From: a virus
DNA length: 64,000 nt
Strand: one strand, 5' to 3'
IMG/VR virus record: IMGVR_UViG_3300035181_001618
Span: 62,001 to 126,000 of that record
Shown here: positions 1 to 64,000 of the stretch, piece by piece
Layout of the letters: each line of letters opens with the position of its first letter
Position numbering within the stretch: the stretch's first letter is position 1
Program-made: the position numbers and the translations under genes
Notes under the pieces: generated by a model
Databases searched by the model: none
Seen by the model: only the letters and a program-made list of their open reading frames with translations
What the model was told of the DNA's origin: nothing

Positions 1-1
1 A

Positions 2-184
2 TACCCGCTTACCATCGGCTCTGGCAATCAGCTCATCCTTTGGAAGCAAAGTCTCTATCAGCCTATAGGCTTAACAACAACACCCTACATCCTGTCATTT
101 GACACATCCGTAATGCAAATGCCCATGTCAGGCAACTCAACGGTTGATGAAGGCTTGGGATGCTGGATGCGCATCGTCGACTAG
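2..184 (+). CDS. C-terminal end of a truncated gene, probably virion protein
   Basis: An open frame enters from the left edge and stops at TAG 182-184, giving about 60 visible residues that end in CWMRIVD. No domain is recognisable in so short a piece. It lies directly before a virion-type gene on the same strand, with a late-promoter-like element between them, so a structural role is a guess from position. The start lies outside the window. Confidence 0.5.
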   Translation, partial: YPLTIGSGNQLILWKQSLYQPIGLTTTPYILSFDTSVMQMPMSGNSTVDEGLGCWMRIVD

Positions 185-186
185 CA

Positions 187-192
187 TAAATA
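187..192 (+). promoter_or_regulatory. T4-type late promoter element (TAAATA)
   Basis: TAAATAGC lies 20 nt before the ATG at 213, with an AGAGGA Shine-Dalgarno between them. The core matches the T4 late promoter, which is read by a phage sigma factor with the sliding clamp. It drives a structural gene, as expected. Confidence 0.6.
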
Positions 193-212
193 GCAACTAG
201 AGGATCTCTTAC

Positions 213-1670
213 ATGGCAATCATCAACTCCCCATCCACTGGCCAAGGCGCCGAAGTTAGCAGCTCTGGCGAGCTGTCAGTAGCCCTGACCAACAACTCAA
301 AGACTCGCATCTTCAGCGAGAACGATGACGGTACGATCCTGGGCACCGCGACGCTGCGTAGCCCTGAGACCTCGAATGACTATCGGCTGCGCATCGGCGT
401 GGACACGATGCTGTTCACCGAGACGTTCAACGCAACCGCGCAAAATACGTCCAACTGGTCATACACCTTCAACACACTGACAGCGTCTTTGCCAGGCGCA
501 GGCACGTTGAACTTCGGCACGGTTCAAGGCACGACCTCATCGCACGGCGCATACATGAAGACGTTCCAGTACTTCCCGGTGGTTGGCACCGCGCCGTTGT
601 CGCTGGAATTTACCCAAGGGCTCTTCACCGCAACGCTCGTAGCCAATGAGAACGTCATGTTCGGCCTGGGTAACCCAACAGCTGCCACGACGGAACCGAC
701 AGACGGTGCTTGGATTCGGATTACTACCGTGGGCATGGTCGGTGAAGTAAGGTTTAACGGCACGACGACGACGACGTCAGTTATGCGCTCCCTCGCACAG
801 CTCACGGTCAGTACGATGTTCAAGACAACGATCGTTGTCTCAGAGCACAGCGTATACTTCTGGTTGGATGACGTGCTAATCGGCACGTTGAATGTTCCAG
901 CGGGCAACGGACAGCCCTTCATCGCTGGCTCGCTACCTGTATTCATGATGAAGTACAACACCGGTACGGTCTCAAACACGAACACGTGGCGTGTCTCGGA
1001 CCTAACGGTGTCGCTGATGGACCTGGACACCAACCTGCCGTATGCTCATCAGCAAGCTCTTGCAGGCCTAATGGCCTACCAAGGTCAGAACGGTACGACT
1101 GTCGGTTCAACGCAAGCCACCGGCACGATTACTACCGGCTCGTCAACGAACCCAACAACGGCTGCCGGCTCGAACACCGCCGCCGCTTCGACGGGCTTGG
1201 GAGGCGTCACGGTCATCACGGCTGCTGCGGGCGCGAACACCGACTACATCGCAACAAGCTACCAGGTGCCAGCAGCGACGATCAACATTACGGGTCGTAA
1301 CTTGATCATCACCGGCGTTCGCATCTCGTCAATCAACACGGGCGCTGCTGTTGTAACCACGCCGACTACTCTTCAGTGGGCGATCGGCTATGGCCATACC
1401 GCCGTGTCGATGCAAACCGCTGAGACTGGTTCATTCGCCACAGGTACAACGAAGACGCCCCGCCGCATCTTCCTCGGTTTCCAGTCGGTACCTATCGCTG
1501 CTGTTATCGGCGCTGTCTATGCGCCGGACCTCGTCATGGACTTTCAGTCCGCGCCGATCGTTGTCCACCCGGGTGAATTCATCAACACCCACTTCAAGCA
1601 GCTTGTGGGTACGGCTACCGCATCCCAGTCGATCACGTCTATCGTGACATTCACCGGCTACTGGGTCTAA
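213..1670 (+). CDS. Putative virion structural protein, 485 aa
   Basis: A long Thr/Ser/Ala/Gly-rich protein without signal peptide or membrane segments. The first 270 residues alternate short beta-like stretches, including a segment around TDGAWIRI that recalls concanavalin-like surface domains. A low-complexity Gly/Thr/Ser linker follows (about 285-330), and then a compact C-terminal beta domain ending FTGYWV. This fits a fibre or decoration protein. The start is supported by AGAGGA and the upstream late promoter element. The end overlaps the convergent oxygenase gene by four bases. The exact virion role cannot be told. Confidence 0.65.
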   Translation: MAIINSPSTGQGAEVSSSGELSVALTNNSKTRIFSENDDGTILGTATLRSPETSNDYRLRIGVDTMLFTETFNATAQNTSNWSYTFNTLTASLPGAGTLNFGTVQGTTSSHGAYMKTFQYFPVVGTAPLSLEFTQGLFTATLVANENVMFGLGNPTAATTEPTDGAWIRITTVGMVGEVRFNGTTTTTSVMRSLAQLTVSTMFKTTIVVSEHSVYFWLDDVLIGTLNVPAGNGQPFIAGSLPVFMMKYNTGTVSNTNTWRVSDLTVSLMDLDTNLPYAHQQALAGLMAYQGQNGTTVGSTQATGTITTGSSTNPTTAAGSNTAAASTGLGGVTVITAAAGANTDYIATSYQVPAATINITGRNLIITGVRISSINTGAAVVTTPTTLQWAIGYGHTAVSMQTAETGSFATGTTKTPRRIFLGFQSVPIAAVIGAVYAPDLVMDFQSAPIVVHPGEFINTHFKQLVGTATASQSITSIVTFTGYWV

Positions 1671-2473
1671 GCAAGCGAGCCGGCAAAGTCCGCCGGCACG
1701 TAGTGGAAAAAGGTTCCCAGTAGCCGGTGCATGTTTGCTGGGAGCTCGTTCCGCCAATGTGGGTCTCGGGTACCTGCATAGAACACAGCGTCGCCTACGT
1801 TGAGCTTGGCAGCATGCGGCACTCCGTTGACTTCGATGAAGAGCGGCCACTCCTTAGGGTCAGCGCTTGACGGGTCGACACCTAAGATGACGGACGCGTT
1901 GTAAACGCACTGCGGCCTGTCAGTGTGCCGCGGCAGCACGGTACCTGCCTCATATGCTGCTGTAAAGCTATAGCTGGTCTTGATGTCAGCGTCAAGCACG
2001 TAGAGTGCAAGCTTGAGCGTAGCCTCATGGACCAGTCGCATCAACGGCGAGTCATTGACCGATGTACGCTTGATGCCAGGCATGTCAGGCCAGCGCTCAT
2101 GGACTTCAGGTTGACGGTAGAAGTAGTCAGCTAGCTGAGCGCAGTAACCCGCAGGCACTATGCCTGGAACCTTGACATAGCCGTCAGCTTTAAGCTGGTC
2201 CTTGAGGTCCTCCCATCGCAGCTGTGGCACCTCGAGCAAACCCAGGACTGTTAGCCTGCGCATTAGCCGGTCATTATCGAGCCTATAGCCGGTCATCGAC
2301 AAGATCAAGCGCTCATCCACCTCGCGCGGTAGCCATGCCTGCAGGTAGTGCTCGTATACCCACATGAGCGGAAAGCGCATTGTCTTGAGCAGCTCGTCAT
2401 AGTCAACACGGTGCAGGCGCTCGCACGGGATAGGCTCGAGAATTGAACGTTGGATGATGTAGGTCTTAAGCAT
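1667..2473 (-). CDS. 2-oxoglutarate/Fe(II)-dependent oxygenase, 268 aa
   Basis: The C-terminal half carries the double-stranded beta-helix iron site: LPRHTD gives His183 and Asp185, DPHW gives a distal His239, and Arg241 or Arg250 could bind 2-oxoglutarate. The first 90 residues match nothing I know. Phage enzymes of this class hydroxylate proteins or nucleic acids; the substrate here is unknown. The gene is divergent from the 2517 gene. It starts five bases after a TAAATA element and has no Shine-Dalgarno. Three further oxygenases of this superfamily are encoded in the window. Confidence 0.75.
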   Translation of the reverse strand: MLKTYIIQRSILEPIPCERLHRVDYDELLKTMRFPLMWVYEHYLQAWLPREVDERLILSMTGYRLDNDRLMRRLTVLGLLEVPQLRWEDLKDQLKADGYVKVPGIVPAGYCAQLADYFYRQPEVHERWPDMPGIKRTSVNDSPLMRLVHEATLKLALYVLDADIKTSYSFTAAYEAGTVLPRHTDRPQCVYNASVILGVDPSSADPKEWPLFIEVNGVPHAAKLNVGDAVFYAGTRDPHWRNELPANMHRLLGTFFHYVPADFAGSLA

Positions 2474-2478
2474 GGAAG

Positions 2479-2484
2479 TATTTA
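2479..2484 (-). promoter_or_regulatory. Late promoter element abutting the start codon
   Basis: On the minus strand TAAATA is followed by only CTTCC and then ATG (2473). With T4 spacing transcription would begin at the ATG itself, giving a leaderless message. Confidence 0.5.
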
Positions 2485-2516
2485 CAAAGCGGCTAATGCC
2501 GAATACAATCCAAGGT

Positions 2517-2855
2517 ATGAAGCGAAAGAAGCATCAGTTAACAAGCAAGCAACAGGCGCTGCATGACTCCAATGAACAGATGCTGGCTAAGTGGGCGAGC
2601 GTACCTAAGTTTGCGCGCACGCCGGCTCCAGTCAAAGTCGCGCCGGTCAAGGCTCCTGAGACTGTCATCCGGCAAACCCCGAAGCCCCAGAGCCTTGTCA
2701 CGCCTGGCGGAAGTACGGCGCTGAAGCCTGTGCCGGTCTACACCGGCAACAAGATGCTTGGCATTGCAACCATGCACAAGTCAAATGAAAGCCCCCCTAC
2801 GTCGGTCGCCAACCTATGCACCCTTGCTCACGCGAGCTTTGGGCTAGGCTCGTGA
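2517..2855 (+). CDS. Conserved T4-type phage protein of unknown function, 112 aa
   Basis: Starts MKRKKHQLTSKQQAL after an AAGG Shine-Dalgarno, with a basic, Pro/Lys-rich middle. The segment VTPGGST, then PVYTG and IATMHKSN, resembles a small basic protein I recall from T4-type phages. In those relatives MHKSN is followed by a short acidic tail. Here the tail after residue 92 (ESPPTSVAN...) looks unrelated, so the 3' end may be frameshifted or replaced. The frame is also open back to 2472 but lacks a Shine-Dalgarno there. The stop overlaps the next start as GTGA. Function unknown. Confidence 0.65.
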   Translation: MKRKKHQLTSKQQALHDSNEQMLAKWASVPKFARTPAPVKVAPVKAPETVIRQTPKPQSLVTPGGSTALKPVPVYTGNKMLGIATMHKSNESPPTSVANLCTLAHASFGLGS

Positions 2856-2986
2856 CCAAGCGAGAGCCCAACGAGTATGTCATCGTGCATCACGTCACTG
2901 ACCTGCCCAACCACTTGCAGCTCGAAGTTGAGCGCAGGTCAACAACGCTCGGCATCTGGTTCGAGCGCATCATAATAACATCATGA
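2852..2986 (+). CDS. Small protein, 44 aa, GTG start
   Basis: GTG at 2852 overlaps the previous stop (GTGA) and its TGA overlaps the next ATG (ATGA), so it sits exactly in a translationally coupled chain. The product begins MTKREPNEYVIVHHV and ends ERIIITS. It has mixed charge, no membrane segment and no recognised family. The call rests on the two four-base overlaps rather than on homology. Confidence 0.55.
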   Translation: MTKREPNEYVIVHHVTDLPNHLQLEVERRSTTLGIWFERIIITS

Positions 2987-3558
2987 CACAGACACTCTTC
3001 TTCACGTCCGACACCCACTTCGGACACGCCAACGTCATCAAGTACTCGAAGCGCCCTTTCGGTAACGTCAACGAGATGAACGAAGCGTTGATCGAAAAAT
3101 GGAATGCTCGGGTCAAGCCGAATGACATCGTTTGGCATCTGGGCGACTTTGCCTTCCTCCCAGCTGTCAAGGCTGAGAACATCCTGTGCCGGCTCAACGG
3201 CAAGAAGCGCTTGATCCTCGGCAACCACGACTCGGTCATCGAGGATAACAAGCAGCTGCACGCTTACTTCGAGCTGATCGAGAAGAAGCGCGTGATCAAC
3301 ATTCCTGACCAGGGCGTGGGCAAGTACAACCGTCAGCAGATCACGCTCAACCACACGCCTGAGCTGACCTGGGAGTCCGGCCACCACGGAGCCTGGATGC
3401 TGCACGGCCACTGTCATGGCACGACCATTCACCCCTGGGGCGGCAAGATCCAGGACATCGGCGTGGACGCGCCAGGCATGAACTATGCGCCCATCTCCTA
3501 TGAGGAGCTCAAGGCTCTAATGGCGCCCCGGGCTTTCTCAAAGCACCACGGGGACTGA
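2983..3558 (+). CDS. Calcineurin-like metallophosphoesterase, 191 aa
   Basis: The metal-binding motifs occur in order: FTSDTHFGH near residue 8, HLGDF near 52, LGNHDS near 78, a middle His at LNHTP and HGHCHG near 142. This is the compact bacterial/phage type that spans almost the whole protein, with no extra domains. Members hydrolyse phosphomonoesters or phosphodiesters, often in nucleic acids or cyclic nucleotides. It lies just before the CCA-adding enzyme, Thg1 and 2H phosphoesterase genes, so RNA-end processing is plausible but unproven. The start overlaps the preceding small gene as ATGA. Confidence 0.85.
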   Translation: MTQTLFFTSDTHFGHANVIKYSKRPFGNVNEMNEALIEKWNARVKPNDIVWHLGDFAFLPAVKAENILCRLNGKKRLILGNHDSVIEDNKQLHAYFELIEKKRVINIPDQGVGKYNRQQITLNHTPELTWESGHHGAWMLHGHCHGTTIHPWGGKIQDIGVDAPGMNYAPISYEELKALMAPRAFSKHHGD

Positions 3559-3606
3559 GATGACAGGCGTGAGCCCGTCTCGGGGGCGCCTCCGTTACAG
3601 AAGTGA

Positions 3607-3635
3607 TTTACACCAGCGCCTTCCTGGTGTACAAT
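3607..3635 (+). promoter_or_regulatory. Sigma70-type early promoter with inverted repeat
   Basis: TTTACA (3607-3612), a 17-base spacer and TACAAT (3630-3635) match a host housekeeping promoter. GGAGG at 3651 precedes the CCA enzyme ATG by five bases. Perfect 8-base arms TACACCAG / CTGGTGTA (3609-3616, 3624-3631) lie inside the promoter and could be an operator. Confidence 0.75.
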
Positions 3636-3660
3636 CCGTACAATACTAACGGAGGCTGAC

Positions 3661-4716
3661 ATGGAAGTTTACGCTGTGGGCGGCTCAGTCCGTGACGAGC
3701 TGCTGGGCTTGACACCTTCGGACCATGACTACGTGGTCACCGGCGCCACCGAGGCCGAGATGTTGAAGCTCGGCTTTGAGAAGGTCGGCGCCGACTTTCC
3801 GGTGTTCTTGCACCCACAGAACGGCGACCAATGGGCGCTGGCTCGAATCGAACGCAAGGTGGCTGTTGGCTATCACGGCTTCGAGGTTGACGCCGCGCCC
3901 ACCGTCACGATTGAGGATGACCTGGCCCGCCGTGACTTGACCATCAACTCGATGGCCAAGCACACGAAGACAGGGGAGCTGGTTGACCCTTACAGTGGCA
4001 GGCGTGACCTACAAGTCAAGGTGTTGAGGCACACGAGCAAAGCCTTTTGCGAGGATCCGCTCCGTGTCCTGCGGCTGGCCCGCTTCGCTGGCAAGTTTCC
4101 GGACTTTGACATCGCCGTCGAAACTATCGAGCTGTGCGAGGACATGATCAAGCACGGCCAGCTGAACGAGCTGTCCCAAGAGCGGATCTGGGCTGAGCTG
4201 GTCAAAGCCTTGGAGACGCCGGACCCGATGCGTTTCTTCAGGGTGCTCTATGTCATGAAGGCCTTCGGCCGTGTCAAAGGCCTTGCTGCTTTACGCACGA
4301 TGGACGCCGACTTCACCCAAGCTTTGCTCAACAAGACTCGAGAGCCTGACTTAGTGCTGGCTTGGCTGATCAAGCATGGTGGTGCCGTCAACCGTATCAC
4401 CGAGGCCGCTGCACGCGGCCTGCCTGGCGGGACCGTCAAGGCCTTTGACGTGATCACTCGCAAATGGGATCGCTCAAATCCTGTCAGCCTGCTCGATGAC
4501 ATGCAGCAAACCGGAGCCACCCGTGGCCTGTGGGCGCAAGTGCGTCGAGCCATGGTGTTCACAGATCCTGTTGAGCTCGAGCTCCTGGAGCAAGGCGTTA
4601 AGGCAGTCAACGGCGTGCTGGCCGAGCCGTTCCTGGGCCTGCCTGGCAAGGAGATCGGCCTGGCTCTCAAGCATGCTCGCATCGAAGCCTTGACCAAGGT
4701 CTATCATCATGGCTGA
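3661..4716 (+). CDS. cca: CCA-adding tRNA nucleotidyltransferase, 351 aa
   Basis: The N terminus has the class II signature: GGSVRDELLG at residues 7-16, the metal-binding DHDYVV, RRDLTINSMA near 110 and EDPLRVLRLARF near 151. The enzyme adds or repairs the 3' CCA of tRNA from CTP and ATP without a template. At 351 aa it is shorter than E. coli Cca (about 410) and shows no C-terminal HD phosphohydrolase domain. It has its own sigma70-type promoter and strong GGAGG site. It heads the chain that includes Thg1, suggesting phage care of tRNA ends during infection. No tRNA gene is visible in the window. Confidence 0.92.
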   Translation: MEVYAVGGSVRDELLGLTPSDHDYVVTGATEAEMLKLGFEKVGADFPVFLHPQNGDQWALARIERKVAVGYHGFEVDAAPTVTIEDDLARRDLTINSMAKHTKTGELVDPYSGRRDLQVKVLRHTSKAFCEDPLRVLRLARFAGKFPDFDIAVETIELCEDMIKHGQLNELSQERIWAELVKALETPDPMRFFRVLYVMKAFGRVKGLAALRTMDADFTQALLNKTREPDLVLAWLIKHGGAVNRITEAAARGLPGGTVKAFDVITRKWDRSNPVSLLDDMQQTGATRGLWAQVRRAMVFTDPVELELLEQGVKAVNGVLAEPFLGLPGKEIGLALKHARIEALTKVYHHG

Positions 4717-4882
4717 TGAGAAGGACGAGAACACCCTCGTCATCCCGATTCAAAGGCCGCGTGACCCGATCGCGCGTGACCTGCTAACGCCCAAGTACCG
4801 GCAGCGCATCCAACGGCAGCGCAAGGGTAAGGGCTCATTCGAACGCAAGAAGGCAATTCCAGATGACGACTCTCTCACCTGA
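4709..4882 (+). CDS. Conserved small basic T4-type phage protein, 57 aa
   Basis: ATG at 4709 lies inside the end of the CCA gene in another frame. The protein has the pattern RPRDPIARDLLTPKYRQR followed by a Lys/Arg-rich tail. This resembles a small family common in T4-type phages (DPxAKxLxTPKFRQR), of unknown function. It is strongly basic in the middle with an acidic end (PDDDSLT), so nucleic-acid binding is possible. Confidence 0.75.
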   Translation: MADEKDENTLVIPIQRPRDPIARDLLTPKYRQRIQRQRKGKGSFERKKAIPDDDSLT

Positions 4883-4924
4883 CTAGCTCAAGACCATCTT
4901 GAGCAGACCGGCTACTCAGAGGAG

Positions 4925-5242
4925 GTGCTTAAGCTAGCGCCTGATACCCAGCTCTCGAAGCTCAAAGCCGACGGTATGCTGGACAGCCTCGATGCGGTTG
5001 AGCTGGTCATGGCTGTCGAAGACGAGTTTCGTATCGAGCTCAGCGACGATGACATCGAGAATGTGAAGACCGTCGGCGACTACGTCAAGCTGATCAACGA
5101 GGCAATGGGTACGCTGCGGGAGCGGGGGTGCCGTACAACCAAGAGCACGGTCACTTTTACGACCGAGCTCACCTATCGGCAACACGAAAAGCTGCAAGCT
5201 AAAGGTGGTGAAGCATGGCTCAAGAAGACACTCAACAAGTGA
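4925..5242 (+). CDS. Acyl carrier protein, likely frameshifted at its start
   Basis: [18 protein letters not shown] holds the canonical phosphopantetheine attachment Ser (DSL) and helix II of ACP, followed by helices III and IV ([16 protein letters not shown]). From GTG 4925 helix I is missing. It is encoded upstream as [15 protein letters not shown], in frame but after a TGA. An ATG at 4863 with an AAGAAGG site would give MTTLSPD and then that helix if one base were restored near 4883. The C-terminal 40 residues (TVTFTTEL..., KGGEAWLKK) are not part of ACP and may be a fused DNA-binding-like tail. Possible partners are the desaturases at 47930 and 49604. Confidence 0.8.
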
Positions 5243-5727
5243 GCTCGGATTCCTGGTGCGACTTCGGCATCGAGCAGGGCAGCGGCGTCCCGAAGGGTGA
5301 CAAGTTCAAGGAGCAGCTGCGCATGCTCCAAGCCAAGCATCATCCGATCAAGCAGGCTCCTCGGTTCACCCGTGTCGTAGGTCGCTACAACCTCCTCCGC
5401 AACGAGGACTCTGCAGCCTTAGCTGTCTCATTTGACGCGGGCGCTGGCCTCATGGCCATCTCTGTCACGGTCACCCCGGACAGCGAGGACGACTACGGCG
5501 GCTCTGACCCATTCGAAGCGATGAAGGTCATCGAGCGCGTAGGGAAGAGCTACTTCATCGACACTGGCGCGAAGAGCGTCAGAAGAAGGTTGACACCTTC
5601 TGGCGCAACGAAGTTAAGCTCCGGCAAGCTTACTACAAAGAACGTGCGGTCAAAGCTCAAGCTGCGGCCGCTCGTGCTTCGCTCGGCGCACCGTGCCTAC
5701 AACGACTACTTGGACTCTCTCGAATGA
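5215..5727 (+). CDS. Unknown protein, 170 aa, with compensated frameshifts
   Basis: No family recognised. The N-terminal two thirds look globular ([31 protein letters not shown]). Between about 5570 and 5684 the annotated frame reads as an unnatural Arg/Lys/Ser/Leu string. A neighbouring frame there reads [20 protein letters not shown] and [19 protein letters not shown], a typical charged helix. The original frame resumes with [10 protein letters not shown] and overlaps the Thg1 ATG as ATGA. This suggests one base lost near 5570 and one gained near 5684, or two sequencing errors. Confidence 0.6.
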
Positions 5728-6551
5728 AAACAGACGCACTCGGTGACCGGGTCAAAGCCTACGAGGGCTTGGCTAATGAGCGCTCCTTCTTTCGTCCGGG
5801 AGTCTCGCTTGTCCAAGACTGGGAGTGGGTTGTCGCGCGCGTTGACGGCCGTACATTCAGCACCTTCACAAAGGGCATGCAGAAGCCCGTCGACTCCTGG
5901 ATCCTCGAAGCCATGATTCAGGCTACGGCCGGTACCTTCACAAAGATGCGGCCGCGCTTGGCCTATGTGCAGTCTGATGAAGCCACCTTCTGCTGGCATC
6001 GTGACAAGCTCGAGTTCAACATGCGTGAGCAGAAGAACGTGAGCCTGCTGTCGGCGACCTTCACTGGCCGATTCCTCGATACCCTGATGCGGACTGACCC
6101 GACTCGCTACTTGGAGCTCAACGAGCCGCCGGCCTTTGACTGCCGCATGTGGGAGGTGCCCACGGAGCTGGACGTGTTGGACGCTTTTACCTGGCGTGAG
6201 AAGGACGCGGTCAAGAACGCTGTGAGCACCGCAGCCCGTGTCGTTGCGCCTGAGCGTGAGCTGCATGGCATCAGCATGCAAGACCGTCGTGAGCTGCTCA
6301 AGGAGCGAGGCTTCGACTGGGAGAGCCTGCCACCTACCTACACTAACGGCGCCTACCTGCGGCATGTCTCCTTCCTCAAGCCGCTGGACGAGGAGGTTCG
6401 ACAGCGCATCCCTTTGGCCAAGCGTCCGGCCGCCGGCGAGCCTGTGACCAGGCATGAGGTCCGCGTTGATACTCAATGGCTCAGCATCCACCAGCTAGAC
6501 AACGTGGCCGAGTTCTTCAACGGTGGTGAGCCGAAATTGAGGCCACTCTAA
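5724..6551 (+). CDS. Thg1-like 3'-5' RNA polymerase / tRNA guanylyltransferase, 275 aa
   Basis: Thg1 hallmarks are present: ARVDGRTFSTFTKGM around residue 38 with the first metal Asp, and VQSDEATFCW around 83 with the second acidic pair. Thg1 adds G to the 5' end of tRNA-His; Thg1-like proteins also repair truncated tRNA 5' ends by templated 3'-5' addition. Together with the CCA enzyme it would cover both tRNA ends. The start overlaps the previous stop (ATGA). The size matches the family. True tRNA-His specificity cannot be told from sequence. Confidence 0.85.
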   Translation: MKTDALGDRVKAYEGLANERSFFRPGVSLVQDWEWVVARVDGRTFSTFTKGMQKPVDSWILEAMIQATAGTFTKMRPRLAYVQSDEATFCWHRDKLEFNMREQKNVSLLSATFTGRFLDTLMRTDPTRYLELNEPPAFDCRMWEVPTELDVLDAFTWREKDAVKNAVSTAARVVAPERELHGISMQDRRELLKERGFDWESLPPTYTNGAYLRHVSFLKPLDEEVRQRIPLAKRPAAGEPVTRHEVRVDTQWLSIHQLDNVAEFFNGGEPKLRPL

Positions 6552-6554
6552 GTG

Positions 6555-6601
6555 TTTACAACTTGCTCGATAGGGTGTACTATTATACCTATCGGCAAGT
6601 T
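6555..6601 (+). promoter_or_regulatory. Sigma70-type promoter with long inverted repeat
   Basis: TTTACA (6555-6560), a 17-base spacer and TACTAT (6578-6583). An inverted repeat with arms AACTTGCTCGATAGG and CCTATCGGCAAGTT (6560-6574, 6588-6601; one unpaired T) surrounds the -10 element. It shares TTTACA and GTGTAC(A/T)AT with the promoter at 3607. The repeat may be an operator or an RNA hairpin at the transcript start. Confidence 0.75.
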
Positions 6602-6609
6602 GAATACTT

Positions 6610-7335
6610 ATGAACATGAAAGTTACCGGCAACCTCGTCTTCGAGCCTGACCGCGGCGCGGACTTCCGCAAGACCGGCAAGCTCAAGACCTTGATCCTGG
6701 ACCTCCCAGGGAAGAAGCACCGTGAGCTGGCTCGCTACTATGCCAAGCTCATAGAGCTTGAGCATGGCCCATGGTGCAACCTGCTTGAGCCAATGTTCGG
6801 CACCCACATCACGGTGGTCCGCGGCAACGGTGACCGCTTTGACGAAGAGCGGTGCAAGCAGGTTGTCAACAGCCAAATCACGGTCGAGCTCGACCCAACT
6901 ACCCTGCAACGCACACCATGGTCCGGCAAGAATCCCGCCTTCTGGTACATGAAGGTGGTGTCGCCTGAGCTGACTAACTTACGCAAGCTGCTGCAAGTCA
7001 AGCCGATCTTCAGCTATGACGCTCACTTGACCGTGGCACGCGAAAGCCTGGACTTCTACATGCACACCGAACCGCCTCGCTACCCTGTAGCTGTGGCGCT
7101 CGCTGCGGCTGAGCTCATCCCAGGCGTTGTGCGCAGTCGCAAGAAGGGCGAGGCTCGGCAAAGCGGCAATGAAGCCTTGAAGGATGAGCTCCTTCGCTTT
7201 GCACAACGCGCTCATCGTGACCCATTCTGCAACGGTGAAGCCTTGCAAGCGCTTGTGTATGAGCACGTCAAAGTTCCCACCGCCGACTGGCAGCGCGAGC
7301 TGCTCAACCTGTTCTGTTCAGTTAGGACATCATGA
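6610..7335 (+). CDS. 2H phosphoesterase (LigT/CPDase-like), 241 aa
   Basis: Two HxT motifs, THITVVRG near residue 60 and AHLTVARE near 137, define the 2H phosphoesterase superfamily. Members open 2',3'-cyclic phosphates, 2'-5' linkages or ADP-ribose 1'',2''-cyclic phosphate. The N-terminal 40 residues and C-terminal tail are specific to this protein. It overlaps by four bases the macrodomain gene. In the eukaryotic tRNA splicing pathway a cyclic phosphodiesterase makes ADP-ribose 1''-phosphate, which a macrodomain phosphatase then uses. It has its own promoter just upstream. Confidence 0.75.
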   Translation: MNMKVTGNLVFEPDRGADFRKTGKLKTLILDLPGKKHRELARYYAKLIELEHGPWCNLLEPMFGTHITVVRGNGDRFDEERCKQVVNSQITVELDPTTLQRTPWSGKNPAFWYMKVVSPELTNLRKLLQVKPIFSYDAHLTVARESLDFYMHTEPPRYPVAVALAAAELIPGVVRSRKKGEARQSGNEALKDELLRFAQRAHRDPFCNGEALQALVYEHVKVPTADWQRELLNLFCSVRTS

Positions 7336-7844
7336 AAAAATTCTTCACCGTCGAGGATGACCTGCTATCCGCACCTCGCGGCTTCATCATCCACGGCTGC
7401 AATGACAAGGGTGTCATGGGGTCAGGCGTCGCCGCCGGCGTGCGTAACCGCTACCCTGGCGCCTACGCCGTCTACAAGCAAACCGAGCAGCTGCTCGGTT
7501 TGAAGATCGGCACCTGCTCGTTCTATCAGCACAACCCAGAGCTGTTCATCGTCAACGCCGTCACCCAAACGCTGGGCGGCCCGAACCCGCTCGACATGCA
7601 GGGCTTGGCTGAATGCTTCAGCAAGACGCTGTATATGATGAGCATGCACGAGTACTGCAGCGGCATCTCCGCAGGCAGCCTGCCGCTGCTGTTCCCAATG
7701 ATCGGCGCCGGGCGGGCGGGCGGGGACTGGAATGAGATCAGCGATGTCATCGTCAAGGTCACTAGCTCCACCAGCTTGGCTTTGGCGGTCAACCGCCAGC
7801 TGATTCTGTACACGGTCAAGGCAGAGCCTGCCGACTGCCGTTAA
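7332..7844 (+). CDS. Macrodomain protein (Poa1-like), 170 aa
   Basis: The ADP-ribose-binding loop IIHGCNDKGVMGSGVA at residues 19-34 and the second loop PMIGAGRAGGDWNEI near 120 are typical of macrodomains of the Poa1/ALC1-like group that hydrolyse ADP-ribose 1''-phosphate or remove ADP-ribose. The whole protein is a single domain. It overlaps the 2H phosphoesterase gene by four bases, so the two are probably made together. An alternative role is countering host ADP-ribosylation defences or trimming the phage's own ADP-ribosylation. Confidence 0.85.
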   Translation: MKKFFTVEDDLLSAPRGFIIHGCNDKGVMGSGVAAGVRNRYPGAYAVYKQTEQLLGLKIGTCSFYQHNPELFIVNAVTQTLGGPNPLDMQGLAECFSKTLYMMSMHEYCSGISAGSLPLLFPMIGAGRAGGDWNEISDVIVKVTSSTSLALAVNRQLILYTVKAEPADCR

Positions 7845-7854
7845 AGGAGGTCAC

Positions 7855-8307
7855 ATGTTCGTGCTACCCATTGAAGGCCCACCTCATAGCGAGTCACCCA
7901 TTGCAGCAAAGCACAAGATCGAAGAGCTTGAGGCTCAGGTGCGCCTGCTGACTCGCCAGCTCGAGGACGCAAGGCTCGATTGCCTCGCAGCAAAGCGCGG
8001 CTTGGTGCTGGCTGTCAAGTGGCCGGCCAAGGTGTCATCGCCTGCGCGGACAATCTTTGTCCCGCCGAACGAGGAGCGCGAAGGCTTTGTTCGAGGCTGG
8101 AACTCGGCGCTCGAAGCATGTCGGCATGGCGTTCATGAAAGCTCCCGTGTCCAGTGGGTCAACGACTGCAATCGGACGATCATCGAAGGACTGCTCTTCT
8201 TGGCCAGCAACCCGCGGCCTACTGGAGGCCAGGAGCGGTTCAATGCTGAGCACCTACGGCAGCTTGCCGGTGAGTTGCAAGCCGTGGTGAAGCAGACGCT
8301 TCCTTGA
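7855..8307 (+). CDS. Unknown protein with N-terminal coiled coil, 150 aa
   Basis: A full AAAGGAGGT Shine-Dalgarno eight bases upstream fixes the start and predicts strong translation. Residues 20-50 (KHKIEELEAQVRLLTRQLED) form a heptad-like coiled coil. The rest is mixed helical, with FVRGWNSALEACR in the middle and an amphipathic end (EHLRQLAGELQAVVKQ). No membrane or signal sequence and no family recognised. It is the last gene before the short GTG-start gene at 8320. Confidence 0.65.
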   Translation: MFVLPIEGPPHSESPIAAKHKIEELEAQVRLLTRQLEDARLDCLAAKRGLVLAVKWPAKVSSPARTIFVPPNEEREGFVRGWNSALEACRHGVHESSRVQWVNDCNRTIIEGLLFLASNPRPTGGQERFNAEHLRQLAGELQAVVKQTLP

Positions 8308-8319
8308 GGAGGTAAATAG

Positions 8320-8544
8320 GTGGCACAACCTAACCGTTGGGAACATATGACTCCAGAAGAAACCAAAGCCGCCCTGCGCAACTTCATCAACGCTACCATC
8401 AAGGGTGACCCTGAAGGCAACGCACAATCGATCATCAGCAACGTGCTACAGTCCAAGATGAAAGCCCGCATCATGGGCACGGCAGGGCCTGAGACCATCG
8501 ATACGGCCACGCCTGTTGTCGACGACACCGCCGGAGCTGAGTAA
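8320..8544 (+). CDS. Small conserved-looking phage protein, 74 aa
   Basis: GTG start after GAGGAGG; the intervening bases happen to spell TAAATA. The sequence ALRNFINATIKGDPEGNAQ... followed by VLQSKMKARI resembles short phage proteins I associate with prohead-core or early small-protein groups, without certainty. The tail is acidic. Its stop overlaps the next ATG. Function not assigned. Confidence 0.6.
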   Translation: MAQPNRWEHMTPEETKAALRNFINATIKGDPEGNAQSIISNVLQSKMKARIMGTAGPETIDTATPVVDDTAGAE

Positions 8545-9065
8545 TGCTTGTAGCACTCGTGAAGAATGACAAGATCAAGCTGCTCGGCCAAGACGGCGTG
8601 CACGTGGTCAGCTCCTACACGAGCCTCAAGACCCAGCCCGCGGTGTATGTCAAGGAGCCGTTGCCTGACGGCTCTCGTGCCGCTTTCTTTGCAGACGTGG
8701 TTGAAATCAACGGCGTCAAGGTCCAGTATGACGAGAGCTCGAAGCTCCTCGAAGCGCTGGGCCCGCTGAAGCGCTCCTTTAACCTGCCACAGCCAGGCGA
8801 CACCGTTGTCTACACCTTGGTCGAGACCGACTATGACGAAGAACGGGTTGAGGCTGAGGTTAAGGACCTTCGCTTGCACGCACGAGGTAACGCGACCAAG
8901 TCGCTGCAGGTCAAGCTCGTCGGCTCAGACACGGCTCTCGAGCTGACTGATATCGTTGACATCAAGCGAAAAGTAGGCAATGACGTCTTCAACCGCGCCA
9001 AGTTCCAGCACACCTACGTCGACTACCTCAGCTACGGCTCGAGAGATTCGGACAAGCGCTCTTAA
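8544..9065 (+). CDS. Unknown phage protein, 173 aa
   Basis: A mostly beta-like protein starting MLVALVKNDKIKLLG, with alternating charged and hydrophobic segments (QPGDTVVYTLVETDYDEERV) and no known motif. The start overlaps the 8320 stop. Its last residues (SYGSRDSDKRS) are overlapped in another frame by a remnant of an LQQ gene, as if a deletion had joined the two genes. It is the last gene of the plus-strand early block. Confidence 0.65.
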   Translation: MLVALVKNDKIKLLGQDGVHVVSSYTSLKTQPAVYVKEPLPDGSRAAFFADVVEINGVKVQYDESSKLLEALGPLKRSFNLPQPGDTVVYTLVETDYDEERVEAEVKDLRLHARGNATKSLQVKLVGSDTALELTDIVDIKRKVGNDVFNRAKFQHTYVDYLSYGSRDSDKRS

Positions 9066-9180
9066 GCTTCAACAGCTGCTGATCGAAGACCCTGAATTGA
9101 ACACGAAGACGGTGTTGCTTTCGCTGCTAGCATTATGCCATCCCACTCGATTACGACTGACACTGGGAAATGCTTGTTAG
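9058..9180 (+). pseudogene. LQQ-family remnant
   Basis: Without a start codon, this frame reads ALKLQQLLIEDPELN and ends at TAG 9178-9180. The core motif LKLQQLLIED matches the family consensus (L-K-L-Q-Q-x-x-I-D/E). The leader is missing and the 5' side is the end of the previous gene in another frame. Confidence 0.5.
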
Positions 9181-9281
9181 CTCGTTGAGGCCGAAGGTAG
9201 ATATCATGCTTCGAGCCGTAGTAGCTGTGCAGATTGCTGCTTAAGCTTCAACCCAAATGCCTCGGGCAAGAAAAGCTGCAT
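9062..9281 (-). pseudogene. Decayed LQQ-family gene
   Basis: From ATG 9281 the minus strand reads MQLFLPEAFGLKLKQQSAQ. After a frame change near 9230 it reads SYYGSKHDIYLRPQ, then VVIEWDGIMLAAKA, ending near 9062. The first piece is an LQQ-type start. The second looks like the beta segment found in intact members. No single open frame spans it, so it is a relic. Confidence 0.4.
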
Positions 9282-9288
9282 CGCGGCT

Positions 9289-9540
9289 TCAGGCGCTAAG
9301 CCTAAGATCCGGCTGTTTGTAGCATGATGACCAGACCTGGCCATGAAATGAGTGAGCGTTATGCCAAATGAGCTCGTCAACAAGGTTGGGCAGGGTGACA
9401 TGCATCCCACCCATGCTATTCATCTTAGCGTCAAGGTCAGCGCCGTACTCGTTGTCGATGATTAGCTGTTGAAGCTTCAGCGAATCTACACGAATGTCAT
9501 GGGCAGGCTTTGGCGCTTCGAGCAGGTGTCCTAGCTTCAT
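9289..9540 (-). CDS. LQQ-family protein, 83 aa, possibly 3'-frameshifted
   Basis: Starts MKLGHLLEAPKPAHD, the family leader with LLE at residues 6-8, then SLKLQQLIIDNEYGADLD. The ATG overlaps the stop of the neighbouring broken LQQ gene (ATGA). After HNAHSF the frame runs into WSSCYKQPDL, while another frame continues protein-like (RSGHHATNSRILGLAPEAA), so the end is probably shifted. The leader resembles a T4 capsid-targeting peptide; function unknown. Confidence 0.6.
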   Translation of the reverse strand: MKLGHLLEAPKPAHDIRVDSLKLQQLIIDNEYGADLDAKMNSMGGMHVTLPNLVDELIWHNAHSFHGQVWSSCYKQPDLRLSA

Positions 9541-10012
9541 CCGCGACCTCGCCGGCTGATCTTGCCTTCGATGTGCTTGATGACATCGGCTACGTCAGAC
9601 AGCTCGTCGCCGTCTTCATCGACAAAGCACTGGGTATCTTCATTCCACTTCATATGGAGCGACTTCTCGTCACGCTCGCCGTTGTAGACAACTTCAAGCG
9701 TGAGGACCCGATCGTTTAGAAACACGCTGGTCTCAGTCACGTCACGCACGTCACGCAAAGCCGTGCGAAGTCGCTACCGTCGCCGATGTACGACTCTGTG
9801 CCGTTGTGCTCCATCCCACTTCAGTCGGCTGGATGAATACCTTGCAGTTAAGGAAAGCATGCTTAATAGTGAGGGTGATGTACTCGTCCCTCCACCTCGC
9901 GCTCGCCTTTAGCTTGACATCGGCGTCATGCACGTGCTCGAGCACTAGCTGCTGAAACTTGAGCGACTCGCTTACGCAGGCTACCGTCTTCAAGCAAGGC
10001 TTGCAGCTTCAT
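9537..10012 (-). pseudogene. LQQ-family gene broken into three frames
   Basis: ATG 10012 overlaps the RimK stop (ATGA) and reads MKLQALLEDGSLRKR. A second frame carries SLKFQQLVLEHVHDADVKL. A third carries RDVTETSVFLNDRVLTLEVV to the stop at 9537. Put together they would make one LQQ protein of about 155 residues. At least two one-base shifts separate the pieces. The final stop overlaps the next LQQ start. Confidence 0.6.
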
Positions 10013-11535
10013 TCCTCTTCGACCTCGATGTCCGACGGTGGCAAGTCGGCCGCCCGTTGGTTATCGTCATTCGGTACGAGCACAGGGATGCCTGCGATCT
10101 TCAACAGGTTGCGACCGATCAAAGCGTCATACTTCATGTCAGCACGAGAGGTGACTGAGAACTCAACCTGGTTGTAGCGGACACCCCGCAGGATGATGTC
10201 AAGCTTGATCAACGGCCGAGTTGACTTACCGTGAGCGTTCCGGATCTTGACATGACGGTCAACCGACACGCGGTAGGTGATGCCGTCGCGCTTGAACTTG
10301 ACCCAGCCGCCAGTTTCACCCACGTCTTCGGCGTGCAGTGAACAGAACGCCGCACCGGTGTCCACTCGTGCATGCATGCCTTGGTCCGCAAGCCGGACGA
10401 TGACCAGCTGCTCAGTGTCGCCAAGCGGTTGGTCACCGTTGACATTCGGGGTTACTTGCACCGGCGCGTCATTGTGCGGCACGTCGAGGGAACCCTCAAT
10501 GCCGTTAGGAACCGCTGGTTCGATCTCAGGAGCGATCTTCGGCTCAGAGACGGGAATACCGTCGTATATGCCGTCGACCACCGCCGGTTCGCCTGAGCCC
10601 GGGACGAACGGAGCATCATGCTTGCCTGACAGCTTAACCAAGCCCTTGATCACAGCCTCAGGCAGGTTCTTGTCCTCCCAGTTCTTCTGGATGGCTTCGA
10701 GGCCTGGCGAGCCGTTGACTTCGAGCACGATTAGCTGGCCATTGTGCTGGATATAGTCGATCGCGCAGAAGCGGGCGCCAAACAGCTCAACGATCTTGCG
10801 AGCGAGCGCCAGCTCCTCCTCGTTAGGCTCGTACTTCTCAGTCTCGGAGCCCAAGTGCGAGTTGGTGCGAAACTCGTCCTTCTCCTTCGGCTGACCACGA
10901 CGGTTAGCCGCCAGCAGGTCATCGCCGATCATGATGATGCGAAGGGACTCCTTGTGCTCGATGAACTCCTGCAGCATCACCTCGGAGCCGCTGTTGGCGA
11001 GGAACGCCTGAGCGACTGAGACGAGGGAGGACTTCGAGTCGACCTTCATAACGCCGATGCCGTGCGTGCCGCGCAGCGTCTTGATGATCATCGGGAACTT
11101 CAGCTGACCGTCCTCCTCAACCTGCTTCAAGGTGAGGTCGAGCATGTCAAGCGAGCCGATGACTGTGCTGTACGGTGTCTGGATTCCGGCGGAGTTCAAG
11201 GCGACCTGCGAACCTAGCTTGTCATTACACAGACCCATGGCTTCGGGCGTGTTGACCATGTACGCGCCGTCGGCCACAAGCCGGTTAAGCACGTTCAGCT
11301 TGTACATGATGTGGTGCTCGTTAAGGCGCGGGATGCATGCAAACGGCGGCTTCAGCTCGGCCAGCTTGTCGTCATCCACCTTGTACATGACCTTGGACTT
11401 ACCCGTGGTCTCGACGATGAAGGTGTGGCGAATGTCGATGATAGTGCATTCATAGCCTAATTTTTCAGCTTCAGCTTTTAGCTGAACAGGGACAAAGTTT
11501 TTAGGCTCCGCCGTAAGAAGGTAAATAGGTAGCAT
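10009..11535 (-). CDS. RimK-type ATP-grasp ligase fused to retropepsin-like domain, 508 aa
   Basis: Residues 1-300 form an ATP-grasp ligase: KFPMIIKTLRGTHGIGV (ATP loop), MLQEFIEHKESLRIIMIG, RAxxRRGQ-like basic strand and IVLEVNGSPGLEAI (metal site), as in RimK, which adds glutamates to a protein C terminus. A Pro/Val-rich linker (about 310-385) leads to a retropepsin-like domain with ARVDTGAAFCSLHA and YDALIGRNLL, as in RimB-type proteases. In bacteria rimB and rimK are separate neighbours; here they are joined. Start chosen at MLPIYLL (11535). The HNH gene on the other strand starts within the same CATG. Confidence 0.85.
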   Translation of the reverse strand: MLPIYLLTAEPKNFVPVQLKAEAEKLGYECTIIDIRHTFIVETTGKSKVMYKVDDDKLAELKPPFACIPRLNEHHIMYKLNVLNRLVADGAYMVNTPEAMGLCNDKLGSQVALNSAGIQTPYSTVIGSLDMLDLTLKQVEEDGQLKFPMIIKTLRGTHGIGVMKVDSKSSLVSVAQAFLANSGSEVMLQEFIEHKESLRIIMIGDDLLAANRRGQPKEKDEFRTNSHLGSETEKYEPNEEELALARKIVELFGARFCAIDYIQHNGQLIVLEVNGSPGLEAIQKNWEDKNLPEAVIKGLVKLSGKHDAPFVPGSGEPAVVDGIYDGIPVSEPKIAPEIEPAVPNGIEGSLDVPHNDAPVQVTPNVNGDQPLGDTEQLVIVRLADQGMHARVDTGAAFCSLHAEDVGETGGWVKFKRDGITYRVSVDRHVKIRNAHGKSTRPLIKLDIILRGVRYNQVEFSVTSRADMKYDALIGRNLLKIAGIPVLVPNDDNQRAADLPPSDIEVEEE

Positions 11536-12364
11536 GAATAACTTTCTATCAAACAAATATACTGCACTCTATAATAAGCTAGTCGATCGAGCTTTGAATA
11601 GAGAATCAATGACCCAATACGTTGAAAAACATCATATTCTTCCTAAAGCCTTAGGTGGCACCGATCTTAAGTCAAATATTGTCAAGTTAACAGCACGAGA
11701 ACATTTTATTTGTCACGTGTTACTTGTTAAAATGACTCAAGGCGATGACAAGCGAAGGATGGCGTTTGCTCTTTCTATGATGTGTAAATCAACGCTGAAA
11801 CATCAAAGATATTTACCAAGATCGAGCCGATGGTTTGAGTCCATCAGAGAACAGAGTGTTTTACTAAGAAGAGGTTTAAAACATAAGTCCCATTCTAGCG
11901 GCTGGAAGCAATCAGATGAGACAAAGAAGAAAATTTCATTAGCTCACAAAGGCAAAGTAATGACTATGCATACCAGAGAGCTGCTTTCTAAAGCTCATAC
12001 TGGTAAAACTCTGTCATCTGAACACAAAGCAGCAATAAAGAAGACAGCGCTAGCTACAGGATATTCTCATCCGAAGGAGCTCATTGATCAAATTGCTAAA
12101 GCCAATACGGGCCAAAAACGGTCTAATGAAACTAAGCAAAAACTACGAGAGTTTCGTGCTAAGCAAGTCATTGCTCTTAAAGAGTGGACGTTACAACGAC
12201 CTGACGGCGAATTTATCACGGTAACGAGGTTAAAAGAGTTTTGTCAGGTTAATAAGCTTGGTCTATCAAAACTGCTTCAAACACAGCAAACAAAAAAGCC
12301 AGTAGAAGTTGGCTATTCTGTTGGCTGGATGATCATAAGTACTAACGGTGGGCACAAGAGCTAG
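11534..12364 (+). CDS. HNH homing endonuclease with NUMOD3 repeats, 276 aa
   Basis: The HNH core is VEKHHILPKALGGTDLKSN at residues 30-48, followed by TAREHFICHVLL. Three NUMOD3-like DNA-binding repeats follow (SDETKKKISLAHKGK, SSEHKAAIKK, SNETKQKLREF) and a helix-turn-helix-like tail. The gene is much more AT-rich than its neighbours, a sign of recent arrival. Its ATG shares CATG with the RimK start on the opposite strand, so it inserted at the edge of rimK. AGAAGG and TAAATA lie just upstream. Its stop overlaps the LQQ gene at 12361. Confidence 0.88.
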   Translation: MNNFLSNKYTALYNKLVDRALNRESMTQYVEKHHILPKALGGTDLKSNIVKLTAREHFICHVLLVKMTQGDDKRRMAFALSMMCKSTLKHQRYLPRSSRWFESIREQSVLLRRGLKHKSHSSGWKQSDETKKKISLAHKGKVMTMHTRELLSKAHTGKTLSSEHKAAIKKTALATGYSHPKELIDQIAKANTGQKRSNETKQKLREFRAKQVIALKEWTLQRPDGEFITVTRLKEFCQVNKLGLSKLLQTQQTKKPVEVGYSVGWMIISTNGGHKS

Positions 12365-12681
12365 CCTTGCGGGCCGTAAGTGTAGGACTGTACTTCGGCC
12401 GCAATGTCAGCATCGTCTTGGCTGTTGTTAGAGCCAGTTACGGCGCGCCACTCATCCTCTCGGCTCTCATACACGTAGAGCTGCCAACCGTCATGCTCGA
12501 GAATCAGCTCCAGCTTAGGCTCCAAGCCCATAGTGAAGTAGGTGATGAACAGGCATAGCTTCCCGTTGTCATGCTTTCCAAGCTTGATGTCAAACTTGCC
12601 TTGAAGATGGTCAAGCAGATATTGCTGCAGCTTGAGCAGCCGCCCACGGCTAACGTCCTCGACCAGCTGAGCTAGCTTCAT
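12361..12681 (-). CDS. LQQ-family protein, 106 aa
   Basis: A clean member: MKLAQLVEDVSRGRLLKLQQ followed by YLLDHLQGKFDIKL, then beta-type segments (LCLFITYFTMGLEPKLELIL, GWQLYVYES) and an acidic end. LVE at residues 6-8 fits the T4 prohead-protease site LxE. ATG overlaps the stop of the small LQQ gene at 12678 (ATGA). Role unknown; a packaged internal protein is the working idea. Confidence 0.75.
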   Translation of the reverse strand: MKLAQLVEDVSRGRLLKLQQYLLDHLQGKFDIKLGKHDNGKLCLFITYFTMGLEPKLELILEHDGWQLYVYESREDEWRAVTGSNNSQDDADIAAEVQSYTYGPQG

Positions 12682-12818
12682 TCGACGATGCCCTTGATGT
12701 ACTCAATCAGGCTTTCAGCCGTCGTGAACTTGTCGATCAGCTCTTGCTGGATTGTTAGCAGGAGGGTACGTGCTTCCCTTTCAGGTAGCTTCTCCTCTAA
12801 CAAGCCCGCGAGCTTCAC
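12678..12818 (-). CDS. Mini LQQ-family protein, 46 aa, GTG start
   Basis: GTG at 12818 overlaps the upstream stop (GTGA), and TGA overlaps the next ATG (ATGA). The product reads MKLAGLLEEKLPEREARTLL, then LTIQQELIDKF, and ends EYIKGIVE. It has both the leader with LLE and the QQ core but nothing downstream, so it shows the minimal family unit. Confidence 0.75.
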   Translation of the reverse strand: MKLAGLLEEKLPEREARTLLLTIQQELIDKFTTAESLIEYIKGIVE

Positions 12819-13627
12819 TTCAGCGCGCCTCGCTTGACCAGCTGCTCATACTCAGTCAGCGTGATCACGACGCACTTGGCGCCGGTCCACACCTCGCGGT
12901 TCTCAGGCAGGTTGTAGAGGGAGGTCAACGTGTGAAAGCCGTTGTCATCGGGGTCGAGCAGCTTGCTCAGCTGCAGAGCCAGGCTGCTGTCAAACATGTT
13001 GAACGCACGCCGCAGGTGCAAGCGGTCAATGGCCTTGATGTCGTCAGGCTTGAGCTTGTTGACCACGCTGCGAGCCTGGTCCAGCTTGTCGACAAGCTTC
13101 AAAAACTGGACAGCGCTCTCAGGCTCGCCCCACGGGCCAAAGTCCGGGTCCGCCTTCTTGACAACCTCATGCAGGCTCTTGAGCCAACCGCAAAGGGCTT
13201 CGTTGTCAACCTTCTCGACCTCGAGCTTGGCGTGAGCCTTCGTGAAGCTGCGGTAGAAGCTGGTGCCGCTGGTTGTGTGGACTCGTGCGCCGTCGAATGG
13301 GATCAGCAAGCAGACTTGACCGGTACCACGGCTCTCTGCAAGAGCCTTGCTGGTCCAGCCTCGAATAGCGTTCAAGCGTGAGGTCCAACCGCGCCACGAG
13401 CTAAGCATGCCCGTCAGCTCGTCGATAATGAACTTGGACTTGCGGGCTGAACGCGCGGGGTCAACGACGAAGAACGGGTCCTTAGTCTCGACCTTGGTGT
13501 AGATCGGTTGACGCTTGATAGCGTCATAGGCGTTGCGCGCTGGGCCACGGAGGAGCGTGACCAGCTCCTCTTCGTTCATGTCCGTCTTGATGCGCTTGAC
13601 GCTACCTGAAAGCTCAACTAGCTTCAT
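12815..13627 (-). CDS. Unknown 270 aa protein, possibly ADP-ribosyltransferase-like
   Basis: Starts MKLVELSGSVKRIKTD, like the leader of LQQ proteins. The middle (RSARKSKFIIDEL, SSWRGWTSRLNAIRGWTSKA, VCLLIPFDGARV) has the layout of a phage family I associate with ADP-ribosyltransferases (R..S..N, W..W..RS..., then a strand with IP). The catalytic R-S-E set cannot be confirmed. T4 Alt is a packaged ADP-ribosyltransferase with a cleaved leader, which fits this setting. Coupled by overlaps to the genes on both sides. Treat the function as a hypothesis. Confidence 0.5.
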   Translation of the reverse strand: MKLVELSGSVKRIKTDMNEEELVTLLRGPARNAYDAIKRQPIYTKVETKDPFFVVDPARSARKSKFIIDELTGMLSSWRGWTSRLNAIRGWTSKALAESRGTGQVCLLIPFDGARVHTTSGTSFYRSFTKAHAKLEVEKVDNEALCGWLKSLHEVVKKADPDFGPWGEPESAVQFLKLVDKLDQARSVVNKLKPDDIKAIDRLHLRRAFNMFDSSLALQLSKLLDPDDNGFHTLTSLYNLPENREVWTGAKCVVITLTEYEQLVKRGALK

Positions 13628-14070
13628 TACTTGCTCAGCTTAGACAGTGGGTGGACCTTGATGCTGTTCTGCGGCACTCCAGCGTTAGCCTTGATCCGGT
13701 CTAGCATGCTTTCACGCACGCTAAGGTCAACCGTGGGCTCGACCATTGCAGGCACCGTTTGCGAAGCAGGTTCAGGAGCTAACGATGCTACAGGCTGTAC
13801 CATCGAAGTCTGGCCAGTAGCCTTGTCAGTGACAAGCTCAGCCGAGAGGTTGTCAAGCTCAGCTTTCATGATGCCGACCTCCTTCTCAAGCTGATCAACG
13901 ATTGCCGAGCGGTTCTCATGGCTGCTAACGATGTTGAACAGCGAGCGCAGGTGCGAGATCATCGTCACCCAGTAGCCCACGGCTCCGATCATCTCTTCGT
14001 GAGTGCCGGTAAACGGCGGTGTCACGAGAGCATGCATGCTCTCTTTTAGCTTATCAATGTCAGTGGTCAT
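13627..14070 (-). CDS. Unknown helical protein, 147 aa
   Basis: Residues 1-85 are helical, with AVGYWVTMISHLRSLFNIV and a coiled-coil-like stretch (IVDQLEKEVGIMKAELDNLS). A Pro/Ala/Val-rich linker and a short basic end (KVHPLSKLSK) follow. No known family. A TAAATA element lies 18 bases before the ATG. Its stop overlaps the start of the 13627 gene downstream, so the two are probably made together. Confidence 0.6.
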   Translation of the reverse strand: MTTDIDKLKESMHALVTPPFTGTHEEMIGAVGYWVTMISHLRSLFNIVSSHENRSAIVDQLEKEVGIMKAELDNLSAELVTDKATGQTSMVQPVASLAPEPASQTVPAMVEPTVDLSVRESMLDRIKANAGVPQNSIKVHPLSKLSK

Positions 14071-14088
14071 GTGCAGCTCCAGATGGGC

Positions 14089-14094
14089 TATTTA
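14089..14094 (-). promoter_or_regulatory. Late promoter element
   Basis: TAAATAGC on the minus strand, 18 bases before the ATG at 14070, in the gap after the nuclease gene stop. CTGGAG between them may act as ribosome site. Confidence 0.55.
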
Positions 14095-14095
14095 G

Positions 14096-14773
14096 TTAGA
14101 TGGGCAGCTCAGCGTAGAACTTGTCAGTACGAGCGAGCAGGTCGAGAATCATCTGCTCGTCAAGCCGCTTCTTGAAGACGAGCGGAAGCTTGTTCTCGAC
14201 GCCCATCATGATGACGAGCTTCTCGATATTGGTGCCGTACATTTCATTGTGAGCCAAGGCGTAGAACGCTGTCTGGATCCAGTAGTCACCGATGTCAGAG
14301 GCGTCCTTGATTCGAGTCGAGGTCTTGTAGTCGACGATGCTGAGCTCGCCTTGGTGCTCAGCGACCATGTCACAGCGTCCCGCTACCTTGAAGGTGTTCG
14401 AGTAGAGGACCATCTCTTGACCTACCACAGCGCCCACTTTGGTCAGCTCGAGCTTCATGCTGTTGAAGACACGGACATGATCATCGGGGAACTCAGCCTT
14501 GCGGATGTCCTCGCCTCGTACGTGACGCTCCAACATGGTGTGGACGTTTGTACCCCTGTCCGTAGCCAGCTTTGACTTCCTAGCGGCCTCTGATTCGCCC
14601 ACACGTGCCTTCCAAGTGCCAAGCCAAGCCTTGGTCTCTTCAGTCGGCGTGTGACCTAGCACCGTAGTAATGCTAGGGTAGAGCCCGATCTCGCCTAGGT
14701 CGTAGAACCGCCGACCTAAGACTTGCTCGGTCTTGTAGTCCACGTAGTTGTAGCGGTTCAGGTCGAGGATCAT
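14096..14773 (-). CDS. PD-(D/E)XK nuclease, RecB/Cas4-like, 225 aa
   Basis: Motifs run in family order: RGTNVHTMLE near residue 73, GQEMVLYS near 117, then GRCDMVAEHQGELSIVDYKTS with the catalytic D...DYK (about 132-152), and QTAFYALAH as the QxxxY motif. This is a RecB-type exonuclease fold. It has no helicase domain and no obvious iron-sulfur cysteine cluster, so it is a stand-alone nuclease, likely acting on DNA ends. Its ATG overlaps the stop of the 603-residue gene upstream (ATGA), which places it in the ligase operon. Confidence 0.85.
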   Translation of the reverse strand: MILDLNRYNYVDYKTEQVLGRRFYDLGEIGLYPSITTVLGHTPTEETKAWLGTWKARVGESEAARKSKLATDRGTNVHTMLERHVRGEDIRKAEFPDDHVRVFNSMKLELTKVGAVVGQEMVLYSNTFKVAGRCDMVAEHQGELSIVDYKTSTRIKDASDIGDYWIQTAFYALAHNEMYGTNIEKLVIMMGVENKLPLVFKKRLDEQMILDLLARTDKFYAELPI

Positions 14774-16581
14774 TCTTGGTCCGGCTTGTCGCTCTTGGCG
14801 TTGTCAGCGTCACCCTGCAGCACCTGACCGCCTGCATCGAGGAAGGCGGAGATGTCCGGCGGAGCCAGCTGGATCTTGGTGTCGGTGCCCATCAGCTTGA
14901 CTACAGCTGAGCTGCCGCGCGGCGAGAAGGTGGCAAACTTGCCTGAACCCAGCTGCACCGACATGGTCTGCTTGTTGTTGAGGGCCTTCATAGCGCGTTC
15001 GAGGCTCTCGCCCGCCAGCTCCAACGTGCCGCCTGGGAAGCTCATATGCAGCGCGTCACCTTCTGACTTAAAGGCGATGCCTGAGTCCGTTGCGTCGAGG
15101 TTGACGGGTGGCTTAGCAGGCTCGGGAGCTGCGGTCGCCTGCTCCTCCTCTTCGCTGGTCTCCTCGGCAGGCTCTTCAGCCGGCTCCTCATCCTTCTTCG
15201 GCTCGTCGAAGCTCATGTCAGCCTCAGACAGGTCAAGCTTATCAAGCTCGAGCTTGACGGCTTGCAGCAGGCGTTTAACATTGCTGCTCAGCGAGCCGAA
15301 CGAGCTCCGTGCTTCTAGCATCAGGCGCTTGAAGGCTTGCGACATGATGATGCGGTCAGCCATGGCAGCCTTCGGGTCATCGGCGACTCGTAACAGCGTA
15401 GCCAGCAGCTCGCCCATCTCAACGTAGGTGAACGCTTCTGTCACAAGCTGTGCGCCGGCAGCGTCAACGCTGTTTGCGACGAGGATCGCCTTTTCAAGCA
15501 GGTTGAGCTTGGTGCGCAAGCCGTTAGTCATGCGGCCCACAATGCGTGAGCTCGAACGGGCCACCAACGACTTGAACTGTTGGTTGGTCATGACCCGTTC
15601 GGCGTAGCTCTTGTCATTGGTGCCGTCGGCAAGCTTGAAGATGCCGCTGACCGCTTCCCAGTACATACCAGCCGTCGTGTCAGGGTTCAGCTCTTCTTTG
15701 ACTGGCTTCGGCGCAGGCTTGGAGGACTTGACAGGCTCCTTGAAGACAGGCTTCTTAGACGACGGTTCTACCGGCTCGTCCTTCGGCATGTGCTTGGCCA
15801 TCTGCTTCGGCGCCTTGTCGTGCACCTTCGGCTCTACATTCTCAGCAGGCGCGTCTTCGAGGTCCTTGTCATGCTTATTGCTGCGGTCATCGAGCGCTTG
15901 CTGCTTGATGAAGGTCTTCAGCGTGCTGCGCATGGTCGGCGTGTGGGCTAGCTCGAGGGCCGTGTCCTTGATGCCGCGGAGGATCGCGCTACGGTATGGG
16001 CTCTTGTCGAGCGCCAGCTCAGGAACGCCCAGGTGCAGGATCGCCTGATAGATCAGGTGCTGGTTGACCGTGGACAGCTGGTTGGCGATGCTGTGGTGGT
16101 TCGCTTCGGCCAGCAGGTCTGCCGTCAGCTCCTCGCCGTAGGAGAGCTCCTCGTTGGCTTGCTTCTCTTTAGCCTTGTTGTCCTTCGAGTAGACTTTCGA
16201 ATTCATGACTTCAGAGCCATCAGTCTCATCAGTTGCTTCAGGGTCAGCGTCCTCAGCGTCATCGCCTTCGGTGTCCTCTGAGTCTTCAGGCCACTCCACG
16301 TCGATGATCTCGATGTCCTTGGAGATCTCGTTCAAGGCCTCCTCGATGTCATCGATCTCGCCGAGCATAGCGGCCATCTCTTGCTGAAACTTGTCAGCGT
16401 CCTCAACCTTGACGTAGACTTTGACAATCTGACCGTCATCGGTTTCGAGGCCAAAAGCCACTGTGTCGACCTCATCTTTGGTCGCCGCATGCGTGATCTG
16501 GTTTTTGACATTGCGTTCAATGTCAGCGTCCTCATTGAGGAAGCCAAACTCGCCCATCAGTTGCTTGATCATGTCAGTCAT
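14770..16581 (-). CDS. Large acidic protein of unknown function, 603 aa
   Basis: It has an N-terminal globular part (1-95), an Asp/Glu-rich stretch (about 98-125), helical segments, a Lys/Pro-rich linker (about 265-300), a second helical region (about 305-450), another Glu-rich linker and a C-terminal domain of about 100 residues (MSFPGGTLELAG, MSVQLGSGKFATFSPRGSS). No enzyme motif seen. The multi-domain, charged-linker layout suggests a scaffold or nucleic-acid-organising protein. It overlaps both neighbours and so belongs to the nuclease-ligase operon. Confidence 0.6.
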   Translation of the reverse strand: MTDMIKQLMGEFGFLNEDADIERNVKNQITHAATKDEVDTVAFGLETDDGQIVKVYVKVEDADKFQQEMAAMLGEIDDIEEALNEISKDIEIIDVEWPEDSEDTEGDDAEDADPEATDETDGSEVMNSKVYSKDNKAKEKQANEELSYGEELTADLLAEANHHSIANQLSTVNQHLIYQAILHLGVPELALDKSPYRSAILRGIKDTALELAHTPTMRSTLKTFIKQQALDDRSNKHDKDLEDAPAENVEPKVHDKAPKQMAKHMPKDEPVEPSSKKPVFKEPVKSSKPAPKPVKEELNPDTTAGMYWEAVSGIFKLADGTNDKSYAERVMTNQQFKSLVARSSSRIVGRMTNGLRTKLNLLEKAILVANSVDAAGAQLVTEAFTYVEMGELLATLLRVADDPKAAMADRIIMSQAFKRLMLEARSSFGSLSSNVKRLLQAVKLELDKLDLSEADMSFDEPKKDEEPAEEPAEETSEEEEQATAAPEPAKPPVNLDATDSGIAFKSEGDALHMSFPGGTLELAGESLERAMKALNNKQTMSVQLGSGKFATFSPRGSSAVVKLMGTDTKIQLAPPDISAFLDAGGQVLQGDADNAKSDKPDQE

Positions 16582-17470
16582 TGTCTGTCCTCTTCTTAAC
16601 CTTGAAGCCAGCAGGCGCCTTGAACCTGATGGCTTTGAACTTCCGCTTGCGCTTCTTGATCAGCTTGTCGGTAGCGTCGGCGCCCTTGGTGCCCTTTACT
16701 TGGGTACTGGACTTGTTTTGGTAGCCGTACTGGCTACCTGCATCAACACCCGCGGGCTTGATGATGTTGTTCGTGTTGCCGAAGATCGGCATGCTAGCGT
16801 TGCCAAAGCCTGAAACGCTCACAACCTCGCCATCCTCGTTGAGAGTGAGGCGGCATTCGCCGAGCCTACGGAAGGAGACAACTTTCATCGCGAGGGCTTT
16901 CAGGTCATTGAGCATCGTAGAGCCTGCCAGCTCCCGCATGCGTGCTAGCAGGTTTGACTTTGGGTCAGCCTGCATCAGGTAGAGGAATGAGTCGCCGACG
17001 GCTTTGCGCTTGCCTGCTTCGCTCAGCGAATCCCACTTTTGCATGGCGCGCACAACGTGGCCGTAGTAGGAGCTCTTAAGCTCGAAACGGTGGGCCATCA
17101 CGACTAGGGAGGCTGTAGTTTCGGCCCAATCGATGCTCTTCGGGTCGGTTAGCGGTACATGCATCACCTTCTGGATGCGCGAGTGCAGGATACGGCCTGA
17201 CTCCTTGGCGAGGAGGTCGGCGTGGCCGAACGCCATCAGCTTTTGCACCTGCGGGTCTGTTGGGTAGAACAGCACTCGCCCCCAAAAGTTGAGGTCGCTC
17301 ATGCCTGTCTCAAACTTGGTTAGCTTGCTGTGACCTGGGTCTCGCACAAGCTGCATCCCCTTCAAGTCATGCAAGCGTGCCATGAGCAAGGCAGCAAGGT
17401 AGTTAGCGAAGAACGCATTCTTGACCGTGTCCGAGTCAGCGCCGCGCAAGCGTTGCATCTGAGCTGTCAC
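16574..17470 (-). CDS. Unknown protein with basic tail, 298 aa
   Basis: The first 200 residues are helical (NAFFANYLAALLMARLHDL, WAETTASLVVMAHRFELK). A short beta region (CRLTLNEDGEVVSVSGFG) and a Gly/Asn/Ser linker follow. The C terminus is strongly basic (LIKKRKRKFKAIRF...), which suggests DNA or RNA binding. No known family. It overlaps the genes on both sides by 8 and 4 bases. Confidence 0.6.
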   Translation of the reverse strand: MTAQMQRLRGADSDTVKNAFFANYLAALLMARLHDLKGMQLVRDPGHSKLTKFETGMSDLNFWGRVLFYPTDPQVQKLMAFGHADLLAKESGRILHSRIQKVMHVPLTDPKSIDWAETTASLVVMAHRFELKSSYYGHVVRAMQKWDSLSEAGKRKAVGDSFLYLMQADPKSNLLARMRELAGSTMLNDLKALAMKVVSFRRLGECRLTLNEDGEVVSVSGFGNASMPIFGNTNNIIKPAGVDAGSQYGYQNKSSTQVKGTKGADATDKLIKKRKRKFKAIRFKAPAGFKVKKRTDND

Positions 17471-19122
17471 TCTTCCTCCCCTGGCTTCTGCTCGCCTTCA
17501 GCGCCTTCTTCCTCAGGCGCTTCAGCTTGCTCCTCTTCAGGAGGCAGGTCTTCGTCAGTAGGCTCGTCCTTGAGCTCGTCCTGCTCGTCATCAGGCGGCG
17601 GAGGCACGGCGACCTTTTGCGGGTTCTTCGGATACATCACGTCAAGGGCGTCCTTGAGGTAGAACTCGAAGAGGTCCGTAAAGCCGTTTGCTGACCTGAT
17701 GGCCCGCAGGCTTTGGTTGACGGTCATGAAGCCTTCAGCGAAGGTCATGAGCGTCCGGCGCCGAATCTCCGGGGTGTACTTGACTGTCTTGCCGGTCGGC
17801 AACTGAAGCTCGAGCTCGTCAACCGTGCTCTTGAACTCGTCCAACTCGTCTTCGAGCTCTGACATGCAATGAGTCATGACTGCGGCCATCTTGCGCTTGA
17901 TCGCCATGAAGTTGAGCGACTTAACGGTCTCTTGCAGCTTCTTCAGGGTCTCTTGGCGGGTGTCAGCCTTGAAGGGCTCGAGGGCTCGCTTAGCCTGGCC
18001 AGGCATCTCGAGGTCAGGGATGCTGAAGAGGCGCATGCACCGAACCTTGGCATCGCCGATGATGCCGCCGCGCGACTCGAGGGAGAGGTCCTCGTTTGAG
18101 GTCGTGATTCGGCCGACGATCCGGTTGCGCACTTGATAGAAGAACTTGTTGACGGCTGTGAAGTCGTCACGGTCTACGATCTTGAAGCGTTCGCTGGTCT
18201 CTTTGTCGGTGAAGATCAAGCCTTCGATACTCATGAAGCCTGCGTCATCGGACTTGCCGCTGCGCAGGCTAGGCTTCTGCTTTCGTACCAAGTTCTCAAG
18301 AAACTCGTTCTTGATCGGGATCATGTAGTCGGTGCGAATCTTCTCATTGAGAGCCTTGCGCACCTCGCCGAGCTTCTGTCCCTTGTCCTTGGTCACCTCA
18401 TAGTTGGTCATGTCGATGCCGATGTCTTCGGCGCCGCCGCAGGGCTGCTCGAGGAACTTCTCAAGCGAGTCGAGCATGTCCTTGTAGCGAACCTTGGCGA
18501 TCTCTTCAGGCGGCACAACGTCCGAGCGAGAGAACGACCACTTCATCGGGCGAGGAATCTTGACAAAGTTGATACCGTCGGTGGTGTCCGCTGCATCGAT
18601 ATTCGTGTTGACAACTTGGCCGTCAAGCGCTTCGGTCAAGCGCTTCGCCAGCGTATAGTCAAGCTTGTGCGTTGGGTCATCGCCTGGCACAGGCTCGAGG
18701 AAGGCGACATAGGACATGCCGCCACGGCCGTAGATGACCGTGTTAGGCTGATCGCCGTAGATGACCTCGCAGCTGATAGCCATACCAGGCTTGAGCACCT
18801 TCATGATGGTGTCTTTGGCTTCTTCGAGCGCCGCATGCGCCGTCTTGAAGCCGTCATATGCCGGGCGCTTCGGGAAGTCAGCGACCTTGTAGAACCGGTC
18901 GCCGCCCTTCTGCTCGCGCGAGGTATAGAACCGACCTTGCACATCAACACCTAAGACTAGGTTGGCGCCGTCTAGCTTTTGGACACAGCGAAGCTTCGGA
19001 AGCTCTTTAAGCATCCGAAGGAACGTCTCGATCGGCAGGTCCTCGAGGTGAGTGATGCCGTAAGCGTCCTCCTTGAGGAGGACCTTAGCGCGAGTTACGA
19101 GGGTCTTGAATGTATGTTTCAT
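17467..19122 (-). CDS. KxDG nucleotidyltransferase / RNA-ligase-like protein, 551 aa
   Basis: The covalent nucleotidyltransferase motifs are visible: QKLDGANLVLG (motif I, Lys49), FYTSREQKGG, AISCEVIYG (motif III, about 133), SIEGLIFTD (motif IV, about 303) and FKIVDRDDF (motif V, about 318). This is the RNA/DNA ligase and capping-enzyme fold. Motifs III and IV are about 170 residues apart, wider than in T4 ligases, so there is an insertion. The tail from about 495 is extremely acidic. Similar proteins in T4-type phages are usually left unnamed. The substrate is unknown; RNA repair with the 3-7 kb genes is possible. Confidence 0.75.
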   Translation of the reverse strand: MKHTFKTLVTRAKVLLKEDAYGITHLEDLPIETFLRMLKELPKLRCVQKLDGANLVLGVDVQGRFYTSREQKGGDRFYKVADFPKRPAYDGFKTAHAALEEAKDTIMKVLKPGMAISCEVIYGDQPNTVIYGRGGMSYVAFLEPVPGDDPTHKLDYTLAKRLTEALDGQVVNTNIDAADTTDGINFVKIPRPMKWSFSRSDVVPPEEIAKVRYKDMLDSLEKFLEQPCGGAEDIGIDMTNYEVTKDKGQKLGEVRKALNEKIRTDYMIPIKNEFLENLVRKQKPSLRSGKSDDAGFMSIEGLIFTDKETSERFKIVDRDDFTAVNKFFYQVRNRIVGRITTSNEDLSLESRGGIIGDAKVRCMRLFSIPDLEMPGQAKRALEPFKADTRQETLKKLQETVKSLNFMAIKRKMAAVMTHCMSELEDELDEFKSTVDELELQLPTGKTVKYTPEIRRRTLMTFAEGFMTVNQSLRAIRSANGFTDLFEFYLKDALDVMYPKNPQKVAVPPPPDDEQDELKDEPTDEDLPPEEEQAEAPEEEGAEGEQKPGEEE

Positions 19123-19135
19123 GGCGGCTAGCGGC

Positions 19136-19141
19136 TATTTA
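19136..19141 (-). promoter_or_regulatory. Late promoter element
   Basis: ATAAATAGC on the minus strand, 13 bases before the ATG at 19122 of the KxDG protein; heads the four-gene operon down to 14096. Confidence 0.55.
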
Positions 19142-19170
19142 TTGGCCGAAAGCTTGCCATGCTGCAACGT

Positions 19171-19527
19171 TCAGGTCCCGCGCTTCCGGTTGATGCTCGG
19201 GCGCTTTACGGCGGGGCCAGGAATGGCCGGGTCATTGGCCGGCTGGGGTGGCTGCGGGACCGTGCCCGAGGCCACGGCTGCGGCTGCGGCCAACCGGTCG
19301 ACCTCCTCAGGGCTCAGAGCCGGCAGGTCCTTGATTAGGTCGCGGAACATGTTGCCCATACTAGCGAGAGCATGCTGTGACACGAGTAGCGCCTTTTTGT
19401 GGCCGCGGATAGTGTCCTCGGTCTCAAGATAGACCGTCAGGAGCTCGCGCATGTCCTGGTTGAGGGTTGAAACGGCGTATGTGTTGCCGTCGAGGTTGAA
19501 AGTGGTGATCTCGTCAAGCTTGGCCAT
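19171..19527 (-). CDS. Conserved small T4-type phage protein, 118 aa
   Basis: The N terminus MAKLDEITTFNLDGNTYAV, then LNQDMRELLTVYLETEDTIR, resembles short phage proteins that start with a beta hairpin and continue with a helix (DUF6447-like by memory). A helical middle and a Pro/Ala-rich basic tail (KRPSINRKRGT) follow. GGAGAG precedes the ATG. Function unknown. Confidence 0.65.
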   Translation of the reverse strand: MAKLDEITTFNLDGNTYAVSTLNQDMRELLTVYLETEDTIRGHKKALLVSQHALASMGNMFRDLIKDLPALSPEEVDRLAAAAAVASGTVPQPPQPANDPAIPGPAVKRPSINRKRGT

Positions 19528-19554
19528 GTGGCTCTCCTATGGGGTATGAGGTAG

Positions 19555-19560
19555 TATTTA
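19555..19560 (-). promoter_or_regulatory. Late promoter element
   Basis: CTAAATAC on the minus strand, 27 bases before the ATG at 19527. It overlaps the stop codon (TAA) of the small membrane protein gene. Confidence 0.5.
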
Positions 19561-19713
19561 GGTGCCGAAAATCAGCAACATGGAGCAAGTAAACAGGGCA
19601 AAGTAGCCCATGAATACTCGCTCCTTGCGTGTTTGATTAGTTAGCGCTGACGACAGCAGGGACAACCCTGAACTGAGACAGATGAGGGCAAACATGAAGT
19701 TAGCGACGTTCAT
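19558..19713 (-). CDS. Small membrane protein, 51 aa
   Basis: ATG at 19713 overlaps the helicase stop (ATGA). The product has two hydrophobic segments, NFMFALICLSSGLSLLSSAL and GYFALFTCSMLLIFG, joined by a charged loop NQTRKERV: a hairpin membrane protein. No family recognised. Being coupled to the replicative helicase, it could anchor or signal at the membrane, but this is a guess. Confidence 0.65.
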   Translation of the reverse strand: MNVANFMFALICLSSGLSLLSSALTNQTRKERVFMGYFALFTCSMLLIFGT

Positions 19714-21125
19714 ACTTTGAAGATGTCATCGAGGTTGCTAGGCAGGCCTAAGCCGTGCTTAGGAGTGGGCCGTGGAAGGCTTCCCAGCCCTGATGAGCCG
19801 GCGTCCTCCCAGGGCGGCGGTTCGCTAGCAGGTGAAGGAGCGGCCCCGCCAGGCTTCCTGAACTTGCTGAGCGAGTCAGCGAGCGTGACAGGCGGCTCGT
19901 CCTCCTCGAGGTTAGACAGCCGTAGGGAGACCGGGTCAAACTTCATGATGAAGTAACTACCCACGCCTGCTGATGACCGTGTCTTCAGCATCTTGAAGAC
20001 CATCTCGTTGCGCGCCTTCATCTGGGGGGTCTGGATGATTGCAACCAGGTTGTCGGTGGTGTTGATCTTCGAGATGCCGCCTGCGATGTGAGCTTGATTC
20101 AACTCATCGAGCGATTCGATCTGTTGCGCGCCACGGTTCAGCTGCGAAGCCGTGATCATCATGAGGTTGTTCTCATCGGCGATGGCGCGCAGCTCTTCAG
20201 CTACGTACTTGTCCTTGATGAACTGGTTCTCAACCGATACCTTCTCGTTGGAGGCCATCAGGTCAAGGTAGTCGACGACCACGAAGTCGGGGATTCGCTT
20301 GTGAATGAGCTCGTACTCCTTGAGGTAAGCCTTGAGGTGGTTAGCGTTGGTAGCTGACTCGGGCAGGCGCTTGATCATTAGCGTGCCTTGGGCCCGCTCT
20401 TGGGCCTTCCGCACCTGGATGCTGGTCTTCGTGATGTCGGTGAGGATCGCGCCTTGGCTGATGCCAGTGAACATCGAGTCGAAACGCTTCGACACCATCT
20501 CCTCGGACAGCTCGAGCGAGAAGTAGATGCCGTGCATCCCCTGCATCATTAGGTTGCGGGCGACGTTGGACATGGTCAACGACTTGCCCACACCTGACGG
20601 CGCCGCAAAGATGATCATGCCCTTCCGAGGCAGGCCGCCGCCAAGCGCTTCGTCGAGCCTACGGTACAGCGTAGGTACCGGCTTGCTTTGAGTCTGCAGC
20701 AGGTTGAGACGAGCCTCTGGGTCAGCGAAGTAGTCGGTGCCTAGGTTACGCTGCAGGCTGATGGTGATGGCGTCTCGAATGAGGCGCTCGATCTCAGCCA
20801 GCTTCTGGTCTTTCAGCAGGTCAACGCTGGCATAGATGGCGTGCTCAATCGCCTTGTCACGGCAAAAGGTCTCGAGCTCGGTCTCTGCGTACTTAGCCTC
20901 GCTCGGAATGCCCTGTACCGCAGGGAGGGTGAGGCCTTGCTCAGCATAAAGCTGCGCTTGTGACGGAAGGCCCTTGTATTGCTCATAGTAGGCCTTGATG
21001 AAGGTGACCGCGCTCTTCAGCGATGGGTCAAAGTACTTCGGGTCGATGATGTGGTTCGTGCGGGTGAACAGCGTCGAGTCGTTCACCAGGTAGCTGAGGA
21101 GCAAACGCTCCTTTTCAACGGTCAT
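19710..21125 (-). CDS. Replicative DNA helicase, DnaB/gp41-like, 471 aa
   Basis: Walker A FAAPSGVGKSLTMSNVA near residue 180, Walker B-type PDFVVVDYLDLM near 280, and ITASQLNRGAQ as the DnaB H3-type sensor. The N-terminal 150 residues are helical, as in primase-interacting domains. It unwinds the lagging-strand template at the fork with the primase encoded next to it (11-base overlap). The C-terminal 60 residues are Pro/Ser-rich and probably disordered, ending LDDIFKV, a plausible protein-binding peptide. Confidence 0.92.
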   Translation of the reverse strand: MTVEKERLLLSYLVNDSTLFTRTNHIIDPKYFDPSLKSAVTFIKAYYEQYKGLPSQAQLYAEQGLTLPAVQGIPSEAKYAETELETFCRDKAIEHAIYASVDLLKDQKLAEIERLIRDAITISLQRNLGTDYFADPEARLNLLQTQSKPVPTLYRRLDEALGGGLPRKGMIIFAAPSGVGKSLTMSNVARNLMMQGMHGIYFSLELSEEMVSKRFDSMFTGISQGAILTDITKTSIQVRKAQERAQGTLMIKRLPESATNANHLKAYLKEYELIHKRIPDFVVVDYLDLMASNEKVSVENQFIKDKYVAEELRAIADENNLMMITASQLNRGAQQIESLDELNQAHIAGGISKINTTDNLVAIIQTPQMKARNEMVFKMLKTRSSAGVGSYFIMKFDPVSLRLSNLEEDEPPVTLADSLSKFRKPGGAAPSPASEPPPWEDAGSSGLGSLPRPTPKHGLGLPSNLDDIFKV

Positions 21126-22128
21126 GTTTCTGCTTTCGTTTTGGGTCTGTCCGGTCGCACTTCATGCGTAGTAGCACCTCTCCCGCAATGCCCGAGGCGT
21201 TAGTGGAGGCGAGGTGATTAAGCAGCCAAAGCCGCCCAAACCGCATTCTGCACCGGTTAGCGTCATCGAGCCCGTCGGGCATGACTGCTATGCTCCAGCC
21301 TTCTTTGAGGGCCGCGACGCCTAGGTCATACCCGACTTTGTTCTTGTCGGTGACGAACACTATCTTGCGGCCGTGGGAGGCCGCCTTCCGTAGCTCTTGA
21401 AACTTCCACTCGCTTGCGTGGCTGTCAGAGAGCGCCACCGCGGAGCCGATGCTTAACGCATCAAGCGCACCTTCAGTGACATACAGGTTACCTGACCCGG
21501 TCTGCAGCTCATCATAGTTGAAGATGAGCTTCTCCTTGTCGGAGGCCGGCGGGTTGTAGTACCGTGGATCCATTGTATCAATAAGCGCTCGCGCTTGCCA
21601 ATATATGAGCCTGTCACGGTGGTAATAGGGGATGATGACTCGCCCTGCAAGCTTTGGGCTATCGCTAACGAGGTAGCCGTAGGCCGCTGGGTCAAGCGCC
21701 CGCTCCTGCAGGTAGAGGCGAGCGATCTCACACCAAGGAGAGTCATCAGACATCACAGGTACCGCTCCGGGTGGCGCTTCGAAGGTCTTGGGCGGCGACC
21801 AGGTCGGCTTTGCTTGCTGGAGTGCTGCGGGTGAGAATCCCTGCCGCTCGATGAACGCTTTGCCGATAGCTTTGGAGAGCTCCTCCTCGGCGACGCCGAA
21901 GGACTGCAGCAGGTTGCGGAACTTCTCAGACGGAGTGCTGTAGGCGGTCGAGTCAAACTTGGTGTCGAGCCCACAGTTGAAGCAATGGTACCCGATGACG
22001 CCGCTCTCGAACTTGAAGCCGCCGCGAGTCTTGTAGTCATTGCAAGCCGCACAGATGCAAGGCTCAAACCCTTTCGGGGAGCGCTTGCCTAGCCGCACAT
22101 ATTGCCTGATAAGGGATTCCAACTCCAT
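21115..22128 (-). CDS. DNA primase, gp61-like, 337 aa
   Basis: An N-terminal zinc finger CICAAC...HCFNC (about residues 24-53) precedes a TOPRIM core with LYVTEGALDALSIG and KIVFVTDKNKVGYD. It makes RNA primers for lagging-strand synthesis and works with the helicase whose gene it overlaps. Its length matches T4 gp61 (342 aa). The ATG is 50 bases from the divergent LQQ gene at 22179. Confidence 0.9.
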   Translation of the reverse strand: MELESLIRQYVRLGKRSPKGFEPCICAACNDYKTRGGFKFESGVIGYHCFNCGLDTKFDSTAYSTPSEKFRNLLQSFGVAEEELSKAIGKAFIERQGFSPAALQQAKPTWSPPKTFEAPPGAVPVMSDDSPWCEIARLYLQERALDPAAYGYLVSDSPKLAGRVIIPYYHRDRLIYWQARALIDTMDPRYYNPPASDKEKLIFNYDELQTGSGNLYVTEGALDALSIGSAVALSDSHASEWKFQELRKAASHGRKIVFVTDKNKVGYDLGVAALKEGWSIAVMPDGLDDANRCRMRFGRLWLLNHLASTNASGIAGEVLLRMKCDRTDPKRKQKHDR

Positions 22129-22168
22129 CCGAGTATTGTATTCTTGGGCGGCCTACTTAGGCATTTTG

Positions 22169-22174
22169 TAAATA
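22169..22174 (+). promoter_or_regulatory. Late promoter element abutting a start codon
   Basis: TGTAAATA is followed by TGAG and the ATG at 22179; no Shine-Dalgarno is present. Leaderless transcription of the two LQQ genes is suggested. Confidence 0.5.
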
Positions 22175-22178
22175 TGAG

Positions 22179-22529
22179 ATGGAGCTACTACAGTCATTGC
22201 TTGAATCATCGTCTAAAGAACAGCTGCTAAAGCTTCAACAGCGGTTCATTGATGACGCGCCTGACAGCGTCAAGGTTAAGATCGTGCCGGTTGACAAGGC
22301 ATTCAAACACTGGGCTAGGTCAGACCATGATGAAGACGCTCAACGACGAGTAAGGGAGCTTGGCTTTGACGCGATTGTTCAAGTTCAACTTGGGCATCAC
22401 CTCAGAAGTTACTTACCCTTACGCGATAAATCGCTGTATAGCGTCTCAAACAGTCGTGTGGAGGTCGCTTCTTATGACGAAGCTCTGGCGCGGCTCATCG
22501 ACGGATCAACACCGATTAAGAGCTGGTAA
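22179..22529 (+). CDS. LQQ-family protein, 116 aa
   Basis: Starts MELLQSLLESSSKEQLLKLQ with the core LLKLQQRFIDDAPDSVKVKI. LLE at residues 7-9 fits a prohead-protease site. The rest is a small alpha/beta domain (DAIVQVQLGHHLRSYLPLR, YSVSNSRVEVASYDEALARL). The stop shares its A with the next ATG (TAATG). Two LQQ genes in tandem lie here, between the divergent primase and the convergent transglycosylase. Function unknown. Confidence 0.75.
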   Translation: MELLQSLLESSSKEQLLKLQQRFIDDAPDSVKVKIVPVDKAFKHWARSDHDEDAQRRVRELGFDAIVQVQLGHHLRSYLPLRDKSLYSVSNSRVEVASYDEALARLIDGSTPIKSW

Positions 22530-22894
22530 TGAAGCTACAAGCATTGTTTGAGAACGAGCAGCGCCGCATCCTGTTGACGCTCCAGCAGAACATCATTGAT
22601 AGCCTTGACGACGTGACTGTAAAAATTACTAGGCTTTCCAGCATCGAAGCTGGCGCTCTTAACGCAGCACGCCATCGTATCAACCCTGTGTTCTTCGATG
22701 CGAATGCGGCTGTGCTGGCAATTAGCAAGCCAGCCGTCTCCTCAGCCTATGTTATGCTTTGGCCGTCAGCGCAGCCTGATCGAATGCTGTGCATTCGCAC
22801 AGGTAACGGCGATGTTCAGTGGCTGGCCGCAATCTACAAGCAGGACTCGGTGCTTGAATGGGTCATAGCTTGTATGCAGCAGCGGCTGTCATGA
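22529..22894 (+). CDS. LQQ-family protein, 121 aa
   Basis: MKLQALFENEQRRILLTLQQ followed by NIIDSLDDVTVKITRL is leader plus core; LFE at residues 6-8 fits LxE. Downstream segments (ALNAARHRINPVFFDANAAV, SSAYVMLWPSAQPDRMLCIR, WLAAIYKQDSVLEWVIACM) form a compact domain. It starts on the previous stop (TAATG) and runs 32 bases into the convergent transglycosylase gene. Confidence 0.75.
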   Translation: MKLQALFENEQRRILLTLQQNIIDSLDDVTVKITRLSSIEAGALNAARHRINPVFFDANAAVLAISKPAVSSAYVMLWPSAQPDRMLCIRTGNGDVQWLAAIYKQDSVLEWVIACMQQRLS

Positions 22895-23393
22895 CCTTGC
22901 GGGTATAAGGATGTGTGGCAGCGTTGACCTGCTGTACGCCTCCTTCACCTAGGTTGTAAGCGGCGATCCCCTTTGCCGCATTCTTGTTGACTCCCATCAT
23001 TAGCAGGTACTTGCTTGTGACGCTAGCGTTGAACCGGTCATCTAAGATCAGCCGGGCCTTCAGTTCTTCATCGCTGCGGGTGTCAAAGTCGTTCCAGAGG
23101 TCGGAGAAGCGCTTCATGACGGCTTTTGCGGCGCCGATTGAGACTTGCCCAACGCCATAGAAGGTGCTGCTACCCTGCTTAACAACACGGTGCTTGCTCT
23201 CTCCAAGCTTGCTCTCAACCTTTAGCACGCCGACGACGTACTTTGGCTCCTTATGACCGTCAGCGGTCGCGACTTGCATTGTGTACTCAGCGAGAGTTTG
23301 ATCAGCCACAAGCGTGGCTGCAGGGCACTCGACATTGTCTGCGTGAGCGGTAAGGGCGAAGATTAGAGCAAAGAAGCATAGAAGCTGTTTCAT
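22863..23393 (-). CDS. Secreted lytic transglycosylase (SLT type), 176 aa
   Basis: A Sec signal peptide, MKQLLCFFALIFALTAHADN, is cleaved probably after AHA. The SLT/goose-lysozyme fold follows with catalytic Glu in VGVLKVESKLGES (about 57), YGVGQVSIGAAKAV and AAYNLGEGGV. It cleaves peptidoglycan between MurNAc and GlcNAc from the periplasm. Unlike the cytoplasmic endolysin at 42527 it would not need the holin. It could act in lysis or in superinfection control. Confidence 0.85.
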   Translation of the reverse strand: MKQLLCFFALIFALTAHADNVECPAATLVADQTLAEYTMQVATADGHKEPKYVVGVLKVESKLGESKHRVVKQGSSTFYGVGQVSIGAAKAVMKRFSDLWNDFDTRSDEELKARLILDDRFNASVTSKYLLMMGVNKNAAKGIAAYNLGEGGVQQVNAATHPYTRKVMTAAAAYKL

Positions 23394-23517
23394 GATGATG
23401 TCTCCATGGTCAGTTTGCTAAGACGCCAAAGATGACTCCGCCGTGAAGCGAAGAGCTTTGAAGATTAGCTGATGAGCCAAGCTACATGCAGCACGTGCCG
23501 CAACTTGGGAAGAATGA

Positions 23518-23709
23518 CAGAGGGGTGGCGCCCTCTGATCTGCTATGCCGATCCGGACGCGGCGCGTACCTAGGATCGCTATGTGCACAAGCCGTGAGCC
23601 GGACACCCGTCAGGTGCCTGAATCCTCCGCTCGAGTTCGAGCTGTGGAGGCGGCTCACCAAGCTTGCGCTTGTTTGCAGCCCGAAGGCTGCGGACCTGTA
23701 TTTACAGGT
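23518..23709 (-). ncRNA. Candidate structured noncoding RNA, about 190 nt
   Basis: Read on the minus strand from 23709, helices follow one another. ACCTGT/ACAGGT (loop AAAT). GCAGCC/GGCTGC with a UUCG loop (23676-23691). CAAGC/GCTTG with a GCAA loop (23659-23672). A three-way junction closed by 8 bp (23594-23601 with 23651-23658) holds CCTCC..GGAGG and CACC..GGTG hairpins. CGATCC/GGATCG with an inner ACGC/GCGT (23549-23578). CAGAGGG/CCCTCTG (23518-23537). UUCG and GCAA loops make sense only on this strand. The region between genes 23394-23701 has no credible protein. No known class recognised. Confidence 0.6.
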
Positions 23710-24193
23710 GACTGGTCGAGTCAACGACGCCGGATGTCGTGTCCGTGAATGCGGAGCCGACAACGACGTTGCCTTCAGGCCGGAGGTCGGCGTCGAAGAG
23801 CGAGCCGCCACCTTGACCCATCAGGGAGTCGATGTGACCTGCAGCCTTCTTGGTCCGGGTCATCTGGTGGAAGTAATCGAGGGCGTTCTTACCGTTCGAC
23901 AGGCGCTCTTGGCTGAGCAGGTCCCACAGCTCGTACTTGTCGGCGTGGCCCGACATCAGCACCTTCTTCAGGCGGCCGCGGTCAACTTGGTCGATCAGGC
24001 CGATGTCGATGTACGACAGCGAGCCGTTCGGCCACTCCTTGATGACAGCGACTTCGCGGAATTGACCGCTGTCGTTCACGTCAACGTAGAAGACGTGCTT
24101 GAGGCGCGTCGGATGCATGATGATCCCGCCCTTGTTGGCGTTCGGATCCTTAGCCGGTTCGGCTGTCTTCGTAACTTGCTTGTCGGTTGCCAT
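23702..24193 (-). CDS. Conserved T4-type phage protein of unknown function, 163 aa
   Basis: The core HVFYVDVNDSGQFREVAVIK, then SGHADKYELWDLLSQERLSN and GKNALDYFHQMTRTK, resembles a protein I recall from T4-type phages without a name. The N terminus is charged and disordered; the C terminus is Gly/Ser/Thr-rich. Two TAAATA elements lie 40-60 bases upstream. The stop codon TAA lies inside the first helix of the candidate RNA, so the RNA could be processed from the same transcript. Confidence 0.7.
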   Translation of the reverse strand: MATDKQVTKTAEPAKDPNANKGGIIMHPTRLKHVFYVDVNDSGQFREVAVIKEWPNGSLSYIDIGLIDQVDRGRLKKVLMSGHADKYELWDLLSQERLSNGKNALDYFHQMTRTKKAAGHIDSLMGQGGGSLFDADLRPEGNVVVGSAFTDTTSGVVDSTSHL

Positions 24194-24233
24194 GGTGTTC
24201 CCGTGTGATATGTGATCGAGCTATGCTCGATTT

Positions 24234-24253
24234 TATTTACCGCCCAATATTTA
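24234..24253 (-). promoter_or_regulatory. Two late promoter elements in tandem
   Basis: On the minus strand TAAATA occurs at 24248-24253 and again at 24234-24239, upstream of the ATG at 24193. Between the second copy and the gene lies an inverted repeat ATCGAGC/GCTCGAT (24214-24231), a possible leader hairpin. Confidence 0.55.
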
Positions 24254-24306
24254 TGCAAACACCGTGAGGATGATGTTTACGACTCGAGTTTTGGTAAATA
24301 TCCTCT

Positions 24307-24429
24307 TCACTCAAAATCCTCGTCTGTCCATGCCTCTCCCTCTCGCCGAGCAACAGCGAGCAGGAGGAAGAAGAACACAAGCCAGACAGGAAAGAGAACA
24401 GCTGACCAGGCTTTTCTAAGGATGCTCAT
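24307..24429 (-). CDS. Small single-pass membrane protein, 40 aa
   Basis: ATG 24429 follows AAAGGC after the nuclease gene stop. The product is MSILRKAWSAVLFPVWLVFF, then FLLLAVARR and an acidic tail EGEAWTDEDFE: one membrane helix with a basic N-terminal flank and an acidic outside or inside tail. No family recognised. Other small membrane proteins occur at 19558, 26100 and 31841. Confidence 0.6.
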   Translation of the reverse strand: MSILRKAWSAVLFPVWLVFFFLLLAVARREGEAWTDEDFE

Positions 24430-24437
24430 GCTTGCCT

Positions 24438-25463
24438 TTAGAATGCGAGAAGGCCGTCACCTTCAGGCTCAGCCGGCTTCTCGACGAGAACCGTGTGAGC
24501 CTTAGGCTTGTCACCCTTGAGGTAGCGTTGGTTGTTCATGAACATGTCGATGAATTTGTTGGCCTCTTCGGCCACCTTGTTCAGCTTGTACTTGCCCAAG
24601 AACCGCAAGAAGTGAAAGTGCGAGTAAGAGGCGAGAGCCGCTGGATCTGACTGCATGATGACGCCTTTTAACAGCTTCAGCCTGATGTCATCGGGCTGCT
24701 TCGTTAGGTCCATGAGAACCTCGTTGTGCTTGTAGAGGTCGCCGACACGGTGCTCGGTTAAGTTCTCGTCCTTCCACGTAGCGTTCATGAAGTTCAGCCG
24801 TGTGTAATCGTCGCTGTAAGCCTCACGGATCTTCTTCTCAAAGACGCGTGGATACGCTGACGGCACGTTGTCGCCGCTGTCTCCGCGAACGCACTTAAGG
24901 AAGAGCCAGTAGTCGATGTCGGGCTCGTAGTCCTTGTCGCCTGGCTGGTTGCGCTCTTTGCCGTTGTCAGGGTTGACAAGCTTGACATTCGGCAGCTTGG
25001 TGAGCTGTGTGAAGTCCTTGTCTCCTGACACGATCGTGATGCGGTTCTCGGGCGAAGCGTTGATCTGACAGTAGGCGGCGATTACGTCATCACCTTCCAT
25101 ATCCTGCACGCTGATGCAGCAGATAGAGGTGTGCTCCTTCATCGTCTCCTTGAAGGCGTCGATGAGCTTGTAGAAGTGGGCCATCTCGGGGTCGGGAATC
25201 CGATTGGCCTTGTACTGCCGCCGGATCATCGTATGCTCCGCCGTGTACTTCTTCCGCCAGTTGCCGCCACCTTCAAAGCTGAAGACCAAGAAGTCCGGCT
25301 TGAACTTCTTGTACCACTTGTAGATGCTCATAATAGCTATGTGCATAGACAAGCCAACTAAGTCGTCTATGCTGGCGCTATAATTAGCTGGACCACCTTG
25401 ATGTTTTTGCATCGCGGCGACCCTGAAGAGGATGTTTGAAACGTCAATGACTAATGAATGCAT
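24438..25463 (-). CDS. 5'-3' exonuclease / RNase H (T4 Rnh-like), 341 aa
   Basis: FEN-family acidic motifs are seen in order: LVIDVSNILFR at residue 4, DMEGDDVIAAY near 121, VSGDKDFTQL near 138 and GDSGDNVPSAYP near 184, which forms the helix-hairpin-helix. T4 Rnh removes RNA primers from Okazaki fragments. The gene lies in the replication block between primase and clamp. Its start is overlapped on the other strand by a broken GIY-YIG gene, and no Shine-Dalgarno is visible. C terminus ends GDGLLAF, a possible clamp- or SSB-binding tail. Confidence 0.88.
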   Translation of the reverse strand: MHSLVIDVSNILFRVAAMQKHQGGPANYSASIDDLVGLSMHIAIMSIYKWYKKFKPDFLVFSFEGGGNWRKKYTAEHTMIRRQYKANRIPDPEMAHFYKLIDAFKETMKEHTSICCISVQDMEGDDVIAAYCQINASPENRITIVSGDKDFTQLTKLPNVKLVNPDNGKERNQPGDKDYEPDIDYWLFLKCVRGDSGDNVPSAYPRVFEKKIREAYSDDYTRLNFMNATWKDENLTEHRVGDLYKHNEVLMDLTKQPDDIRLKLLKGVIMQSDPAALASYSHFHFLRFLGKYKLNKVAEEANKFIDMFMNNQRYLKGDKPKAHTVLVEKPAEPEGDGLLAF

Positions 25464-26103
25464 AAAAACCCTACCGTACGTCTACATGCTTACACATAAG
25501 CAGACAGGTCAATTCTATATTGGTTACCGAGAAGCTAACATTTTGCCAGCCGATCAAGACCTGCCACTATACAAGTCATCAAAGTATGTTAGAGGTCTAG
25601 GATTTGAAAACTTTGACTTGGGTAATTATTGCTGAGTTTTGGGCAGCAACTGATGCATATGATTTTGAACAACAGCTCATTCTAGAGCACCGCCGTGACA
25701 AGCTGATCATCAATCGTCATGTCATATTCAACGGCAGCTTAAGGTTTATGCCTAAACGCGGCGGCAGGGTTTTTCAACTATAACACGACAAAGACTTTCT
25801 AATGCTCTCAAAGGCCGAACCTTCTCGGAGGAACATAAGAAAAACATTGGTGCATCTAGTTCTGGTAGACGGCATACATTTCAAACCCGGCTTGCTATTA
25901 GCGTAACTCAGCTCGGAAGGAAACGTGATCCCATCACCGATGAAACTAGGCAACGAATGACAATCAGCCGTCGAACAAGAATTGAAGTTCCTAAACGTGG
26001 AACCGAATGCATCGTCGACGGAGTACATTACATCAGCGTTTCAGCAGCAGCCAAAGCGTTAGGATGGTCAAGAAAACGAATCCGTGACCATCTGCATGCT
26101 TAG
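25447..26103 (+). pseudogene. GIY-YIG homing endonuclease broken by two frameshifts
   Basis: Starts MTNECIKTLPYVYMLTHKQT with GQFYIGYRE (GIY-YIG core) and reaches a stop at 25633. In the next frame it continues WVIIAEFWAATDAYDFEQQL up to 25783. It then returns to the first frame for a NUMOD3 repeat (LSNALKGRTFSEEHKKNIG) and a NUMOD1-like end (SVSAAAKALGWSRKRIRDHL), stopping at 26101-26103. An extra T near 25618 and a missing T in the T5 run at 25770 restore one frame. AT-rich. It overlaps the starts or ends of the genes on both sides. Confidence 0.8.
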
Positions 26104-26327
26104 CTCTTGCTCGATGAGCCGTTGTAAGTCAGCGTGCGAACACCGATGACCATGACCCACGCGTCCAGGAAGGGCAGGTGGTGCCAAGCGGGCGGCAGGG
26201 TCATGAAGTAGTCAGGCGCCAGCGCGTTCCACGCGAGCCAAAACGGCAACGCTGCGAAGGCGCTCTGCACGAGCACGATGAGGATGATCGAAACGATCGA
26301 GCCGACAATGTCGATGAACTTATCCAC
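26100..26327 (-). CDS. Membrane protein, 75 aa
   Basis: GTG start following the previous stop. A long hydrophobic stretch FIDIVGSIVSIILIVLVQSA and a second weaker one around PFLDAWVMVIGVRTL, with Pro/Trp-rich residues between (LPFWLAWNALAP). Probably two membrane passes. No family recognised. It is the last gene of the clamp-proximal group and overlaps the pseudogene stop by four bases. Confidence 0.6.
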   Translation of the reverse strand: MDKFIDIVGSIVSIILIVLVQSAFAALPFWLAWNALAPDYFMTLPPAWHHLPFLDAWVMVIGVRTLTYNGSSSKS

Positions 26328-26329
26328 GC

Positions 26330-26605
26330 TTAGCCCCTCGAGCCGCTGACGCCGACCATGGTTTCAGGCACAGGCTTGCCGACCGGCGTAATGTCGAAGT
26401 AGTACTCTTGCCCCTGCTTGAACATCGTTGCAGCAGGCTTGCTGTTGTCGATGGCGATCTGCATGTAGCCCGACGGGGTAGCGTCGGAGAACGCCTTGTT
26501 CTCGTTGTTGGGGTCATTGCTGTAGACAGCGTTGAAGTGGAAGACGGTCGAGCTGCCGAAGTTAGGCAGCACGGCTGAGCAGATGAACTTTGCACGTACG
26601 GTCAT
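26330..26605 (-). CDS. Conserved T4-type phage protein, 91 aa
   Basis: Start chosen at MTVRAKFICSAVLP (26605). The sequence FHFNAVYSNDPNNENKAFSD and ATPSGYMQIAIDN, then QGQEYYFDITPV, matches a small beta-rich protein I recall near replication genes of T4-type phages (pattern VY..DP.N.NKAF..ATPSG). Function unknown. Two bases separate its stop from the next gene. Confidence 0.7.
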   Translation of the reverse strand: MTVRAKFICSAVLPNFGSSTVFHFNAVYSNDPNNENKAFSDATPSGYMQIAIDNSKPAATMFKQGQEYYFDITPVGKPVPETMVGVSGSRG

Positions 26606-26624
26606 GATGAGTCCTAAGTAAGAG

Positions 26625-27203
26625 TTAGCCACGCTTCCTGCGGGCGGCACGGCTGCGGATGTCCTTCTCGAACATCTTCAGCACGTCAGGGTCCATGCTG
26701 TCGAGGATAGCGGTCACGTCCTTCGAGGAAGGCTTCGTGTCCTTGCCTCCTTCGGCGCGAGCGAGCGCTTCAGGTGGGATCGGCGCGTTGTCCATGACCA
26801 GGTCATCGTCAACGTCACGAGCCGCATTGGCCGTCACGGTCGCCAGGTAGACACGCACAAGCTCGTCTTCGGTGGCGCCTTCAATGCCTGCATTTTGCAG
26901 CATGCGGATGAAGGCGTCATTCCACTCGAGCTTGATGCTTACCCGGCCGTCAGCCGTGATGTCACCATGCACAACGTCGAGGCGAGGAGCCTCACGCTCA
27001 TGGTTGTACCGACCAACCCAAAGGGTGACCACGTCGGCGTCGGTTTTGACGCCGTGGATCTGGTCCTTCAGCTCCTCGCGAAGACCCTGCACGAATGCGG
27101 CGTTGTAGTCCAACACCTGCAGGGTCTTGCCGTCATCGGTAGTCACCGACCAAGGGGCCTTAGTCAGGATGTACTTGTGGATGAACGCCTTCAGCCAGCT
27201 CAT
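26625..27203 (-). CDS. Unknown protein next to sliding clamp, 192 aa
   Basis: ATG overlaps the clamp stop (ATGA), so the two are co-translated. The N-terminal part is amphipathic (MSWLKAFIHKYILTKAP). The middle is alpha/beta (VVTLWVGRYNHER, VSIKLEWNDAFIRMLQNAG). The C-terminal 50 residues are charged and end with a basic RSRAARRKRG tail. No family recognised; a clamp-associated or DNA-binding role is possible from position only. Confidence 0.6.
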   Translation of the reverse strand: MSWLKAFIHKYILTKAPWSVTTDDGKTLQVLDYNAAFVQGLREELKDQIHGVKTDADVVTLWVGRYNHEREAPRLDVVHGDITADGRVSIKLEWNDAFIRMLQNAGIEGATEDELVRVYLATVTANAARDVDDDLVMDNAPIPPEALARAEGGKDTKPSSKDVTAILDSMDPDVLKMFEKDIRSRAARRKRG

Positions 27204-27919
27204 GCTTGCGGCAGCGTGAAGAAGTTGTAGCCAGCGACGTCGACGAACAGCATGCCGCCCGAGCCGATCTTCAGCTTAACGTCATCGCCTGCGGTCTTGG
27301 CGGCTTCACGCAGCAGGGACAGCAGGGACTTGCTGGTGTACTTGAAGACGAAGCTGCCGGCCTTTTGACCGTTGACTGGCGATGCTGCCTTCTCGACCTC
27401 GAAGGTGTACACGTCCTTGGTCGAATCCACGAGCTCGATGGAGACCACGGAGCCGTCCTTGGAGGCGATGGTGATGCCGTCGGTCGCCATGGCCGAGTCG
27501 GCTTGAGCGATCAGCGGAATCTGCTTGACCGAGATGAGGACCTCATAAGCCGGCGTGTCGTTGATCGCCTTGGGGATCTTGACAGCGTCAGAGGCCGAGC
27601 AGCGGAACTGGGTCTTGGAGCGGCCGGCGGCCAGCTCGAGCATGCTGATGTCGGTGCCGGAGCCCGCGGTAGCCGTGATGCCGACGTTGCCCTGGGCTTT
27701 GGCCAAGTTGAGCCGATCCTTCAAGGCCTTGATGCGGCTGACGGCCAAGGTCTTGCCCTCGAGGTCGGGCACTTGCTGGTCGGTGACAACGCCGACGGTG
27801 CGCTTCTCGTCGATGGCGCGGATCTTGCCTGGCTCGACGATTACCTTTTCGATGCCGATGGTGTTCAGCGTGGTGAGGAGGTTATCAACTGACGCGATGG
27901 TTTGTGCTGAGAGTTTCAT
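27200..27919 (-). CDS. Sliding clamp, gp45-like, 239 aa
   Basis: Size and position (beside polymerase) fit T4 gp45 (228 aa). The protein begins MKLSAQTIASVDNLLTTLNT and consists of two similar beta/alpha halves with strands such as GKIRAIDEKRTVGVV and SVVSIELVDSTKDVYTFEV. It ends KIGSGGMLFVDVAGYNFFTL. The clamp tethers the polymerase and, in T4, is the sliding activator of late transcription, which fits the TAAATA promoters in this genome. No Shine-Dalgarno is evident at the start. Confidence 0.8.
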   Translation of the reverse strand: MKLSAQTIASVDNLLTTLNTIGIEKVIVEPGKIRAIDEKRTVGVVTDQQVPDLEGKTLAVSRIKALKDRLNLAKAQGNVGITATAGSGTDISMLELAAGRSKTQFRCSASDAVKIPKAINDTPAYEVLISVKQIPLIAQADSAMATDGITIASKDGSVVSIELVDSTKDVYTFEVEKAASPVNGQKAGSFVFKYTSKSLLSLLREAAKTAGDDVKLKIGSGGMLFVDVAGYNFFTLPQA

Positions 27920-27983
27920 ATGTGGATTATGTCGCGAAGATGTGCGAGCGGATTGATTGTATCTTATGCCTATCAGGGAGGCA

Positions 27984-27989
27984 TATTTA
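27984..27989 (-). promoter_or_regulatory. Late promoter-like element before the clamp gene
   Basis: GTAAATATG on the minus strand overlaps the stop of the proteasome-like gene, 64 bases before the clamp ATG. It would allow late clamp synthesis. Confidence 0.4.
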
Positions 27990-28526
27990 CTGGGTGCTAA
28001 TCACCGTGGCTTCCAGGCCTACCGACGGCGAGAACGTGCCGGCTGCTTCGACAGCGATCTTGAGAGCGCGTTCAGCGGTCTGTGCGGTGAACACGCCGCC
28101 GATCTTGTTGTAAGTATGCATAGCGCCGTGAGCATATTCACAGCCTGAGCCGACGGCGCTGTAACCCAGCTTGCTGCGAAGCACGCTCCAGTCATCCTGC
28201 AGCTCCCACAGCTGGCCACGCAGGCCGATTAGCGCGTTGCCGCCCCTTTCATAGCCGCCGTCCTTGAGGGCCGCCCGCAGCTGGGGCACCATGACGGTGA
28301 TCAACCAACGGTAAACCTCATCATCATTGGCCGGGATAACCGGGTTGCCTAGCGCATGCTCGACCAGCTGACCAAACCGATAGCTGGTTGTGAAGCCAAA
28401 GACCAGCTCGCCTTTGGCGAAAACCTTGGGCTGCGTGTGCACGACCTTGTTGTTCCAACCGGTGCCTTGGATGTCACCAGCCAGGTAAACCTTGCCGTCT
28501 GCTTCAAGTCCTACTATGCATGTCAT
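27987..28526 (-). CDS. Proteasome beta/HslV-like Ntn-hydrolase, 179 aa
   Basis: Starts MTCIVGLEADGKVYLAGD. After Met removal the residues line up as Thr1, Asp17 (AGD) and Lys33 (QPKVF), the catalytic set of proteasome beta subunits and HslV. SAVGSGCEYAHGAM provides the conserved SGxxxxA turn. Proteins of this type are occasionally seen in T4-type phages. It may form a peptidase ring on its own or with a host ATPase, for turnover of host proteins. It lies between the polymerase and clamp genes. Confidence 0.8.
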   Translation of the reverse strand: MTCIVGLEADGKVYLAGDIQGTGWNNKVVHTQPKVFAKGELVFGFTTSYRFGQLVEHALGNPVIPANDDEVYRWLITVMVPQLRAALKDGGYERGGNALIGLRGQLWELQDDWSVLRSKLGYSAVGSGCEYAHGAMHTYNKIGGVFTAQTAERALKIAVEAAGTFSPSVGLEATVISTQ

Positions 28527-28529
28527 GTG

Positions 28530-31500
28530 TTAAAAGTCCAGGAGGTTGTTGATGAGCTGAGATTGGTAGGTAGGGACCTCCCAGTTCATCGGGGTGAAGA
28601 TGAGTTCGAGCTTATTGTCCACGAGCTTTTGCTCCATTAGCTTTCGGTCTACCTGAAAATTGCGGGTAAACCAAAGGGGCAAGTCCTCAGTTTCTGAGGT
28701 AAAGGAGATGCTCTTGAAGCCGAAAGCGTTATCTAGGAGCCACAGGGTTTTGATCTTATCCCCTGACTTAATAGGGACCCCGTCTAGCACCTTAAAATGC
28801 TCCAGCATGTAGTTGTGGTTGACAGCGTTGCGGGCGTTTGGCGCAATCTTGACCTTACTCAAGCCGTTGCGTTCGAGCCTGTCCCACAGCGTCCACGCTT
28901 CGTCGAGGTTGTTGACCGAGGTGACCATCGCGATATCAAGCGGGTTGATCTGGTCAGTGACCGTAGTAGTGCCAAGCGAGTTCCGGAAGTCGATGACCAC
29001 CTTGTCGATCTCGCTCTTGGACCGTTCATTGAGCAGCTTCATCACCACGTCCGTCAGCATGTGACGGATGACGGTCGGCGTTGACGAGAGGCGGATGTCC
29101 GATCCCATGGTCTTCAGCTCGTCCTCGTCGCCCGGGTTGATGCGCTTGCCTTCCTTGTCGACGACCAGCATCATGTACTTCTTCTTGGCCTGAATCAGGC
29201 CGGTCCGGCACACGAGCTCACGGTTGGCCTTGATCAAAGTCTCGAAGCCTGGCTGACAGTTGAAACCTGAGACCATGAACGGCGGGAAGGCGTCATTGAT
29301 GTCATCAGCGATAGCGTTCGCTGCCTCAACCAGCACGTCAACGTCATCGATGCCCTTGACGATGCTCTCGTATGTGAAGTAGACCGAGTCGGTGTCGCCA
29401 TAGATGGGGCCGGCACCAGGCGTGATGATGATCGAGTATGCGTTTTGCCCCCAGCGCAAGTTATGCTTGCCGTCGGTCCCTGTCTTCGAGTCCTTTTTCG
29501 AGTGCGGGTCAAAGGTCTTCAGCATCAGCGGAGCTTGACCTGTAGGCGCCAGGCTCTTCGACACCGTGTTGATCATCGTGTTGGTGATCTGTCGACCGCT
29601 GTAGGTGACCGAGGCGCCGATGCGTGGGTCGCCGAAGCGGCAGTACTCATTCAGCATAGCGCCGTAGGTGGAGTTGAGCAGCACCTTGCGCACGCCTTGA
29701 AGCATGTCGTAGTAGCCTGCTAGGCGCTTCGCCTCGATGACCTCAGGGTCCTTCTCCGTCTTGCCTTCGGCGAGCAGCTTGTCAGCTAGCTTGCCGTACT
29801 TCTTCTTCTCAGCCTGCATCTCCTTCCGACCGAAGAACCAGGAGGTCAGCACCTCAGGGACCAGGCCTTGGCCGTTACCCTGATCGAGGATCGTGCCGTA
29901 AGCCGAGACCGCGCACTTGTTCTCCTTGCAGTAGTCGACGACGACATTGGCAGGCAGCGCGAGCACTTGCGGGTCATGATCGAACTTAACATCGAGCATG
30001 AAGTCCTTGAATGGGCTTTCAGGGTCGAGAGCCACGGCGGACCACACGCGCCAGCCGTACTCGTTGGCGTCATAGACCGCGTCATCTTGCGGCGTTGTGA
30101 TGTTCTCGGTTCGATTGCCGTAGCGGACATTGGTATCTGTCGCCCCGTTGCCGTCAAGGTCCTTGTAGTACGTCCAGACGGCACGGGTGGTGGTTGCGTT
30201 GCGGTGCACGACCACGTCAACCCGGTACTTCTTCGAAACGATGTGAGTGCTAACGCCTCTGGGCAGCTTGACCTCAACCCAGCCATTGTCGAGGTCCGAC
30301 GGGCCGATGATCTGCCCTACGAGCTTCTCGAGGGACAGGTTGAGCGAGCGAATGGTGCTTGGGTACAAGGAGTTGATGTCACAAGCGCCGATCCACCGGT
30401 AGAAGCCGACGTTCGGCGTGACCACGATAGCGCCTTCAACCGGGTCGCCTTCAGGGCGCACGTTGCGGTCATTGACGATGCGCTGCAGCGTGTTGTGCGC
30501 ATAGTTCATGATGGCCGTGTCGATCAGCTGCACCGAGCCGAAGACCGAGTCAAAGTTGACTGAGGCCATGTGCACCATCTGGTTAGCCAGCTCAATGTAG
30601 CGGAACTTCGCATCGAGCCTAACCAGCAGAGTCACGTCATGGATGTTGTAGGTGACGAACTTAACGAAGTCATTGTTGTACAGCTCAGCAAGCGTGCCGT
30701 CGAACTCAACCTTGTCCTCCTTCAGCTCCTCAAGCGACACGTTGCTCAGGGAGTAGGACTGACGCTTGGTCAGGTCAAACTTTTGGAAGAGACGGAGGTA
30801 GTCGAGGTGGACCCGGCTAATCAGGTCGATGACAGGGTCCTTCTCCTTCGAGTGCTTAAACCTTGCCTTCTCAGTCCACCGAGGACTCGGGCCACCTTCT
30901 AACGCTAGCCTATCAAGCACGTGCTTGCCCATGACAAGCTCGATCCGCTTGGCGATGTACGGGAGGTCATAGAACTCGGAGTTCCAGCCCGACAGCACGT
31001 CACAAGGTTGGAGGAAGTCGAGCATCAGCTCGAGCAGCTCAACCTCATTGGTGACCAGGATGACCTCGCTCAGCTCAGCAGGCAGCTTGTCATCTGGGCC
31101 CCAGCTCTTCGGCGGCACGGCGACCGTGCACATCCGGCCGTTGACGCACAGGGTGAAAGCGTTGATCGGCGCGTAGGGATTGGCAGGGCCCGCATAGCCA
31201 ATGTCTGGGTTATAGTCAACTTCGATGTCAAGGAGGCCGATAGTCAGCTCAGGTGCAGGCTTCGTCGAGTAGATATCCATTAGGATCCGCTCGAGCGGAT
31301 TGACATCGGACTCAAACAGCGTCAAGCGTCGAAGCTGAGCATCGGCAATAGCTTCGTCGAAGTCGCTCGATGACGAGCAGTTCACCTTCTTGAGGTGCAC
31401 GCCCGAAGTCGAGATGAACGGCCCTGCGTCATCTCGTCTGTAAAAATAATAGGGAGGATCGTAGAGCTTACGAACACGCTGCCCGCTGGCTAGCTTTTCC

Positions 31501-31553
31501 CAGACAAGCACCTTTGCTTGTCGTTTGTCATAATACGTGGAGACGAAGCTCAA
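28530..31553 (-). CDS. Replicative DNA polymerase, family B (gp43-like), 1007 aa
   Basis: 3'-5' exonuclease motif I has Asp109 and Glu111 (GLLDIEVDYNP), as in T4 gp43; motif II is LSGWNSEFYDLPYIAKR. Polymerase motif A is ACDINSLYPSTIRSLNLS, motif B is KVLLNSTYGAML and motif C is IYGDTDSVYF. The C-terminal end ...QLINNLLDF matches the clamp-binding tail of T4-type polymerases. Length is slightly above T4 gp43 (898). The frame is intact over 3 kb. Confidence 0.97.
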   Translation of the reverse strand: MSFVSTYYDKRQAKVLVWEKLASGQRVRKLYDPPYYFYRRDDAGPFISTSGVHLKKVNCSSSSDFDEAIADAQLRRLTLFESDVNPLERILMDIYSTKPAPELTIGLLDIEVDYNPDIGYAGPANPYAPINAFTLCVNGRMCTVAVPPKSWGPDDKLPAELSEVILVTNEVELLELMLDFLQPCDVLSGWNSEFYDLPYIAKRIELVMGKHVLDRLALEGGPSPRWTEKARFKHSKEKDPVIDLISRVHLDYLRLFQKFDLTKRQSYSLSNVSLEELKEDKVEFDGTLAELYNNDFVKFVTYNIHDVTLLVRLDAKFRYIELANQMVHMASVNFDSVFGSVQLIDTAIMNYAHNTLQRIVNDRNVRPEGDPVEGAIVVTPNVGFYRWIGACDINSLYPSTIRSLNLSLEKLVGQIIGPSDLDNGWVEVKLPRGVSTHIVSKKYRVDVVVHRNATTTRAVWTYYKDLDGNGATDTNVRYGNRTENITTPQDDAVYDANEYGWRVWSAVALDPESPFKDFMLDVKFDHDPQVLALPANVVVDYCKENKCAVSAYGTILDQGNGQGLVPEVLTSWFFGRKEMQAEKKKYGKLADKLLAEGKTEKDPEVIEAKRLAGYYDMLQGVRKVLLNSTYGAMLNEYCRFGDPRIGASVTYSGRQITNTMINTVSKSLAPTGQAPLMLKTFDPHSKKDSKTGTDGKHNLRWGQNAYSIIITPGAGPIYGDTDSVYFTYESIVKGIDDVDVLVEAANAIADDINDAFPPFMVSGFNCQPGFETLIKANRELVCRTGLIQAKKKYMMLVVDKEGKRINPGDEDELKTMGSDIRLSSTPTVIRHMLTDVVMKLLNERSKSEIDKVVIDFRNSLGTTTVTDQINPLDIAMVTSVNNLDEAWTLWDRLERNGLSKVKIAPNARNAVNHNYMLEHFKVLDGVPIKSGDKIKTLWLLDNAFGFKSISFTSETEDLPLWFTRNFQVDRKLMEQKLVDNKLELIFTPMNWEVPTYQSQLINNLLDF

Positions 31554-31744
31554 GTATTCCCTTTCGTGATGACGCCTGTTTCATCGGCGTCGTAAGCGGC
31601 TTCAAACTCTGTCTTGCCGCTCCACTCAATAGGGGTGCCGTCCTCAAACATTCGGAAAACGTCACCCTTCTTGATTTCAATCATTCTAACACGGACCCAC
31701 AAAGAGTCCTCTTTTCTTTCGACGATTCTCAGCTCTTGGGTCAT
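31550..31744 (-). CDS. Small conserved T4-type phage protein, 64 aa
   Basis: Its stop overlaps the polymerase ATG. The sequence MIEIKKGDVFRMFEDGTPI followed by GKTEFEAAYDAD resembles a short protein I recall beside replication genes of T4-type phages (RMFEPDGTPV...GETEF pattern). Beta-rich, acidic, no motif. It could help set polymerase translation. Confidence 0.65.
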   Translation of the reverse strand: MTQELRIVERKEDSLWVRVRMIEIKKGDVFRMFEDGTPIEWSGKTEFEAAYDADETGVITKGNT

Positions 31745-31759
31745 GCTAAATCCAGAATG

Positions 31760-31783
31760 AAAAAAGCCGCTAATAAAAGCGGC
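31760..31783 (-). terminator. Rho-independent terminator
   Basis: On the minus strand GCCGCT, a six-base loop, AGCGGC and then six T residues, between the small membrane gene and the polymerase operon. Transcripts from the HTH genes end here, so the polymerase group needs its own promoter. Confidence 0.85.
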
Positions 31784-31840
31784 CTTGAGGGGCGAGGGCA
31801 GTTAGTGGGCGTTTACGGCCATAACACCGCAAAAGATCAC

Positions 31841-31978
31841 CTACCCGACGATCAGGAAGAAGACGCCCATTGCTCGGCCGTCTTCACCCTTCGCGTTCGA
31901 GTTCTTCATGTGCTCTAGGCCAACAAGCAGCCCAAAGCCAGCCAGAACGCTAAACAGCAAGTACAAGACGGCCGTCAT
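31841..31978 (-). CDS. Small membrane protein, 45 aa, with amber codon in a membrane helix
   Basis: ATG 31978 follows the HTH gene stop by three bases. The first helix is AVLYLLFSVLAGFGLLVGL, the loop is charged (EHMKNSNAKGEDGR) and the second helix starts MGVFFLIVG before TAG. Past TAG the same frame reads VIFCGVMAVNAH and stops, which would complete the second helix. A recent nonsense mutation or readthrough is likely. No family recognised. Confidence 0.55.
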   Translation of the reverse strand: MTAVLYLLFSVLAGFGLLVGLEHMKNSNAKGEDGRAMGVFFLIVG

Positions 31979-31981
31979 GGC

Positions 31982-32500
31982 TCAGTCCGCGACCTTGAAC
32001 CAGGCTTGGGGCACGGTCATGTAGGTCTTGTTGTCCTTGTCGAACTTCAAGACGCCCAGGGCATGCAGGCGGCCGGCGACCGAATAGGCTGTCCGACCGC
32101 ATGCAGCGCCGATCTGCTCGGGCGTGCCGCCGGTAGCGTAGGCCAGCAGCAGCGTCCGGTCACCGTCATTGTCCCAGCGATCATCGTGATGCTTGGGCTT
32201 GACTGAAACCTTGGTCTCGTGCTTTACATAGCTGGCAAGCGTCAGGGCAGTCGCCGTCTTGCCGGTCTTCAGGTCGCCGAGCTGGCCAACGATGGCCTTG
32301 ACGGTCCGACCGAGCTTCTTGGCCATGTCAGCCGGCGTCTCGTTTGCAACGATCAGCTTGGCAAAAGCCTTCAGGTCGGCGGGTGACCAGGCCTTGCGGG
32401 TCGAGCCTGCAGCGTAGTTGGCGCCGCCGTTGACGGCGGATGCTGGCTGCGGCTTGTTGCCGGTGGGGAAGGGCCATGCTCTAGGTGGGAGTGCGCTCAT
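31982..32500 (-). CDS. DNA-binding protein with two Myb/HTH-like repeats, 172 aa
   Basis: Two similar helical units: WSPADLKAFAKLIVANETPA continuing DMAKKLGRTVKAIVGQL (about 38-75) and DRTLLLAYATGGTPEQIGAA continuing CGRTAYSVAGRLHALGVL (about 115-152). Both follow the SANT/Myb-like pattern with a recognition helix (GRTxxxVxGxL). The N terminus is Pro-rich. It probably binds DNA as a regulator in the replication region. It lies between the DsbA-like protein gene and a terminator. Confidence 0.65.
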   Translation of the reverse strand: MSALPPRAWPFPTGNKPQPASAVNGGANYAAGSTRKAWSPADLKAFAKLIVANETPADMAKKLGRTVKAIVGQLGDLKTGKTATALTLASYVKHETKVSVKPKHHDDRWDNDGDRTLLLAYATGGTPEQIGAACGRTAYSVAGRLHALGVLKFDKDNKTYMTVPQAWFKVAD

Positions 32501-32514
32501 GATGTGTGCTCCCC

Positions 32515-32820
32515 TTATTCCGAGGTGATGCCAAGGCCGACGGCCAGATCCTTGGCCTCTTCCAGCTTCTTGATCTTAGCGTCGATGCTGCCGTTATCCA
32601 GGCGCTCGCGCACCAGTTCGCCCAGCACTTGCGATGGGATGGCGAGAGCGGATTCGGCTTCGCCCTTGATGTCCTTGATCGCTTCGCGCTCGGACTTGAT
32701 CTTGCCCTCACAGAGGACGATCTCGTCGATGAAGCCGAGCAGCTGCTTCTTGGTCACTTCGTTGGCCATCACGCTGGCCAAGGAGAATTCGGGCTTCTTG
32801 CCTGTCAGGTCTTTTGTCAT
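32515..32820 (-). CDS. Coiled-coil protein, possibly DsbA-like late-transcription factor, 101 aa
   Basis: The central part KKQLLGFIDEIVLCEGKIKS continues EREAIKDIKGEAE and then PSQVLGELVRERLDNG. This resembles the small T4 DsbA double-strand-binding protein group (helix, EIK-type charged helix, then LxxLVxxxL). DsbA binds T4 late promoter regions. The similarity is from memory and not certain. Highly charged and helical throughout. Start at ATG 32820; stop 14 bases before the HTH gene. Confidence 0.5.
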   Translation of the reverse strand: MTKDLTGKKPEFSLASVMANEVTKKQLLGFIDEIVLCEGKIKSEREAIKDIKGEAESALAIPSQVLGELVRERLDNGSIDAKIKKLEEAKDLAVGLGITSE

Positions 32821-32912
32821 TTATGAATGGTCTCGATGAAGCCGTAACGATACGGCAAGATGGATTCTATTCAAAATGCACCTAAACCGCATTTATTCAA
32901 ATGCAATTTGCC

Positions 32913-33413
32913 TTAGTGCACCACGGAGGAGTTGATGTCGATGTACATCTTGCCTTCAGGTACCTCGATGTAGTCCTCGAACTCATGGATGATGTAGCGA
33001 AAGATCATCGCGTGCTCATCATTGATGATCGGCGGCGCCTCTTCATCAAACTCTTCGGTCGTGTATGTCATTCGCACGACCTCGTCATCGCCCCAAGTGT
33101 CGAGGTAGTCGGTGAACTCTGGGTTCTCCTTCTTGAACTTTTCAAGGTCCTCGGCGGAATTCGAGTGCATCGGGTTGGTCTCGTTGATAGACGTGACCGC
33201 GTTTTTCGACTTGCTGATCTTCAGCAGCTCAACCTTGCGGTTAAGGTCGGTGTGGAGCGCCTCGAGGCAGGCAGCCGAATCATTGAAGAGACGGCTGTTG
33301 ACATTCAGCTCGGTGATGTCATCACCTGCGATGTCTACGATTGTACCTTTAAGGTGCTCGCGGATATGAGGATTTTCGAGGTTGATCTCGAAGCTGTAGT
33401 AGTAGTTACGCAC
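32913..33413 (-). CDS. Unknown acidic protein, 166 aa, GTG start
   Basis: GTG at 33413 is preceded by AGGAGG with a five-base gap, which decides the start. The protein begins MRNYYYSFEINLENPHIREH, with a helical middle (LEALHTDLNRKVELLKI) and an acidic C-terminal half (DTWGDDEVVRMTYTTEEFDE). No known family, membrane segment or signal. A TAAATA element lies further upstream, at 33441. Confidence 0.6.
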   Translation of the reverse strand: MRNYYYSFEINLENPHIREHLKGTIVDIAGDDITELNVNSRLFNDSAACLEALHTDLNRKVELLKISKSKNAVTSINETNPMHSNSAEDLEKFKKENPEFTDYLDTWGDDEVVRMTYTTEEFDEEAPPIINDEHAMIFRYIIHEFEDYIEVPEGKMYIDINSSVVH

Positions 33414-33440
33414 TGTGGCCTCCTGCAAGCTGCTCGAGAC

Positions 33441-33446
33441 TATTTA
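33441..33446 (-). promoter_or_regulatory. Late promoter element
   Basis: CATAAATAG on the minus strand about 27 bases before GTG 33413, overlapping the stop codon of the 33444 gene. Confidence 0.55.
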
Positions 33447-34637
33447 TGCGGGTCCGATGATGAAGGCTTTTTCGTTCCGCTCTACTAGCAGGTTGACAAT
33501 GTCTGCAGCCTGAGTGCTAACAGCGACCGCTGGCATCGCTGTCAACGCTAACGGTCGAGCTTGAGGCTGAAGCGTCGCTCCGTCAATGACTAGCTCCATA
33601 CTGCCGGTCTCTCCATTAACAGCAAAGCTCACAGAGAACCCTTCAGCCGTCAACGTTGTTGTGGGCACGGTGGCTGTCAGGCGCTTGTCTTCAAACGCAT
33701 AGGGTGCGCGGGCAAGCAGGAAGCTACCGGTGCTTGAGATGACGTAAGTGGTGCCGTTCTCATCAGCCGCTTCGAAGCGTACCAAGCCGTAGGTCCGGGT
33801 TCGATCAAGAGCGCCTAGGTCGATGCAATAGAGCGGAGTATGGGCGCCGACGCGTAACGTGTTGCCCCAAGCACCTGTGGACCGTGTAGCATCAAGCTGA
33901 GGCAGGATACTGAATGCAAGCTTGAGAGCTTGGTCCTCATTGAAGAACTGGGTCAGCGACTTGTAGACAAAGACTTCGATGAGAAGAGAAGGGCCTTCAA
34001 GCTGAGGAGAGAAGGTAATCGTGCCTGCCGCAGCCGAGTACAGCGTCGAGTCAAGCAGCGCGCCGTTGACAAGTACGCGCACGTTGCTGGTGCTGTCAAA
34101 AGTCAGGAGGTTTCGGTTGGCGGAGTCATCCTTGCCCTGCACATACACGCAGCTGTCAGTTCGGCTGTAGGTGTAGCGCTTGTACTCAAGAGCCGCCGGC
34201 GTCAGCTCGAAAAGCACGGCCTTTACTTCGAGCGCCGCAGGTTGTACGGCATCGCTAGCACAGCGAGCGAGCACGCGCTCGAAGCCTACCGAGTCGTTGA
34301 TGTAGAAGAGGCGCTGGGAGCCGCTAAGCTTTGACCTGACAAGCGAGAGAGTTAAGCCTCCACCGCTAAAGGATGCGAGGCTTACTTTGTCAAGGGGCTT
34401 CTCCGCGGCCGCGGCCACCCGGGCGGTGCCGCGCTTAACCCGATCGAGGAGGCCGATGACGGTTGGGGTGTTGACAGGCCTGAGGCCGAACCTAGTGCCT
34501 GCCAAGGATAGCTTGCCAGCGCACTGGTCGGTGATGACACAGCGTAAGGGGTCTGGCCGAGTTGGGTCCGCCAGCCGTTCAATGCTGCGATCGCACGTGT
34601 CACACGTGTACTTATAGATGCGGTTGTTGAGGGCCAT
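33444..34637 (-). CDS. Possible virion protein with N-terminal zinc finger, 397 aa
   Basis: Starts with a four-Cys cluster: YTCDTCDRSIER and LRCVITDQCAGKL (about 11-40), likely a small zinc ribbon. The remaining 350 residues are beta-rich with Ser/Thr/Ala content like phage tail or decoration proteins (VRVLVNGALLDSTLYSAAAG, SFAVNGETGSMELVIDGATL). Start lies four bases after TAAATA and has no Shine-Dalgarno, so it is probably a late gene. The precise role is unknown. Confidence 0.6.
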   Translation of the reverse strand: MALNNRIYKYTCDTCDRSIERLADPTRPDPLRCVITDQCAGKLSLAGTRFGLRPVNTPTVIGLLDRVKRGTARVAAAAEKPLDKVSLASFSGGGLTLSLVRSKLSGSQRLFYINDSVGFERVLARCASDAVQPAALEVKAVLFELTPAALEYKRYTYSRTDSCVYVQGKDDSANRNLLTFDSTSNVRVLVNGALLDSTLYSAAAGTITFSPQLEGPSLLIEVFVYKSLTQFFNEDQALKLAFSILPQLDATRSTGAWGNTLRVGAHTPLYCIDLGALDRTRTYGLVRFEAADENGTTYVISSTGSFLLARAPYAFEDKRLTATVPTTTLTAEGFSVSFAVNGETGSMELVIDGATLQPQARPLALTAMPAVAVSTQAADIVNLLVERNEKAFIIGPA

Positions 34638-34641
34638 GACA

Positions 34642-34647
34642 TATTTA
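34642..34647 (-). promoter_or_regulatory. Late promoter element abutting the start codon
   Basis: GATAAATA, then TGTC, then ATG (34637) on the minus strand. No ribosome-binding site lies between. Confidence 0.55.
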
Positions 34648-34693
34648 TCATAGCGCTAACTGCTATATACATAATAACTTCTAACGCATACTT

Positions 34694-35374
34694 ATGAACT
34701 ACAGCATCATCTATCAAAATTTGATCAAGCGAGGACAACAGCGTAAATCTTCAGACGTTGAAGGTGAGCGTCATCACATTGTACCAAGATGCATGGGTGG
34801 TAGTGATGCGAAAGTAAACTTGGTCAAGCTTCCTTACAGAGAGCATTTGTTCGCACATCGACTGTTGTGCCGCATTTATCCAATGCATCATGGATTAGCT
34901 CAAGCAGTAGCTCGCATTCAACGAAAGTATAAAGTGACTGGCAAGGAGCAATACAAATTATACGAAGCCGATCGCCGACGGGTGGCTGTGATGCTAAGCC
35001 TTGTTCACAAAGGTAAGACGTTATCAGACGAGCATAAGGCTCGTATCAGTCAATTTCATAAAGGTCGTAAGCAGCCTTCGCGTGCTGCGGAACATTCTCA
35101 AAAGCTTGGTGAAGCTCACAGAGGAATTCCATGTCCTCAACATGTCAAGGACGCAGTTGCTAGGGCAGCTACCGGTAGAATTAAGTCAGAAGAAGAGCGC
35201 GCTAAGATAAGCGCTGCTCAAAAAGGAAAAGTTGTGGCTCCAAATGCTCGCGCCCTCATGAGTGTTAGCTCAAAAGGGCGCGTATGGGTGCACAATGAAG
35301 AGAAAACTAAGCGCGTCAAACAAGATGAGCTAGAGCTGTATCTTGCTAATGGCTTCAGTTTAGGACGATGCTGA
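34694..35374 (+). CDS. HNH homing endonuclease with NUMOD3 repeats, 226 aa
   Basis: The core EGERHHIVPRCMGGSDAKVN is followed by LPYREHLFAHRLL, as in the genes at 11534 and 54573. NUMOD3 repeats follow (SDEHKARISQFHKGRK, QKLGEAHRGIPCPQHVKDAV, KSEEERAKISAAQKGK). AT-rich relative to neighbours. It lies between a virion-like gene and a DEDD exonuclease, with its last 15 bases overlapping the exonuclease 3' end on the other strand. Likely a mobile gene that inserted between convergent units. Confidence 0.87.
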   Translation: MNYSIIYQNLIKRGQQRKSSDVEGERHHIVPRCMGGSDAKVNLVKLPYREHLFAHRLLCRIYPMHHGLAQAVARIQRKYKVTGKEQYKLYEADRRRVAVMLSLVHKGKTLSDEHKARISQFHKGRKQPSRAAEHSQKLGEAHRGIPCPQHVKDAVARAATGRIKSEEERAKISAAQKGKVVAPNARALMSVSSKGRVWVHNEEKTKRVKQDELELYLANGFSLGRC

Positions 35375-35950
35375 TACAGCAAGTCCTGTCAAGAAATAAT
35401 CTCGGATTTGCCTTAGAGATTCCAACGTGTAAATGATATCCTCTAAGGCATCATGTTTCCCGCGCGGCGGCAGGCCTACCGCGTCAAACAGATCATCGGA
35501 CTTGGTCATCCCCAACATGACCAAGCCAAAGGCGGCCGTGTCGAGCTTGATGGGGTCATACTTGAAAGCAAAGCCGATCGAGTCAAACAGCTGGTCAAGG
35601 AAAGCGATGTCAAAGTGCGGGCGGTGGCCGAGAACAACGACATTCTCGGTGCCCATGTACTTGTGGACCATCAGAGCTAGCTGCTCTGCGGCTTCGGCTT
35701 GCGTGACGCCGTGCTTGCTGAGGTAGTCACGAGTCAGGCCGTGGATTTTCTCAGCGGTGTCCTCCCACGCGTACTTCGGGTCATACTTGATCTCGCAGTA
35801 CAGCGTGTCAACAACAGTCAGCCGCTCGATGTCGAAGATCAGCGCGCCGAAGGAGACGCCTTGATGCCGTTCGGCATAGTGCGGGAGGGAGTACCCGGTG
35901 GTCTCGAAGTCAATCGCGAGCCCGAACTTGGGGATAGGATGTGATGCCAT
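35360..35950 (-). CDS. DEDDh 3'-5' exonuclease, 196 aa
   Basis: ExoI LAIDFETTGY near residue 12, ExoII GHRPHFDIAFLDQL near 119 and ExoIII HDALEDIIYTL near 165 give the D-E-D-H-D set of DnaQ/oligoribonuclease-type exonucleases. Start set at MASHPIPKFG (35950) because the upstream open frame is low-quality and a hairpin lies between. It may trim DNA or short RNA. C terminus overlaps the HNH gene. Confidence 0.82.
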   Translation of the reverse strand: MASHPIPKFGLAIDFETTGYSLPHYAERHQGVSFGALIFDIERLTVVDTLYCEIKYDPKYAWEDTAEKIHGLTRDYLSKHGVTQAEAAEQLALMVHKYMGTENVVVLGHRPHFDIAFLDQLFDSIGFAFKYDPIKLDTAAFGLVMLGMTKSDDLFDAVGLPPRGKHDALEDIIYTLESLRQIRDYFLTGLAVSASS

Positions 35951-35960
35951 AAAATTAGGA

Positions 35961-35980
35961 GGGGCGACCGAAGCCGCCCC
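35961..35980 (-). terminator. Hairpin, terminator or leader attenuator
   Basis: On the minus strand GGGGCGGC, loop TTCG, GTCGCCCC followed by TCCTAATTTT just before the exonuclease ATG. The stable C(UUCG)G loop and weak T tract suggest partial termination. Confidence 0.6.
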
Positions 35981-35987
35981 GTAGAGG

Positions 35988-36257
35988 TTACCGAGCGCGG
36001 GGCGCCTGGTCGTCGTCAGCCCGAATGGTCTGCGCGAGCGCATTGCAAACATTGGCGACACGATCGAAGAGCTTGCCCGAAAGATACGGCGGGCAGCCTT
36101 CGAGCTCACGCACCGCATAGCAGAACTCAACTTCGAATTCATGCCGGCGGGTGCCGTGGCTGTTGTTCGCTCCAAGCCTTCCGATTAAGCGCGCAAACTT
36201 CTCGCGCAGTGACCGGAGAGCCTCATCTTGGTTGAACGTAGGTTGGGAGGACTGCAT
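35988..36257 (-). CDS. Unknown protein, 89 aa
   Basis: Helical and basic: ALRSLREKFARLIGRLGANN, then RRHEFEVEFCYAVRELEGCP and KLFDRVANVCNALAQTIRAD. No family recognised. It has its own sigma70-type promoter (36317-36346), suggesting early expression in a region where most genes look late. A stable hairpin follows its stop. Confidence 0.6.
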   Translation of the reverse strand: MQSSQPTFNQDEALRSLREKFARLIGRLGANNSHGTRRHEFEVEFCYAVRELEGCPPYLSGKLFDRVANVCNALAQTIRADDDQAPRAR

Positions 36258-36316
36258 GAAAGCCTAGGGTCAATATCTCAGAGTGATGAGCTCATCGTAT
36301 CAACGAGCACAAAATC

Positions 36317-36346
36317 ATTATACACTATTTTGCCGCCGACCTACAA
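36317..36346 (-). promoter_or_regulatory. Sigma70-type promoter
   Basis: Minus strand: TTGTAG, an 18-base spacer, TATAAT (GTGTATAATG). The -10 context GTGTA(T/C)(A/T)AT is shared with the early promoters at 3607 and 6555. Confidence 0.6.
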
Positions 36347-36556
36347 ATTGTCACCATGCCAAGCAATCATCGAGTTGTACTGACCAACTTTATTACACTT
36401 TGAACAGACGTACTTAGGTCGGTTTAAAGCCGCTTGCGCGTACTTTGGAGAATCTTTTGGAAGGCCTTTGCCGCCTGCACCTCCAGCGGCTGCTCGACGC
36501 GATCGCTCAACGGTGTATGCTTTGTCATCAAGACATGCTTTATATGAACTACAACG

Positions 36557-36919
36557 TCAGGAGATACCGAACCGTGGGTTGTCTGATCCTCGCAAAGCAT
36601 TGCGGCGCCGGCTTTCACGTGCTTCTTCGGATATTGGACCGGCACCGCCGCCGCGGCCACCTTTACACTGGTTCCATCCCATGAAGTTGTCAGGCCTGAG
36701 CTCTTCCTCTTTGGCATAGGCTTCTGCAGCTGTAGAATAGCTAAACAGTAGATGTATGCTCTCGGAAGTCAAGCCTAGGGCCCGAATAGCTTTGCCGATG
36801 ATTCGGTTACCACGTTGATGATCCTTGAAACGCTCGACGAGCTCTTGCTTAGTCACGCCAATATAGCCTCTTGTAAGGCTATTGTCTCGAGGATCAACAA
36901 TGTGGTAGACGTAGTACAT
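36557..36919 (-). CDS. GIY-YIG homing endonuclease, in-frame stop before zinc-finger tail
   Basis: YYVYHIVDPRDNSLTRGYIG holds the GIY-YIG core, followed by KQELVERFKDHQRGN. The open frame ends at TGA 36557 after SDNPRFGIS. The same frame continues for 71 codons to TAG at 36341 and there encodes PKYVCSKCNKVGQYNSMIAW followed by HGDN, the Cys/His tail common in phage GIY-YIG enzymes. So the stop is probably a late nonsense mutation. ATG sits on the PhoH stop (TAATG), so it is read with phoH. The original gene would span 36341-36919. Confidence 0.8.
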   Translation of the reverse strand: MYYVYHIVDPRDNSLTRGYIGVTKQELVERFKDHQRGNRIIGKAIRALGLTSESIHLLFSYSTAAEAYAKEEELRPDNFMGWNQCKGGRGGGAGPISEEARESRRRNALRGSDNPRFGIS

Positions 36920-37674
36920 TAGCTAGAAGATAGCAAGCTTCCAGGACCCTTGATCAAACGGCCTGGGCCTTCAGTGACCCTTCGCGTCGGAGCTGCTGGA
37001 TCCAGCTCTAAGTAGTTGAGCATATCTTCGATTAGCGGATTTCGTACGGTAGCAGCGCCGCCGAAGTCAACGACGCTGATGTGCTCGTTGCGACCAACCA
37101 ATCGATCTGCTGCCCATTTAAGACCATTCGGCACCTTCAGGTCAGATTGAGCCGTATCACCAGTGATCACCATCTTCGAGTCATAGCCCAAGCGCGTCAA
37201 GAACATCATCATTTGCTCTTGAGTGCAGTTCTGCGCTTCGTCAAGCAGCACAAAGGACTCGTTGATTGACCGACCGCGCATGTACGCCAGCGGAATGATC
37301 TCAACTTGACCGTTGTTGAGGAGCTCCTTTGCCTTGGTCGGGCCCACATGGTCCTCGATCGCGTCGAGCAGCGGGAGGATGTACGGGTGGATCTTCTCAA
37401 GCATGTCGCCGGGGAGGTAGCCGATATCCTCCGTAGCAACGATCGGACGGGTCAGGATGATACGACGAACGTCACCTTCAAGCAGTGCTTTCAGGGCATA
37501 GTACGCAGCGATGTAGGTCTTACCCGTGCCAGCTTTGCCGAAGCAAAATGTCACCGTTGACTCCTGCAGCATATCAGCATAATGCTGCTGGGCCGAATTC
37601 TTCAGGGTCAGCTTGTTGACATAGGTGCCAGGCTTCTTGACGGTAGACTCATCGTTATAGCGTTTACGGCTCAT
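36919..37674 (-). CDS. phoH: PhoH-like ATPase, 251 aa
   Basis: Walker A FCFGKAGTGKTYIAAY near residue 43, ILTRPIVATEDIGYLPGD, and Walker B SFVLLDEAQNCTQEQM near 150 with VITGDTAQ define the PhoH family. PhoH-like ATPases are frequent in T4-type phages and are thought to act on RNA or in stress metabolism; the exact role is open. The N-terminal 30 residues are basic. The C-terminal 30 are Pro/Gly/Ser-rich. A GIY-YIG gene follows on its stop. Confidence 0.9.
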   Translation of the reverse strand: MSRKRYNDESTVKKPGTYVNKLTLKNSAQQHYADMLQESTVTFCFGKAGTGKTYIAAYYALKALLEGDVRRIILTRPIVATEDIGYLPGDMLEKIHPYILPLLDAIEDHVGPTKAKELLNNGQVEIIPLAYMRGRSINESFVLLDEAQNCTQEQMMMFLTRLGYDSKMVITGDTAQSDLKVPNGLKWAADRLVGRNEHISVVDFGGAATVRNPLIEDMLNYLELDPAAPTRRVTEGPGRLIKGPGSLLSSS

Positions 37675-37730
37675 TGTTGTTGTTCCAAGGGTTTTGAGGT
37701 TAAGCGGCGGATGCCGTCTGGGATGGAAGT

Positions 37731-37770
37731 AAAAACGGCTCCGAAGGCGGGTTAAGCCTTAGGAGCCGTT
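37731..37770 (-). terminator. Rho-independent terminator
   Basis: Minus strand: AACGGCTCC, inner AAGGC/GCCTT, GGAGCCGTTTTT. Long paired stem followed by five T residues, downstream of the 37795 gene and before phoH. Confidence 0.85.
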
Positions 37771-37794
37771 GAGGGAAATGACAGCAAAAGAGAA

Positions 37795-38181
37795 TTAGTC
37801 GTTAGCTTCGCGCTTTGTTGCCCACTGAATCCACAGCAGGGTTTCTTGAGTCGGGTTGACGTAGCTGTACAGGAGGTCTTGGTCCTTGATTTCCGCAAGC
37901 TCTAGCATCTTCTTCGCCAGCTCAACCTGCTCTTCAGGCTTCATGCCGCGCAGTTGCGCGAGCAGCTCGCCGGAAGTTGAGAGGAACGGGTCGTAGAAGT
38001 TGTTGGTCTTATACAAGTAGCCGTTCTTGAAGAACTCGATCAAGCGAGCCAGCACGATGAACTGCATGGTCTCACGAGCCTGGCCGCCCTTGATGATGTT
38101 TTGCAGTGACATGAGCACGTTCGGGTCTACACGACCTTCAGCGATCAAACGCTTGCCTTGGTACAGGTTGTTGAGCTTCAT
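37795..38181 (-). CDS. Unknown protein with possible packaging leader, 128 aa
   Basis: Begins MKLNNLYQGKRLIAEGRV. The IAE at residues 13-15 resembles the T4 leader end (…FIAE/A). The remainder is helical (MSLQNIIKGGQARETMQFI, LLAQLRGMKPEEQVELAKKM) and contains no known domain. It is preceded by TAAATA at 38203 with AGAAGG between, so it is a late gene with a normal leader. A strong terminator follows. Confidence 0.6.
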   Translation of the reverse strand: MKLNNLYQGKRLIAEGRVDPNVLMSLQNIIKGGQARETMQFIVLARLIEFFKNGYLYKTNNFYDPFLSTSGELLAQLRGMKPEEQVELAKKMLELAEIKDQDLLYSYVNPTQETLLWIQWATKREAND

Positions 38182-38202
38182 TAGGTGGTTACCTTCTGAA
38201 GC

Positions 38203-38208
38203 TATTTA
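38203..38208 (-). promoter_or_regulatory. Late promoter element
   Basis: GTAAATAGC on the minus strand, 21 bases before ATG 38181, with AGAAGG as ribosome-binding site between. Confidence 0.6.
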
Positions 38209-38213
38209 CCACC

Positions 38214-38561
38214 CTAATTGATTTCAATCTGGAAAGAGAATTGATCCTGCTTCCATTCAAGCAGTTTTACGATGGCACCCTCTGCCATGGCAGAGCTGCG
38301 TCGATACTTCATTGAGCCGTACTGCTCATCGCCTTTACGAGGGCCATAGCATACGACTACGATGCAGTCATCAACGCGATCATAGATGGTGAGGATCAAG
38401 GTCTGAACAACCATTGGGTTTGAGTCCTCAAACTTGGCTTGGAAGCAAGCAACAGCCGGTATAGCCGATGCGAGCTTCATTTCATCATCAATCCCGATCT
38501 GCTGAAACTTCAAGAAGAGTTGACGGCACTCGCTCTTAAACCCACTCTTCATAGCCTGCAT
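38214..38561 (-). CDS. LQQ-family protein (divergent), 115 aa
   Basis: MKSGFKSECRQLFLKFQQIG then IDDEMKLAS keeps the L-K-x-Q-Q-x-x-I-D core, but the leader lacks the LLE triplet. The rest is beta-rich (VVQTLILTIYDRVDDCIVVV), with an end KLLEWKQDQFSFQIEIN. The start overlaps the end of the repeat protein gene. ATG 38552 (MKSG) is an alternative start to 38561. Function unknown. Confidence 0.65.
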   Translation of the reverse strand: MQAMKSGFKSECRQLFLKFQQIGIDDEMKLASAIPAVACFQAKFEDSNPMVVQTLILTIYDRVDDCIVVVCYGPRKGDEQYGSMKYRRSSAMAEGAIVKLLEWKQDQFSFQIEIN

Positions 38562-39258
38562 CGATTAGCTCCTGCTCTAAGCGAAGAACACCTGCTCGAT
38601 TGCGTAACGCAACCTTCAGGCGGGGGATGAAGAAGTCCTTTAGCTCCTCAACCTGCTTCTCATCAAGGATCTCAGGCGCGCAGGTGAATGCGAGACTTTG
38701 GAGCTGAGGGAAGAACGCCAGTCTAGGCAAGCATGTGGGCTTTTCAAGGTAGCCCAAGTTGATAGTTTCTGCCGCGCTGCCCGCAGCGTGCTTGGGGTCA
38801 ACACGCTGGGCAAGCTGCTCATTGAGCACCAACGCAGAAACTCGACGAGGACAGCCGTTCCAGCTAGGGATAGCTGATGATGAGACGTTAATGAAGTCGA
38901 CGACTTCAGGAAATCCCTCAAAGGAGATGATGTCAGGGTTGGTCCAGACAGCGCCGCTGACAATCTTGAAGTTGACAGGGAGACGGTTGTAGGGCTTCAG
39001 GCGTTGAGGCAATGCCTGAGCGTTGACATTACCCGCTAATGAGACACGTCCATCATCACCAACTGTGTGATTGGTGTAGGTGAGGAAAAAGGGACTGCCG
39101 CTCTTAGCATCGAAGGCAAGCTGCTTCTCAACCCAAGCAGCAACTGCTGCTGGGTCTGAGAGGTTATCGACGGCCGCTATTAGCTCAACAGGCGGCGCAT
39201 CATGCGAGGACGGAAGGGGCATCTGGTGGCGTTTCCCAGGGATCCCGAATGATATCAC
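38536..39258 (-). CDS. Repeat protein, leucine-rich-repeat-like, 240 aa
   Basis: From about residue 80 short units recur with the layout FKIVSGAVWTNPDIISFEGF, VVDFINVSSSAIPSWNGCP, VSALVLNEQLAQRV: a strand, a Ser/Asn position and a x-x-F/L-x-G-x-P turn. This resembles phage leucine-rich repeat proteins of the LxSLEGxP type. The likely start is MPLPSSHDAPP (39222), inside the end of the ClpP gene. Such repeats usually bind other proteins; target unknown. Confidence 0.55.
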   Translation of the reverse strand: MISFGIPGKRHQMPLPSSHDAPPVELIAAVDNLSDPAAVAAWVEKQLAFDAKSGSPFFLTYTNHTVGDDGRVSLAGNVNAQALPQRLKPYNRLPVNFKIVSGAVWTNPDIISFEGFPEVVDFINVSSSAIPSWNGCPRRVSALVLNEQLAQRVDPKHAAGSAAETINLGYLEKPTCLPRLAFFPQLQSLAFTCAPEILDEKQVEELKDFFIPRLKVALRNRAGVLRLEQELIDAGYEEWV

Positions 39259-39856
39259 ATAACCCTAGCTCCAACGCCTCTTGTGCGGTGATCCAGCGGT
39301 CTGTGGGCGACAGTAGAATGTCCTTAACTTGCTGCTCTGTCATCTTGGTCCGCTTGACGAAGTGGTCAACGAACCGCTTGTGCATGATGTCTTGAGTCTT
39401 GCGCATCGCGATGAAGTCATGGTACGTGCCCTCGACGCCTTCACTGAAGTGGTGCGTCATGATGAACGCGTTCCGTGACATGATCCGCTTACCTGGCGTG
39501 CCTGAGACAAACATCAAGGCGGCCATCGAGCAGATTGCACCGATGCCGACGGTCTGAATCTCCAAACGGCTTACTTCCATGGCATCGATAGCCGCAAAGC
39601 CCGCATGCACGTCGCCGCCGTATGAGTTGATCAGCAGAGACAAGGTCGTGTCCGTGCTAAAGACGAAGTTGGACTTGATCAAGAACTCGACCAGGTCTCG
39701 CGATGAATCTTGAGTCACGTCATCGAAGTACATGTATGTGGCGTAAGATGCCAGCGAGAACATGTCAATCGGCGACACGCATGCCATCGAAGCCAGGTCC
39801 GAAGTAGCGAGCTCCTCGGCCGCTGCTTTCTTCATTCGACGTTGGGAGATTTTCAT
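39200..39856 (-). CDS. ClpP-like serine protease, 218 aa
   Basis: Catalytic residues fit ClpP spacing: Ser110 in GAICSMAALM, His135 in FIMTHHF (25 residues on, as in ClpP Ser98-His123) and Asp186 in SPTDRWIT. SYGGDVHAGFAAIDAM supplies the oxyanion region. It could form a ClpP ring with a host ATPase or act as a prohead protease (S14 type), which would suit the LxE leaders of nearby proteins. No prohead-protease gene of T4 gp21 type is in the window. Confidence 0.85.
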   Translation of the reverse strand: MKISQRRMKKAAAEELATSDLASMACVSPIDMFSLASYATYMYFDDVTQDSSRDLVEFLIKSNFVFSTDTTLSLLINSYGGDVHAGFAAIDAMEVSRLEIQTVGIGAICSMAALMFVSGTPGKRIMSRNAFIMTHHFSEGVEGTYHDFIAMRKTQDIMHKRFVDHFVKRTKMTEQQVKDILLSPTDRWITAQEALELGLCDIIRDPWETPPDAPSVLA

Positions 39857-39877
39857 TTAAGCTCGTTGATTGATGGG

Positions 39878-40477
39878 TTACCTGTCAACCGAGAGGAAGA
39901 TTGTATCATGGTCTCGCACCTTTGATCCGATCTTTCCGTGCTCGATTGTAATATGGTAGAGCAATGTCTCGTGCTCTACGCCCTTCTCAAGGGCGGTGAG
40001 GCAAAGCCTCACAGAGCGTGCGTCACGCTTGACGCAGAAGTCGGTTCGAGCCTGGCCCGACTTCTCATGGATGAACACCTCGGACCACGTGTCGATGACG
40101 GTCTTGAACGTGTCAGCTGCAGCGTCAAACAGCTTTTCGCGCGCCACTGCACGGTCAGCGTCGCTCAGCAACAGCGGTAGCTTAACTGTTGGGCTTACCT
40201 GCTTGACTCGGCCTGTTTCAGCCGTAGTATAGAGCTTGGTAGAAACATCGCTGACAGCAATGTCAGTCAACGCTTTAGGGTTCTTGAAGACAGCATCCTC
40301 AGCTTGCGCCTTGTCTACAGAGAGCTTGAGCGACCGGGTGGCTTGCTTCCAGGCCCTTAGCAGCTCCCGCTGCAAGTCCTTGGTCACGTGATGCTTGACG
40401 TTATCGAAGCGATGAAGGGCAAGCACACTGCGCGCCTTCAAGCCTTCGGTGATGATAAAAGTTGCTAAGCCGCTCAC
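39878..40477 (-). CDS. Unknown protein, 199 aa, GTG start
   Basis: GTG 40477 lies five bases after TAAATA without a Shine-Dalgarno. The product MSGLATFIITEGLKARSVLA is mostly helical and basic in the first 100 residues (LQRELLRAWKQATRSLKLSV), followed by beta segments (TDFCVKRDARSVRLCLTALE, TLLYHITIEHGKIG). No recognised family. It is the first gene of the minus-strand run that leads to the ClpP-like gene. Confidence 0.6.
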   Translation of the reverse strand: MSGLATFIITEGLKARSVLALHRFDNVKHHVTKDLQRELLRAWKQATRSLKLSVDKAQAEDAVFKNPKALTDIAVSDVSTKLYTTAETGRVKQVSPTVKLPLLLSDADRAVAREKLFDAAADTFKTVIDTWSEVFIHEKSGQARTDFCVKRDARSVRLCLTALEKGVEHETLLYHITIEHGKIGSKVRDHDTIFLSVDR

Positions 40478-40708
40478 TCAGCTATTTATGCGGACCAGGA
40501 ATGTTTGCTTCATTGATGTATCGAAGCACGTCCTCTGGCGTAGTTGAGGTGTACTCGACCGCGTAATCCTTGTCAACGTCGTCGACGTGAGCCATGGGTG
40601 CACCTTTACTTGGTACATGTGCCCATAGTGCACAAAGATCAGCGCCCACAGAGGCTTATTGTTGACAGTCTTGAGCTTGACATCACCTGATGTCCGTGAA
40701 GAAGGCAT
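40478..40708 (-). CDS. Unknown small protein, probably frameshifted
   Basis: The first 42 residues look natural (DVKLKTVNNKPLWALIFVHY, GHMYQVKV). The rest (LTSTTLTRITRSSTPQLRQR) does not. The adjacent frame has ATG 40595 and reads MAHVDDVDKDYAVEYTSTTP then EDVLRYINEANIPGPHK, ending at TAG 40482 inside the TAAATAG promoter. Either one gene has a single-base shift near 40597, or a 37-residue gene overlaps its end. No family recognised. Confidence 0.5.
   Translation of the reverse strand: MPSSRTSGDVKLKTVNNKPLWALIFVHYGHMYQVKVHPWLTSTTLTRITRSSTPQLRQRTCFDTSMKQTFLVRINS
40483..40488 (-). promoter_or_regulatory. Late promoter element abutting a GTG start
   Basis: CATAAATA, GCTGA, GTG (40477) on the minus strand; the spacing places the predicted +1 on the GTG. 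Confidence 0.5.
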
Positions 40709-40823
40709 CTTCTATACAAAGGATCATAGTAAGGAGATCGCTATTCACACATGTGATGCTGCGTTGGGACATGCAAAGGACATGTAGCGACAACTCAGTT
40801 TTGCACAGATTCCTCCGCAATCC

Positions 40824-40829
40824 TAAATA
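40824..40829 (+). promoter_or_regulatory. Late promoter element
   Basis: CCTAAATAGC is followed by CTCAT and the ATG at 40837, seven bases after the element. The 128-base gap 40709-40836 otherwise holds nothing recognisable. Confidence 0.5.
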
Positions 40830-40836
40830 GCCTCAT

Positions 40837-41466
40837 ATGACATATCGTTCGCCTTTCATCATCCAGCAAGGCTTCCTCACACCTGAAGAAGTAGCACGTA
40901 TCGCCGACCAAACACGAGTCGTCGAGCCAGACAAGGACTCAGAAGGGCGGCCTCTACCTATGGCTCGTGCCCATAAGGCGTCGGAGGACCTGATCTACAA
41001 CAAGTTCAAGCCGCTGATTCCGCTCATCGAAGAGCACTACGACATCAAGCACAAGGCCACCGAGACCATTCAGTTCCAGCAGTTTCCGACCTCAAATGCG
41101 AAGCTGGCAGAAGCCCCGCACTGTGACAACGCGGTTTACAAGCGGAAGAAGTGGGCACGAGTTTCAGGCCGTGACCTCTCCTGCATCATCTGGTTGAAAG
41201 ACTACCAGGACACCCCTCCCTTCAACCTCAAGCAGCACGTCTACGGCGGGAAGCTTGAGTTCCCCGTCTATAACTTTAGCTTCCAGCCTCAGGCTGGCAC
41301 GCTTGTCATCTTCCCCTCTTGCGAGCGGTTCATCCAAGCCACGACCTCAGTGCTCGTCGGCGAGCTGCAGCTCGCAAAGTTCTACGTGCACTCGCAAGGC
41401 CTTTGGCTTTACAACCCGGCTAACTTCCCAGGCGACTTCAGAAGTTGGTTCAACGACGTGGTCTGA
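40837..41466 (+). CDS. 2OG-Fe(II) oxygenase-like protein lacking the distal His, 209 aa
   Basis: The fold markers of a prolyl-4-hydroxylase-like oxygenase are present: HCD (His95, Asp97), YGGKLEFPVY, QAGTLVIFPS and AKFYVHSQ. The second iron His, expected in the FIxATTSV segment, is Gln167, and the 2-oxoglutarate Arg is Lys181 or absent. The enzyme may have altered metal ligands, like halogenase-type oxygenases in which one ligand is replaced, or be inactive. It heads the plus-strand lysis block. Confidence 0.7.
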   Translation: MTYRSPFIIQQGFLTPEEVARIADQTRVVEPDKDSEGRPLPMARAHKASEDLIYNKFKPLIPLIEEHYDIKHKATETIQFQQFPTSNAKLAEAPHCDNAVYKRKKWARVSGRDLSCIIWLKDYQDTPPFNLKQHVYGGKLEFPVYNFSFQPQAGTLVIFPSCERFIQATTSVLVGELQLAKFYVHSQGLWLYNPANFPGDFRSWFNDVV

Positions 41467-41469
41467 CCT

Positions 41470-41642
41470 ATGCTAGGCTTCAACGTAACACCCGAAGGCG
41501 GTATATCCTTAAGCGGGGCTTCAACTTCTACCCAACAGCCGAGTGGGGTACTTCCCGCGGCTTCAGGTTCTCCCTGGGTAAGAAGCTCATCTTCGTGCGT
41601 TGGAGCGTCAAGCTAAGCAAGCTTATCGTGAGGTTCGGATGA
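41470..41642 (+). pseudogene. Small T4-type phage protein with one frameshift
   Basis: ATG 41470 reads MLGFNVTPEGGI and then goes out of frame. The next frame continues YILKRGFNFYPTAEWGTSRG then FRFSLGKKLIFVRWS and stops at 41640, overlapping the LQQ ATG as ATGA. The joined product of about 56 residues looks like one small beta-rich protein. The shift lies near 41502 in GGTATATCC. Confidence 0.5.
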
Positions 41643-42073
41643 AGCTGGCTGAAATCTTATCCAAGGCTGACTTGCTAAAGGCTCAACAGGACTTCATCGA
41701 CACGTTTCCGGATGGCTGGAGCTTCAAGATCACAAATGATGGTAAGCTTGAAGCATCGGTAGAGGATGATACCACTCCGATGTATGCCACAGAGGATGAG
41801 ATCGGGCTGCCTGATCAAAGCGTCAAGTCAGCACCTCGAGCTCGAGCTGAAATTGAGGCCGACTACAAGAAACGGAAGATTGACGTCAAGGTTACCGGCG
41901 GCAAGGTGGTGCGCGGATATCTTGAGGACGCGCAGCTTGAGTTCCCCTCTTATACTGCCGCATTCGAGTACTACGTGCGAGACTACGGCGGCGACTATGC
42001 CTGGAACCAATACGGTAACTCATTCGTAGCCGATGATATCTGGGCTCGCATTAATGAGCTGACCGCATCATGA
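41639..42073 (+). CDS. LQQ-family protein, 144 aa
   Basis: MKLAEILSKADLLKAQQDFI then DTFPDGWSFKITNDGKLEAS carries the core but has no LxE in the leader. The rest includes a charged stretch (RAEIEADYKKRKIDVKVTGG) and the end FEYYVRDYGGDYAWNQYGNS then FVADDIWARINEL. Start and stop both overlap neighbours (ATGA). Its closest relative is the next gene, with the shared DFIDTFPD, so this is a recent tandem duplication. Confidence 0.75.
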   Translation: MKLAEILSKADLLKAQQDFIDTFPDGWSFKITNDGKLEASVEDDTTPMYATEDEIGLPDQSVKSAPRARAEIEADYKKRKIDVKVTGGKVVRGYLEDAQLEFPSYTAAFEYYVRDYGGDYAWNQYGNSFVADDIWARINELTAS

Positions 42074-42107
42074 AGCTCGATCGCCTGACAAGAAGCGACT
42101 GCTCAAG

Positions 42108-42452
42108 ATGCAGCAAGACTTCATCGACACGTTCCCTGACGACTGGGACTTCAAGCTCCAGAGCGACGGTGGCCTGAAGGTCACAAAGGCCAATGACGGT
42201 CCTTGCTACCAACTAGACAAGATCTTCTACAACCCTTACAACACGCGCATCTCCCAAGACGAGTGGGAGGAGGTCATTCGGAAACGTTTTGAAGAGGTCA
42301 TGGAACAGCATGACCTTCCAGCCATCGATGTGACCTTTGAAAATGTCCACCCTGCCATCACTATCTGCGAGGCCAATGTTCAGTATAAGTCATATGCTGA
42401 TGCATTTTATGTAGCAATTCTCGAAGAAGGTAGTTGGGACGCCTGGGGGTAA
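42108..42452 (+). CDS. LQQ-family gene with two frameshifts; original span 42070-42537
   Basis: ATG 42070 (MKLD) overlaps the previous stop but is out of frame with the core DKKRLLKMQQDFIDTFPDDW. One base is missing near 42085, and the present frame can only start at the internal ATG 42108. At the 3' end GSWDAWG stops at 42450. Removing one G from the G5 run at 42445 gives NEPGDFGADNILEFIERQIK, which aligns with the end of the preceding gene (NQYGNSFVADDIWARI). So this duplicate is decaying, or the runs were misread. Confidence 0.65.
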   Translation: MQQDFIDTFPDDWDFKLQSDGGLKVTKANDGPCYQLDKIFYNPYNTRISQDEWEEVIRKRFEEVMEQHDLPAIDVTFENVHPAITICEANVQYKSYADAFYVAILEEGSWDAWG

Positions 42453-42526
42453 TGAGCCTGGGGATTTCGGTGCTGATAACATCTTGGAATTCATCGAGCG
42501 ACAAATCAAAAACGGAAACATCAAAC

Positions 42527-43111
42527 ATGACAATTGACCTCTTTGAACAAGCACTCAGCCGCGCCATGCTCTATGAGGTAGGCGGCTTCTGGAACCTCGA
42601 GACGCCGGGTGTGCGAGAAGGCCTGATCAAGACCCAAGCCCAACGTAAGGCCGTAGGCTATACGAATGACCCGGATGACCACGGCGGTGAGACCAAGTTC
42701 GGCGTTGCTAAGGCGGCCAACCCAGACCTCAACATCGCAGCGCTAGACTGGGAAGGCGCTAAGCGTGTCTACATGAAGCGCTACTGGCTGCCAGGCGACT
42801 GTCAAGACATGCCTAAGCTGGTAGCCCTAATGCACTTTGACGGGTGCGTCAACCACGGCGTTGGGCGGGCCGCAACCATGCTGCAAAAGGCTGTCGGCGC
42901 TACGCCAGACGGTGACATTGGGCCAGCCACCCTCAACAAGGTCAAGGCGCTCGACCAGCTGGTCGTCTGCAACAAGATCGCTGAAGCTCGTACCGCTTTC
43001 TATCGGTCAATTGTAGAGCACAACCCTGTGCAAGCGAAGTATTTGAACGGTTGGCTGCGCCGGATTAATGAAACTCTACAGTACGTCAAGATTCAAGCAT
43101 CAAAGGGATAA
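42527..43111 (+). CDS. Endolysin, GH108 muramidase with peptidoglycan-binding domain, 194 aa
   Basis: YEVGGFW carries the likely catalytic Glu (17). GYTNDPDDHGGETKFGVAK is the GH108 signature, and WEGAKRVYMKRYWL follows. The C-terminal part, MHFDGCVNHGVGRAATMLQK then ATPDGDIGPATLNKV, matches the PG_binding_3 domain. No signal peptide, so release depends on the holin. Start MTIDLF chosen; ATG 42452, in frame and on the LQQ stop, would add 25 residues. The spanins and holin candidate lie 1-2 kb away on the other strand. Confidence 0.9.
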   Translation: MTIDLFEQALSRAMLYEVGGFWNLETPGVREGLIKTQAQRKAVGYTNDPDDHGGETKFGVAKAANPDLNIAALDWEGAKRVYMKRYWLPGDCQDMPKLVALMHFDGCVNHGVGRAATMLQKAVGATPDGDIGPATLNKVKALDQLVVCNKIAEARTAFYRSIVEHNPVQAKYLNGWLRRINETLQYVKIQASKG

Positions 43112-43116
43112 AATAT

Positions 43117-43692
43117 ATGACCACCGTCAAGCACCCGCTAAGCGCAGGCATCCTGCACCCACTACAAGTCAATCGGTTTCGTGCTGTCTTCAAGACCCCC
43201 GAAGGTGAAGCATTGCCGTACGGTGACCCGTTGACCGCTCAGCTAGTTCGTACGTCTGAGTTTGGCCTCTACAAAGGCATTGCGGTGGTCATTGAAGAGG
43301 ACATCACCGGCCATGCGGGTCGTGCGGTGCAACAGCTTACCAAGCTGTCTAACTTCACGCTCGACATTGAGTACTTAGACGGCAATAACACAGTGATCAA
43401 GACCGCATCCTTCATCGGCTGTAAGGTTAGCAACACGCTGTATAGCGGCCTAGACTATGCAGGTGGGAAAAGCTCAGTTGGCGAGGTACTTCGCCTCTCT
43501 GTGCCGCGCTGGGAGGGTAAGAAGTTTGACGAGCTGGCAGCTGAGCATCCTACAGCTGCCACGCTGATCGCCTTTCTCAAGGGAGCACAGCTTGAAGTGA
43601 TCGCCGATCGTGACGGCAAGCGTGGCATCGCAGAGGTCACTTTGACTATCAACTACGGCGACTTGGCTGTCACTTGGGCCGATCTCGGCTAA
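43117..43692 (+). CDS. Possible tail-tube-like virion protein, 191 aa
   Basis: Begins MTTVKHPLSAGILHPLQVNR then FRAVFKTPEG, with VVIEEDITGHAGRAVQQLTK, NFTLDIEYLDGNN and SNTLYSGLDYAGGKSS. The layout (N-terminal strand, NRFRxxF, VxIEDD, IExLDG, C-terminal LTINYGDLAVTW) recalls tube-fold proteins of contractile tails. The similarity is weak and from memory. Another possibility is an internal virion protein. It follows the endolysin by five bases. Confidence 0.5.
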   Translation: MTTVKHPLSAGILHPLQVNRFRAVFKTPEGEALPYGDPLTAQLVRTSEFGLYKGIAVVIEEDITGHAGRAVQQLTKLSNFTLDIEYLDGNNTVIKTASFIGCKVSNTLYSGLDYAGGKSSVGEVLRLSVPRWEGKKFDELAAEHPTAATLIAFLKGAQLEVIADRDGKRGIAEVTLTINYGDLAVTWADLG

Positions 43693-43695
43693 ATA
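43690..43695 (+). promoter_or_regulatory. Late promoter element
   Basis: GCTAAATAT overlaps the stop (TAA) of the 43117 gene, eight bases before ATG 43704. Confidence 0.45.
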
Positions 43696-43703
43696 TTGAC
43701 ATC

Positions 43704-44069
43704 ATGTTTCAGCTGCTTGAATCGCTCTTAGAATTTCTCGACTCGAAGGGTGGTGTCCCTACCGAGCAAGACCTGACGAACGTCAGGGCTTACAAGGACC
43801 TGGTCAGCACGTGGCCAAAGCTCGAGAAGCAGCTGAAGCTTGCTTGGAACGGCGATGCACGTGAGATGAGCCGGGACGGCCACAAGACAGCCGAAGGCGA
43901 GAACGTCTACATCTTCCCAAAGTTGCTGAAGGTCTCCAGCCTTGAGAAGTATGACCCCGACTTTAAGCTGACGATGCCAGCGAAGCGGTGCATCGCTGAG
44001 CTGTTCACGCTCTTCTGCGATAAGTTCAAGATCGCCAACCGGCGCAACACGAACTGGATGGAGCGTTAA
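43704..44069 (+). CDS. Unknown helical protein, 121 aa
   Basis: Starts MFQLLESLLEFLDSKGG. The SLLE near residue 6-9 again looks like the LxE leader. A helical body follows (AYKDLVSTWPKLEKQLKLAW, YIFPKLLKVSSLEKYDPDF) and the end CRIAELFTLFCDKF-like region has two Cys. No family recognised. The start lies eight bases after TAAATA. Its end overlaps the convergent o-spanin gene by four bases. Confidence 0.6.
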   Translation: MFQLLESLLEFLDSKGGVPTEQDLTNVRAYKDLVSTWPKLEKQLKLAWNGDAREMSRDGHKTAEGENVYIFPKLLKVSSLEKYDPDFKLTMPAKRCIAELFTLFCDKFKIANRRNTNWMER

Positions 44070-44377
44070 GGCTTCTTAGCCTTGTTGGCCTCTTCGGCTT
44101 CCTTCACCTGCTTGACATACAGCTCGGCGATTCGCCGCAACTGAGACTCAAGCAGCACCGCCCGCATCTCTGAGTCAAACATCCACCGCGCTACAGCCCG
44201 GTCATCCTTGCGTAGCTCATCGGCCGTAAGCGCAGGGACAGGGGCAGGAACGGTCAGCAGCTCTTGCGGAATTGGCGTGACTACGCGCTCGATGCGCACC
44301 ATCACAGGTTGCTCAGGCTTGGGCGTGCAGCAACCTGTCAACGCGAGCAGGAGGACTAATGTCAGGGCTCTCATCAC
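44066..44377 (-). CDS. o-spanin (outer-membrane lipoprotein), 103 aa
   Basis: A lipoprotein signal, MMRALTLVLLLALTGCCTPK, has the lipobox LTGC, so Cys16 would be lipidated and sent to the outer membrane. A Pro-rich spacer and a helical region follow (VARWMFDSEMRAVLLESQLR, IAELYVKQVKEAEEANK). The start overlaps the i-spanin stop (ATGA), the usual arrangement of separate two-component spanins. Together they fuse the outer and inner membranes at lysis. Confidence 0.85.
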   Translation of the reverse strand: MMRALTLVLLLALTGCCTPKPEQPVMVRIERVVTPIPQELLTVPAPVPALTADELRKDDRAVARWMFDSEMRAVLLESQLRRIAELYVKQVKEAEEANKAKKP

Positions 44378-44781
44378 TTCGCTCCTTGGTCACGTGCTTG
44401 CTGGATCGCCGTCACCGCGTCGACGATGTTCGGTGGCACAGGCGAGGCCTGCTTGGTAGCGATGCGCTTGCGGGCGTCCGCAAGGCCAGCCTTAGCGACT
44501 GACAAGTCAGTCTTGACGCCTTCAAGGGCTTTGATGGCTAATGCTTGATCAGCCTGCAGCTTTGCCAGCTCAGCCAAGTTTGAGTCATTGACCGCCATCG
44601 CTGTCTGAAGACTTAGCTTCAACGTGGCATTGTCAGCCTGCACGCGCTGAACGATGGCTACCTCGTCATCGAGCTTGCTTTGAAGGCTGTGCACCTTGAA
44701 CCAGACGCCACCGCTAATTAAAGCCGCAATTAGTCCGAAGAGCACAAATCGGTTGCCGAGAAGGGAGAGGAGGAAAGGCAT
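44374..44781 (-). CDS. i-spanin, 135 aa
   Basis: One N-terminal membrane anchor, FVLFGLIAALISGGVWFKV, followed by a long periplasmic coiled coil (SLQSKLDDEVAIVQRVQADN...LKLSLQTAM, KALEGVKTDLSVAKAGLADA). Start MPFLLSLLG at 44781 chosen over an upstream extension that crosses a hairpin. Coupled to the lipoprotein gene downstream. Confidence 0.85.
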   Translation of the reverse strand: MPFLLSLLGNRFVLFGLIAALISGGVWFKVHSLQSKLDDEVAIVQRVQADNATLKLSLQTAMAVNDSNLAELAKLQADQALAIKALEGVKTDLSVAKAGLADARKRIATKQASPVPPNIVDAVTAIQQARDQGAK

Positions 44782-44799
44782 ATATGTATGTGTTAAGAG

Positions 44800-44820
44800 C
44801 CGCCTGTCAGTGACAGGCGG
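44800..44820 (-). terminator. Perfect hairpin between holin and spanin genes
   Basis: Arms CCGCCTGTCA / TGACAGGCGG with a one-base centre. No T tract follows on the minus strand (CTCTTAAC). It may be an mRNA stabiliser or attenuator rather than a classical terminator. Confidence 0.5.
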
Positions 44821-44830
44821 TGATGCGAGC

Positions 44831-45190
44831 TTACTCGCCGTCCTTCTTCGTGGCAGCGCGGGACTCTTCACGAGCACCCTTGATCTCGTCAGAGATCTTA
44901 GCGTCCGAGTTGAAGCCAGCATCGATTGCGAAGCCTGTAACAAAGCCTGTGTACAGGGTTGCCCAGAAGCTCATGTCAGCGTTGACGATGTCGCCTGCAA
45001 GGGCTCCGATCATCGCGAAGAGGAAGACGATGACCGTGTAAAGGGTAGCTGCCAGGTTTTCCTTGCCGTACCAGTCAAACAAGCCGACGTCGGTCTCCTT
45101 GCGTAGGTACTTCTTCAGATAGTGGGCGAAGCCGCCAAACATGCCACAGGCAATGAAGGCGATTTGATTGGTGTAAGGTGTGATATCCAT
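44831..45190 (-). CDS. Holin candidate, 119 aa, three membrane segments
   Basis: Hydrophobic segments AFIACGMFGGFAHYL, LAATLYTVIVFLFAMIGALA and FWATLYTGFVTGFAIDA, then a charged C-terminal tail (EIKGAREESRAATKKDGE). Size, topology and place next to the spanins fit a class I-like holin that opens the inner membrane for the endolysin. ATG lies five bases after TAAATA, with no Shine-Dalgarno. Confidence 0.7.
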   Translation of the reverse strand: MDITPYTNQIAFIACGMFGGFAHYLKKYLRKETDVGLFDWYGKENLAATLYTVIVFLFAMIGALAGDIVNADMSFWATLYTGFVTGFAIDAGFNSDAKISDEIKGAREESRAATKKDGE

Positions 45191-45194
45191 GCCG

Positions 45195-45617
45195 CTATTT
45201 AGCTGAAAGCGGCTTCTTTGTACGATACCAGCCTAGGGTTCTGCCGCTGGCTTGAGCCGCCGCGATCATGGCGTCATTGGTGACATGCACGCCTGAGTAG
45301 AGCGCTGCCGCACCCTTGCGAATTGCTTGCTGCTCAACGAAGTGGATGAGCTGCTTGTAGATGCCTTGTTTGCGGTGCTCTTCAGCCACCGCAGAGAACA
45401 GCACCCACGCCGCACGCTTAGGAGGGTCATAGCTCCAGACCGACGCGCCGATCACCTGGTCACCCAACAGCGCATAGGCTACCAGAGAACCGTTCGTGAA
45501 CGGCAAGTCATAGTCTGCGTGGCCTGCCTTGACGAGAGCGAGGTACTCCTCGAGCACGAAGACGAAGGCCTTCGAATGCGCAAGCGAGTCCTCGCTGACA
45601 ACTTTAAGGAGCTGCAT
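45195..45617 (-). CDS. GNAT-family acetyltransferase, 140 aa
   Basis: Motif A EEHRKQGIYKQLIHFVEQQ near residue 80 has the acetyl-CoA pyrophosphate loop (Q/RxxGxx), preceded by a strand AAWVLFSAVAEE and followed by GAAALYSGVHVTNDAMIAAA. This is the full GNAT fold. Substrate unknown. It is the last gene of the nine-gene operon that starts at 52047 and overlaps the PP-loop gene upstream by 14 bases. Confidence 0.8.
   Translation of the reverse strand: MQLLKVVSEDSLAHSKAFVFVLEEYLALVKAGHADYDLPFTNGSLVAYALLGDQVIGASVWSYDPPKRAAWVLFSAVAEEHRKQGIYKQLIHFVEQQAIRKGAAALYSGVHVTNDAMIAAAQASGRTLGWYRTKKPLSAK
45196..45201 (-). promoter_or_regulatory. Late promoter element of the lysis genes
   Basis: CTAAATAGCGGC then ATG (45190) on the minus strand. 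The element overlaps the stop codon of the acetyltransferase gene. Confidence 0.55.
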
Positions 45618-46587
45618 AGAGCCTTGCCTCGCCGCTCTTAAGGCCTTCGATGAAGGTCTCGAGCGTCACGATGATCTTCTGGTCTAGCGGCTTGAACTGA
45701 CGCGTCACGATGTTCATCAAGGCTTGCCCCTCTGACACCAGGTCATTAGCGTTCTCAAAGCCTGTATATTTCATCGCTTGCACCAGCTCAGGGAACTGCT
45801 CGACATACATGCATGGCTTGATGAAGTAGCTAAAGCAGGTCCATGATTGGGCGATGCCAGGCTTGATCGAGTCAAATGACGAGTAGACAGCTTGATGAGC
45901 CAACCGCAAACCCTTGACAGCCGGGTGGTCAAGGTAAGAGAGGATCAATTCAGGCGAGTACATGAAGAACTTCGTGCAGCCCTCGATCCCGTACTTGATC
46001 AGGTGCTGTTGAATCGGCGTAGGGCCGAAGGAGGTAACAATCGGGTCACCTTCTAAGCTCGAACCCTTTGACAGGACCATGTCGCCGCCAGCCATGATGA
46101 AGGCGTGGGTGTCCTTGAATAGCTCGATCAAGTAAAGCTGGGCTAGCACTCGAGCATTGGTCAAGCAGTGCTCAGCGGCAAGCTGTTGGCCTCGCCCGTC
46201 ATAGAACTTTTGCAGGTCTAGGTCAATCAGCAATGGCTTGAGGTCAAACTTTCGACAGAACTCAAATGCTTGCTTGATGTCATGCTCGTTACGGATCCCA
46301 CCCTTCGGACCCCGTATGTGCATGATGACCGGCTCAAACAGAATCTTGCGGTCCAGAAGCGAGAGGCAAACCGCTTGCGAGTCCCCGCCGCCGCTCAAGC
46401 CCACACGAATAGGCTTGGTGAATTGGTTAGCAAGGTCCTCTACGGTGTTACCGCACTCTTCGCGAAACGACCTGACCTCACGAGTGACACCCGCTACCTC
46501 AACGGCGAACTTACCGTCGACGATTGGGTCATTGTGCCACTGGCCATTCCACCCCCACTTGTAGTGGTTATCCTTGCTGTATTGCAT
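45604..46587 (-). CDS. Asparagine-synthase-like PP-loop ATPase, 327 aa
   Basis: VGLSGGGDSQAVCLSLL (SGGxDS, residues 65-70) is the PP-loop that adenylates a carboxylate or urea-type oxygen. There is no N-terminal glutaminase domain, so ammonia or an amine donor must come from elsewhere. Near the end it has MKYTGFENANDLVSEG, a motif shared with the second PP-loop protein at 48712, so the two are paralogues. Start MQYSKDN lies inside the end of the upstream gene. Related enzymes make amide bonds in lasso peptides, beta-lactams and carbapenems. Confidence 0.75.
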   Translation of the reverse strand: MQYSKDNHYKWGWNGQWHNDPIVDGKFAVEVAGVTREVRSFREECGNTVEDLANQFTKPIRVGLSGGGDSQAVCLSLLDRKILFEPVIMHIRGPKGGIRNEHDIKQAFEFCRKFDLKPLLIDLDLQKFYDGRGQQLAAEHCLTNARVLAQLYLIELFKDTHAFIMAGGDMVLSKGSSLEGDPIVTSFGPTPIQQHLIKYGIEGCTKFFMYSPELILSYLDHPAVKGLRLAHQAVYSSFDSIKPGIAQSWTCFSYFIKPCMYVEQFPELVQAMKYTGFENANDLVSEGQALMNIVTRQFKPLDQKIIVTLETFIEGLKSGEARLYAAP

Positions 46588-47098
46588 GCTTCTTCCAGTA
46601 GCTGTGACGCTTGCTGCCTGGCGTCCACGGCAGCTTAACGTTAAAGTTGTATGCAACCCACGAAACAAAGGTGTTGCAGTTGTTGGCAAAGAGGTGAAAC
46701 CCCGTAGTTACCTTTGGGTAGTCATTGACTACGTCGAGCACGTCTAACAGCGCCGCGTCGCGTACGGTAGCCAGCAGCCTAGGCTTGTGGCCAAACCAGC
46801 GTTGGCCGGCATGCCTGTCAGAGGCGAGCACTACCTGCTCAAGAGGTGCGACTGGCCGCCGAATGTATGACCTAAATGAGACCTCTTGGTAGTCTAGCGT
46901 CTCAGCGCTGCTTACTTCAAAGACTGTATGCACGCCGTTTCGCACATAAGCCACATATGAATGCTGTCCACCCAGTCTTCCCTTCAAGCCAAACGTGCGC
47001 GCACGCATGAAGTGCAAGCCGTCAGGCAGCTCCAGCTCGATGTTCACAGCTTGGTCTTGCCAGCGGCCGAAGAGCGTGTCATGGAGAAGGGCTATCAT
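46568..47098 (-). CDS. DUF3750/LRAT-like thiol hydrolase or acyltransferase, 176 aa
   Basis: GGQHSYVAYVR gives His46 and FANNCNTFVSWVAYNF gives Cys141. The order His then NC resembles permuted NlpC/P60 (LRAT) enzymes, whose NCEHF Cys forms a thioester and transfers acyl groups. The middle HAGQRWFGHKPRLLATV and spacing recall DUF3750. Start MIALLHD (47098) overlaps the PhyH gene end. In this operon, with desaturases and an ACP elsewhere, an acyl-transfer or amide-hydrolysis role is plausible but unproven. Confidence 0.6.
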   Translation of the reverse strand: MIALLHDTLFGRWQDQAVNIELELPDGLHFMRARTFGLKGRLGGQHSYVAYVRNGVHTVFEVSSAETLDYQEVSFRSYIRRPVAPLEQVVLASDRHAGQRWFGHKPRLLATVRDAALLDVLDVVNDYPKVTTGFHLFANNCNTFVSWVAYNFNVKLPWTPGSKRHSYWKKHAIQQG

Positions 47099-47933
47099 GA
47101 GGAGACATCTTGTAGTAGTTGACGTGCTGCCTATCATAAGCCGCCTGCCAGCTTCCACGGTCGGTGTCCCAGTCACCCGTCGGTACAGGGTCATGGATGA
47201 AGTGCCCGTGACGGTCCTCACCCTGCACCCACAATGTCGACTCGGGTGCGAAGTTAGCAATCGGCTTAACATGGCCCGCGGCGAAGATCATACCGCACGC
47301 CAGGCGCGGCTCTGAGCTTGTGTTCGACGACGAGCCATGAACTATGTAAGGCGAATGCATCGTAATGTGGCCTGCTGGCACCTCCGCTGACATGAGGCGC
47401 CGCGGGCGCTTGCCAGTCTCAGGCTCAACAGCCGTCTGACCGCGCATCAGGAGGTTCGACTCGCTCCGCACGTCATGGTGCTCAAGCTGCTTCTTATCCT
47501 TGTGCGAGCGTAGCCGGTACCTGATCGCGCCGCTCTCGCAGGTCACGTCGTTGAACGCCAGCCAGACCGTGACCGCATCCTTCGGCGCGAAGTTCCAGTA
47601 GGTTGCGTCTTGGTGGTAGGACACGATCTTGCCGTCATTGGGCTCCTTGACCCAGAACAGGGTGTCCCAGCAGTGGAAGTCATCGCCCAGCACCGCCCCG
47701 ACATAGTGCCTAATCGCCGCTGACTTGACAATCTCAGCCATCCACGGGAAGAGCACCTGGCTCTTGCAGCGGTAGTCGGAGGCCATCAAATTGCGGTCAG
47801 AGATCTCAGCAAGCAGGTGCTGACGGTAGACCGCAACCTGCTCATCCGTGAAGACGCGCAGCGGCCAAACAGCTCCGATCTCGTCAAACTCTCGCTTAAC
47901 AGCTTCTGGGTTCAGGAGGTAGAGGTCGGTCAT
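47079..47933 (-). CDS. PhyH-family 2OG-Fe(II) oxygenase, 284 aa
   Basis: VSYHQDATYW provides His107 and Asp109. MHSPYIVHGSSSNTS provides distal His199, with Arg209 for 2-oxoglutarate. WLAFNDVTCESGAIRY is the phytanoyl-CoA dioxygenase pattern. The Asp is kept, so it should hydroxylate rather than halogenate. PhyH enzymes act on acyl-CoA, acyl-ACP or carrier-bound amino acids, which suits a pathway with desaturases. The ATG overlaps the desaturase stop (ATGA). Confidence 0.82.
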   Translation of the reverse strand: MTDLYLLNPEAVKREFDEIGAVWPLRVFTDEQVAVYRQHLLAEISDRNLMASDYRCKSQVLFPWMAEIVKSAAIRHYVGAVLGDDFHCWDTLFWVKEPNDGKIVSYHQDATYWNFAPKDAVTVWLAFNDVTCESGAIRYRLRSHKDKKQLEHHDVRSESNLLMRGQTAVEPETGKRPRRLMSAEVPAGHITMHSPYIVHGSSSNTSSEPRLACGMIFAAGHVKPIANFAPESTLWVQGEDRHGHFIHDPVPTGDWDTDRGSWQAAYDRQHVNYYKMSPHDSPSP

Positions 47934-48715
47934 TGTCGAATTGCTCGGATCCACAGCATTGATGGGTCAAACTCATACCACCGCTTCGTGCCGAAGTCAG
48001 GATTGCTGGCGTCGCCGTGATGGTTGTTGTGCAAGGCTTGCCCCCAAGTGATGAGGCTTAACAGCGGGCGGTTGACCGAGAAGTCCTTGGTCTGATAGTT
48101 ACGGTACGTGCCGATGCCGCCCGTGTGACCGAGCACATTGACAGCGGCCTCTTGGTGGATAGCCCAGACCTGAGCGAGCGTCAAAGCCAATAACGGGACC
48201 GGCGAAGCGATGAGCCAAAGCAGGGCGAAGAAGGCCCACGTGCCCCAGAGAACTGAGTGGTAGTAGGTCACCTGCCACTGCCATGTAGGCTCACGGAGGA
48301 AGTCAATGCCTGAACGCAACGAGACCTTGTTGACGATGTCCTTGTCAAAGGCATAGCCTTGGTACGCGGTCCACAGGCTATGAGCGTGCGGCGAGTGGAG
48401 GTCCTTCTCGGTGTCGGAGTAGCGGTGATGGACGCCCCGATGGAGCGCAACCCAGAACAGCGCATGGCCATGACAAGCAAGCAAGCCGAAGAACAGCATC
48501 GCCTGCTCCCACGCCTTGCTGGTCTTGAACGACCGATGTGAGAAGAAGCGGTGCAAGCCGACAGCTACACCCAAGCCGCTAATCAAGCAGTAGAAGCCGA
48601 ACGTCATAAGCAAAGTTGACGCTGGCAAGCCATAGCGCCACAGCAAGGCTACCGCAATCACGTGAGGCGGCAGCCAAACTTTCCAAAAGTGCGAGCTCGT
48701 AAGCATATCCCTCAT
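47930..48715 (-). CDS. Membrane fatty-acyl desaturase, 261 aa
   Basis: Three His boxes bind a di-iron centre: HRFFSH (55-60), HRGVHH (92-97) and HNNHH (229-233). Four membrane segments flank them (LLMTFGFYCLISGLGVAVGL, AFFALLWLIASPVPLLAL). This is the acyl-CoA/acyl-lipid desaturase family with GLHRFFSHRSF. It introduces a double bond into an acyl chain using O2 and an electron donor. A second, distinct copy lies at 49604; the PP-loop gene is between. Confidence 0.92.
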   Translation of the reverse strand: MRDMLTSSHFWKVWLPPHVIAVALLWRYGLPASTLLMTFGFYCLISGLGVAVGLHRFFSHRSFKTSKAWEQAMLFFGLLACHGHALFWVALHRGVHHRYSDTEKDLHSPHAHSLWTAYQGYAFDKDIVNKVSLRSGIDFLREPTWQWQVTYYHSVLWGTWAFFALLWLIASPVPLLALTLAQVWAIHQEAAVNVLGHTGGIGTYRNYQTKDFSVNRPLLSLITWGQALHNNHHGDASNPDFGTKRWYEFDPSMLWIRAIRQ

Positions 48716-49632
48716 TCTGCTACCTCTATGTTCTCTAGCTCCGCCCAGACCTCCTTGATCGGGCGAGAGAAGTCATCCATCCAGATTGTACCGTACCGCT
48801 CTTGACATAGCATTTTCCAACGCTGATTGATCGGCACGACTACGTCAAGCATGTTTTCAAAGCCAGTATACTTTTGCCGAGCTTCGAGCGTCGGGAACGC
48901 CCCTTGATAGTACTTGACCTTGAGCATCTCTGAGCTCCAGATCTGCGGCCGCCACATGTTAGCCACCAGGAGCTGCATGGTCGGCGTCCTGATGAAGGCA
49001 TTGGTCAGGTTTGTGTCGATCCACCCGTTCGGCTTCGAGTTAATGCCGTAATAGGTCAGGAACTTGGTCACTGAATAGTGGCGCTCGCTGTAGTACAGGT
49101 TCCACACGCGCTCGGGACCGCTGTCATCAGCGACCAGGCCTGGCTCGTCATAGCAATGGATGAACACGCGGTCAGGCGAGTTCAGGTCCAGCATCATCTT
49201 CAGCTGCCCGGTGTAAGCGAGCTCGGTGGTTTGACAGTTGGCCGCAATCTCGAACTGCTCGTCGCTGCCGTACCAGCTCTTGAGGTCGAAGAAGTGCTCA
49301 TACGGCGTGACGTCCCGACGAGCGCACCAACGCCTAGCCCAGTAGAGGTCATGATTGTTTGCGCCGTTATTCATGATCGTCGGCGTAAACTTGACTCCAG
49401 CGGTCCACAGGCTCTCACAGATCCACTCGCTGTCAAGGCCGCCGCTGAAGAGGACCATCAGCTCCTTGTCAGGATATGTAGCAGCGAGGTCCTTCGCTGC
49501 GGCCAAGGACTCTTGTCTCAACGACATCGGCGGGCGAGTCGGGCGCTCGAACCAGACCTGGTAGCACTGCTCATTGTTGGTGCGCGGAATGTCGGCTACG
49601 CCGTCATACCCTTTGTAGATGCGTGATGTCAT
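48712..49632 (-). CDS. Asparagine-synthase-like PP-loop ATPase, 306 aa
   Basis: ELMVLFSGGLDSEWICESLW contains SGGLDS at residues 63-68. KYTGFENMLDVVVPINQ near the end is shared with the PP-loop protein at 45604. No glutaminase domain. Each PP-loop gene is coupled to a different set of partners, so they may do successive ligations. Overlaps the desaturase genes on both sides (4 and 29 bases). Confidence 0.75.
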   Translation of the reverse strand: MTSRIYKGYDGVADIPRTNNEQCYQVWFERPTRPPMSLRQESLAAAKDLAATYPDKELMVLFSGGLDSEWICESLWTAGVKFTPTIMNNGANNHDLYWARRWCARRDVTPYEHFFDLKSWYGSDEQFEIAANCQTTELAYTGQLKMMLDLNSPDRVFIHCYDEPGLVADDSGPERVWNLYYSERHYSVTKFLTYYGINSKPNGWIDTNLTNAFIRTPTMQLLVANMWRPQIWSSEMLKVKYYQGAFPTLEARQKYTGFENMLDVVVPINQRWKMLCQERYGTIWMDDFSRPIKEVWAELENIEVAE

Positions 49633-50401
49633 GGCTGATATGCTTTATGAGATGGTAGCCTGGGTCACAAGCTTGAGGCGTGTCAACAGCAAAGTTAGCG
49701 GAGCCTGGAAAGGCGTGGTGGGTGTTGTGGAGGGTTTGCCCCCAAGTCAGCCACGCAAGCCACCGAATGTTCCGGCTATTGTCCTTGGTCAGGTGGTCAG
49801 CCTTGCCGAATCGCCTGTCATGACAGAAGCTGTTGATGATCGCCTCTTGATGGATACTTATCATCCCCGCGATAGCGGCTCCCGCTGCAATAGCACGAGT
49901 CGGTTCGAAACAGGCTAGGATGGCGAGCAAAGCCCACCAGCTCCACAGCAAGGTCGTGTACCGGCGATGTGCAAGTTTGCACCACTTGTCTTTGATTAGG
50001 TCGCTCGCAAGCGACATGGACACGTCAGTAGGCTTGATCGAGAAGATCCAGCCCATGTATGCGTGCCAGAACCCTTTTGTCGGCGTGTGGATGTCAGGTA
50101 GCTTGTCTGAGTTTGGGTGATGCAACCGATGTAAAGCGACCCAGAAGATGACAGAGCCTTGGCCCGCCAGCGAGCCGCCGATAAGCATGACATAGCGCCA
50201 GAACGCGTTCGTGGTAAACGCTCGATGCGTGAAGTATCGGTGAAACCCGACGCTCACGCCTAAGCCTGAGAACCACAGATTGAGGGCCAAGAAGGAAGCG
50301 AGAAGTCCCCAAGACATGCTATGAACGGCATAAAATAGACCGGCAAGGCCTACAGCGTGCGCGGGTAGGTGTATCCTAGTGACGTGCGGATTAGGCGACA
50401 T
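49604..50401 (-). CDS. Membrane fatty-acyl desaturase, 265 aa
   Basis: His boxes HRYFTH (54-59), HRLHH (91-95) and HNTHH (225-229), with extra His in IHQEAIINSFCHD. Four membrane segments. It is paralogous to the 47930 desaturase but differs in the second box and loop lengths, so the two may act on different positions or substrates. The gene overlaps the acetyltransferase-like gene at 50391 by 11 bases. Confidence 0.92.
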   Translation of the reverse strand: MSPNPHVTRIHLPAHAVGLAGLFYAVHSMSWGLLASFLALNLWFSGLGVSVGFHRYFTHRAFTTNAFWRYVMLIGGSLAGQGSVIFWVALHRLHHPNSDKLPDIHTPTKGFWHAYMGWIFSIKPTDVSMSLASDLIKDKWCKLAHRRYTTLLWSWWALLAILACFEPTRAIAAGAAIAGMISIHQEAIINSFCHDRRFGKADHLTKDNSRNIRWLAWLTWGQTLHNTHHAFPGSANFAVDTPQACDPGYHLIKHISHDITHLQRV

Positions 50402-50909
50402 AGGAACGGCGGATTAGCAGCGGGATGGCAAGCACAGTCTCATGCATGACATGCTCCCAGAGGATCGGGTCAGCTACCTTCTTGTACGGCTCGACCGCGC
50501 ATACGTCCTCGATGGTGTACTTGCGCAAGTCCTCCGTGCCGTCTCGCCAGAAGGACCGGTAGGCTCGTGCCCACTTCGCAGGGAAAGCGTAGTAGAACTT
50601 CGTGACGTTTAAAGATTCATAAAATTTCAAGCACTCCGACAAGCACTCTCTTAGCTCTTTGGGGTCACCGTCAGAGACCATCAAGTCGAGCACCCAGAAG
50701 TCAACGTGCGCGTAGGCGCAGATGAAGGCTGTCAACCGGTCACCGTCAAACTTGCCTACAGCGTAGTGCGGTGCATGCTGGTAACGGGCGTGCACGCTGA
50801 GCAGTGGAGCTGTCGTGATTGCGGTCACCGCAGCGCCGGCGTGAGTTGTCTTAGTGGCGCGCAGCTTACGCATGGCTCGCCAGTCAGAAGGTAGCAGCTG
50901 TCTAAGCAC
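50391..50909 (-). CDS. GNAT-like acyltransferase, 172 aa, GTG start
   Basis: GTG 50909 (MLRQLLPSDWRAMRKLRATK) overlaps the previous stop region. HYAVGKFDGDRLTAFICAYA, FWVLDLMVSDGDPKELRECL and FYESLNVTKFYYAFPAKWAR follow the strand-helix order of GNAT N-acyltransferases. A clear acetyl-CoA RxxGxG loop is not seen, so it may be a degenerate member or use an acyl-ACP. Part of the biosynthetic operon. Confidence 0.55.
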   Translation of the reverse strand: MLRQLLPSDWRAMRKLRATKTTHAGAAVTAITTAPLLSVHARYQHAPHYAVGKFDGDRLTAFICAYAHVDFWVLDLMVSDGDPKELRECLSECLKFYESLNVTKFYYAFPAKWARAYRSFWRDGTEDLRKYTIEDVCAVEPYKKVADPILWEHVMHETVLAIPLLIRRSYVA

Positions 50910-51336
50910 GTGTGTAGACCGCTCCGTTGAACCGAGGGGCGACACGAGAGAAGACCGTGCGGTAGACAGGGTGGTCAATCATCATGCCAGGGGTAACAGA
51001 CAGCACGTGAGTCCAACCCGCCGGCGGCTCAACGCCTTCCTTCAAGAAGATTTGCGTGGGCAGAGCGAGCTTGTCAGCGACCAGGTCAAGGTGCGCGATG
51101 CTGCCGAACCAGTGATGAATGTAGGCTCCGCCCTTCTCATGCATGATCGTATAGAGCGCCGCGGCTACAGTCATGTCAGTCCCTGTGTCGGTAACCTCAT
51201 AGATGCCGGTCGTGTCGGTCGGGGTCAGGAAGTACTGTGTCAGCTGAGTGTGCGTCGCGAGCAGTGGATCATGCTGCATCAGGTACCGTTGGATTCGGCG
51301 ATGGTCAAGACGAGTGAGGGTTTTGGCTTCGTACAT
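50902..51336 (-). CDS. Unknown protein of the biosynthetic operon, 144 aa
   Basis: MYEAKTLTRLDHRRIQRYLM, then TVAAALYTIMHEKGGAYIHH and PPAGWTHVLSVTPGMMIDHP. A small alpha/beta protein, possibly another diverged GNAT-type fold, but without recognisable motif. It starts shortly after the 51340 gene stop and overlaps the next gene by eight bases, so it is co-translated. Confidence 0.55.
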   Translation of the reverse strand: MYEAKTLTRLDHRRIQRYLMQHDPLLATHTQLTQYFLTPTDTTGIYEVTDTGTDMTVAAALYTIMHEKGGAYIHHWFGSIAHLDLVADKLALPTQIFLKEGVEPPAGWTHVLSVTPGMMIDHPVYRTVFSRVAPRFNGAVYTRA

Positions 51337-51339
51337 AGC

Positions 51340-52047
51340 TTAGAATGGGTGAATGACGGTCTTCATCTTGAGCATATTTAGCTCAACAAAGCTCCCCACG
51401 TATCGACTGTGGTTGAGGGCTACCAGCTGGAGCAAAGCTGTAATGAGCCAGGCTACCTGCAAGTTGTGAAACGCCAGCGGCAGGCTGTAGTTAGCCGTGT
51501 CAAGGTAGCTCTCGTTGAGACGAACGAATGTGCGTACGTTTAGTTTCGTCCAGGGAAAGCACATTGGGCCAAGCCAGAGCCTCATACGATTGCAGATGAC
51601 CGGCAGATACGTCTTGCCCGGCATGTCAGGGAGGTCAAGGTAAGAGTCAGCGAAGACCAACGTAAGCTTGGCGTCATCAGCCGGATACATCCCGTTCTCT
51701 TCGAGGCCGTCAGCTACCAGCTGACCGACGCTGTTCTTAGTCAGGTCGATGAAATTGTACGTGACGTGCTTGAGCTGTTCTTGCACGTCGGCCCAGGCGG
51801 CCCCGTGGAGCTCCCAGCCTGCCATGCTCGGATGTGGGTCAAAGGCAAGAAAGCCTCGAGCGTTGTACGCTTCGAGCAGCTCCATCTCGTCATCGTCGAG
51901 GTCAGTAACGTCAATGCCGACTACCAAGCGGTCGAGGAACTTTTGCCTGTCAAGCGGCTCAACATGCTTGACGTTTTCGCTTACGAGCAAAGCCTCGCCG
52001 ACACCTGTGCTTTTCAAGAGCCACTGAGGCTTCAATTTGATGATCAT
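51340..52047 (-). CDS. Possible E1-like/TOMM cyclodehydratase partner protein, 235 aa
   Basis: The N-terminal part KPQWLLKSTGVGEALLVSEN then FLDRLVVGIDVTDLDDDEME resembles leader-binding winged-helix domains of RiPP enzymes. The later LVFADSYLDLPDMPGKTYLP then ICNRMRLWLGPMCFP recalls the TOMM E1-like pattern (VVDDYL...WxGPLFxPG). The zinc Cys pairs and nucleotide loop of full E1 enzymes are missing. This is pattern memory, not a secure assignment. It is the first gene of the operon and starts after a terminator. Confidence 0.35.
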   Translation of the reverse strand: MIIKLKPQWLLKSTGVGEALLVSENVKHVEPLDRQKFLDRLVVGIDVTDLDDDEMELLEAYNARGFLAFDPHPSMAGWELHGAAWADVQEQLKHVTYNFIDLTKNSVGQLVADGLEENGMYPADDAKLTLVFADSYLDLPDMPGKTYLPVICNRMRLWLGPMCFPWTKLNVRTFVRLNESYLDTANYSLPLAFHNLQVAWLITALLQLVALNHSRYVGSFVELNMLKMKTVIHPF

Positions 52048-52066
52048 ATGCTATGTGATGAAAGAG

Positions 52067-52082
52067 GGGCCGAATTCGGCCC
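52067..52082 (-). terminator. Rho-independent terminator-like hairpin
   Basis: Minus strand GGGCCG AATT CGGCCC then CTCTTTC, just after the 52090 gene stop. It separates virion transcripts from the biosynthetic operon. Confidence 0.65.
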
Positions 52083-52089
52083 ATCTTGT

Positions 52090-53661
52090 TTACTCAAACG
52101 AGCCAGAACCGTTGACGTAACCGTCGATACCCTGGTTGTACATGGTAGAGGTGATAGTAGCCGTGGTCCATGCGTGATGATCATTGCCGTTAGTAACGGC
52201 AAAGTCGTGAGCGTTACCGCACATGTAGAAGTACATGGTGATAGTTCCTGCTGAATTCATCGTTGCCGTGATGATGTTAGCGCGACCTGAGTAGCTGATC
52301 GGATACAGGTGACCCGTTACGGATGCATCTGCATGTACCGGAATCGAGTTGTTGCCCGTGCCTGGATCGTAGTCATATGCAATGCCACCGTCAGTACCGA
52401 AATGCACGGTTCCGTTAGGAGCGAGCGTGACGGTGTCACCTGTGTAGAGGTTTTGGATATTGACAGTGTTAACACCCGATGCCAAGCTGATCCTAGCAGC
52501 TTCGCCGTAGAACGTGCTTTGGTAGTAGGCATTGATGTGGACCACGCCGCCCGGAACGCCAGACACGCTAACGCTCGCTGACCGTGGTTGCAGGAGCGAG
52601 AGCGCGTTAAGCGTCAGCGTGCCAGTTCCTGTTGTCGCGTACGTGAAGTCTACAACGCCAACGCCGCTCGAGTTCATCGAGACCGTAGTAGCTGTAATGC
52701 CTGACGGACCGCTCAAGCCAGAGCCAGGAGCCAGGTTGACGTTGACAGGCAAGCTCGTAGCGTTCGGCGTGCCCGTGAAGGTCAGGTGGAAGACCACGTT
52801 TGTGCCAAGCGTGGTCGAAGTCGGCGTAGCAGACATAGCCGTGAAGCCTGTCAACGTAGGTGCCGGGCTTGGAACTGGAGTTCCTGGCGACGGAGTCGGC
52901 GTTGGCGTGCCCTTGCCTGGTGGGCTTGGAGACGGGGTAGGCGTCGGTGTCGGCGTTGGGCTAGGCGCCGGAGCGTTGACTGTGATGTTGGCCGATTGGG
53001 TTGCGCCCACGGTCATGTTGGTGCCGCTATTGACAACGGCCTGCACGGTCTTGACGCCCGCTGCTGAGCTGCCAATTGTGTACGTGATGTGGCCGACACC
53101 GCTCGAGATGATCAGTGATTGCGAGACCGAACCACCAAACGTTCCGGTTAAGCCGCCCGTTGTGTTGTTGAGCGTGATGCCGGTCGTGACTGACTGGTCA
53201 ACCGCAGACGTGAAGGTCAGGGTCAGGGTCGAGCTAGAGCCGGTGGTAACGCTCGACGGCGCGAACGAAGCACCAGAGAAGATGATGGCCGGCGACGGGC
53301 CTGGAGTCGGGGTAGGCGTAGGCGATGGGCCCGGAGTCGGGGTAGGCGATGGCGACGGCGACGGACCGGCTGTCGGGTGAGGCCACACTACAACCCAGTT
53401 GCCGCTGATTGTGTAGAGCAGCATCTGATTGTCAGTGCTGTTGTACCAAAGCTGACCGGTGGTCGGGTGCGGCGGAGCGCTTGAGCTGGCAAAGTGCTCA
53501 AGCAGCCTGATCAGGTTCTCCTGCACGCGCTCACCCCAGTTCGGCGCTGCTTTGCCTGTCAAGGCTAAGGACGTGGATGAGGTATCAATGCTGCCTGCTG
53601 GCAGCGTAAACGGAGTCTTTAACGAGTCATTAGACCAGTTAAGCGTGTAGTTGAATGTCAT
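52090..53661 (-). CDS. Tail fibre/adhesin with Ig-like domains and Pro-rich linkers, 523 aa
   Basis: The N terminus GKAAPNWGERVQENLIRLLE then PTTGQLWYNSTDNQ resembles a domain of T4-type (especially cyanophage) fibre proteins. Two Ig-like beta domains (about 125-235 and 275-365) are separated by SPTPTPTPGP repeats. The C-terminal 150 residues are beta-rich with many His/Asn/Gly. It probably projects from the tail or capsid and binds the host surface. The SPTP linkers are possible targets of the neighbouring hydroxylase. Confidence 0.75.
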   Translation of the reverse strand: MTFNYTLNWSNDSLKTPFTLPAGSIDTSSTSLALTGKAAPNWGERVQENLIRLLEHFASSSAPPHPTTGQLWYNSTDNQMLLYTISGNWVVVWPHPTAGPSPSPSPTPTPGPSPTPTPTPGPSPAIIFSGASFAPSSVTTGSSSTLTLTFTSAVDQSVTTGITLNNTTGGLTGTFGGSVSQSLIISSGVGHITYTIGSSAAGVKTVQAVVNSGTNMTVGATQSANITVNAPAPSPTPTPTPTPSPSPPGKGTPTPTPSPGTPVPSPAPTLTGFTAMSATPTSTTLGTNVVFHLTFTGTPNATSLPVNVNLAPGSGLSGPSGITATTVSMNSSGVGVVDFTYATTGTGTLTLNALSLLQPRSASVSVSGVPGGVVHINAYYQSTFYGEAARISLASGVNTVNIQNLYTGDTVTLAPNGTVHFGTDGGIAYDYDPGTGNNSIPVHADASVTGHLYPISYSGRANIITATMNSAGTITMYFYMCGNAHDFAVTNGNDHHAWTTATITSTMYNQGIDGYVNGSGSFE

Positions 53662-53723
53662 GTTGTCTCCGATGCCGGCTCATCGAGCGCCCACAACATT
53701 CCGGTCTTGCCGTTGCGAACGGC

Positions 53724-54362
53724 TTATTTAACGCTGAACCAACCGACTACGGAGTAGCGCTTACCCTTAGTCAAGGGCGTGACCTCATGCAGGAAGCGGA
53801 TGTCGGATGGGAAGAGGACCATGCCTCCCGTAGCAGGGTGCAGCTTGACAATCGAGCCATCGCTGTGATGCACCGAATGCAGCACTAGGTCGCCGCCTTC
53901 ATAGTCCTCATTGAGGTACATGATGCAGGTCAGCTGCCGATGCGGCGAGGTGTACCTGAAGACGCCTTTTGCGTCGTAGTATGCGTTGTCTGTATGAGCG
54001 AGAAAGTGCCCTTTGTCAACGTCAGCGTATGACAAGAACTGAAGAGGCTCTGAGAGGAACGCCGGCTTACCAAGCAGCGCGGTCGTGTGATGGGTGACAG
54101 CCGCTGTCATGCGCTGAGCGACCTGGGCATAAAGCTCAGGCTCAAGCTGCATGGCTTTTGAGGACCGATGGTAGGTGTCAACCACCTGCTTGTGAAGCGT
54201 CACTTCACTGTCATACACGCCCGAAGCTTGAGGGTTGCTCAAGCTTGCAATCACGCGCTGGCAAAACTCGCCGTCGAGGGTGACGGCGGTAATCACAGGT
54301 GGGTGGAACTGTGGCACGAAGTTCGCGCCGTACGGCTCTAACGAGCGGTAGTCGACGTACAT
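53724..54362 (-). CDS. Prolyl-4-hydroxylase-like 2OG-Fe(II) oxygenase, 212 aa
   Basis: FLAHTDNAYY gives His123 and Asp125; RFLHEVTPLTKGKRYSVVGW gives His192 and Arg202 (or Lys201), the PKHD/P4H set. YEGGDLVLHS is the core strand. It hydroxylates proline or another side chain in proteins. It lies between a Pro-rich fibre gene and, 2.4 kb away, the collagen-like GPT fibre gene. The start shares ATG with the previous stop (TAATG-like). Confidence 0.85.
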   Translation of the reverse strand: MYVDYRSLEPYGANFVPQFHPPVITAVTLDGEFCQRVIASLSNPQASGVYDSEVTLHKQVVDTYHRSSKAMQLEPELYAQVAQRMTAAVTHHTTALLGKPAFLSEPLQFLSYADVDKGHFLAHTDNAYYDAKGVFRYTSPHRQLTCIMYLNEDYEGGDLVLHSVHHSDGSIVKLHPATGGMVLFPSDIRFLHEVTPLTKGKRYSVVGWFSVK

Positions 54363-54583
54363 TAGCGACGCGTTGCTGTGGTCAGTGACCTGATCTCGCC
54401 GTTGAGAGCTTTTGGTTCGATCAGCGCGTTGCCTAAGTCATACTCTTCAAGAATCATAGCAGGCACAACCTCAAAGACAAATGTGCCCCGATTGCCATTG
54501 CGCACGATGTTCTGCAGCTTGTAGCCCTTAACCTTCAGGTAAGCGGCGAGAATGATGTCTACTGTAGAGAAATTATTTTGCAT
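54362..54583 (-). CDS. DUF5659-like small phage protein, 73 aa
   Basis: FSTVDIILAAYLKVKGYKLQ then NRGTFVFEVVPAMILEEYDL and EPKALNGEIRSL follow the pattern of DUF5659-type small proteins (helix, FVFE strand, Y..G...V.P..F/L). Function unknown. The start overlaps the homing endonuclease stop and its stop overlaps the hydroxylase start. Confidence 0.6.
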   Translation of the reverse strand: MQNNFSTVDIILAAYLKVKGYKLQNIVRNGNRGTFVFEVVPAMILEEYDLGNALIEPKALNGEIRSLTTATRR

Positions 54584-55220
54584 GATGCTTTTCCCACCTC
54601 AGCTTTGCGCTTTCGCGCATTCTTTGTCGCGTCTCTTCTGACGCGCTAGAACCGGCATTCCATGCAGGAACGCCTGTTCTCTTTCCTTTGTTAGCCGGCT
54701 CTTTGCCTAATCGAGCTTTACTGATATTTGCTTTATGCTCTTCAGTAAATGTACGCGATGATCCAACTCTGTTGCCCATCATGAGTTGCCTCAAGATCGG
54801 ATCTTGCCAAACAGCTTTAAGCTTCTCTGACCTTTTAGCTTTATTGGCTGGGTCGAGATTTGCAGATTGGAGCCCTGCTAGAATTTTATTCCGATACTGA
54901 TCATCTTGCCAACGTATCAGCATCTGATCACGCGTAATGTTTGCATGCTGTCTACGCAGCCAACCATAAGCTTTATTTGAAGCAAATGATCGCGTGATGC
55001 TCATCATATGAGCAGCGTGAATCAACTTTGTAGATGGATGAATCTTAGCCAGCAAGATATGAGCTAAAAAATGCTCTTCTGGCGTTAACGCAGCAATGTT
55101 GGAAGCATCATCGAGCCCGCCCATACATGACGGAACAATATGATGACGTTCTACATACCCTTCAATTGACCGAGATTTTGCTCGATCGATGAGGCTCTGA
55201 TATATGCGTTTGTAATCCAC
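54573..55220 (-). CDS. HNH homing endonuclease with NUMOD3 repeats, 215 aa
   Basis: GYVERHHIVPSCMGGLDDAS then LTPEEHFLAHILLAKIHPS is the same HNH core as at 11534 and 34694. NUMOD3-like repeats follow (ILRQLMMGNRVGSSRTFTEE, HKANISKARLGKEPANKGKR). GTG start four bases after TAAATA. AT-rich. It inserted between an LQQ gene and the DUF5659-like gene. Confidence 0.87.
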   Translation of the reverse strand: MDYKRIYQSLIDRAKSRSIEGYVERHHIVPSCMGGLDDASNIAALTPEEHFLAHILLAKIHPSTKLIHAAHMMSITRSFASNKAYGWLRRQHANITRDQMLIRWQDDQYRNKILAGLQSANLDPANKAKRSEKLKAVWQDPILRQLMMGNRVGSSRTFTEEHKANISKARLGKEPANKGKRTGVPAWNAGSSASEETRQRMRESAKLRWEKHHAK

Positions 55221-55224
55221 GTCA

Positions 55225-55230
55225 TATTTA
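55225..55230 (-). promoter_or_regulatory. Late promoter element before the HNH gene
   Basis: CATAAATATGAC then GTG (55220) on the minus strand; no Shine-Dalgarno. Confidence 0.5.
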
Positions 55231-55272
55231 TGAGAGCACTGGTCACTTGAGGGGTATTCTCAATGAAACTTG

Positions 55273-55797
55273 TCAGTAATCATTGATGAACTTGGCCGCA
55301 TCCTCCGTTGACTTAAACGACTTGCGCTTGTCAGCATAGCGAATCACGATCTTGCCAAGCTCCCACGAGCATTCAAGATGATCACCGAATTCGATGATCA
55401 AGGTAAGCGCCTTCAAGGTGATCAAGGCAGGCAAAGCTACCGAAGACGCAACCCTGAGCTTTAAGCTATAGCCTCTACCGTCAAAGGCTGATGCGAGTGA
55501 AGTCAAGACGGCAAGCTTAAGCATCCAGTCAACGTCGGCTTGGTCATTGACGCTGTTGGTGTAAAATTCACCATGCTTGATCGGATCAGGCAGCTTGAGC
55601 GTGTTGTTGTGCACCGTAAACAAGAGGTACGTGTCAACGCACGGATGCTTGAGCTGGAGCCGCATCTCTTTATCATAGCGGCCATGCTTGATTTTTACAT
55701 CGAGGTCCGGGACCTCATCGCTCTCGACGATTAGCTGTTGAAGCTTCAATGTCCACTTACGAATTTGCGTGTGGTCAATGGCTTCGGCTATTGTCAT
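55273..55797 (-). CDS. LQQ-family protein, 174 aa (longest member)
   Basis: MTIAEAIDHTQIRKWTLKLQ with the core TLKLQQLIVESDEVPDLDVK and KIKHGRYDKEMRLQLKHPCV. The leader lacks LLE. A longer alpha/beta body follows (YSLKLRVASSVALPALITLK, GDHLECSWELGKIVIRYADK). ATG overlaps the virion gene stop (ATGA). The body is the best template for aligning the family. Confidence 0.75.
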   Translation of the reverse strand: MTIAEAIDHTQIRKWTLKLQQLIVESDEVPDLDVKIKHGRYDKEMRLQLKHPCVDTYLLFTVHNNTLKLPDPIKHGEFYTNSVNDQADVDWMLKLAVLTSLASAFDGRGYSLKLRVASSVALPALITLKALTLIIEFGDHLECSWELGKIVIRYADKRKSFKSTEDAAKFINDY

Positions 55798-56363
55798 GCA
55801 GCAGAGACAGTGATGGTGTAGGTGATGAGCCAGGCGCGGTTCGCTGTCTTCTCGATCGGGTTGAAAACCAGGTGAGACAGCAGGAGGCCGTCTGCAGATT
55901 TTAACCCAATTTCGTCAAAGGTGAACGAGCTTTCAGGGTCGGTTGTGAGATTATCTGCTACGGCTTGCCCTAACGGCTCGAGAGCGGACAGCTGAGCGGT
56001 TACTACAACGAGCGAAGTCAGCGCAGGAGCCGGCGATGGTAGCGCTTGCACCGAGTTGCTGGTCGGAGTGCCTGAAGTCAGGTCATCGACTTGGACCGCA
56101 TAGGTCTGGTTGTACAAGGAAGCGCCTGAGCCGATGATGTTCGGTGACTTGTACACCAGCGAGCTGCTTGTGTTATAGAACGTGCCGCCGTTGCCAAAGG
56201 CTAGCTCGAACACGTAGCCGTTGTCCTCGCGGGCCAAGGCACGTGCAACGATCAGAGCCATGTTCTGTGGATGGATGGCGTTCTGCTTCTTGACAACCAA
56301 GTTACCTTGGTCATCATGGATCATCACCGTGCCGATGAAGTTGAGGTGTGCGTTAGTGTCCAT
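55794..56363 (-). CDS. Virion protein, conserved T4-type, 189 aa
   Basis: NAHLNFIGTVMIHDDQGNLV, HPQNMALIVARALAREDNGY and FTFDEIGLKSADGLLLSHLV with NPIEKTANRAWLITYTI recall a structural protein of T4-type cyanophages (LLSHLVFNPIEKTANR pattern). Beta-rich, probably part of the tail or a fibre network. ATG lies six bases after TAAATA. Confidence 0.7.
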   Translation of the reverse strand: MDTNAHLNFIGTVMIHDDQGNLVVKKQNAIHPQNMALIVARALAREDNGYVFELAFGNGGTFYNTSSSLVYKSPNIIGSGASLYNQTYAVQVDDLTSGTPTSNSVQALPSPAPALTSLVVVTAQLSALEPLGQAVADNLTTDPESSFTFDEIGLKSADGLLLSHLVFNPIEKTANRAWLITYTITVSAA

Positions 56364-56369
56364 AGGAGC

Positions 56370-56375
56370 TATTTA
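56370..56375 (-). promoter_or_regulatory. Late promoter element
   Basis: TTAAATAGCTCCT then ATG (56363) on the minus strand. The TAA is also the stop codon of the LamG relic. Confidence 0.55.
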
Positions 56376-56804
56376 AGGTGCTACAGTCTTGTAGGGGTGG
56401 CTGGGAGCGAGCTCTGCAGGCCCCACTGCCAAGCAAGGTAGCCTTCAAGCTTCCTGCGTGCTACGTCGTTAAGGGCCGCGTTTAGAACATAGCCGCTTCG
56501 GCGTAATCCCCTAAAGCGCTCGCGCTAGATTCGTAACTGTTGCGTTGCTGTGACAGAGCGACCGTATCCTGACGAGTCTGAGATCAGCACAGATTGGAAA
56601 TTCAAGCTTGCTGTGTTAAACTTGAAATCGCTCGTGGTTAATGCGACATTGCCTATAACTGATTCAGGTGCGAGGGCATTAGGCCCAGGTCGTTGCCGTA
56701 TCTGCGCCGTTTGCGTGAAGCAATAGAAGCACTTGGCTATAGAACGGGTCTCCGTTCAGCGCTTGGCGCCCTAAAGCCGAAGAGAGCAGTGCTGTAAGAG
56801 CATA
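56373..56804 (-). pseudogene. Relic of a LamG-type structural gene
   Basis: This 430-base stretch has no intact gene. In shifting minus-strand frames it reads GNVALTTSDFKFNTASLNFQ, SVLISDSSGYGRSVTAT, GDYAEAAMF, NAALNDVARRKLEGYLAWQW, GLQSSLPA and HPYKTVAP. EGYLAWQWGLQSSLPA.HPYK is the familiar end of LamG/concanavalin-like phage surface proteins. At least three frame changes separate the pieces. The 5' part is lost. Confidence 0.65.
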
Positions 56805-57962
<1,158 letters not shown>

Positions 57963-57965
57963 GAG

Positions 57966-59741
57966 TTATTCCAAGATGCGGATGTCGCCTAGCTCCGTCT
58001 CGCGGTTGTCGCCTGTTTCGGTGATCAAGTACACATACGGCGCAGCAGGAGCTGTAGCCCCGCCTGCAGTGATTGTGTAGCCAGAATACACTTCGGTGTC
58101 ATAGATCGTCGTGGTCGAACCGCTCGAACCTGCCATCTGAATGATGTTAAGCCGTTCGCGCATGCCAAGTTGCAGCCGAGGGTTAAGCTGCTTAGCTTGC
58201 TCGATGCGAAGCTCAACAAACGTGCCTTGCGGAGGCACGTCAAAGAGCTGGAAGATGTACTGTGGCTGACCGTTAATTTCACGCTGTTTCAGCTCACCCA
58301 CCGCAATGAACTGCACAGGAGCGTGCAGCGGTGGCAGCGGGTCATACGGCTGACCCAGCTTTGTCTTGATAGCAGGGTCTGGCCAGATGTCAGCTTCGTC
58401 AGCAGGTCGGTCATACTCTTCGTCGTCATACAGCGACATGTCGAAGGCGACATAGCTGCCTACGCCATGAGTTAGGTAGTACTCGACCCAAGGGGCCCGA
58501 AGCGTAAAGCTAATGTAGCCGTTTGAGTACGGCTCGTTGACATACACGTACTCGATCGGGCCTACTGTAGGTGTTTGACGTTGAACAGCAAGGGTGAACA
58601 AGTTGGCGGCTGTCAGCTTCCATGACATGCCGTCGGGCGCGGCGGATGAAACAACAAGCTCCTGCAAGATCGCTTTACGAACACCTAGCTCCGACGTGTG
58701 GAAGCTAACCGCACGGCGACCGGGCGCAGCGTTTGAGACCGTGAGGGTAAAGTAGTCGGGGTTGCTGCCTTCATAGATGAACGGCGCCGCTTTCGCGATG
58801 TACATGCGGTCGGCGTTCATCAAGTTGATGTCGATCTTCGCCGACGAGCTTGGATGCTGCCCAGCGAGGAACTGGATGTAGTTTCGATCCGGACCTGTTA
58901 CCCATTCAGCGTTGTTCCCAAAGTCCTTGGGGATGTTGTTTACGCGTACATGAGCGGCATTGTGCCATGGCACAGCATAGCGCCCTGTGTTGCTGACAGC
59001 CCAAACTTCAAAGCCCTGCTTATAGATGTAGGCTGTTGCGACCGACGCGTCCGAGAATGGCAGCAGAGTACCGTTGACTGGGAAGAAGCCTTGACTATAA
59101 GTGCCTGAGATGGTCACGTTGAACGTGCCGCCCTGTGCATCGATGACGGTTGTTGGGCCGTTCGCCATCCTAAGCTCAACCGCTCCGAGCGGGATGCCGG
59201 TGACTGTTGCATAGCCTGTGGCGATTCCACCTGTTACGGTAGCTGTATACGTGCTAGCTGTTGCGCTCGTAACCGTCACATTGAGCGATGTCAAGGCTAA
59301 GCGAACCGGGATGAAGTCAGCACCTGACTGGTGCGAGCTTGACGCTTGGCCCGCCCATGGGTAGCCCGCGTTAGGAACGCCGTCACCGTTCGTGTCTGTC
59401 AAATTTGACAAGGCTTGGTCATCGCCTAATGGTGACTGACCGTAATTGAGCGAGTCAGTGACGCTGAAGCGCGGCATGACTGTCGGCGGCACTACAAAAG
59501 TCTGGCTTTCGCTTGTGCCGTCAGAGACCAGTGAAAGCGACGGGATGTCCCGAGCGGTCCACACGTTTTGGTGGTGAACTGTGTGATGCGGCTGGCTGTC
59601 AACAAGGGTCAGGTCAAGCGAATCGCTGAAGCTGAGCTCGGATGTAAAGCCGAGCAGCTTCGTGTGGTACGGCTTGATGTCGAGAATGTACTTGACAAGC
59701 GAGCTGACCCGCTTGTCAAGGCTGTTGTTGCTGATCGCCAT
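57966..59741 (-). CDS. Large virion protein, cyanophage-like, 591 aa
   Basis: N terminus SSLVKYILDIKPYHTKLLGF then a HHTVHHQNVW stretch. The body is beta-rich and includes IPKDFGNNAEWVTGPDRNYI and a Gly/Thr-rich centre. It ends YLITETGDNRETELGDIRIL. Similar unnamed proteins sit next to the huge tail protein in T4-type phages. Likely a tail or baseplate component. Two bases separate it from the gene upstream. Confidence 0.7.
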   Translation of the reverse strand: MAISNNSLDKRVSSLVKYILDIKPYHTKLLGFTSELSFSDSLDLTLVDSQPHHTVHHQNVWTARDIPSLSLVSDGTSESQTFVVPPTVMPRFSVTDSLNYGQSPLGDDQALSNLTDTNGDGVPNAGYPWAGQASSSHQSGADFIPVRLALTSLNVTVTSATASTYTATVTGGIATGYATVTGIPLGAVELRMANGPTTVIDAQGGTFNVTISGTYSQGFFPVNGTLLPFSDASVATAYIYKQGFEVWAVSNTGRYAVPWHNAAHVRVNNIPKDFGNNAEWVTGPDRNYIQFLAGQHPSSSAKIDINLMNADRMYIAKAAPFIYEGSNPDYFTLTVSNAAPGRRAVSFHTSELGVRKAILQELVVSSAAPDGMSWKLTAANLFTLAVQRQTPTVGPIEYVYVNEPYSNGYISFTLRAPWVEYYLTHGVGSYVAFDMSLYDDEEYDRPADEADIWPDPAIKTKLGQPYDPLPPLHAPVQFIAVGELKQREINGQPQYIFQLFDVPPQGTFVELRIEQAKQLNPRLQLGMRERLNIIQMAGSSGSTTTIYDTEVYSGYTITAGGATAPAAPYVYLITETGDNRETELGDIRILE

Positions 59742-59742
59742 G

Positions 59743-62700
59743 TTATCCTTCGACCACTACCGTGCGCACTTCGTCAAGCGTGATGAACGAGGTCTTGATG
59801 ATGTCTGCTAGCTCATATGAAGCCGACAGCGCATCTTCGAGCACCTCGAAGAACAGCTCATTGACGTTGCGCGTGTCCGCATAGTTCCAGAGGCTCGCCA
59901 TGAACTCCCGAATCGCGGTAGGTGTCGCTAAGTATGTATCCAGCATTGCGGAGTCATACCCAAAGAAGCTCACCGGTGACAGCTTGAACGAGCTGGTGAC
60001 CACGTCGTAGGTTACAACCTGCGTGTTAAGCAGGGCACCCTTGACGGTAGCAACAGCCGCGGCGCTGTCAGACAGCACTTGACCTTGCTTGAGGCCGATG
60101 CGCGACGTGGTGCCATTGCGCGAGTCGTACTCAGAGTACAACGCAAACGGCAGCATCTGGCCTGTAGCCGTTTGACCGCACATCGTGTCAACAAGCTTGT
60201 CCCAGAGATCCTTGGGGATTCGAGTTGGCTGGTTCCGACGAATGAGCTTCCACTCGGTGTGGGTCGGGCGCAAGGACATGTCGCGGTCATCGTCGCGCAT
60301 CGAGCCGTTCTCGGTGATCCGCAGCTTATACTGGTTGTCCTTCCGAACGAAGCGGGTCATGTTGACCACAGACAACAGCGCGTAACGGTTAGGGCGACCG
60401 TCAAGCTGGTTGAACCGCTTCATGACTTGAGGCACAGCGTAAGGACCTGGATGTTGAGCAAGTTGTTGAGCCGCCAGTTTAACGCTAAGCTTCTTACCTG
60501 CCGCAGCGGTCTCCTTGTTCTTGACCCAGTAGAAGTAGCTAGTCTTGCTGACACGGCCAAACTCGTTGCGTTCTTCAAGCTTTGAGTGCGGGGTGTCGAG
60601 CTTGTACTCGGTCAGCTTAGCAGGATCTACCGCGGTGCCTTCAAGCTGGAGCTTCAGCTCGTCACCTGTCGGCACCTTGAACGGCAGCTCGAACCGCAGC
60701 TTTGAGCCTTGGTCAATGTTCGACCGGCTAGGGTAGTACCCGTTAAGGCCCTTTGCTATCTGGTAGCCTCGCACTTGACGGACGCCGTTGATGTAAAATG
60801 CGAGACGCGCCGAGTCAGCGGCAGTCACGTTCAGGCTCAGGCTTTCAAGCACCTGCAAGTGCGTCTGTTCTCCCACGAAGTAGGTAGCTGTTGCGACCGT
60901 TGAGGTCAGACGCTTCCACGGGCTCCAGCGCTCGTCATAGGCTCGCACAGGCTGTGGGCTGTTTAGCTCGTCCTGAATGTCCGTCTTGATGTCATTGAGC
61001 TCAGTGCCAACGGCTGTGTAGTCGCCGACCATTGCGGCCCACGAGCCGAACGAATCGTCAAGGTCATCGGCTCCTAGGGTGTAGGTGGGCATGCTCCACG
61101 AGACCCAGCCGGTTGGGCCTGGGATTAGCGAGCCGTTAAGCGTTGTCACCTGCGGCTCGATGAGAACCCGAGCGGCAACTTGCTGACGAACAACGATGTC
61201 GTGAGCTGAATTGCCAAACTCAATGCCGACACGCGCAGCACGTTGCTCTTGCGTCAGCGTTCCTAAGCCGCCCCAGGCCTCGCTGTGACTGTACTTGGTC
61301 TTAGCCGTCAGCTTGATGCCGAGCAAGTCAAGGTTTAGCTCGACCAGCGTGGCTGACTTAGGCGGCGTGTCATCGACCAGCACGCGCTGAGTTTGACCGC
61401 TTGCAAACGTGACACGCACGTATGTTAGCGACCCAACCTGCTCATAGTCGATGACCACAGCGCCGTGAGGCAGAGAGGTTGAGGTCTCATAGATCTCAAA
61501 CTTGAAGTCCGTGAAGCTGGCTGTGGCGGCATATGTTGGCGAGCCAAGGGCGTTGGACGCTCCCGCAAGCTGGCTCACATCGCCGGTCAGCACTTCAATG
61601 CAGCCGTACGGCTTGAGCATCGTATTACGAGAGCCGTTGGTGTAGGTCATGCCGGCGATGCGCTCCAGCGCGCTAAACGCCGGCATCGCGCCGTCAAGAG
61701 CCAGCACGCTGTCTCCGAAGACTTCGAGCGTTGTGGTCTGCCGCTTCAGCGGAGCCTTAGGCGAAACCTGTGGGTTCTTTGAGTAGAGCCACACGACCGG
61801 GCGTTGATGCCAAGTGCGAGTCCTGCTAAGGTAGTTCTTGACCGCTAGCTCGCCTGTGCCTGTGTAAGACAGGGGTGGCACGTCGGACTCGATCCACTCA
61901 AACACGTCAATGCTCGCCCAGTCAGCAAGCGAACCCCACTGTGTCAGCCGGTCATTGTGGCTTGGGTAGAGCGCCACGTCGGAGTAGTTCATCCAGCCAG
62001 CGTTGGCGGTGTTCCACCAGACCTTGCCTACCTGCTCTCGACCCCAAGTACGAGAGCCGTCGGCTGTCAACGCCTTGTACTTGAGAGAGGTGACATTGTA
62101 GCGAGCAGGGTCATGACCTGCGGCGTAATCAACGGTTGCGTATGCCTGTGGGCTGTGAACGCCGCGAGCCGGGTCCCACCAGATGACATTGTTGTTGATC
62201 GGCGTGTCACGGCCGCCGTCATCACGATACAGCTGGCTCGGTGAGAATCTTGCTAGCGGAGGACCATAGGCGATGATCAGCAGCGGCCTGTTGAACAGCG
62301 CCGTGTCGGTGATCACTAGCTGGCCAGAGTTCACGCGATTGAACTTAGCGGTGCTATACTCAGGTGGGTTAGTGCCTGTGACATAATCGCCCGTTTCGCG
62401 GTAGACCTTCGAGCCGCTCTTCATGTAGGACGTGATGTCCAAGACCGGGGTCTGGTACACGTTTGCGCCGCTCGTTACGCCGATGTCTACGATCTCAAAT
62501 GCGTCAGCCAGCACCTCTCGGCCGTCAGCATCGCGCACAGTTAGCAGCTCAGAGCCGGTGACCTGCACCTGCATGGTTGCAACGATTTGCGCCTTCAGGT
62601 AGCTGATGGAGCCCAAGTCGCTAAAACTGTTCCAACGATCCTCATCGTCAGGCTTAATGATGATGCAGCCACGCGGATCGAGCAGGTCCATGTTAACAAT

Positions 62701-63999
62701 CTGCTCATGCGAGTACAGCGTGAACATGTCAAACGGGATCTGGTCGTAGATCGTCATGTCATAGCCGCCGATGGCAGCGAGCTCGTTGACATAGGCCAGC
62801 TCGTCGGCTTCGAGCAGCAGGTAGTTAGCGCGCTCGCTCACCATGTCATTGGTCCGAACATTCAGCTCGACCTTAACGGCGCGGCGCAGGTCACCGTACT
62901 CAGAGACCTTGTACGCCCAAAGCTCGTCGATCAGAGCCGAACGGAACAGCGAAGAGTTGACGAAGGAGCTGACGGCACGGTTGGTGCCCTTGCTCTTCAG
63001 CATGCCCCGCCAGAACTGCAGCTGCGTCGGCAGGGTGGTGCCAAGGTCTGAGTGATAGTCTTTGCGGTCAAAGCTGACCAGCGAGCTTGCACGGTCAAAC
63101 AGCTCTTCGCTCTTCAGCGCGCCGATGTCATAGAGGTTACCCAGCTGTTGAACGGAGCCCTCCATGTTGGTGCGCATCTTATTGCCCACCAAGTACTTGC
63201 CCCCATAGACCGGACGGCCTGTAGGCGTGGCTTGCTTGAAGCCTTCAAAGAACAGGCGCGAGACATGCTGATTGAGGAACGGCTCGTTAAGAAGCACGTC
63301 GCCGACCACATTTTCAAACACGATCACGTGCTCGAACACACTTGTCGCTACCATAGCGCCGGCCAACGGCACGTCGCTGGTGACCGATGCGTTGCCGTCA
63401 TCACGGAAGACGCGGAACGAACCCTTCGGAGCGCGTTGGCCGTCAACCGTGTACAAGCCTGGGATCAGGTTCTGCGCGCCTGGCTTAGACAGGTCAGAGA
63501 TATAGCCGTACTTAGCCTTGAACCAGAAGCGGCGCTCAAACGGCGCGAGCACAAAGGCCATGCCGTTGGTCGGACTGTTGAACTGTGCGTCAATCAGCTG
63601 TTCAACCAGGAGCTGCCAGCCGATCAAGCGGCCGTTTGTCGGGTCGATGACCGGGTCCTGCTCGTCATTGAAGACATAGCCGAGCTCAGCCAGCCGGTCA
63701 GCTACGCCGAAGATGAACGTGGTCAGAGCTTGCAGCCCCTTAACCATGAACGGGCCATAAACGGTACGAAGTGTGGTACGTTGGGTATAACGCTTCCACT
63801 CATCCAGGCTTCCCTTGCCTCCTAGAGCATAGAAGGTCTCGTAGGTAGCCGAGTCATACTCGTACCACTGTAGAGCCGGATGCTTCGGGTTGGTCAGGTC
63901 AACGCGGTAGACCCAGTCATCACCGCGAGAGCCCGTAGGGAGTTTTGCAGGGACGATCCGACCGTTGACGATCTGCGTGCTGCCTGCTTGCAGCAGGGT
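59743..63999 (-). CDS. Very large tail/baseplate protein, N terminus outside the window
   Basis: The frame is open from the right edge (64000) to the stop at 59743, at least 1418 residues. An ATG at 63747 is internal, since the upstream part also reads as protein (DDWVYRVDLTNPKHPALQWY). Long alternating alpha/beta stretches, repeated Asp/Arg-rich loops and many ExDRW-type patterns are seen, but no enzyme motif. Giant structural proteins of this kind occur in the tail cluster of T4-type cyanophages. The intact 4.2 kb frame is a check on sequence quality. Confidence 0.75.
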   Translation of the reverse strand, partial: TLLQAGSTQIVNGRIVPAKLPTGSRGDDWVYRVDLTNPKHPALQWYEYDSATYETFYALGGKGSLDEWKRYTQRTTLRTVYGPFMVKGLQALTTFIFGVADRLAELGYVFNDEQDPVIDPTNGRLIGWQLLVEQLIDAQFNSPTNGMAFVLAPFERRFWFKAKYGYISDLSKPGAQNLIPGLYTVDGQRAPKGSFRVFRDDGNASVTSDVPLAGAMVATSVFEHVIVFENVVGDVLLNEPFLNQHVSRLFFEGFKQATPTGRPVYGGKYLVGNKMRTNMEGSVQQLGNLYDIGALKSEELFDRASSLVSFDRKDYHSDLGTTLPTQLQFWRGMLKSKGTNRAVSSFVNSSLFRSALIDELWAYKVSEYGDLRRAVKVELNVRTNDMVSERANYLLLEADELAYVNELAAIGGYDMTIYDQIPFDMFTLYSHEQIVNMDLLDPRGCIIIKPDDEDRWNSFSDLGSISYLKAQIVATMQVQVTGSELLTVRDADGREVLADAFEIVDIGVTSGANVYQTPVLDITSYMKSGSKVYRETGDYVTGTNPPEYSTAKFNRVNSGQLVITDTALFNRPLLIIAYGPPLARFSPSQLYRDDGGRDTPINNNVIWWDPARGVHSPQAYATVDYAAGHDPARYNVTSLKYKALTADGSRTWGREQVGKVWWNTANAGWMNYSDVALYPSHNDRLTQWGSLADWASIDVFEWIESDVPPLSYTGTGELAVKNYLSRTRTWHQRPVVWLYSKNPQVSPKAPLKRQTTTLEVFGDSVLALDGAMPAFSALERIAGMTYTNGSRNTMLKPYGCIEVLTGDVSQLAGASNALGSPTYAATASFTDFKFEIYETSTSLPHGAVVIDYEQVGSLTYVRVTFASGQTQRVLVDDTPPKSATLVELNLDLLGIKLTAKTKYSHSEAWGGLGTLTQEQRAARVGIEFGNSAHDIVVRQQVAARVLIEPQVTTLNGSLIPGPTGWVSWSMPTYTLGADDLDDSFGSWAAMVGDYTAVGTELNDIKTDIQDELNSPQPVRAYDERWSPWKRLTSTVATATYFVGEQTHLQVLESLSLNVTAADSARLAFYINGVRQVRGYQIAKGLNGYYPSRSNIDQGSKLRFELPFKVPTGDELKLQLEGTAVDPAKLTEYKLDTPHSKLEERNEFGRVSKTSYFYWVKNKETAAAGKKLSVKLAAQQLAQHPGPYAVPQVMKRFNQLDGRPNRYALLSVVNMTRFVRKDNQYKLRITENGSMRDDDRDMSLRPTHTEWKLIRRNQPTRIPKDLWDKLVDTMCGQTATGQMLPFALYSEYDSRNGTTSRIGLKQGQVLSDSAAAVATVKGALLNTQVVTYDVVTSSFKLSPVSFFGYDSAMLDTYLATPTAIREFMASLWNYADTRNVNELFFEVLEDALSASYELADIIKTSFITLDEVRTVVVEG

Positions 64000-64000
64000 A

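Follow-up and report, generated by a model that had tools for sequence, protein, structure and literature searches.

Two sets of enzyme genes that lie side by side in a phage operon are found together again in dozens of other phages from the environment, suggesting a dedicated phage biosynthetic pathway. The operon occupies positions 45195-52047, on the minus strand, of the window (the whole 64,000-nucleotide stretch analyzed), and its ten genes very probably form one conserved functional module, as judged by sequence comparison. The first set, cassette A, consists of a g3-type GNAT-like gene, an SCD-type desaturase, and a PP-loop ligase; the second, cassette B, consists of a PhyH gene, a DUF3750/C97-like cysteine hydrolase, a g9-type PP-loop gene, and a GNAT gene. 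Auxiliary genes of phages have mostly been described singly. Across phages whose backbone genes do not match, contigs of 452 and 525 kb among them, the cassettes keep the same partners in a limited number of orders, an indication of a viral pathway making its own product. The features are as follows, G001 being a second phage record.

53724..54362, minus strand: 2OG-Fe(II) oxygenase, upstream of the operon (phrog_61, 4.4e-25; 29% to G001 97009-97698)
51340..52047, minus strand: g1, first operon gene, 235 aa, likely homologue of the E1-like leader-binding domain of azole-peptide/TOMM cyclodehydratases (hhalign)
50902..51336, minus strand: g2, 144 aa, no family match, kept in G001 at about 41% identity
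50391..50909, minus strand: g3, 172 aa, GTG start at 50909, weakly GNAT-like, cassette A (52% to G001; hhalign 87% to the L040 homologue)
49604..50401, minus strand: g4, 265 aa, predicted SCD-type di-iron desaturase, cassette A (PF00487, 2.5e-11)
48712..49632, minus strand: g5, 306 aa, predicted PP-loop ligase of the asparagine/beta-lactam synthetase type without glutaminase domain, cassette A (SGGxDS, model, Foldseek)
47930..48715, minus strand: g6, 261 aa, second predicted SCD-type desaturase (Pfam FA_desaturase; 35% to its paralogue g4, 62% to its G001 counterpart)
47079..47933, minus strand: g7, 284 aa, ATG start at 47933, PhyH-type Fe/2OG hydroxylase, cassette B (PF05721, 1.3e-20; PDB 6zyk, 2.4e-15)
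46568..47098, minus strand: g8, 176 aa, DUF3750/Peptidase_C97 (PPPDE)-like cysteine hydrolase or transferase, cassette B (invariant Cys and His)
45604..46587, minus strand: g9, 327 aa, second predicted PP-loop ligase, of a distinct subfamily accompanying PhyH and g8, cassette B (SGGGDS)
45195..45617, minus strand: g10, 140 aa, GNAT acyltransferase, cassette B (PF00583, 2.7e-10, 41 bits versus a cut-off of 20.7)

Operon layout and conservation in a second phage

Every open reading frame (ORF) named in an earlier, sequence-only reading of this DNA was present on the same strand; that reading had spoken of nine overlapping genes while itself naming ten, and ten is the correct number. The overlap itself was confirmed, since with gene starts picked via homology to G001, eight of the nine junctions overlap by 4-29 bases (8, 11, 29, 4, 4, 20, 20, and 14), the remaining one being a 3-base gap. 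Such overlap suggests translational coupling only, and not that the proteins are made in fixed ratio, as had been claimed. Promoter and terminator scans performed no better than on shuffled sequences. Pfam profiles matched FA_desaturase twice, PhyH, GNAT (g10), and DUF3750 (g8). In a further viral record, IMGVR_UViG_3300035180_001545, a 20.9-kb segment including the operon recurs with 100% identity, which speaks against an artefact of assembly.

The same gene order, which it had been proposed to seek in metagenomic phages, was found in G001, where all ten genes occur at 38-62% identity with about 16 further oxidative genes interspersed (2OG/Asp_Arg_Hydrox, TauD, radical SAM, SDR, nitroreductase, and aminotransferase). 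Within 36 kb of G001, the only ORFs matching the window were the operon genes and one oxygenase, and the replication (DNA polymerase and helicase), virion, and lysis genes tested had no match between the two records; terminase families were found in neither. The oxygenase gene upstream of the window operon (53724..54362) may also belong to the module, as its counterpart in G001 lies directly before g1.

Hypervariable cargo regions are common in phages (PMC7029224), and unrelated auxiliary genes might have gathered by chance in one late-region cargo spot. This is highly improbable and already contradicted at the sequence level, as the ten-gene order is kept between phages without matching backbone genes, the fixed cassettes recur, and each PP-loop subfamily is paired with its own cassette. 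The conserved order and the recurring cassettes also run against the one outcome that had been named as speaking against a pathway, namely, that the genes are never conserved together. Of the earlier description as a "natural-product or lipid-modification pathway," the single pathway is thus well supported, while the choice between natural product and lipid is not settled by sequence.

The operon lies, as had been read, between lysis genes and fibres: an endolysin (phrog_315) is encoded on one side and, 43 bases ahead of the operon start on the other, a virion-type protein with Pro/Ser/Thr-rich linkers. Cassettes elsewhere are also close to fibre or structural genes, pelagimyophage variable regions beside tail fibres hold radical SAM cassettes (PMC7029224), and E1-like scaffold proteins bind peptide leaders (PMC10634744), all of which would fit enzymes that hydroxylate, acylate, or amidate the adjoining structural protein of the phage. 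We nevertheless regard modification of the virion or tail fibre as improbable, given that late-region cargo often sits at such sites for other reasons, that a folded fibre is an unlikely substrate for membrane desaturases, and that the adjoining fibre-type gene is missing beside g1 in G001.

The two recurring cassettes and their enzymes

At related viral desaturase loci, a PP-loop gene lay within 2 kb on the same strand in 73/79 cases and a g3-type gene was present in 68/79, all three genes of cassette A occurring together in 67/79. Counted by clusters at 70% identity, the PP-loop gene was found in 19/20 and the complete set in 17/20. PhyH, hydrolase, and PP-loop genes of cassette B were together in 15 of 22 other PhyH loci (9/15 clusters at 90% identity), and relatives of g10 were located directly before PhyH in L182, L184, L186, L187, L190, L193, and L201.

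Both g4 and g6 are predicted to be SCD/DesA-type acyl desaturases with intact motifs: all SCD-type His and Asn positions of the metal-ligand motifs Hx4H, HxxHH, Nx3H, and HNxHH were invariant in 15/15 viral sequences, and the family profile matched mouse SCD1 (PDB 4ymk, 5.8e-32). Genome scans with g4 and g6 returned six cellular desaturases at 33% identity, four in cyanobacterial clusters and two in Acidobacteria. No PP-loop gene was found near these six, and in the cyanobacterial cluster examined in Nostoc the neighbours were an AMP-ligase-type enzyme, ACPs, and PKS. A separate group of viral desaturases occurs without a PP-loop gene and has radical SAM and TauD neighbours instead, showing that desaturation alone requires no PP-loop partner. 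The delta-9 activity of a viral desaturase was reportedly tested by Roitman in 2018.

These desaturases raise the possibility of host membrane remodelling, in which they would act on host phospholipid acyl chains while the other enzymes would synthesise or trim modified lipids (e.g., of N-acyl amino acid or ornithine type), altering the envelope in infection or against superinfection. Asp_Arg_Hydrox-type hydroxylases and GNAT-like acyltransferases do occur in ornithine-lipid pathways. The full conservation of the SCD-type motif positions is in line with this reading, and there is precedent in viral desaturases interpreted as lipid modifying (PMC7300359; PMC7678222). It does not account, however, for a PP-loop partner that is nearly always present, or for the E1-like protein and the C97-like hydrolase, and given also the other desaturase group that dispenses with a PP-loop, we consider it rather unlikely.

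The statement in the sequence-only reading that no described phage system has this set holds for the whole set in the literature as far as searched, which contained no description of gene sets A and B either, but phage lipid desaturases alone were already known. The viral fatty acid desaturases (vFADs; Roitman et al. 2018), as portrayed in the passages citing them in PMC7300359 and PMC11480375, share with the operon a phage-borne SCD-type desaturase with intact motif positions; they are described there as single host-like genes, whereas the operon combines two paralogous desaturases with a PP-loop ligase and a GNAT-like protein among ten genes. A cluster on the tail-fibre side of Pelagibacter phage Mosig (MT647606) likewise carries FA_desaturase together with Asp_Arg_Hydrox, TauD, and GNAT beside tail fibres, but no PP-loop is annotated there or was detected by tblastn with g5 and g9, and its desaturase is only 25-28% identical.

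The assignment of g5 and g9 as PP-loop proteins held, although it needed a profile and a structure model. Both are predicted PP-loop ATP pyrophosphatases with the SGGxDS motif, invariant in 15 members, and a Rossmann-type fold. With the AlphaFold2 model of g5 (pLDDT 86.8), Foldseek retrieved carbapenam synthetase (1.2e-5), beta-lactam synthetase, and AsnB at modest TM-scores of 0.39-0.50, the list also including the sulfur-transferring PP-loops LarE and TtuA. The likeness to asparagine synthetase B and the beta-lactam and carbapenam synthetases thus comprises the synthetase-domain fold and SGGxDS; in contrast to these enzymes, the operon ligases (306 and 327 aa, PP-loop from near residue 60) have no N-terminal Ntn glutaminase-like domain but a short N-terminal region of their own, at 11-16% identity. 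A g9-type HMM scored cassette B PP-loops at 233-355 bits versus 35-54 for the g5 type. A tblastn search of 50,697 phage records with both operon PP-loops and a pair of phage homologues returned no relatives. Matches to "Acinetobacter phage MD-2021a" resemble bacterial chromosome and were left out of the analysis. The PP-loop ligases represent a large uncharacterised family of stand-alone asparagine/beta-lactam-synthetase type.

Assignment of the remaining enzymes varied in strength. GNAT models matched a few of 27 members of the g3 family, weakly (best, 1.3e-3), and a profile search gave no PDB match for g3. Relatives of g7 in other phages are 45-57% identical, and its iron site, HQD and a later His, was invariant in five sequences; a halogenase was ruled out because the motif is HxD rather than the halogenase HxG/A. 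For g8, described earlier as a "DUF3750/LRAT-like thiol enzyme," the first half was borne out by a profile match (25.6 bits versus a cut-off of 25), with C97 matches in 3/5 members (E up to 3.7e-4) and nothing usable from a PDB profile search. An LRAT/HRASLS identity was rejected on the alignment, in which the first His and the Cys of NCxxF were invariant while the second active-site His was not, so g8 is DUF3750/Peptidase_C97-like rather than LRAT-like.

The first gene and the ribosomal-peptide question

We consider g1 a likely homologue of the E1-like/RRE leader-binding proteins of TOMM clusters, likely rather than certain because the alignments are shallow. Compared with five bacterial E1-like domains by hhalign, g1 reached a local probability of 89.8% (E, 1.8e-6; score, 49.3), versus at most 3.1% local and 9.6% global for five other operon profiles, 0.1% for the reversed sequence, and at most 17.3 for 40 shuffles. 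It was also the top match to the E1-like profile among all window ORFs (36.4 versus 24.2) and aligned over the full length with the E1-like region at the N terminus of bacterial cyclodehydratases. The alignment and the ranking thus back the earlier suggestion that the first gene is possibly E1-like. No match to g1 was found in Pfam, NCBIfam, or PDB, where the profile search gave nothing usable, nor any cellular relative in genome scans, and an AlphaFold2 model from two sequences was poor (pLDDT 41).

The alignment constitutes the likeness to the scaffolds of azole-peptide/TOMM systems (TruD N-terminal domain, McbB, and TclI). Unlike these systems, the window operon has no YcaO cyclodehydratase, precursor peptide, or dehydrogenase, G001 having a nitroreductase-family gene. 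YcaO (PF02624) was absent from the window record, G001, and five other phage records (seven in total, some of them fragments). No small ORF was conserved between the window record and G001, in a search that would miss an unconserved or distant precursor. Selidamides of the phaeornamide type share with the operon an Fe/2OG hydroxylase and a GNAT acyltransferase, which hydroxylate and fatty acylate ribosomal peptides (PMC9505594), but the operon lacks a lanthionine synthetase, an arginase, and an NHLP precursor and holds desaturases and PP-loop ligases in addition. As g1 was present only in the window record (G000) and G001 among the loci seen, the peptide reading does not extend to the widespread cassettes.

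Proposed pathway

The best explanation, which we put forward tentatively, is a dedicated phage biosynthetic pathway of two cassettes, each with its own asparagine/beta-lactam-synthetase-type PP-loop ligase. In cassette A (g3-g4-g5, plus g6), g4 and g6 would desaturate an acyl chain, g3 would transfer an acyl or related group, and g5 would form an amide or lactam via ATP-dependent acyl-adenylation. In cassette B (g7-g8-g9-g10), g7 would hydroxylate, g10 acylate, and g9 form a second amide, while g8, as a Cys-His hydrolase, would act on an acyl or peptidyl group by cleavage or transfer. If g1 recruits a peptide or protein acceptor in the window phage, the product would therefore be a modified protein or a ribosomal peptide carrying acyl and hydroxyl groups. 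The gene families, intact catalytic motifs, module conservation, and g1 homology are computed results, whereas the order of these steps and any benefit to the phage are inferred. A product of acyl-amide type is plausible, and a ribosomal peptide as acceptor less so.

Should the product of the pathway be a lipopeptide or a small molecule, viruses would carry a natural-product system, one that expression and mass spectrometry could test directly. A broader proposal, which we advance with considerable reserve, is that lytic-type phages of many habitats share a purpose-built natural-product pathway, not found in the cellular genomes searched, that is put together from modular PP-loop-centred cassettes and yields an acylated amide or lipopeptide during infection, and that the window version, E1-like without YcaO, represents a new class of viral ribosomal peptides.

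The PP-loops could also amidate, and the GNATs acylate, sugars of a surface glycan, so changing the host receptor. Both PP-loop amidotransferases and GNATs have precedents in pathways for O-antigen sugars. This is very improbable, since desaturases have no role in sugar pathways and neither the window operon nor the stretches between the G001 operon genes held a recognisable glycosyltransferase or nucleotide-sugar gene; in its favour, G001 carries the aminotransferase and SDRs, and GT-like proteins were observed near the cassette in L009 and L011.

Layout of the operon and its counterpart in phage G001

Within the window (G000:C1:62001-126000 of the 133,943-base virus record), ten ORFs lie on the minus strand at 45195-52047 and were named g1 to g10 in the order of transcription. 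Eight of their nine junctions overlap by 4 to 29 bases and one is a 3-base gap, the starts being set by alignment to a further phage record, G001; the overlapping operon proposed by the sequence-only reading was thus found, with ten genes instead of nine. Its proposed placement between lysis genes and fibres agrees with the flanks, the two neighbours being an endolysin and, at the opposite end, a virion-type protein. A second viral record contains 20.9 kb of the operon region without mismatch.

Assigned operon genes and neighbouring features (window positions)
g4 and g6, minus strand: FA_desaturase (Pfam)
g7, minus strand: PhyH (Pfam)
g8, minus strand: DUF3750 (Pfam, 25.6 bits with trimmed start)
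g10, minus strand: GNAT (Pfam)
52067-52082: perfect hairpin, rich in GC, GGGCCGAATTCGGCCC, in the gap that separates the virion-type gene's stop from the g1 start
53724-54362: 2OG-Fe(II) oxygenase (phrog_61), with a virion-type gene between it and g1; its G001 relative directly precedes g1
54573-55220: homing endonuclease (phrog_655, 6.5e-50)

The hairpin may be a terminator, in a terminator scan that overall did no better than shuffles.

A shared gene order in metagenomic phages, the check proposed for the operon, was found in G001 (IMGVR_UViG_3300010965_000002, 176,943 bases), reached through a scan with the window desaturases. All ten genes stand there on one strand in the window order, at 38-62% identity. 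The block g1-g2-g3-g4-g5 comes first, and four extra genes separate it from g6; an extended stretch of oxidative genes leads from g6 to g7-g8, and an aminotransferase gene stands between these and g9-g10. Among the insertions are Asp_Arg_Hydrox-type oxygenases, TauD, SDRs, a nitroreductase and a radical SAM enzyme. Three backbone proteins of the window (DNA polymerase, helicase and large virion protein) had no match in the whole G001 record, strongly suggesting that the two backbones are unrelated, and the ORFs with a window match in the 36-kb stretch of G001 that was examined were limited to the operon genes and a single 2OG oxygenase.

Two recurrent cassettes

Four phage desaturases, used as queries against viral contigs, detected 79 loci. 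Within 2 kb and on the same strand, 73 carried a PP-loop enzyme of the family found in the window, 68 a g3-type protein and 67 both (cassette A), counts that were obtained with a query alignment built from desaturases already known to neighbour PP-loops and a PP-loop profile drawing on 6 of the same 79 loci. After clustering of the desaturases at 70% identity, the PP-loop was present in 19 of 20 clusters and the PP-loop plus g3-type protein in 17. The 67 complete loci showed only the orders PP-g3-desaturase (46), desaturase-PP-g3 (18) and g3-desaturase-PP (3), which are cyclic permutations of one order that g3-g4-g5 of the window also follows; this is the pattern that a tandem array would leave after different losses. 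Distances between sequence pairs were correlated among the three proteins (r 0.52 to 0.86, permutation p 0.001), the desaturase-PP correlation being weak (0.19) within more diverged desaturase pairs.

Many loci have, close to the core cassette, another PP-loop family whose members are longer (~360-390 aa) and match asparagine synthase weakly.

Examples of the longer PP-loop family
L009:11475-12557
L008:11441-12520
L040:10768-11937
L119:920-2080

Larger clusters surround the core in L102, L107, L112 and L119, with apparent SPASM-type radical SAM, Rieske-type and TauD-type oxygenases (by eye); L034 has an ATP-grasp (Pfam) and a sulfotransferase-like gene. A separate viral desaturase group lacking the PP-loop (L013, L023, L025, L030) combines an oxygenase, a radical SAM protein (~279 aa) and the desaturase, adjoins virion genes and has a GNAT-like gene on the opposite strand.

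A PhyH scan, its queries drawn from five phages that included the window and G001, yielded 22 further loci. On the same strand and no more than 2 kb away, g8 relatives were present at 17 of them, PP-loops at 18 and the two together at 15; the common order was g10-PhyH-g8-PP (cassette B). At 90% identity, g8 occurred in 11 of 15 PhyH clusters and g8 plus PP-loop in 9; at 70% there were only six clusters, two with both. Of the 7 PP-loops checked, 6 were of the g9 type (233-355 bits versus 35-54 for the g5 type), indicating for this sample that the two window PP-loops are paired with different partners. Besides the window record and G001, five other contigs carry both cassettes.

Enzyme families and the candidate E1-like protein

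The desaturases keep all SCD motif positions (15/15 sequences), and their family profile matches SCD1 structures (5.8e-32). In the PP-loop family, SGGxDS is invariant and Asn, Asp, Lys and Glu are conserved; by E-value, the g5 model (pLDDT 86.8) is nearest to carbapenam synthetase, beta-lactam synthetase, LarE and asparagine synthetase B, at TM-scores of 0.3-0.5. g7 retains HxD, as in hydroxylases. For g8, which matches both DUF3750 and Peptidase_C97, one His and one Cys are invariant; the earlier LRAT-like label was abandoned, since LRAT enzymes have a second His that is not conserved here.

The sequence of g1 pointed to a similarity with the E1-like domain of azole-peptide cyclodehydratases, which we tested by hhalign against five bacterial E1-like domains collected with TIGR03882. 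The match reached 89.8% probability (E 1.8e-6 for a single comparison), in a comparison picked after reading the sequence and with shallow alignments on both sides. Five other operon profiles gave at most 3.1% (local) or 9.6% (global), reversed g1 gave 0.1%, and 40 column shuffles scored up to 17.3 versus 49.3 for real g1, which was also the top scorer among all window ORFs. These data support the suggestion that g1 is possibly E1-like. Such proteins bind leader peptides in azole-peptide-type pathways (PMC10634744); neither a YcaO partner nor a conserved precursor peptide was found for g1.

Proposed pathway and relation to known systems

The analysis shows the gene families, their motifs and their conservation; from the combination we infer that the operon enzymes would desaturate and hydroxylate an acyl group, with a GNAT transfer step, ATP-dependent formation of an amide or lactam, and release or transfer by the Cys hydrolase; in the window phage, a peptide would be recruited. 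Selidamides, which are fatty-acylated ribosomal peptides, can be built by an Fe/2OG hydroxylase and a GNAT (PMC9505594), and the window operon has both enzyme types. The main rival reading of the operon is remodelling of host lipids.

Viral fatty acid desaturases are already known (PMC7300359, PMC7678222), so the statement that no such phage system had been described applies to the gene set and not to the desaturases alone: a literature search mostly outside subscription papers turned up no account of such sets, and 50,697 phage records yielded no PP-loop relative at the sensitivity of the search. The set appears to be a new kind of system, although identifying its product may show it to be a variant of ribosomal-peptide or lipid pathways. 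Two records labelled Acinetobacter phage MD-2021a, CAKLQH020000002.1 (L004) and CAKLQF020000003.1, look like bacterial chromosome, L004 having accD, folC and trpA around the match. The phage desaturases also have cyanobacterial relatives (L054-L057); the Nostoc locus examined has a natural-product setting, a tandem of three such desaturases with an AMP-ligase-type enzyme at one end and ACP/PKS genes at the other.
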